This document shows, one piece after another, positions 1 to 20,312 of a stretch of DNA of 20,312 nucleotides (its first letter is position 1; each line of letters opens with the position of its first letter). Source of the stretch: a virus; the IMG/VR virus record IMGVR_UViG_3300047320_000076, positions 1 to 20,312 of that record. The stretch is one strand, 5' to 3'. Both the position numbers and the translations under genes were made by a program. Under the pieces are notes generated by a model. It did no database searches and had not been told where the DNA came from. It saw nothing but the letters and a program-made list of their open reading frames with translations.

Positions 1-1
1 G

Positions 2-793
2 CGAAAAGAGGTCAAGGCGGCCATGGCCAAGATGTCAGCGACCAACAAGCGGCTGGCCAACGTGCAAAGCTGCCTGCGCTCGGCCCTGAGCGATGCCGTA
101 GACGACGAGCTGATCGAATCGAACCCGCTGGCCGGCTGGACGTATTCAGTGAAGGGAAAGCCGCGCACCGAGGACGAGATCGATCCTTTCTCGCCGGACG
201 AGCAGCGGGCAATTCTGGCGGCAGCGACCGGGCAGTATCGGAACCTGTTGCAGTTCGCCTTCTGGACTGGATTGCGGACAAGTGAGCTGGTCGCGCTGGA
301 GTGGGGCGACATTGACTGGCATCGCGGGGAGGTGAGGGTGTCGCGGGGGCTGACGGCTGCAGCCAGCGAGGCAGAGACGCCGAAGACGGCGGCCGGGGTG
401 CGTAGCGTGCGCCTTCTGCCTATGTCGTTCGAGGCACTGAAGGCCCAGCGCGAGCACACCTATATAGCAGGGGGCGCAATATTCCACGACCCGAGGCACA
501 ACCGGGCATTTGCCGGTGACCAGGAGCTGCGCAAGTCATTCTGGACGCCGACCATTCGTAGGGCAGGCGTGCGCTACCGGAACCCGTACCAGACCAGGCA
601 CACCTACGCATCCATGATGCTGAGCGCGGGCGAGCATCCTATGTGGGTGGCCAAGCAGATGGGGCACACGTCGTTCCTGATGATCAGCCGGGTTTATGGC
701 CGATACATCCCGAACGAATCTGACACGTCCGGCGATCTGGCGGCGGCCAAGTTTGGTGGGGTAGTCGGTGCTGGACTGCGATCAGCCATTTAA
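2..793 (+). CDS. int: Tyrosine-recombinase phage integrase, C-terminal part (5' end cut by window)
   Basis: Site-specific recombinase expected to integrate and excise the phage genome. The frame is open to the left edge, so the N-terminal arm-binding domain is missing and the ATG at 23 is probably internal. Numbering from that ATG, the core-binding helices cover about 1-45 and the catalytic domain follows. Visible catalytic residues are Arg85 in TGLRTSE, Lys121 in the hairpin ETPKTAAG, Arg192 in YQTRHTYAS, His215 in MGHTS and the nucleophile Tyr225 in SRVYGRY. The usual first His of box II is Tyr189, which is common in this integrase family. The gene points towards the convergent zone with the late operon, as lambda int points towards attP. 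No catalytic residue is missing, so the enzyme looks active. Confidence 0.95.
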   Translation, partial: RKEVKAAMAKMSATNKRLANVQSCLRSALSDAVDDELIESNPLAGWTYSVKGKPRTEDEIDPFSPDEQRAILAAATGQYRNLLQFAFWTGLRTSELVALEWGDIDWHRGEVRVSRGLTAAASEAETPKTAAGVRSVRLLPMSFEALKAQREHTYIAGGAIFHDPRHNRAFAGDQELRKSFWTPTIRRAGVRYRNPYQTRHTYASMMLSAGEHPMWVAKQMGHTSFLMISRVYGRYIPNESDTSGDLAAAKFGGVVGAGLRSAI

Positions 794-820
794 TCGAGTG
801 CGACGATCAATAAAACCCTG

Positions 821-857
821 TTGACGTAGCTACATTATGCATTCATTATGTAGCTAC
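821..857 (+). promoter_or_regulatory. Sigma70-type promoter overlapped by a paired palindromic operator
   Basis: A -35 element TTGACG (821-826) and a -10 element CATTAT (844-849) are separated by 17 bases. Two copies of the self-palindrome GTAGCTAC (826-833 and 850-857) flank the spacer and the -10. Together they form a 9-bp inverted repeat, GTAGCTACA (826-834) with TGTAGCTAC (849-857). One copy touches the -35 and the other touches the -10, the expected layout for a repressor that blocks RNA polymerase. The first downstream gene starts at 876. The repressor is not known; the 51-aa protein encoded next is a candidate for autoregulation. Confidence 0.7.
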
Positions 858-875
858 ACGAACAGGGGAATTCTG

Positions 876-1031
876 ATGGATGATGGAAAGCGCACGCCGC
901 GCCAGATAAGGCTTAGCGACCATGAGTGGGCGGCATTCAGATCGTTGCTTGGGGCTAGGTGGCTCCGCTCTCAGATAGAGAGAGCAATTAAAAAACAATC
1001 CAAGGAAAAGGATCCAGCGAATGACCAATAA
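876..1031 (+). CDS. Small basic protein, possible ribbon-helix-helix-like DNA binder
   Basis: A 51-aa protein. I place the start at 876 because AGGGG lies about seven bases upstream; an in-frame ATG at 837 lies inside the promoter and has no ribosome-binding site. The middle reads as a short strand (RQIRLS) followed by two helices containing WAAF and ARWLRSQIERAI, with a basic Lys-rich tail. That is compatible with an Arc/MetJ-like fold, but I cannot assign a family. It overlaps the next gene by 11 bases, so the two are co-transcribed and probably translationally coupled. The DNA here is visibly richer in A/T than the integrase. Its place directly behind a palindromic operator suggests, but does not show, that it regulates its own promoter. 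Confidence 0.65.
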   Translation: MDDGKRTPRQIRLSDHEWAAFRSLLGARWLRSQIERAIKKQSKEKDPANDQ

Positions 1032-1530
1032 CCTAAGCGACGAAGAGAAGATAAAAGTTCTTGAGGCTATATCTTTGCTTGGCAAAAAAGCCATGCATTG
1101 CACAACCGTGGACGAGGCTAGCAGGCTGCTTGATCTCACAAAAACAATTGAGATTAATTGCGGGGATGCTAGGTCGGCGGTGTCCTGTATCTATCAGTTC
1201 ATTATCGCTCGACTGCGAGACATCATCGCGGAGCCGCAGCCAGGAACACAGGGTGTTTATGTGATCTCCTATGAGGATGGTCACATAAAAATCGGCAGGA
1301 CCAAGGATTTCCCGGCCAGAATCAAGTCGCTTTCATTTGCGTCCCTCTCCCCTATTTCTAGTAGTCGATTCTTTGAGTGCGCAAACTCAAGCTTTGTTGA
1401 AGCTTATGCGCATCGGCATTTCAAGGATTACCGCCTAAAGAACGAGTTCTTCTCGACTCGGTTTGAGGATGCATGCGAATTCATTCGTCGGGCAGTCTGC
1501 GATGAATTCCACCCATCTCAGCCCAACTAA
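1021..1530 (+). CDS. GIY-YIG-superfamily (T5orf172/MUG113-type) nuclease-like protein
   Basis: A 169-aa protein. The N-terminal ~70 residues are helical and not recognised. The C-terminal half carries the pattern of T5orf172/MUG113 domains, a branch of the GIY-YIG nuclease superfamily: GVYVI (78-82), HIKIGRTKD (88-96), Arg100, then a helix with Glu127, His131 and His133, and a final KNEFF (140-144) followed by a helix. Members are found in phages and may act in DNA repair, exclusion or self-mobilisation; the role here is unknown. The gene overlaps the 51-aa gene upstream and is more A/T-rich than its neighbours, which suggests recent acquisition. Directly after its stop, the same frame stays open for 22 more codons that look like the tail of another gene. 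Confidence 0.75.
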   Translation: MTNNLSDEEKIKVLEAISLLGKKAMHCTTVDEASRLLDLTKTIEINCGDARSAVSCIYQFIIARLRDIIAEPQPGTQGVYVISYEDGHIKIGRTKDFPARIKSLSFASLSPISSSRFFECANSSFVEAYAHRHFKDYRLKNEFFSTRFEDACEFIRRAVCDEFHPSQPN

Positions 1531-1599
1531 ATTAATCCGTGTGAGGCAGCTGCGCTTGAGGCGCTGGCAAATGAGGCCGGGCAGTCCGGCGACAAATAA
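1531..1599 (+). pseudogene. Possible 3' remnant of a displaced gene
   Basis: Immediately after the stop codon at 1528-1530, the same frame runs on for 22 codons to a TAA at 1597-1599. The product would end in an Ala/Glu-rich stretch (EAAALEALANEAG then QSGDK). The composition matches the GC-rich accessory genes of the region rather than the A/T-rich gene just before it. It has no start codon or ribosome-binding site of its own. The simplest reading is that the T5orf172-type gene replaced the front of an older gene and left its last codons. This is inference from codon usage over a short stretch. Confidence 0.35.
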
Positions 1600-1614
1600 A
1601 CGAAGGGGTGATTT

Positions 1615-2166
1615 ATGAGCAAGGAATGGAAGCTGGTTCCGGTCGAGCCGACCGACGATATGAAAGAGGCTGGGGCGCCATCGTGCGAATACACGGGCAC
1701 TGTCTGCGCCGCATTGTGCTACGAGGCCATGATCGCCGCCGCCCCTGCGCCGCCGCAAGATGATGCGCAGCCGGTGGCCGGGCAGTCCCGATTCACATCG
1801 CAAAAAGACTGGCAGCCATGCAGTTACGAGCATCACCTGATGGTTATCGCGAATCCTAGCGAGTGGCCAGGATACGAAACGCGCGCACTCTTCACCCGAT
1901 CCGATGCCGGCGAGGTTGAGTCGCTGCAGGAAGAGCTGGCCAAAACCCGCGAATCACACGAAACAATGCGCGCCGACCTCATCGAAACGGATCGCAAGCT
2001 GACTTCCGCCGAGCAGTGGGGTGGGATTCTCGAAAGGGCAGTTTTCAGGGCGCTTGATGATTCAAGCGAAAACGCCACAACAGGCGAGATAACAATCATG
2101 CGGGCCGACTATGAGGCGTTGGTAATTCTGATTGGCGAACCCACCGAATCGGGAGAAAGCACATGA
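1615..2166 (+). CDS. Hypothetical phage accessory protein with central coiled coil
   Basis: A 183-aa protein starting at an ATG preceded by GAAGGGG. The N-terminus (WKLVPVEPTDDMKEAG, then CYEAMIAAAPAPPQ) is a pattern I associate with small early-region proteins of Pseudomonas and enterobacterial phages, where it precedes variable C-terminal modules. A Pro/Ala-rich linker follows at about 43-52, then a predicted coiled coil at about 100-135 (VESLQEELAKTRESHETMRADL). There are no catalytic motifs, membrane segments or signal peptide. The stop overlaps the next start as ATGA (2163-2166), so translation is coupled. Function unknown. Confidence 0.75.
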   Translation: MSKEWKLVPVEPTDDMKEAGAPSCEYTGTVCAALCYEAMIAAAPAPPQDDAQPVAGQSRFTSQKDWQPCSYEHHLMVIANPSEWPGYETRALFTRSDAGEVESLQEELAKTRESHETMRADLIETDRKLTSAEQWGGILERAVFRALDDSSENATTGEITIMRADYEALVILIGEPTESGEST

Positions 2167-2684
2167 GCAGCGAACAGATCTACCTCTACCGCCGAAAGGG
2201 CCTGAGCGATTACGCAACTTGCGACAGGGCTCGCTATGTTGAGCTGTCGCAGCACAATCTATTCGAAACGAAGGTCTGCTATGCCAGCGCTGAGCCCGAA
2301 GAAGGCGACCACGACGGCCGCCAGCTTGAGTGGGAGCGCTGCGAGAACAAGCGACTGCGCGCCGAGCTTGGCGAATGCAAGGGCGAGTATGACCGGGCCG
2401 TCAACAAGGTGGATGCGCTGCGGGATCAGCTGGAGCAGGCGCAGGCCGACCTTGTCCGCATGACCGAGGGTCGCGACGGGCTCCGCTCGACTCTGGATGA
2501 GGCGAACAAGATCATCGCCTGGCAGCGTACTGAGCTGGACCAGCTGAAGAAGAATGCCGGCCATTCAGCGCTGCGTAGGGAGGCATTCGATAAATTAGCT
2601 CAGGCAGTCGCGGCTGGCGCGCCTATCGGTGACGTTTACGCCTGCGACAGCGCAGAGCCGACCAACAAGGAGGGCGCGCAATGA
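2163..2684 (+). CDS. Hypothetical coiled-coil protein
   Basis: A 173-aa protein coupled to the preceding gene by ATGA. The first ~50 residues are of mixed character (QIYLYRRKGLSDYATCD, then VELSQHNLFETKVCYAS). Residues ~55-130 form a long heptad-rich coiled coil with many Glu, Arg, Leu and Gln. The C-terminus ends in NKEGAQ, which is encoded by the 19-bp junction repeat that also supplies the ribosome-binding site and start of the next gene. No enzymatic motif is visible. Proteins of this kind are frequent in the accessory region of Pseudomonas phages; function unknown. Confidence 0.75.
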   Translation: MSSEQIYLYRRKGLSDYATCDRARYVELSQHNLFETKVCYASAEPEEGDHDGRQLEWERCENKRLRAELGECKGEYDRAVNKVDALRDQLEQAQADLVRMTEGRDGLRSTLDEANKIIAWQRTELDQLKKNAGHSALRREAFDKLAQAVAAGAPIGDVYACDSAEPTNKEGAQ

Positions 2685-2866
2685 CTACTGCAAAGAGAGA
2701 TGAGCGCGGGCTTCTCTACAACGACGATGCGCACCGCGATGCATGGTCAGGGCTCACGCATATGGGTGTGTGGGATTTCAAGATAACGCCGGACATGGTC
2801 GGCAAGACCTTCGGCGAGGCGGTAGACGGTCTTTTCGAGAATGACGGCAAGGAGGGCGCGCAATGA
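2666..2866 (+). repeat. Exact 19-bp direct repeat at two consecutive gene junctions
   Basis: The sequence CAAGGAGGGCGCGCAATGA occurs at 2666-2684 and again at 2848-2866. Each copy encodes the last residues (KEGAQ) of the upstream gene, a near-perfect Shine-Dalgarno (AAGGAGG), and the ATGA stop/start overlap into the next gene. The copies bracket the 61-aa gene exactly, so the interval behaves as a cassette unit of 182 bp. Confidence 0.8.
2681..2866 (+). CDS. Hypothetical 61-aa protein
   Basis: Starts at the ATG inside the first copy of the 19-bp junction repeat, with AAGGAGG eight bases upstream, and ends in the second copy. The protein is acidic and soluble (LLYNDDAHRDAW, then THMGVWDFKITPDMVGKTF, then a stretch ending in KEGAQ). 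No family is recognised and there are no membrane segments or metal-binding patterns. The perfect Shine-Dalgarno and the ATGA overlaps at both ends support real translation as part of the accessory operon. Confidence 0.65.
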   Translation: MTTAKRDERGLLYNDDAHRDAWSGLTHMGVWDFKITPDMVGKTFGEAVDGLFENDGKEGAQ

Positions 2867-3096
2867 GCGACCAATCCCAAAACAGGACACAAGCTATGAG
2901 CCTGGCAGACATTGAAGCCTTGGTAAGCGAGATCAACAAGGCCACGCAGGATCTCAACAGCCTACTCCGGCACGCCTCCATGGAAGGCATCAGGTGTGAT
3001 GTTGAGGTTCTGGATCTCGATGCGATCGGCTATCTAGAGCCGGCCCGACTCATTACCGTTAAGTCATACGCGAGCATTTCAGGGTCCCAGTCATGA
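2863..3096 (+). CDS. Hypothetical 77-aa protein
   Basis: Starts at the ATG inside the second junction repeat with a strong Shine-Dalgarno. An in-frame ATG at 2896 would remove the first 11 residues, but the upstream start has the better ribosome-binding site. Residues ~12-45 (MSLADIEALVSEINKATQDLNSLLRHA) form an amphipathic helix, followed by a Val/Asp/Leu-rich strand region. The stop overlaps the start of an 11-codon micro-ORF (ATGA at 3093-3096). Function unknown. Confidence 0.65.
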   Translation: MSDQSQNRTQAMSLADIEALVSEINKATQDLNSLLRHASMEGIRCDVEVLDLDAIGYLEPARLITVKSYASISGSQS

Positions 3097-3128
3097 CCTA
3101 TATCAACCGCAAGCAGGTGAAGCCATGA
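3093..3128 (+). CDS. 11-codon micro-ORF or gene stub between coupled genes
   Basis: Encodes MTYINRKQVKP. Its ATG overlaps the stop of the 77-aa gene and its stop overlaps the start of the membrane protein, both as ATGA. It spans the gap exactly, so it either keeps ribosomes coupled across the junction or is what remains of a gene cut down by recombination. The peptide is too short to assign a function. Confidence 0.35.
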   Translation: MTYINRKQVKP

Positions 3129-3379
3129 GCCTATGGTCGCTGTACCTGGCCGGCGCAGTCGCTACGACGGCCCTGTTCGTGTTCTTTATCGGTCGTGAGC
3201 TTCCACAATGGATGCGCGAGGTGGCCGAAAAGGATCACTTTCCTCTCGAACTGCTAGAGCGCTTCAATCCTTTAATTTGCGCACTGTTAGCGCCAGTTGT
3301 GTTGCTATTGGCCGCGGTGGCGGGCGCGCTCTGGCCTCTGACCCTTCCGGCGTACTTGCTCGAGAAGGAAAACCCATGA
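3125..3379 (+). CDS. Small inner-membrane protein with two predicted helices
   Basis: An 84-aa protein. It has a hydrophobic segment at about residues 4-22 (LYLAGAVATTALFVFFIG) and a longer one at about 49-78 (LICALLAPVVLLLAAVAGALW then PLTLPAYLL). Between them lies a charged loop (ELPQWMREVAEKDHFPLELLERF). Start ATG 3125 has AGGTGA upstream and overlaps the previous stop. The size and two helices resemble a small holin or an exclusion protein. However, it lies on the strand opposite the endolysin, in the accessory operon, so a lysis role is only a guess. The following ATG (3376) overlaps its stop. Confidence 0.65.
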   Translation: MSLWSLYLAGAVATTALFVFFIGRELPQWMREVAEKDHFPLELLERFNPLICALLAPVVLLLAAVAGALWPLTLPAYLLEKENP

Positions 3380-3405
3380 CTGACGACGGATACCGCAAGC
3401 CGTAA
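3376..3405 (+). pseudogene. 9-codon stub ending the + strand operon
   Basis: An ATG overlapping the stop of the membrane-protein gene opens a frame coding for MTDDGYRKP and then TAA, directly before the convergent terminator. It has the form of a normal coupled gene start followed by abrupt loss of the rest. This suggests that the accessory operon was truncated where it meets the late module. It may be non-functional. Confidence 0.3.
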
Positions 3406-3414
3406 ATCGGCGGC

Positions 3415-3451
3415 AAAAAAAACGGGTGACTAGAAAGGGGCTATCAGTCAC
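3415..3451 (-). terminator. Terminator of the late operon
   Basis: On the - strand a hairpin with arms GTGAC-TAG and CTA-GTCAC (three-base bulge, loop of about seven bases) is followed within three bases by eight T residues (A tract at 3415-3422 on the + strand). It lies about 120 bases beyond the endolysin stop and ends late transcription before the convergent accessory operon. Confidence 0.7.
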
Positions 3452-3518
3452 GCCTAAATGCGGTTTCAGCAGCTTTTCAGCTACCACACCGCTACAGGCC
3501 ACGGAATACAACGACCGA

Positions 3519-3539
3519 CCGGGGGTTTAAATCCCCCGG
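3519..3539. other. Perfect 7-bp GC hairpin in the convergent zone
   Basis: CCGGGGG (3519-3525) and CCCCCGG (3533-3539) flank a seven-base loop, TTTAAAT. No T tract follows on either strand, so it is not a classic terminator. The stem-loop resembles a tRNA T-arm, but the surrounding bases do not complete an acceptor stem or CCA end. Its place between int and the late operon fits the position expected for attP; that is speculation. Apart from the late terminator, I see nothing else in 3406-3569. Confidence 0.3.
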
Positions 3540-3569
3540 ATTACCACTTTCCACTTTATATAGCTACGA

Positions 3570-4061
3570 TCAGGCCAGCTTTCCGCCAGCCGCAATGTAG
3601 TAGGCAATCAGGTCAGGCAGCTTGTGCTCGCGCTGCCCATACCCTGCGCCTGGCAGCGATGCCCAAATGTTGTTGCATTTGCCGATGGCAGCCTCGATGC
3701 GACCCGCCTGCACGTCAGGCAGCGCCCGGCACTCCCTGATGTGCTGCAAGGCCAGCTTGTCTTGGCTGGCTGGACCGAAGTCCGGCAGCTTCAGCAGCTC
3801 CTTGTAATGCGGCCAGTCCTTTTTCATCTGCTGATACCGGCCGGCGGCCGTCGACTTCAAGCCCTTGCTGTTGACGGTGACCATGATGCCGGGGTGATCG
3901 GCGTAGCTGGTGAAGGTGTTGGGGCTGTCAATGCCGCCAACAATCACGTCATAGCCGTTGTTCTTGGTGTGTCTACTGGTCGACGTACCCTCTGCAAAGG
4001 CGATCATGTCGAGAAATGCAGCTTGATTTGTTAACTCTTGCCTTTGAACGGGTGATTGCAC
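3570..4061 (-). CDS. Endolysin, lambda-R-like lytic transglycosylase (GH104)
   Basis: A muralytic enzyme that cleaves the glycan backbone for host lysis. The 163-aa product matches the lambda R pattern along its length: AFLDMIAFAEGTSTSR (15-30, catalytic Glu24), NNGYDVIVGG, YADHPGIMVTVN, LKSTAAGRYQ (69-77), ALQHIRE, and NIWASLPGAGYGQREH (131-146). Lambda R is 158 aa, so the gene is complete. I choose the GTG at 4061 because GAGGA lies seven bases upstream; a TTG at 4085 is in frame but less likely. There is no signal peptide, so it should need a holin, and none is visible nearby. It is the last gene of the late operon. It is unrelated to the GH19 fragment beyond the HNH gene. Confidence 0.92.
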   Translation of the reverse strand: MQSPVQRQELTNQAAFLDMIAFAEGTSTSRHTKNNGYDVIVGGIDSPNTFTSYADHPGIMVTVNSKGLKSTAAGRYQQMKKDWPHYKELLKLPDFGPASQDKLALQHIRECRALPDVQAGRIEAAIGKCNNIWASLPGAGYGQREHKLPDLIAYYIAAGGKLA

Positions 4062-4072
4062 GGTGCTATCCT
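4044..4072 (+). promoter_or_regulatory. Promoter of the first HNH gene, antisense in the endolysin 5' end
   Basis: TTGAAC (4044-4049), a 17-base spacer, and the extended -10 TGC-TATCCT (hexamer 4067-4072). It would give a leader of about 35 bases to the ATG at 4114. It overlaps the start codon region of the endolysin on the other strand. Confidence 0.55.
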
Positions 4073-4113
4073 CATACGGGCACAATTAGCGCGGATTTAT
4101 AAATGGAGTTCAC

Positions 4114-4836
4114 ATGAAGCTTATAGATTTGACGGGGCAGAAATTTGGACGGCTTACCGTCCTGCGCCAGGGGGAAACACGAAAAAACGGCGGGTCAGAC
4201 TGGGTGTGCTTATGCGACTGCGGAGAGACCACGGTCGCGGTCGGATCTCGCATAAGGCTCGGCAAGACGAAATCTTGTGGGTGTCTTGGCATTGAGTGGG
4301 CGAAGTCGCTAGGGGCGAACAAGGTTTTTATTGAGAAGAGGGCGAACGCCCTGGTAGTCCACGGCCATAAGCGAAGGGGGTCAGCTTCAGTTGAATACAA
4401 AACATGGCTCGCCATGAAGCGGAGATGCTATGACCCTAAATGCAAGGACTACGCGAATTGGGGCGGTCGCGGGATAAAGGTTTGTGACCGATGGGTGAAG
4501 TCGTTCACCAACTTCTTCGAAGATATGGGGCTTAGGCCAGACGGCAATTACAGCATTGATAGGCTTAGGTCCAACGAGGATTACTCGCCAGATAATTGCC
4601 GCTGGGCAACCCTTGAAGAGCAGGGCGGCGAGAATCGTAGAGACCTTACATCTATAACGATTGGTGAATTGTCGTTCCATAGCATTGCCGCTGCGTGTAG
4701 ACACTTCGGCGTGAAGCTGACGACCGCCCACTACCGGATATCATCAGGGATACCAATCGAGCAGGCAGTATCTTTCAGCGGGCGACTCTCATCCCGTCGA
4801 GACAGAGAGTCCTACATCAGGAAGGATCTACGCTGA
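4114..4836 (+). CDS. Free-standing homing-type endonuclease (HNH/NUMOD-like)
   Basis: A 240-aa protein. It opens with IDLTGQKFGRLTVL (4-17) and a zinc-ribbon-like Cys set, CDCG (34-37) and CGCL (55-58). The central core holds YKTWLAMKRRCYD (95-107), WGGRGIKVCDRW (116-127), NYSIDR (145-150) and YSPDNCRWAT (157-166), a set common in phage endonucleases annotated as HNH or AP2-type. The C-terminus (181-219: SITIGELSFHSIAAACRHFG, then IPIEQA) resembles a NUMOD DNA-binding helix. Start 4114 follows GGAG five bases upstream. It is antisense to the late operon and has its own promoter. Its stop overlaps the truncated GH19 frame by nine bases, and its insertion point is a conserved endolysin motif. 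It is presumably a selfish element. Confidence 0.85.
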   Translation: MKLIDLTGQKFGRLTVLRQGETRKNGGSDWVCLCDCGETTVAVGSRIRLGKTKSCGCLGIEWAKSLGANKVFIEKRANALVVHGHKRRGSASVEYKTWLAMKRRCYDPKCKDYANWGGRGIKVCDRWVKSFTNFFEDMGLRPDGNYSIDRLRSNEDYSPDNCRWATLEEQGGENRRDLTSITIGELSFHSIAAACRHFGVKLTTAHYRISSGIPIEQAVSFSGRLSSRRDRESYIRKDLR

Positions 4837-5118
4837 AAACCGATACTTCTGCCCGTCTCCGTCAGCCTCTGGCGTGTTGCCCAGGCGCGCAGCCAGAGTG
4901 CCGGTGTCGTACTTGCTCAGGTACTGGTCACCGCCAAACTCGCACACGTAGCGGAACTGGCCGGACTCATGGCCGACCTGCGCGATGAAGGCAGCCATGC
5001 GAAGGCGCGTATTGATCTGGTACTTGCCCATGGCCAGCGTGAGCGCAGACGCAAAAACGCCAGCCTGCTTGCCGGCGTTCGGGAGGATCTGCAGCAGCTG
5101 CTGCGAAGTAATCGGCAT
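4828..5118 (-). pseudogene. GH19 endolysin, N-terminal fragment truncated at the HNH gene
   Basis: Residues 1-93 match the start of phage GH19 chitinase-like endolysins: ITSQQLLQILPNAG (3-16), INTRLRMAAFIAQVGHESGQ (35-54, catalytic Glu51 in HES), and YLSKYDTGTLAARLGN ending in DGDGQKYR. In the family, KYR is followed by GRGLIQITG. Here it is followed by three foreign codons (FSA) and a stop that lie in the HNH gene's 3' end. About half of a normal ~190-200 aa enzyme is missing and is not present elsewhere in the window. GGAG six bases before the ATG is intact, so a 96-aa peptide may be made, but without the second catalytic half it should be inactive. Confidence 0.85.
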
Positions 5119-5134
5119 ACTTTTCTCCGGGCGT

Positions 5135-5158
5135 AAAAAAGCCCGCGCTTGGCGGGCT
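5135..5158 (-). terminator. Rho-independent-type terminator after the tailspike
   Basis: AGCCCGC (5152-5158) pairs with GCGGGCT (5140-5146) around a five-base loop, followed by six T on the - strand. It lies between the tailspike stop and the start of the GH19 fragment. The stem is identical to that of the hairpin at 17692-17714. Confidence 0.8.
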
Positions 5159-5175
5159 ATCTGATGGCGCTCGCT

Positions 5176-7314
5176 TTAGTTTTCTGCGGTCAACTTGGCA
5201 GTCCATCCAAAGATAGCGGTTGTCGCCCCAGGGTCGACGTTGACGTTGATCGTGAACGTCGTTGCCGTGTTAGCGCTCACCCAGAACTTCATAGCGTTGC
5301 CACCGCTGTTTGTAAGGTGCGGCTTGATCCCGTTAAGGCTTGGCGTGCCGGAAAGTCCGTGCGTAACAACAATCGAAGTAGCTCCAGAGGCGATGGTAGC
5401 CGTGCCCTGGGAAGCGCCCACGAAACCAATATTGTGATCGATGCGAGTAGCCGCACCACTCGTCGAAAGTGCCAGCGTCGTATTGCCGCGAACGTCGTTA
5501 TTGATGATTCGGTTGTTGTCGCTGCCTGCATCCTCGACGATTCCGTTGTTGTTGCCGTAGCAGGTGATGTCGCCAACGGTAACGCCCTCGGCGTTGGTGA
5601 GGCGCAGGCCGGTGGATGTGCAGCCGTACAGCGTTCCGCCTGTTACAGAGCCGTATCGCGCAGGTTTGCTGGCCGCGCCGAGCTGCACGCCGTGCTGGCC
5701 CGTTCCAGAGACGCGCGGGTTGCTAATCTCGAACCAGTCGACGTTTTGCAGGATTATCCCTGACGAAACTTGACCACCCGTGCCGCGCAGCGGATGAATG
5801 CGCGGATTGTTGATGGTGACGTACTGGGAGTCTTCGATCAGGAACCCGCGCAAAGCATCGTAAGCAGTGAAGTTGTCGATCTGGATGTCACGGCAGCCGA
5901 CGATGCGGGCGCAGTAGTCGCCGTTTTCAACACACTGTCCGGTGATGTTCGACACCTTAATATCGGCTACGCGCTTGGTCAGGCCGTCGTCGGTGAAGTA
6001 GAACGCAAAGCCGCCTGCGTTGATCCGCCCGACTTTTCCGACAATGTTCGAGATATTGACCCGGCGAACACGGGTGGTTGTCTCTGGCCGGATATGGATC
6101 TTGATCAGGCTGGACTGCCCGGTGTCCAGCGAGCAGTTGGTGACGACGACATCCTCAATGTCGCCAAGGTCGTCGACTACGGCCACTTCTTGAGTAAAGG
6201 CAATGCAGTCATCGCCAGTCTTGATGCGGCAGTTGGCAATGACGATGTTGCTGCTCTTGCCCTTGAAGTGGATTCCATCCGTCAGTACCGCGGTCGAACC
6301 GACGTCAATGGCGATTCCGTCAATAAGGACGTTCGTGCAGTTCTGAAACTTGGTCGTCCAGTCGTTGTAAGTGTTGAGGATGCGGATGTTGAGGATGCGG
6401 ATGTTGTCGCAGTTGAAGAAAACGAGGTGCTTGCCGACCCGGCCGCCGTAGGTTCCGCCAGTGACTGCCGACTTGATGGCGCCGTGCCCATAGATCAGGA
6501 TGCCACTCTTACCGGTGGCGTCACCCTTGTTCTTGATAGTGCCTGTGTATGTATCGATGCCCTCGAAGTCTTTAATCAGCGTGCAACCCGCCGGCAGGTA
6601 CAGGCGCGAACTGTTTCCGAGCTGAAGCGGTGCCGACAATCGCATGTCGCGATTGGCCATGACCGCGACAAGATTCATCGACTCAGCGAGGTCGATGGCG
6701 GCCTGTGCTGCGGCGGACCAGTCCCAGGTGGTGGCGTCGGCGGGGTTCGGCTTCACAATTAGGCTGTAGAACTCGCGAACGTCTACATTGCGGGAGTTGA
6801 ACACGTCGCCAGCGTCGTTAATTGCCTCGCTTAGCGCGGTTCGCCCCCATCCTACCTTGGAGCCACCAGCGGTGGTCGCCAGCTCCTGGCGCAGCGCCGC
6901 ATCGCCAACCGAAACCAGCTTGGCCGAATCGGTCGCCCAAACTCCGGTTGTCGTCCACGGCAGAGTGCCGGCTTTGGCCTTGTACAGTTCGGAATTGTAC
7001 TGAACGAGCTGAGTCACGCGAGTCAGGGCGATGCTGGCAGCATACGGCACCGGGGCTTCATAGCCTCGGTTCGCCTCTGATGCGGCGTAGTCAGCTGCGC
7101 GCTGTGCCTGGGCTGCGTTGAAGTCATCGGCTCGCTGAGCCTGGGCGGCCGCAAACGACGCCTCGATGCCGGCCCACGACAGGCGGTTGACGCCGCGACG
7201 ATCCGGGTAACTGAGCAGCGGCCCAAGGATCAGATAGTCGATGTTCTGCGCGTTGTCGATCAGGTCCTTCGGGTTGGTGCTGCCGATCGGGTTTAACGTG
7301 GCGTATATGGTCAT
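5176..7314 (-). CDS. Tailspike / tail fibre with right-handed beta-helix (GH28-like)
   Basis: A 712-aa receptor-binding protein that probably recognises or degrades surface polysaccharide. Residues 1-45 look like a virion-attachment adaptor (NPIGSTNPKDLIDNAQN). Residues ~50-83 are a short coiled coil built on AQAQRA repeats. From ~180 (VREFYSL) to ~630 lies a parallel beta-helix with regular N-x-x-I rungs. TDGIH (345-349) and RIKTGDDCIAF (363-373) match polygalacturonase (GH28) active-site motifs, but the later GHG and RIK motifs are not evident. The last ~75 residues (640-712) form a beta-rich C-terminal module with THGLSGTP, typical of trimeric tail proteins. The ATG overlaps the stop of the upstream micro-ORF. 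It is followed by a terminator. Confidence 0.9.
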   Translation of the reverse strand: MTIYATLNPIGSTNPKDLIDNAQNIDYLILGPLLSYPDRRGVNRLSWAGIEASFAAAQAQRADDFNAAQAQRAADYAASEANRGYEAPVPYAASIALTRVTQLVQYNSELYKAKAGTLPWTTTGVWATDSAKLVSVGDAALRQELATTAGGSKVGWGRTALSEAINDAGDVFNSRNVDVREFYSLIVKPNPADATTWDWSAAAQAAIDLAESMNLVAVMANRDMRLSAPLQLGNSSRLYLPAGCTLIKDFEGIDTYTGTIKNKGDATGKSGILIYGHGAIKSAVTGGTYGGRVGKHLVFFNCDNIRILNIRILNTYNDWTTKFQNCTNVLIDGIAIDVGSTAVLTDGIHFKGKSSNIVIANCRIKTGDDCIAFTQEVAVVDDLGDIEDVVVTNCSLDTGQSSLIKIHIRPETTTRVRRVNISNIVGKVGRINAGGFAFYFTDDGLTKRVADIKVSNITGQCVENGDYCARIVGCRDIQIDNFTAYDALRGFLIEDSQYVTINNPRIHPLRGTGGQVSSGIILQNVDWFEISNPRVSGTGQHGVQLGAASKPARYGSVTGGTLYGCTSTGLRLTNAEGVTVGDITCYGNNNGIVEDAGSDNNRIINNDVRGNTTLALSTSGAATRIDHNIGFVGASQGTATIASGATSIVVTHGLSGTPSLNGIKPHLTNSGGNAMKFWVSANTATTFTINVNVDPGATTAIFGWTAKLTAEN

Positions 7315-7376
7315 GCGTTAGCTCCAGGCATGCGTAGCCCGATGGGCGAATTGGTTTTTTGTGCGGTCACGGTCAT
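7311..7376 (-). CDS. 21-aa micro-ORF between tail genes
   Basis: Encodes a 21-residue peptide starting MTVTAQKTNSPIGLRMPG. Its ATG overlaps the stop of the 151-aa gene (ATGA, 7373-7376) and its TGA overlaps the ATG of the tailspike (7311-7314). The exact fit and ATGA at both ends argue for real translation, perhaps to couple the tailspike to the upstream genes or as a small structural peptide. It is below the usual gene-calling length. I recognise no family. Confidence 0.55.
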   Translation of the reverse strand: MTVTAQKTNSPIGLRMPGANA

Positions 7377-7828
7377 GCCTCCGGCCACTCGCGGTTCGTC
7401 GCGATGTCGACGATGTTCGAGTGCAGGACGTATTCGGGGGCGTAGAGCAGCCAGTCTTTGTCGATGATTGGGCGCTTGAGCAGTTGCAGGACGGCCCTGA
7501 AGCGCCAGCGGGAAATTCCAACGAGCGTTGGCCCGCTGTACATCTCTTTGAATCTGGCTTGATAGGTGTCAATGCCGATCGGCGTCTTGAGCGGGCAGTC
7601 AAACCACTCAACACCTTCGTTCAGGGTGTACTGGTGCCAGGCCATGAAAAGCTGCGCCTGGCCGTCGTCCATTTCCCAGGTGACTGCCGGAAAGGTCGGA
7701 ACATTGCTGAACCTGCGGCGCGATATGATCTGGCCGTTCGCCAGCGGGGTGTGAGCGGCCGGGTCCGTCGTGTTCATGTCGTAGCCGTCGCGCAGCGGAT
7801 ACGGCAGGCCTTCCGGGTACTGGATCAT
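7373..7828 (-). CDS. Hypothetical tail-associated protein
   Basis: A 151-aa soluble protein placed directly after the tail-tip gene. It starts at an ATG with AAGGA six bases upstream. Visible features include a Pro/Tyr-rich start (MIQYPEGLPYPLRDGY), the patch SRRRFSNVPTFPAVTWEMDD (36-55), and QLFMAWHQYTLNEGVEWFDCPL (59-80). Proteins of this kind sit between the tip protein and the receptor-binding protein in other Pseudomonas siphophages. A baseplate or fibre-adaptor role is therefore plausible from position only. It is coupled by ATGA to the micro-ORF and then to the tailspike. Confidence 0.75.
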   Translation of the reverse strand: MIQYPEGLPYPLRDGYDMNTTDPAAHTPLANGQIISRRRFSNVPTFPAVTWEMDDGQAQLFMAWHQYTLNEGVEWFDCPLKTPIGIDTYQARFKEMYSGPTLVGISRWRFRAVLQLLKRPIIDKDWLLYAPEYVLHSNIVDIATNREWPEA

Positions 7829-7837
7829 TTGCCGTCC

Positions 7838-10800
7838 TTATGGCGCCGTGGCGCTGTCGTAGGTGTAAACGCGGGCGTCATAGGGCATGCCCTTGAGCGC
7901 GACGTTGCCGTTGGATGGGTCGGAGCGCGTGACGAGCACCGGGTAGGCCCACTTCGACGCCGGCCCGATCAGCAGCTGAGGCAGCTTCATGTTTCCGCTC
8001 ATGCTGGTGTCTGGCACAAAGTCGAGGTCGGCGACTTGGACGTGATACTCGTCGATTTGCGTCCCTTGGTAGGGACCAGAGAGAGAGCCATCGGCACGAC
8101 TGATGCCGACTTTGTAGATCTCAGGCACCGACCAATCGATCAGCTCTGACGACTCCAGTAGGAAGCCCCCGGCAACCGCCGTAACACTGACAAGCTCGGC
8201 GCTCTGGCATTGCCCAGGAGTATCGCTGGCCACCGCGCAGAAGCTCAGGTAACCCGAGTTCATGCCGGCCAGTTCGGTTTCCCAGGTGTAGGTGTCTTGG
8301 CGGAACTTCTGGTGACCACGACGACGCATGCCGAACCGGTAGGCGCGATCCCTGTCGCCCACACCCGGCAGCTTGACCTTCTCGACCTTGTTGCCGGCAT
8401 CGCCTGGCCAGCGGCACGGCACCGTCTCCCAGGCCCAGGTGATGTTCGAGTAATACTCGACATCCACACCATCAACGTCGTTGAGCGAGGTCAGCGGCCC
8501 GGCGATGCTGAGCTTCTTGGTCATGTTTTGGGGGCTGTAGGTCTGCGTCTTCGGGCCGTAGGTGATATCAAATACCGCCCGCGGCTCATCACGCACCAGA
8601 CTGACCAGGCCGTTCTTGATGGTTAACTCGGCAAAGCCGCAGGCCAGCGCATCGTTGAGCCGGTCCTTGGCGGTGCTGCTGTCGTCGATGGTCTCGTCGT
8701 AATACTGGCCAGCGGCGTTGAATACCAGGTCCAGCCGATCCCACTCCTCCAGGTCGATGTCGCCGTCTTCATAGCCCAGCGACTTCAGCACATTCAGGCA
8801 CCAAGGCACGATGCCGCGAGTCGCTACCGGCGCTTGCCAAGCCCCGCCCGAGCGAACCGGCAGAACGCGGGTCGCCTCGCCGTTGACTTGGCTTTCCGAT
8901 TGCGCAGACAGGCGATCACCGCCGCGAATCTTGACCGACATAATGGTCATGCCCGGGTAGCTGGTCGGTCGCGTCTGACGCAGGCCACGCAAGCTGTCCC
9001 ATTTCGGGCTATCGATCCACTCGGAGCTATTGGCGCCGCCACCCTTGGCCAGGCGCTTGATTCTGCCTTCTGGTCGCATCGGGTAGGGCAGCTCGATCCG
9101 AAAGGTGAATCCCTGCGCATCCCGCGAGTGACCGGTGACGCTTTGCGTAGTCACGGTCCAAGCCCCTGCGACATCCATGTCGCGATATTCGAACTGATGC
9201 TGCGAGTAGATCGTGTATTCATCACCTTTTCGGCCCATGCCGATCAGGCCGTCGAAGGTCACGGTGTACTCGATGTGCGTCACCTTTTCAGCCTCTGGCG
9301 CGCAAGCGAACGGCCCGCGATAGCCACCCTCCAGGCTGGATGGATCAAGGCTGACCAACCCGTTTACGGTCTCCATCGCGCTGAAACCGATCCATCCGGC
9401 ATCAACCGAGCCCGACGCGGTGAGCCGGTCAACCGTCATGATCGAGGCGCTAAACGCGGTGATCCGGTAGCGCAGGCCGCGCGGCCCGATGGTGGCCAGG
9501 CCAGAACCAAGCGCCAGGCCATTAACCGGTGCGCCGCCGTCGTAATCCAGGGTGATCTCGGCGGGCTGCTCCGGCGAACCCGGGTCCGCAGCGGTGCCGG
9601 TGGTGTTGATCGGGCTAGAGCCGAATACGTCTGATGCACCTGACGAGACCAAGGCCAGCCCGGAAAAGGTTCCAATTTCAGTGATCAGGATCTTTCCTGC
9701 CGACACGCTGGCCAGGAATGGTGCCGCACCTTTGGCTGTGTTGATGGCTGATGCCAGGCCTGCCGCGTCCGTGGTCGCTGTGTTGAGCGTGATGCTATAC
9801 GGTGTTGCGCCGAGACTGATGGTGAAGGTCAGCGGCGTCACGTTGAAGTCATAGCGGAGCGGCACGCTTGAGCCGAGAATCGTCGACGCCGTTCCTGTCG
9901 ACGGCGGCGCGGCGGCCGCATACGGGACGTAACTGTTGACCACGTAGTTTCCGGCGTTGGCACCGGCCACCTCGATGAGCATTCCGGGCACCGGATCGAG
10001 CATATCAAGCGGGCCTTGGATGATGTCACGCCCCGCCCCGCCATCCACGACGGTGTACGTATACGGGGCGAGCGCACGGATAACCAGGCCGGTCTCCCAG
10101 TCTGCCGGGAAGCTGCCCGCGCCAGACGGAATTGCAATCGTGTCGCCGTTGAACTGGTAGGCCGAGGCCGTGGCTGACGGGGTGAGGTTGGTCGATATGG
10201 TCAATTCCAGTCCGGAAGTACCGCTGGAACTGGCGCCGACCTCTTTGGCGTTAAACCACAGCATCGAGGCGGTATCCGCAGACACGTCAGCGCCGGGCGC
10301 GTAGATCGTCACCTGAGCGTCGGCACCAAGGGAGATCAGCGGGGTTTCGCCCACCTTGATCTTGTTGACTGGAATGTCCAGCTCGCCATCGGAGACGTAC
10401 AGCAGCATTTCCACCCACTTTTCGCGTGGCGCGGCAAACCAGGTGCGCGGCTCGGCCAGGTACGACGGGAACACCTTCTGATGCCCGGCGATGTTGCGGA
10501 TCAGCTCGCCGAGCTTAACCTTGTTGCGCTTGGCGCTGGCCTCATCGAGCGGGCTGCCTTGGGCGACGCCGGAATTGGACGGCATCCCGGGCATCTTTGG
10601 CATGAGCAGCTTGGTCGCGGCAAATGCAGCAACAATCAGCAGGGCCGTGATGGTGAACGGGTCGGAACCTTTCGGCTCGTTCCAAATTTGGACGTGATCG
10701 GCTGGTTTGAATTTGACCTTGTGCCAGAGCGTCGGGCAGATCATCTCGCCATTGAGCTCGACGCTGACCGGCTGTACGGGGGCCCGACGGTAGTGTTCCG

Positions 10801-10903
10801 TCATGCCCTTGATCCAAGCCTCGATCGTCATGCGCTCGCGCGTGGTGTAGGTGGCCAGCGGCTGGCAGCCGGCCATTTTATTAGGGAAGAATTCGATGGT
10901 CAT
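7838..10903 (-). CDS. Tail tip / host-specificity protein, TipJ (lambda gpJ-like)
   Basis: A 1021-aa central tail-tip protein that contacts the host receptor and closes the distal end of the tail tube. I start at the ATG at 10903 because it overlaps the stop of the NlpC/P60 gene as ATGA; a longer open frame to 11080 runs through that gene and should be ignored. The N-terminus (FFPNKMAGCQPL, then VELNGEMICPTLW) is followed by a hydrophobic segment at about 84-100 (TITALLIVAAFAATKLL). Next comes the TipJ pattern VKLGELIRNIAGHQKVFPSYL. Long beta-rich Ser/Thr/Gly/Ala regions fill the middle, and the C-terminal third (LRGLRQTRPTSYPGMTIMSV onwards) resembles tail-hub domains. Its place after the gpK-like peptidase matches lambda J. 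Confidence 0.9.
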   Translation of the reverse strand: MTIEFFPNKMAGCQPLATYTTRERMTIEAWIKGMTEHYRRAPVQPVSVELNGEMICPTLWHKVKFKPADHVQIWNEPKGSDPFTITALLIVAAFAATKLLMPKMPGMPSNSGVAQGSPLDEASAKRNKVKLGELIRNIAGHQKVFPSYLAEPRTWFAAPREKWVEMLLYVSDGELDIPVNKIKVGETPLISLGADAQVTIYAPGADVSADTASMLWFNAKEVGASSSGTSGLELTISTNLTPSATASAYQFNGDTIAIPSGAGSFPADWETGLVIRALAPYTYTVVDGGAGRDIIQGPLDMLDPVPGMLIEVAGANAGNYVVNSYVPYAAAAPPSTGTASTILGSSVPLRYDFNVTPLTFTISLGATPYSITLNTATTDAAGLASAINTAKGAAPFLASVSAGKILITEIGTFSGLALVSSGASDVFGSSPINTTGTAADPGSPEQPAEITLDYDGGAPVNGLALGSGLATIGPRGLRYRITAFSASIMTVDRLTASGSVDAGWIGFSAMETVNGLVSLDPSSLEGGYRGPFACAPEAEKVTHIEYTVTFDGLIGMGRKGDEYTIYSQHQFEYRDMDVAGAWTVTTQSVTGHSRDAQGFTFRIELPYPMRPEGRIKRLAKGGGANSSEWIDSPKWDSLRGLRQTRPTSYPGMTIMSVKIRGGDRLSAQSESQVNGEATRVLPVRSGGAWQAPVATRGIVPWCLNVLKSLGYEDGDIDLEEWDRLDLVFNAAGQYYDETIDDSSTAKDRLNDALACGFAELTIKNGLVSLVRDEPRAVFDITYGPKTQTYSPQNMTKKLSIAGPLTSLNDVDGVDVEYYSNITWAWETVPCRWPGDAGNKVEKVKLPGVGDRDRAYRFGMRRRGHQKFRQDTYTWETELAGMNSGYLSFCAVASDTPGQCQSAELVSVTAVAGGFLLESSELIDWSVPEIYKVGISRADGSLSGPYQGTQIDEYHVQVADLDFVPDTSMSGNMKLPQLLIGPASKWAYPVLVTRSDPSNGNVALKGMPYDARVYTYDSATAP

Positions 10904-11283
10904 CGGTAGTACACCACTCGTTGATAGCGCTGCTCGAAGTCGCGCACGGTGCGAATGCGGGGGCCGCCCGGATTGGTGTCGAGCACCTTCAGCTGGCCGT
11001 CCAGGTACACGACCACGCCGACGTGATCCAGGAACTCGCCAATCAGTGCCGAGGCAATGGCGCCAGGCTCTGGCAGGCACTCTTCCAGGTCAGCGCTGAT
11101 CGCTCGGTAGGCCTTGGTGTTCTCACGCAACTTGGACCGGCCGACACCGCCCAGTGATGGCAGCAGCGGCAGTCCGAACACTTCGTGTCGCACAGCGTTG
11201 ACCAGGCCGTAGCAGTCGAAGGCCAACGGCCCGCGCGCGCCGTCCCGGTAAGGCGCTGACAGGTAATCCGCAATATCCTTCAT
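10900..11283 (-). CDS. NlpC/P60-family tail peptidase (lambda gpK-like C-terminal domain)
   Basis: A 127-aa cysteine peptidase-like tail assembly protein. The start at 11283 overlaps the stop of the DUF1833-like gene as ATGA; the open frame extends upstream through that gene without a ribosome-binding site. The catalytic Cys is in AFDCYGLVN, the His in LDHVGVVVYL, and the third polar residue lies near LDTNPGG. The motif GEFLDHVGVV is typical of phage NlpC/P60 proteins. Lambda gpK also has an N-terminal Mov34/JAMM domain, which is absent here. It may trim tail components or open peptidoglycan at entry. It is coupled by ATGA to the tail-tip gene. I see no separate gpI homologue. Confidence 0.85.
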   Translation of the reverse strand: MKDIADYLSAPYRDGARGPLAFDCYGLVNAVRHEVFGLPLLPSLGGVGRSKLRENTKAYRAISADLEECLPEPGAIASALIGEFLDHVGVVVYLDGQLKVLDTNPGGPRIRTVRDFEQRYQRVVYYR

Positions 11284-11765
11284 ATGAAGATCAGCCCAGG
11301 CGCGACGGTGGAAGTCAGCTTTTTGCGCGGGAATGCCGTTCCAAGAAGGTCGTACAGCCCGCACGTCAGCGTGGCCACGTCGTTGGCGTACTGCCGGTTA
11401 AGCACCGACAGCCGATAGCGCTCTGCCGGGTAGGTCAGATTGCTTTCGAGGTATCGCCGTTTTGTCAGGGTGATGCGCGCCGATGCTGCGCGCGCCTGTT
11501 CGATTGCCGTTTGGACCTTGCCATCGGTGTTGTCCAAGGCAATATTCAGGTTCTGGTATCCACTGTTGTCCTGCACGGGCAGGGCCTCTTCCACCGCCAT
11601 CGCCAAAAAGACGAGCGTGCGCCCGTCCTCTGTTCCGCAGACGCGATCCTCATAGCCGGAGCAGATAAGGATCGGTGCCGCCCACGCGGCACAGGTCGCC
11701 TCGATCGTATCGACGAACAGGTCGTTTCCGACCGAGGCGTAGGCGATGTTGATGGGGTTGCTCAT
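11280..11765 (-). CDS. Minor tail protein, DUF1833-like (position of lambda gpM/gpL)
   Basis: A 161-aa protein starting at an ATG with GGAG upstream. Recognisable stretches are PINIAYASVGNDLFVDTIE (4-22), AAPILICSGYEDRVCG with TEDGRTLVF, and a C-terminal YPAERYRLSVLNRQYANDVATL. It resembles the DUF1833 family of phage proteins found between the tape measure and the NlpC/P60 peptidase, the place where lambda has M and L. It probably builds the tail-tip cone. The assignment rests on memory of the family and on gene order. Confidence 0.75.
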   Translation of the reverse strand: MSNPINIAYASVGNDLFVDTIEATCAAWAAPILICSGYEDRVCGTEDGRTLVFLAMAVEEALPVQDNSGYQNLNIALDNTDGKVQTAIEQARAASARITLTKRRYLESNLTYPAERYRLSVLNRQYANDVATLTCGLYDLLGTAFPRKKLTSTVAPGLIFI

Positions 11766-11809
11766 TGGGGCTCCATTCAGTCCCTAGCAAGAGACCCTAT
11801 GTTAACGCA

Positions 11810-14800
11810 TTAGACACCTTGTGACTGCAAGCCGTACTTCTCTTGATTCACCTGGTGCATCTCTTTCTCGCCGCGAATGTTGGACACGTAGATGTCGACG
11901 ACGTCCTGCTCGGTGAGCTGGCGACGACTGGTCTGCCCTGCCCGGCTGGCGTCCTCGATCAGGTTGAAGACCATCGGCCGCTCCGGCGCCGGAACGCCAT
12001 TGCTGGCCGCCGTCGACGCACTGTTGCCGCCGGACGTTGAGCGACCGGCTGAAACGTTGCCATTGCGCAGCGCCTCCACCGATGCCACGCCGCCATACTT
12101 GCGAATGTCGGATTGCGACCAGACGATCTCGCCCTTGTGGACGGTGCCCGCTGGATCGTTCACGCCGCCGGCGCCGGTATAGCCACCACCGGAGAAACCG
12201 ACGCCGGCAATGTTGGCGACGTTGGCCGCGGTGGCCACGCCAACCACGCCAGCCGCAATGAAGTTGAACGGTGGCGGGAATGCTGCGAGCGCCTTTTGAA
12301 TCGCCAGATAGCCGTCGATCGTGGCCTGAGCCATTGCGGCAGCCTTGCCGATCGCAGCCAGCTTGCTGTGACCGGACTGACTAAGTGTGGCCATGATCCC
12401 GAAAAAGCTCGACGACTGAGTGATGATCGCCGTGTTTTTGGCCTGCTCGATCTTGGCCCGGTTCTCGGCTGCCTGGGTGTTGATGTTGGCTACGCGCTCG
12501 GCATAGGTCTCTTCGTTGATCGCCTTGAGGTCGAGGTAGGCCTTTTGCTTTTCAAGCTCAGTGGCTCTCCACTGATCCAGTCGGGCCGACTCTTCATTCA
12601 GTCTAGTGATCTCGCTGTCAGCGCCACCGATGGACGGGTCAAGCCCGGTAGCGGTCGGCGCCTTGGTGACCCCCTCAATGGTCCCAGGCTTCTGCGCAGC
12701 GTTGAGGTTGATGTCGCGGATCTTGATCAGTGTTTCCAGGCGCTTGGCGGCCTCGGTGTTGCCCTGGCGCTCGTACTCAGCCATTTGCGCAGCATCGTCC
12801 AGGCTGGACTTCAGCTGGTTCGCCTCGCGCAGCTGACCGGTCAGGGTCAGCAGCTTGACCTGATCGTCGTTCGCCTGCTTGATGCCCTTCTGAATCTCGG
12901 CCTCACGCTCAAGGCCAGCATTCTTCTTCAGCTGTGCGGTGATCAGATCCTGGCTGGCCAGTAGCGACTTCTGGTCTGCGGTCAGAGTCTGCTTGCCCTT
13001 GATATCGGCGAGCTGCTGCTCCCACTTGATCAGCGCCTGCGCCTGAGCCCCGACCTTCTCGGTGGCGATGCCTTGGCCATTGATAGATGCGAGTTGCTGG
13101 GTTAGAACGGCATTGGTCTGCCGTGCCACGCCCAGCATCTTCAGGCCGGCGTCTTCGGTGACAGCCTTGGTCGCCGCCGCCTTGGGCTCTTTGAACTTGT
13201 CGCGAACCGCCTTTTCGGACGCATCGGCGTCGGCTTGGGTGATCGTGTAGCCGGCCGCCCGCGCCGCATTGATTCGCTGCTGATCTTCGAGCAGGGCCTT
13301 GTTCAGCTTCTGCTCGCGAGTTCCGCCGGCCTCGATGCCCTTCTGGAAGTCCTCGTAGGCCTTCTGCCCGTCGCGCTGAATCCTGGCCTTTTCACCTTCG
13401 GCCTTGCCCTGATCGGCGAGCAGCAATTTCTGCTTTTCAAGGAGGTTGAGGCGCGTCTGCAGGAACCGGGTCGAATCGCTGCCTTCGCCGAGCGTATCGG
13501 GAAACATTTTCGCCGCGAAGCTGGTCTTGCGATCCTCCAGCAGCTGTTTGGTATTGGCGATCTGCTCGTCGAGCGACTGCTGACGACCGACACCGAGCAT
13601 GGCATCCCAGCCGCTTTTCGCCGCGCCAGTGATCGCATTCCAGGCGGTTTCTATGGTGCCAAGGCTCTCCTTGATGGTCTTGGTTCGGGCTTCCAGCGCC
13701 TTCGCGTAGGCATCTTGGGCAATTGTCGCCGCCGCTTCCTTCTCGCCCATTTCTTGAGCCGCGCGCACCTGCTCGTAAATAGACGCGGTGAGAAAGTTGT
13801 ATTTGTCATTGAGCGTGGCCAGCGCCTTGACTGGATCTTCTGCCAGGGAAGCGAATTCGGCGACAGTGGCCGATACCGCCTTGCCGGTGACCTGCTCGAA
13901 GCCGATGGCGGCTGTGGCGATCTGCTCAAAGCTGGAACTGGCAATCTTGCCGTTCGATGCCATCAGGGCCAGCGTCTCTGCAGCCTTTCCGGTAGTGCCG
14001 ACGGTCGCGCTAATGGTGGTTGCCATGCCGGCCAGGGCCAGCGACGACGTGCCTGAAGCGTTGCCGGTGGTGATGATCGCCTGCCGGAAGGCGTCCGCCT
14101 CTTGAGAGCCCTGATAGTAGGCCAGGCCCAGCGTGCCGACCGCCGCGGCTGCCACGGTGAACGGGTTGACCAGGCCGAGGACGTAGCCGCCCAATGCCTT
14201 GGCCGCCGGACCAGCGCCGCCGAACATATCCTTGAGCTGGCCGCCTTGCTGCAGGAACACGGTCAGCGGGTTCTGGCCACCCTGGAGCGACGTGGCGATG
14301 TCAGTGAATTGCGCCGGCACACCACGCAGGGCTGCAGCCGTCTGCTTGGCGGATATTCCGGTTTTGCTCAGGTCGGCGTTGAATCCAGTCAGGCCGTTTC
14401 GGGTTGCCGTGATCTTGGCCTGGTATTCGTCGAACGTGTCCTTGTCGAGCTTGCCTTCCTTGCGGTGCCTGGCGAGGGCCTGCTCTTGCTTGTCCAGATC
14501 ACCGAGGCGACGAGTTACCGGGTCGATTTGCCCGAGAAGCTGCTCCAGCTCGGCGCGCTCGTCGTCAACGGACTTGGTTGCCTTTTTCGTCGCCTCTGCC
14601 AGCTTTTCCTGGGACTGTGCAGCTGTATCGGTCTGCGCACGGTACGTCGACAGCGTCGAGGCGGCCGCGGTGAACGAACTGGATGCGCCGGAGATAGACC
14701 GCCCCATCGACTCCATGGCCTTGGCGGTAGCGTCCTGTTTGGCGTTGAGCGCCTGCAGCTCTTTGACGATCAACTGAGTATCGCGACTGATGCCGCCCAC

Positions 14801-15016
14801 AGCTTCGGACCAGGCCTTGCCGGTGCGTCCTGCGGAAGTCTCGGCGCTCTTCCCGGAGTCCGTCAGCTTGTCGAGACCATCGCTGGCCTTGTCCATGGCG
14901 GGCTTGATGCGTAGGCCGGCATCCTCAAGGGCGCCGAGCGCATCGCGAACATCTTCCGCCTTTTTCTCAGCGTCTCGGCTGTCCAGCTCAATGACGAGGC
15001 GGGATGTTTGGACCAT
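11810..15016 (-). CDS. Tail length tape measure protein (lambda gpH-like)
   Basis: A 1068-aa protein that sets tail length and is ejected with the DNA. The N-terminal half is helical. RGVPAQFTDIATSLQGGQNP followed by LTVFLQQGGQLKDMFGG (231-267) is the hallmark of lambda-type tape measures. A hydrophobic stretch (~272-300, ALGGYVLGLVNPFTVAAAAV) may cross the host inner membrane. Coiled coils rich in Lys, Glu, Gln and Ala cover ~480-830. The C-terminus carries the conserved pattern GGGYTGAGG, then DPAGTVHKGEIVW, and a final basic/helical segment. Start 15016 has GGAG seven bases upstream. A terminator (15034-15055) separates it from the lipoprotein gene upstream. Confidence 0.95.
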   Translation of the reverse strand: MVQTSRLVIELDSRDAEKKAEDVRDALGALEDAGLRIKPAMDKASDGLDKLTDSGKSAETSAGRTGKAWSEAVGGISRDTQLIVKELQALNAKQDATAKAMESMGRSISGASSSFTAAASTLSTYRAQTDTAAQSQEKLAEATKKATKSVDDERAELEQLLGQIDPVTRRLGDLDKQEQALARHRKEGKLDKDTFDEYQAKITATRNGLTGFNADLSKTGISAKQTAAALRGVPAQFTDIATSLQGGQNPLTVFLQQGGQLKDMFGGAGPAAKALGGYVLGLVNPFTVAAAAVGTLGLAYYQGSQEADAFRQAIITTGNASGTSSLALAGMATTISATVGTTGKAAETLALMASNGKIASSSFEQIATAAIGFEQVTGKAVSATVAEFASLAEDPVKALATLNDKYNFLTASIYEQVRAAQEMGEKEAAATIAQDAYAKALEARTKTIKESLGTIETAWNAITGAAKSGWDAMLGVGRQQSLDEQIANTKQLLEDRKTSFAAKMFPDTLGEGSDSTRFLQTRLNLLEKQKLLLADQGKAEGEKARIQRDGQKAYEDFQKGIEAGGTREQKLNKALLEDQQRINAARAAGYTITQADADASEKAVRDKFKEPKAAATKAVTEDAGLKMLGVARQTNAVLTQQLASINGQGIATEKVGAQAQALIKWEQQLADIKGKQTLTADQKSLLASQDLITAQLKKNAGLEREAEIQKGIKQANDDQVKLLTLTGQLREANQLKSSLDDAAQMAEYERQGNTEAAKRLETLIKIRDINLNAAQKPGTIEGVTKAPTATGLDPSIGGADSEITRLNEESARLDQWRATELEKQKAYLDLKAINEETYAERVANINTQAAENRAKIEQAKNTAIITQSSSFFGIMATLSQSGHSKLAAIGKAAAMAQATIDGYLAIQKALAAFPPPFNFIAAGVVGVATAANVANIAGVGFSGGGYTGAGGVNDPAGTVHKGEIVWSQSDIRKYGGVASVEALRNGNVSAGRSTSGGNSASTAASNGVPAPERPMVFNLIEDASRAGQTSRRQLTEQDVVDIYVSNIRGEKEMHQVNQEKYGLQSQGV

Positions 15017-15033
15017 TGCCTTTCTCCAGGTAT

Positions 15034-15055
15034 AAAAAAACCCGCCGGAGCGGGT
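15034..15055 (-). terminator. Terminator downstream of the lipoprotein gene
   Basis: ACCCGC (15050-15055) pairs with GCGGGT (15040-15045) around a four-base loop, followed by seven T on the - strand. It follows the lipoprotein stop by ~20 bases and precedes the tape-measure start, so late transcription must pass through it. Confidence 0.8.
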
Positions 15056-15073
15056 CTTGGTAATTTGTTGACC

Positions 15074-15646
15074 TTATCGAATGCAGGTCTCGATCTCTTC
15101 AGCAACGGCGTTCAGCGAGCGCGCGACATCCTCAGAGCCGCCGCCCATCATCACATGCACGGGGCTGTAGCCCGCGTTGACCATGGAGCCGGTATCGAGT
15201 TGCGCTTGCTGAATGCCGGCGAACAGGTATTTCCTTTCAGGCCCTGAATTCTTGATGGTCACGGTGTAGCGAACAGATCGCGAAACCATGGCGCTTGTAT
15301 AGCCTGTCTCGCCCTTGGCCACGACGCTGGACTCATCGGGCGCCACGTACTGGATGGCACCGCCGCCACCGACTTCGCGGTTGGTTCCTGCTTGGTAATA
15401 GTTGCCCGTGTGCACGCCAATGAAGGTTTTCGACGAGTCGCTGAGCGATACCGGGTCATTCCTGACAGCACCGGCTGCGCACATGGCCATCTTTCCGGGT
15501 GCCGCCTGGCCCGAGCCGCTCACCTCGAATGACTTGAGGTAATTGCCGTCAAGCCCTGGCTCGCCGTACTTGTAAAGGTTTTGGGTGCCAGAGGCGCACC
15601 CGCCAAGAGTGACCAACACCAACACAACCGCTGCAATCCTGAACAT
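15074..15646 (-). CDS. Lipoprotein cargo gene (moron) inside the tail operon
   Basis: A 190-aa protein with a type II signal peptide: MFR, a hydrophobic run IAAVVLVLVTL, and lipobox LGGC with the lipidated Cys at 17. The mature part (SGTQNLYKYGEPGLDGNYL onwards) is beta-rich, with a Gly-rich patch REVGGGGAIQYVAPDESS (~90-107), MVSRSVRYTVTIKNSG (~119-134) and a helical end. Tail assembly genes are not exported, so this protein acts in the host envelope, perhaps in surface modification or superinfection exclusion; no family is recognised. It has its own promoter (15663-15682) and terminator (15034-15055), the marks of a lysogenically expressed moron. Start 15646 has GGGAG six bases upstream. 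Confidence 0.85.
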   Translation of the reverse strand: MFRIAAVVLVLVTLGGCASGTQNLYKYGEPGLDGNYLKSFEVSGSGQAAPGKMAMCAAGAVRNDPVSLSDSSKTFIGVHTGNYYQAGTNREVGGGGAIQYVAPDESSVVAKGETGYTSAMVSRSVRYTVTIKNSGPERKYLFAGIQQAQLDTGSMVNAGYSPVHVMMGGGSEDVARSLNAVAEEIETCIR

Positions 15647-15662
15647 TCCGTTTCTCCCTTGC

Positions 15663-15686
15663 GTGATGCGATCAATATAGCATCAC
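15663..15686 (-). promoter_or_regulatory. Extended -10 promoter within an inverted repeat (moron promoter/operator)
   Basis: On the - strand, TGC-TATATT (hexamer at 15674-15679) is an extended -10 element. It is enclosed by a perfect 7-bp inverted repeat, GTGATGC (15663-15669) and GCATCAC (15680-15686), on the + strand. No good -35 is visible at 17 bases, as is usual for extended -10 promoters. It lies just upstream of the lipoprotein gene. Confidence 0.55.
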
Positions 15687-15697
15687 ACAAGCGCGGT

Positions 15698-16018
15698 TCA
15701 TTCTTCCTCTTCTGCTTTTAGGCACAGCGCATCGAGGGTGTAGACCACTTCGTCAATCTCGCTGCGCGGCATGGCTGGCGGGTGCGCCTCCAGCCAATCC
15801 GAAATTTCCCGGGCCGACAGCGGCAGCGGGAAGGCACCAGCCATCGACGAGACAAACCGGCGCCCGCGTGTGATGTTGCGGAACGTGCTCAGCAGATAGC
15901 TGGTCATCGGGTCCGTTTCCGGCTCATCCGGGACCGCCATCTTCAGCCGCTGATAGATCAGTCTGCGCTTTTCGGTGTCTCCGCCCCACTCTCGCTCCCA
16001 CTCGAAGCGGGCAACGAC
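15698..16018 (-). CDS. Tail assembly chaperone gpT part, made as gpGT by -1 frameshift
   Basis: From the slippery site at 16018-16024 the -1 frame continues as VVARFEWEREWGGD and then LIYQRLKMAVPDEPETDP to a stop at 15698, adding 106 residues to the first 137 of gpG (243 aa total). An internal ATG at 15940 gives only an 80-aa start, and no ribosome-binding site justifies it. The 26 codons between the slip site and that ATG are coding in style, which supports the fusion. In lambda, gpGT bridges the tape measure and the tail tube protein and is absent from the finished tail. The order gpG, gpGT, tape measure is conserved here, apart from the inserted lipoprotein gene. Confidence 0.88.
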   Translation of the reverse strand, partial: VVARFEWEREWGGDTEKRRLIYQRLKMAVPDEPETDPMTSYLLSTFRNITRGRRFVSSMAGAFPLPLSAREISDWLEAHPPAMPRSEIDEVVYTLDALCLKAEEEE

Positions 16019-16428
16019 TTTCCCACGGTCTCAGCCAAGGCCTTTTGCGCCTCCACGGCCGATATCGACGACTCGCGCAGGACGAACAGGAAAAATTCGA
16101 GGTTGGCATCGAGCATCTGCTCGGCAGATCCGGCGCTGTACGCCAGCGGGTTGCCGTCCGCATCTTGCACGCCGGCCCAGTCCTTGACGATGAACTGGCT
16201 CAGTAGTCGGCACTGGGTCTGGTGCTCGGTCGTCTCGCCGTCGATCACGCCCACGACACCGGTGCCGAACTGGGCGTCAGCATTGCGCAACTTGCGGCGT
16301 TCGCGCTCAAGGGCGACCGCGTATTCCGGGTTATCAATTCGTGCCAGCAACACTTTGGTGTCGTCGTCATAGGCGACCCACTTGGTTTCCGAGATGTTCT
16401 GGTCTTTCTTGGTCAGTCGCAAAGCCAT
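15958..16428 (-). CDS. Tail assembly chaperone gpG-like
   Basis: A 156-aa protein in the lambda G position, between the major tail protein and the tape measure. It starts MALRLTKKDQNISETKW and has a central helical region (EYAVALERERRKLRNADAQF). The second half contains VVGVIDGETTEHQTQCRLLS and a long helix (EQMLDANLEFFLFVLRESSI). The frame-0 C-terminus after the slip site is a low-complexity Ser/Glu/Ala tail, the usual appearance of unshifted gpG. It should coat the tape measure protein during assembly. Its stop lies inside the gpT reading frame. Confidence 0.85.
   Translation of the reverse strand: MALRLTKKDQNISETKWVAYDDDTKVLLARIDNPEYAVALERERRKLRNADAQFGTGVVGVIDGETTEHQTQCRLLSQFIVKDWAGVQDADGNPLAYSAGSAEQMLDANLEFFLFVLRESSISAVEAQKALAETVGKSLPASSGSESGAETPKSAD
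16018..16024 (-). promoter_or_regulatory. Programmed -1 frameshift slippery heptamer GGGAAAG
   Basis: On the - strand the heptamer reads G-GGA-AAG in the gpG frame (codons GGA AAG, Gly136-Lys137), the X-XXY-YYZ form. It is the same heptamer as used for lambda gpG/gpGT. The -1 frame is open from here through the T region to 15698. Confidence 0.9.
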
Positions 16429-16450
16429 TGTAAATCCTCACGCCACGCCG

Positions 16451-16485
16451 AAAAGGACCGCCCCGGCTGGCGTTGGTGCCGGGGC
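16451..16485 (-). terminator. Strong hairpin with weak T tract after the major tail protein
   Basis: GCCCCGGC and GCCGGGGC (16478-16485 and 16460-16467) form an 8-bp stem with a 10-base loop. On the - strand it is followed, after a short gap, by four T (16451-16454). It lies between the tail tube gene and gpG and may trim or stabilise the 3' end of the abundant tail-tube message. Confidence 0.5.
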
Positions 16486-16505
16486 AGTCAAGGGGTGAAT
16501 CGGTG

Positions 16506-17666
16506 TTACGAAACGGTGATGGTCGAGGTGCTGAGCTTCGTGCCGTCGTACTTGCTGGTCGCGGTGATGGTCGCGGAGCCGGATGCCACGCCAGTGACCA
16601 GGCCTGTCGAGCTGACGGTTGCCTTGCTCGGTGCGCTGCTGGTCCAGTTGACGCCTTGCGGTGCGCCTGCCGGAGCCACGGTCGCGGTCAGCTGCTGAGT
16701 GCCGGCTACGGCAATGGTTGCAGTACCTGGGGCCACGGTTACGCTGGTCGGGGCCACGTATGGCGCGCGGGTGATGGTCGGGGCGAGCTTGGCCACGGTG
16801 TAATTCAGCGTCAGCTCGATCAGATCCTTTTTGCCACCGCTAGGCAGCTCACCGTCGACTTCCACTGCCGGGAAACTGAAGGTGTACTTGTTGCCAACGC
16901 TGTCGGTGATCGGGAACTCGACCGCCACCGGTTTACGGCTGAAGGTGTTCTTCCAGATGCCCCAGGCCGTCGCCGACCAGGCCAGCGTGATAGTGCCGGT
17001 GATGGCCGCCTCGGTGGCGATCTGCGCACCCGGACCCATCTTGTCGGTGCCTATGCAGCGCTGAGCCTGCAGGCCGTTGTCCAGGCTGATGGTCATGGCC
17101 GAGACGCAGGCCTGGCCTTCCATCGAGGCGCCATCAATCAGGAGGGTGCCGACGTTGCCGTTGCTCATGAACGGAGTGGTCGTCGGGCCAGCCGGCGCGA
17201 GCACGATCGGCGCGCTGCTGTCGGTGTAGTCCAGACACGCAGTACCGAAGGTCACGGTAACCTTGCCGTCACTCGGGATGTCCAGGGCGAACGTCGGGAT
17301 ATGCACGCCCTTGAACAGCGAGTAAACGCCCACGTCCATGTAATTCTTGGCGATGCTGAAGGTGTGGCGCACGTCGCCAACGGTCAGCACGTTGCTGGTC
17401 CAGGCGCCGTAAAACGCGGCTTCCAGCAGCTTGTCGAAGCTGCCATAGGACAGTTCAGCCGTCAGGTCGCCGCCGATATCGGTGCTGGTCACGACCGAGC
17501 CCTGATTGATTCGCGAGTCGGTGATCTCGTCGCTGGTCGCCGTGTTGACGGTCGGGGTCATGGCATTGCCGGTCAGCCGTAGCGTGTCCCAGGTGCCGGT
17601 GCCGGGAGTAACGCCTGGCGTCACCTCGGGGATGATGTAACTTGAAACCTTGGCGCCGCTCGACAT
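16506..17666 (-). CDS. Major tail tube protein with C-terminal Ig-like (Big_2) domain
   Basis: A 386-aa protein that polymerises into the tail tube (lambda gpV role). I start at 17666, which has GGAG six bases upstream; the open frame extends eight codons further without a ribosome-binding site. Residues ~1-295 hold the tube fold, with IIPEVTPGVTPGTGTWDTLR (11-30) at the N-terminus and ATSDEITDSRINQGSVVTST next. From ~305 to the end is a bacterial Ig-like domain group 2: APTSVTVAPGTATIAVAGTQ, then VNWTSSAPSKATVSSTGLVT, GVASGSATITATS. Lambda gpV also ends in such a domain, displayed on the tail surface. Hairpins lie on both sides of the gene. Confidence 0.92.
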   Translation of the reverse strand: MSSGAKVSSYIIPEVTPGVTPGTGTWDTLRLTGNAMTPTVNTATSDEITDSRINQGSVVTSTDIGGDLTAELSYGSFDKLLEAAFYGAWTSNVLTVGDVRHTFSIAKNYMDVGVYSLFKGVHIPTFALDIPSDGKVTVTFGTACLDYTDSSAPIVLAPAGPTTTPFMSNGNVGTLLIDGASMEGQACVSAMTISLDNGLQAQRCIGTDKMGPGAQIATEAAITGTITLAWSATAWGIWKNTFSRKPVAVEFPITDSVGNKYTFSFPAVEVDGELPSGGKKDLIELTLNYTVAKLAPTITRAPYVAPTSVTVAPGTATIAVAGTQQLTATVAPAGAPQGVNWTSSAPSKATVSSTGLVTGVASGSATITATSKYDGTKLSTSTITVS

Positions 17667-17691
17667 AGTGAGTCTCCAGATTGCGGACATG

Positions 17692-17714
17692 AAAAAGCCC
17701 GCGCGTGGCGGGCT
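17692..17714 (-). terminator. Terminator upstream of the major tail tube gene
   Basis: AGCCCGC (17708-17714) pairs with GCGGGCT (17696-17702) around a five-base loop, followed by five T on the - strand. It lies after the gpU-like gene and before the tail tube start. The stem is identical to that at 5135-5158. Confidence 0.75.
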
Positions 17715-17736
17715 GTAGTTGGTGCGTTGCGCTGGA

Positions 17737-18129
17737 TCAGCCAGCTCTGAAGCGGATATTCACGTTGACCTGATAGAAGCCCTCGAACTCGCCGGCCGGG
17801 ATCTGACTCGCCTCCATGCATTCGAGGCCGCCCGATTGCCAGTAAGCAAAGTGCGCTTCGAGCTGATCCGACAGGACGTTGAGCGCCTTGGTGCCGGTGC
17901 CGATCCGGGCGAAGCATTGGATGCTGATCTGGCCAGGCTTGCGGGTGTACGGCTTGTCAGCCATGCCAGCCATGAAGGCCGTTGCGTGCTGGATGTTCAG
18001 GCGGCACCAGAGGCCGTCAGCCGGCGGCGTGAAGGTCTGTGTGTTCGGGTAGTCGATACTGGCTTGCGGCAGGCCGGCAAAAGCAACCATGCGCGCCGTG
18101 ATCAGCTTGCGGATGTCTTCGTATGTCAT
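17737..18129 (-). CDS. Tail terminator protein (gpU-like, DUF4128)
   Basis: A 130-aa protein expected to cap the tail tube at its head-proximal end and stop polymerisation. The start at 18129 (MTYEDIRKLITARM) is chosen because the longer frame enters the HNH leader and has no ribosome-binding site; AAGGA lies about 11 bases upstream. The pattern IDYPNTQTFTPPADGLWCRL (49-68, counting loosely) and GQISIQCFARIGTGTKALN followed by QIPAGEFEGFYQVNVNIRF resembles DUF4128/gpU-type proteins. It lies just before the tail tube gene, as U lies before V in lambda. The preceding late gene is ~920 bases away because of the inserted endonuclease. Confidence 0.85.
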   Translation of the reverse strand: MTYEDIRKLITARMVAFAGLPQASIDYPNTQTFTPPADGLWCRLNIQHATAFMAGMADKPYTRKPGQISIQCFARIGTGTKALNVLSDQLEAHFAYWQSGGLECMEASQIPAGEFEGFYQVNVNIRFRAG

Positions 18130-18239
18130 TCTTGATGTATCCTTGTCGGTGCGGCTAGGGCATGCAACCCGAACATCTGGCTCATCACCGGACCGCCGCA
18201 ACCACCTTCAGTGATGACAACTCTTTGATGGAGAGTGAC
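18130..18239 (+). other. Leader region of the second HNH gene
   Basis: A 110-base stretch between the tail terminator start and the HNH start. It contains TATCCT (18138-18143) preceded by TG, echoing the -10 hexamer of the first HNH gene, but no convincing -35. It also carries the ribosome-binding site of the opposite-strand gene. I see no intron core or strong hairpin. Confidence 0.3.
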
Positions 18240-19067
18240 ATGCAAGAACTCTGGAAGCCGGTTGCCGGCTATGAAGCTATCTATGAAGTATCCAATCTCG
18301 GTCAAGTACGGTCTCTCGACCGCTTAGTCACCCATTCAAATGGAAGCGTGACTCGACGCGCCGGCCGAACTCTCGTTCAATGCCTTCGCGCTGGATATCC
18401 ATTCGTCAACCTTCAGGATCATGGCAGAAAGCGCATGGTGCATACCCACAGACTGGTCGCTGAGGCGTTCTGTGATCCCGTTGATGGTTGTAATGTGGTT
18501 AATCACCTTGACGGCAGCAGAGACAATAACGTCTGGACCAACCTTGAGTGGACGACATTCAAGGGCAATACACAGCACGCAGTCAGGACCGGCCTAATGG
18601 TTGCCGCTAGAGGCGAATCCTCTGGAGGCTCCACGCTTACAGGAGGCCAAGTTGACGAGATCCGTAGGCGCATAATTCTTGGCGAAAACGGAACAGCTCT
18701 CGGCAAGGAGTTCGGCGTAAAACCGATGTGCATCTCGGATATCAAGAACGGCAAAACATGGGCCAAGCATGGAGATCCGGAACTCGTTCGCCGATGCAAG
18801 GAGACGGACCAGTTTGTAGCTAAAGGCTCATCGCACGCCAAGTCGAAAATAACCGAGAAGGACGTGGAGCGAATCATCGTTATGCTGAAGGCCAGGGTCT
18901 TGCAAAAGGATATCGCCCGGGAGATCGGCTGCCACGAAATGACGGTTTGCCGAATCAATCTCGGCAAGGTATGGGTTCATGTTCGAGTCGATGGTTGCGG
19001 CGAGCCTCCGTATTTCATACTAAAGCCCAGGGCTCACCACTTAGCCGCGCTATCTATAAGCCTCTGA
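18240..19067 (+). CDS. NUMOD4/HNH homing-type endonuclease
   Basis: A 275-aa protein. The start at 18240 has GGAG about seven bases upstream; an earlier in-frame ATG at 18228 does not. Residues 4-27 (LWKPVAGYEAIYEVSNLGQV, then RSL) are a NUMOD4 motif. The HNH nuclease core is VHTHRLVAEAF (67-77, catalytic His70), NHLDGSRDNN (88-97) and NLEW (101-104). Two similar helix-turn-helix units follow (~131-174 and ~201-245), each opening with LT/IT and ending in a K-T/V-W motif; they probably give target specificity. The gene is antisense to the late operon. It sits exactly between the gpZ-like and gpU-like genes and overlaps the 3' end of the former by 18 bases. It is not related in sequence to the endonuclease at 4114. 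Confidence 0.88.
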   Translation: MQELWKPVAGYEAIYEVSNLGQVRSLDRLVTHSNGSVTRRAGRTLVQCLRAGYPFVNLQDHGRKRMVHTHRLVAEAFCDPVDGCNVVNHLDGSRDNNVWTNLEWTTFKGNTQHAVRTGLMVAARGESSGGSTLTGGQVDEIRRRIILGENGTALGKEFGVKPMCISDIKNGKTWAKHGDPELVRRCKETDQFVAKGSSHAKSKITEKDVERIIVMLKARVLQKDIAREIGCHEMTVCRINLGKVWVHVRVDGCGEPPYFILKPRAHHLAALSISL

Positions 19068-19625
19068 GACCCCTATCCATGCCAGGTCGTATACGCCTCC
19101 TGGCGCTTGGGTCGAGTGGCCGAGCTCAATCATTTCCGAGTACGGAAGGTTGGTCTGTATGTAGATCACCGGGTAGTTTCCTGATGCCCTGATCAGCATT
19201 GAGCCCCTGGACAGGGTTTCGCTGCCTGATGGGTCGATGTTTTCCGTCACGGTGAAGTCGGGAGCGCCGATTGATACGGTATGGCTGCCGCGGAAGCGAC
19301 CGCCCACATAACCTTGACCTGCCGCCTTCGCATCGACAAAGAAATTCTCTTTCCGCTCACGCTGGGTCAGCTTCTTGAATTGCTTCTTGCCGGTGTTGGT
19401 CGCGTTTCGGGCGTCGACGTTGGCGTCGTAGGCATCAGCCAGGGCTGTGTTCTGCGTTCTAAGCTCGGTGTTGGCCTTCCACAAATCCGGGTTGCCGACC
19501 GGTGATCTCTGGATGACTTCGCTCAGCATCGCCAAGGCAATGGACTGGACATGCTGGGTCACGTCCTCGTCGATCTGGTCGGCGAAGTCGCGCAGACTGT
19601 GACTCCATCCGGCCTTGGCGTTCAT
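19050..19625 (-). CDS. Tail completion / neck protein (HK97 gp10- and lambda gpZ-like)
   Basis: A 191-aa protein linking the head-tail connector to the tail. It has a helical N-terminus (WSHSLRDFADQIDEDVTQHV), then the family signature VIQRSPVGNPDLWK (37-50). In many relatives the middle is short and leads directly to GYVGGRFR. Here that motif comes at about residue 105, after a Lys/Arg/Asn-rich stretch of ~50 residues. The end contains PVIYIQTNLPYSEMIELGHS and APGGVYDLAWIGVSEAYR, typical of the family. The ATG follows the stop of the adaptor gene directly (TAAATG). The last 18 bases overlap the convergent endonuclease gene. Confidence 0.85.
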   Translation of the reverse strand: MNAKAGWSHSLRDFADQIDEDVTQHVQSIALAMLSEVIQRSPVGNPDLWKANTELRTQNTALADAYDANVDARNATNTGKKQFKKLTQRERKENFFVDAKAAGQGYVGGRFRGSHTVSIGAPDFTVTENIDPSGSETLSRGSMLIRASGNYPVIYIQTNLPYSEMIELGHSTQAPGGVYDLAWIGVSEAYR

Positions 19626-20012
19626 TTACGGCGCCCTCAGTTGGATCTGGTAGGTAGCTGACGTCGGATCAACCTGCACACCCTTGACCACGTAACTGAC
19701 GCTCTTGGCTCGGTCGGCCAGATCCGGTGCCGTGATCGTGTGACCCTCGGCTGGCCGGTCGGTGAGCTCATTGGTCAGCGCAATCAGCTTCAGGTCACCC
19801 GACAGTATGTTGACGTTGTCGATGCGCTTGGTTTCGTACTCAGCCATCACGCCGCGCCCGGTGTAGGTCACGGTGACTGCTGTAGTCGTTTCCTCGACCG
19901 GATCGTAGACGCCCGGCCCCTGATACGAGCCAGTGAACGCTGACACGGCATCGGCCAGCTTGCCGTCGAAGGCTTTGGCCAGCTTGGTCTGAAGCTTGCC
20001 CTGTAGGCCCAT
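19626..20012 (-). CDS. Head-tail adaptor / head closure-type protein
   Basis: A 128-aa protein starting at an ATG with GAGGGG upstream, two bases after the stop of the previous gene. The pattern GVYDPVEETTTAVTVTYTGR (34-53), then ILSGDLKLIALTNEL (69-83) and VVKGVQVDPTSATYQIQLR, matches small neck-region proteins that follow the head-completion gene in Pseudomonas siphophages. Such proteins seal the capsid exit and bind the tail completion protein. The family is recognised by pattern and position, not by a catalytic motif. Confidence 0.75.
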   Translation of the reverse strand: MGLQGKLQTKLAKAFDGKLADAVSAFTGSYQGPGVYDPVEETTTAVTVTYTGRGVMAEYETKRIDNVNILSGDLKLIALTNELTDRPAEGHTITAPDLADRAKSVSYVVKGVQVDPTSATYQIQLRAP

Positions 20013-20014
20013 GC

Positions 20015-20312
20015 TCAGCCCCTCACCATCGGAATGGAATTGGTGCCAGTGGTCCAGGGGTAGATCAGCGCCAAGGCGAAGTTCTCCCCGGAGGACAGTG
20101 CGACGGAGCCCTGAACGTAGGTTTCGCTGACGGACGTGCCAGAGGTGGCCGATACCGTCTCACTGATCGTCTCGCGCTCGACGGCCTTGTACAGCGCGCC
20201 CGTCGAGGCGATTTTTGCAACTTGGGCGCCGGCCTGCTTGATCTCGGCCGGTACTTCGGCGGGGACAGGACGCTTAATCTTGCTGGTCAGCCAGGCGTTG
20301 GCCTGCATCACA
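20015..20312 (-). CDS. Head-tail connector / head completion protein, C-terminal part
   Basis: A frame open to the right edge of the window, so the N-terminus is missing and the GTG at 20311 should not be taken as the start. The visible 98 residues contain PAEVPAEIKQAGAQVAKIAS (17-36) followed by AVERETISETVSATSG and a Ser/Pro-rich end. This resembles the C-terminal half of DnaT-like head-completion proteins, which lie next to the neck genes in many siphophages. It would attach below the portal. It is two bases from the next gene. Confidence 0.65.
   Translation of the reverse strand, partial: VMQANAWLTSKIKRPVPAEVPAEIKQAGAQVAKIASTGALYKAVERETISETVSATSGTSVSETYVQGSVALSSGENFALALIYPWTTGTNSIPMVRG

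Follow-up and report, generated by a model that had tools for sequence, protein, structure and literature searches.

The gp15 protein of HK97 is the annotated product of a moron and has been described, from experiments, as an exclusion protein (PMC10883804). Lipoproteins are involved in two other described systems: Ltp of phage TP-J34 targets the tape measure protein (TMP) of the invading phage (PMC3952083), and the mEpimmI lipoproteins of coliphages, encoded within a structural gene cluster, exclude phages (PMC11893012).

We analysed a lipoprotein gene, hereafter lipA, in a stretch of 20,312 nucleotides of viral DNA (the window). The lipA cassette occupies a cargo slot in a temperate siphophage that probably infects Pseudomonas, with the tail chaperone genes on one side and the TMP gene on the other; a tyrosine integrase gene is also present on the same record. 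Judging from the sequence, lipA is almost certainly a moron with an envelope lipoprotein as its product. We consider it probable that this moron is exchangeable and expressed from the prophage, and that its envelope product serves most likely for superinfection exclusion.

The lipA gene and its signals

According to the preliminary description, a lipoprotein gene follows gpT and precedes the tape measure gene. Both borders were identified by profile matches (Table 1), the slippery heptamer of the lambda type being in the correct phase for the -1 shift from gpG to gpT. In the ORF translation the N-terminus, MFRIAAVVLVLVTLGGC followed by ASG, is a textbook lipoprotein signal.

Table 1. Features of the lipA cassette and of the borders of its slot (positions in the window).
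Feature	Position	Strand	Remarks
TMP, 3' border of the slot	11810..15016	-	PF06791 (E=1e-75), PF24622; phrog_24
Intrinsic terminator GACCCGC-TCCG-GCGGGTT-TTTTT	15034..15056	-	fold z -3.87; 26/27 loci
Lipoprotein gene lipA, 190 aa	15074..15646	-	phrog_29243; signal peptide, lipobox LGGC, Cys17, invariant Cys56/Cys188, TGNYY 80-84
7-bp inverted repeat enclosing the -10 (GTGATGC-N10-GCATCAC)	15663..15686		chance-level repeat class
Extended -10 promoter, TGcTATATT, no -35	15674..15682	-	unchanged in all 10 close relatives
gpT frame, 5' border of the slot	15698..15940	-	phrog_1189; -1 frame after GGGAAAG
gpG tail assembly chaperone	15958..16428	-	phrog_313; slippery GGGAAAG at 16024-16018

The protein matched the phrog_29243 profile along its full length (residues 5-189, E 3.5e-29); all 24 members matched as well. 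The family, previously called unrecognised, thus has a PHROG entry, albeit one without function. Profile searches gave no Pfam (PF14373 included), NCBIfam or PADLOC assignment, and tblastn with four divergent family members against 50,697 annotated phages returned zero matches, so that no isolate of that collection carries lipA. Two candidate matches were rejected. One, to a LysM protein in a sequence search of the PDB, was marginal only. The other, to Cor (phrog_1119), was the sole match to an exclusion family and was confined to the signal peptide region (residues 1-33 at most), the mature protein being unmatched.

We collected about 30 relatives of lipA (28-97% identity) from IMG/VR, one Klebsiella record and one Methylotenera bin. 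A lipobox was found in every intact relative examined, and Cys17, Cys56, Cys188 and the TGNYY motif were invariant across 25 aligned sequences. The dN/dS ratio of about 0.12 among 10 close homologues indicated purifying selection. The product is predicted to be exported and lipidated at Cys17, and it would probably be sorted to the outer membrane, facing the periplasm, because Asp is absent at position +2; Cys56 and Cys188 could be linked by a disulphide. The reading frame is broken in the Klebsiella copy (NZ_LR134281, L011:8700-9306), whose record is titled as a plasmid and has a phage-like gene order, and intact copies are present in L028 and L031.

The extended -10 promoter (TGCTATATT) reported upstream of lipA was recovered, and such an element was present within 70 nt upstream of the lipA-family gene at 19 of 27 loci, against 0.7% of control windows. 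The reported terminator was likewise recovered as a hairpin, with an equivalent at all of these loci but one, against 1% of controls. These 27 loci comprise 10 close copies and 17 divergent ones, among which alone the extended -10 was found in nine and the terminator in 16. A generic consensus scan of the window reported neither signal for lipA; the promoter was missed because the -35 hexamer is absent, and we think that the terminator was missed since an extension of the stem absorbs the U-tract. The transcription start had been put at 15679, which corresponds to the first base of the -10 element; we predict it near 15667. With its own promoter, lipA would be transcribed from an otherwise silent prophage, and the terminator would prevent this transcript from continuing into the tail operon.

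The perfect 7-bp inverted repeat noted around the promoter does exist, but repeats of this size occur in the window at chance frequency (28 seen versus 23.8 +/- 5.6 expected). Its arms are imperfect in most relatives, and it is perfect again only before an unrelated gene in two loci (L066 and L080). The repeat is a dyad of promoter type, with no second copy in the phage records searched. We thus rejected it as an operator and do not find it convincing as evidence for one.

Elsewhere in the window, two HNH homing-endonuclease genes (4114-4836 and 18162-19067, both on the + strand) lie opposite to the structural genes, and an Rfam search found no intron. By eye, a 96-aa ORF (4828-5118, - strand) resembles a GH19-type endolysin truncated after its N-terminal part, at the point where the HNH gene starts; it has no Pfam match and is followed by a second lysin ORF (3570-4085), lambda R-like by eye. 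The 712-aa product of 5176-7314 (- strand) is a candidate tail spike, for which matches to GH28 and to a right-handed beta-helix suggest a polysaccharide-cleaving activity.

Exchange of genes in the slot before the tape measure gene

Using gpG as bait, we read the interval between gpT and the TMP gene in 31 loci with 56-97% identical gpG. Phages with and without lipA at this locus, which the preliminary description had proposed to look for, were both found. The interval was empty in six loci. Eight loci carried the phrog_29243 lipoprotein there, four a lipoprotein unrelated to it, one a further unrelated lipoprotein, and two a secreted 121-aa protein. PF14373, the "superinfection immunity protein", occupied it in five loci and, truncated, in a sixth (L072); a Pfam match to this family was obtained for L058, L059 and L073 (E 1e-17 to 6e-19), and the remaining loci were assigned by near-identical sequence. 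The name of this family comes from a T4 protein, and exclusion by its members in the slot is putative. Multigene inserts were present in L059, L062 and L073, and the L081 locus ends before the slot content can be read. The junction between G-T and the TMP gene, which had been presented as a conserved block, is a known moron site, as in HK97, and a hotspot with interchangeable cargo in these phages.

A signal peptide, a lipobox or a transmembrane segment was found in all eight single-gene slot families checked, those of HK97 and of Pseudomonas syringae phages being counted. The second slot lipoprotein (L051) was rejected as a homologue of lipA, as the two share no likeness past the signal peptide; its predicted structure had a pLDDT of 39. 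The large inserts (L062:3915-5349, L059:3954-4523, L073:3956-4471) contain a recurrent ORF on the opposite strand, whose product is weakly aspartyl-protease-like in L059 and L073 (E about 0.01) and similar by eye in L062. The L062 insert also encodes a P-loop protein resembling by eye a zeta-type toxin, and the slot insert of Cruim01 carries a DUF2513 gene.

Most single-gene occupants stand behind a common promoter sequence, TGATGCTAWAWTG or near it. The presence of the same promoter before different cargo suggests that promoter and terminator belong to the slot and that the coding part is exchanged. The terminator was retained in five of the six empty loci (L060, L063, L064, L065 and L068), still directly before the TMP gene; late transcription of the tail genes must therefore either pass it by readthrough or rely on antitermination.

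The position of lipA could also indicate a tail-related protein, either a virion component or an assembly factor obligatorily accompanying the TMP, and the place just upstream of the TMP gene is indeed kept at almost all divergent loci. At almost all lipA-family loci the next long ORF, just downstream, encodes 700-1300 aa, and TMP models were found among 21 such ORFs scanned (TMP_2 in four, TMP_3 in 13, TMP_4 in five and HK97_TLTM in five, with possible overlap). One small ORF separates the lipA-family gene from the long ORF in L024-L027, and no TMP gene follows in L042. Against a tail role, lipA is absent from sister phages with matching G, T and TMP types, it has its own promoter and terminator, and its lipobox is universal. 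Furthermore, the TMP N-terminus exists as two main alleles, each associated with more than one cargo, lipA included; slot content assorts independently of the TMP allele, and this free pairing argues against lipA as an assembly partner of the TMP. We thus regard a tail-related function as very improbable.

The moron reading put forward earlier agrees well with these data, since a promoter-ORF-terminator unit, presence and absence among relatives and an envelope-targeted product were all found by sequence. We propose more tentatively, as a possibility falling a little short of an even chance, that temperate siphophages in general use the chaperone-TMP junction as a modular slot for exclusion cargo, and that phrog_29243 represents an undescribed class of periplasmic lipoprotein blockers. 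In such a slot, unrelated envelope proteins, each blocking DNA entry by competitors, would be swapped between a constant promoter and a constant terminator. If so, reading slots across phages would list candidate envelope-level anti-phage proteins, the lipA family included, and the presence of a terminator right before the longest gene in tail operons of temperate phages would be explained.

Predicted structure and possible functions

The AlphaFold2 model of the lipA product, a confident one (pLDDT 84.7), suggested a domain with a helix-grip/TBP-like fold. With VIA-align, the best structural neighbours of this model were DUF4468 (PDB 4e6f; Z 10.8 over 137 residues), another TBP-like protein (Z 10.2) and BamC (Z 7.9). 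The Foldseek TM values were mostly below 0.5 for this predicted model, and a fold search of BFVD gave weak matches only. The predicted fold would fit a periplasmic lipoprotein and is silent on function or mechanism.

Several functions can be considered for such a protein. A lysis or release helper, for instance a spanin-like outer-membrane lipoprotein located in the tail cluster by chance, comes to mind as spanins are common among outer-membrane lipoproteins of phages, and very weak matches to Rz-like families were seen at the level of the signal peptide. By contrast, about 165 aa of the lipA product are predicted to make up a folded domain, the lysis genes are distant, the promoter is of the constitutive type and lipA is dispensable in sister phages; this makes a lysis role the least credible of the functions considered here.

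A prophage-expressed moron that aids the host otherwise, for example in envelope stress or outer-membrane assembly, by changing the surface or by giving resistance to predators, would have an anatomy identical to that of an exclusion moron. The resemblance of the predicted fold to BamC is in line with such a role, and the host-fitness roles of morons can vary. The PF14373 proteins and HK97 gp15, which substitute for lipA in the slot, point instead to exclusion, and we consider another benefit to the host rather unlikely. We favour superinfection exclusion for lipA because these slot neighbours and the described precedents point there, although the other cargo present in some inserts (L059, L062, L073, and DUF2513 in Cruim01) counts against it. 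The lipA product would then most likely obstruct DNA entry by a superinfecting siphophage, its target being possibly the tail tip or TMP channel, or a host factor needed by that channel.

Comparison with known systems

HK97 gp15 is encoded in the slot that lipA occupies, after the frameshifted chaperone genes and before the TMP gene, by a short unit with an envelope product, and this unit ends in a near-identical hairpin terminator. In contrast to lipA, gp15 is a 62-aa YebO-like (PF13974) transmembrane protein of the inner membrane, unrelated in sequence to the lipoprotein. HK97-like TMPs follow phrog_29243 genes in L033 and L030 (44% and 49% identical, respectively, over about 800 residues), so that the same slot of a single tail type is taken by either of two unrelated envelope proteins. 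Slot, promoter sequence and TMP border are also the same for the PF14373 proteins of sister phages, which differ from lipA in being membrane proteins with a SHOCT tail and an unrelated sequence.

Ltp of TP-J34 and Cor of phi80 and N15 are, like the lipA product, phage-encoded lipoproteins, and both are expressed from prophages. Ltp, likened here to the lipA product by description, acts in Gram-positive hosts, whereas Cor is only about 78 aa long and has no homology to the lipA product past the signal peptide. The mEpimmI lipoproteins Lpp021 and Lpp010, also likened by description, share with lipA the location of their genes within a structural cluster. BamC, an outer-membrane lipoprotein, and DUF4468 may resemble the lipA product in a helix-grip/TBP-like fold (for BamC, that of its N-terminal domain), a likeness of predicted fold with about 10% identity. 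The lipA family is new and the kind of site that it occupies was already known, the modular slot being the richer result.
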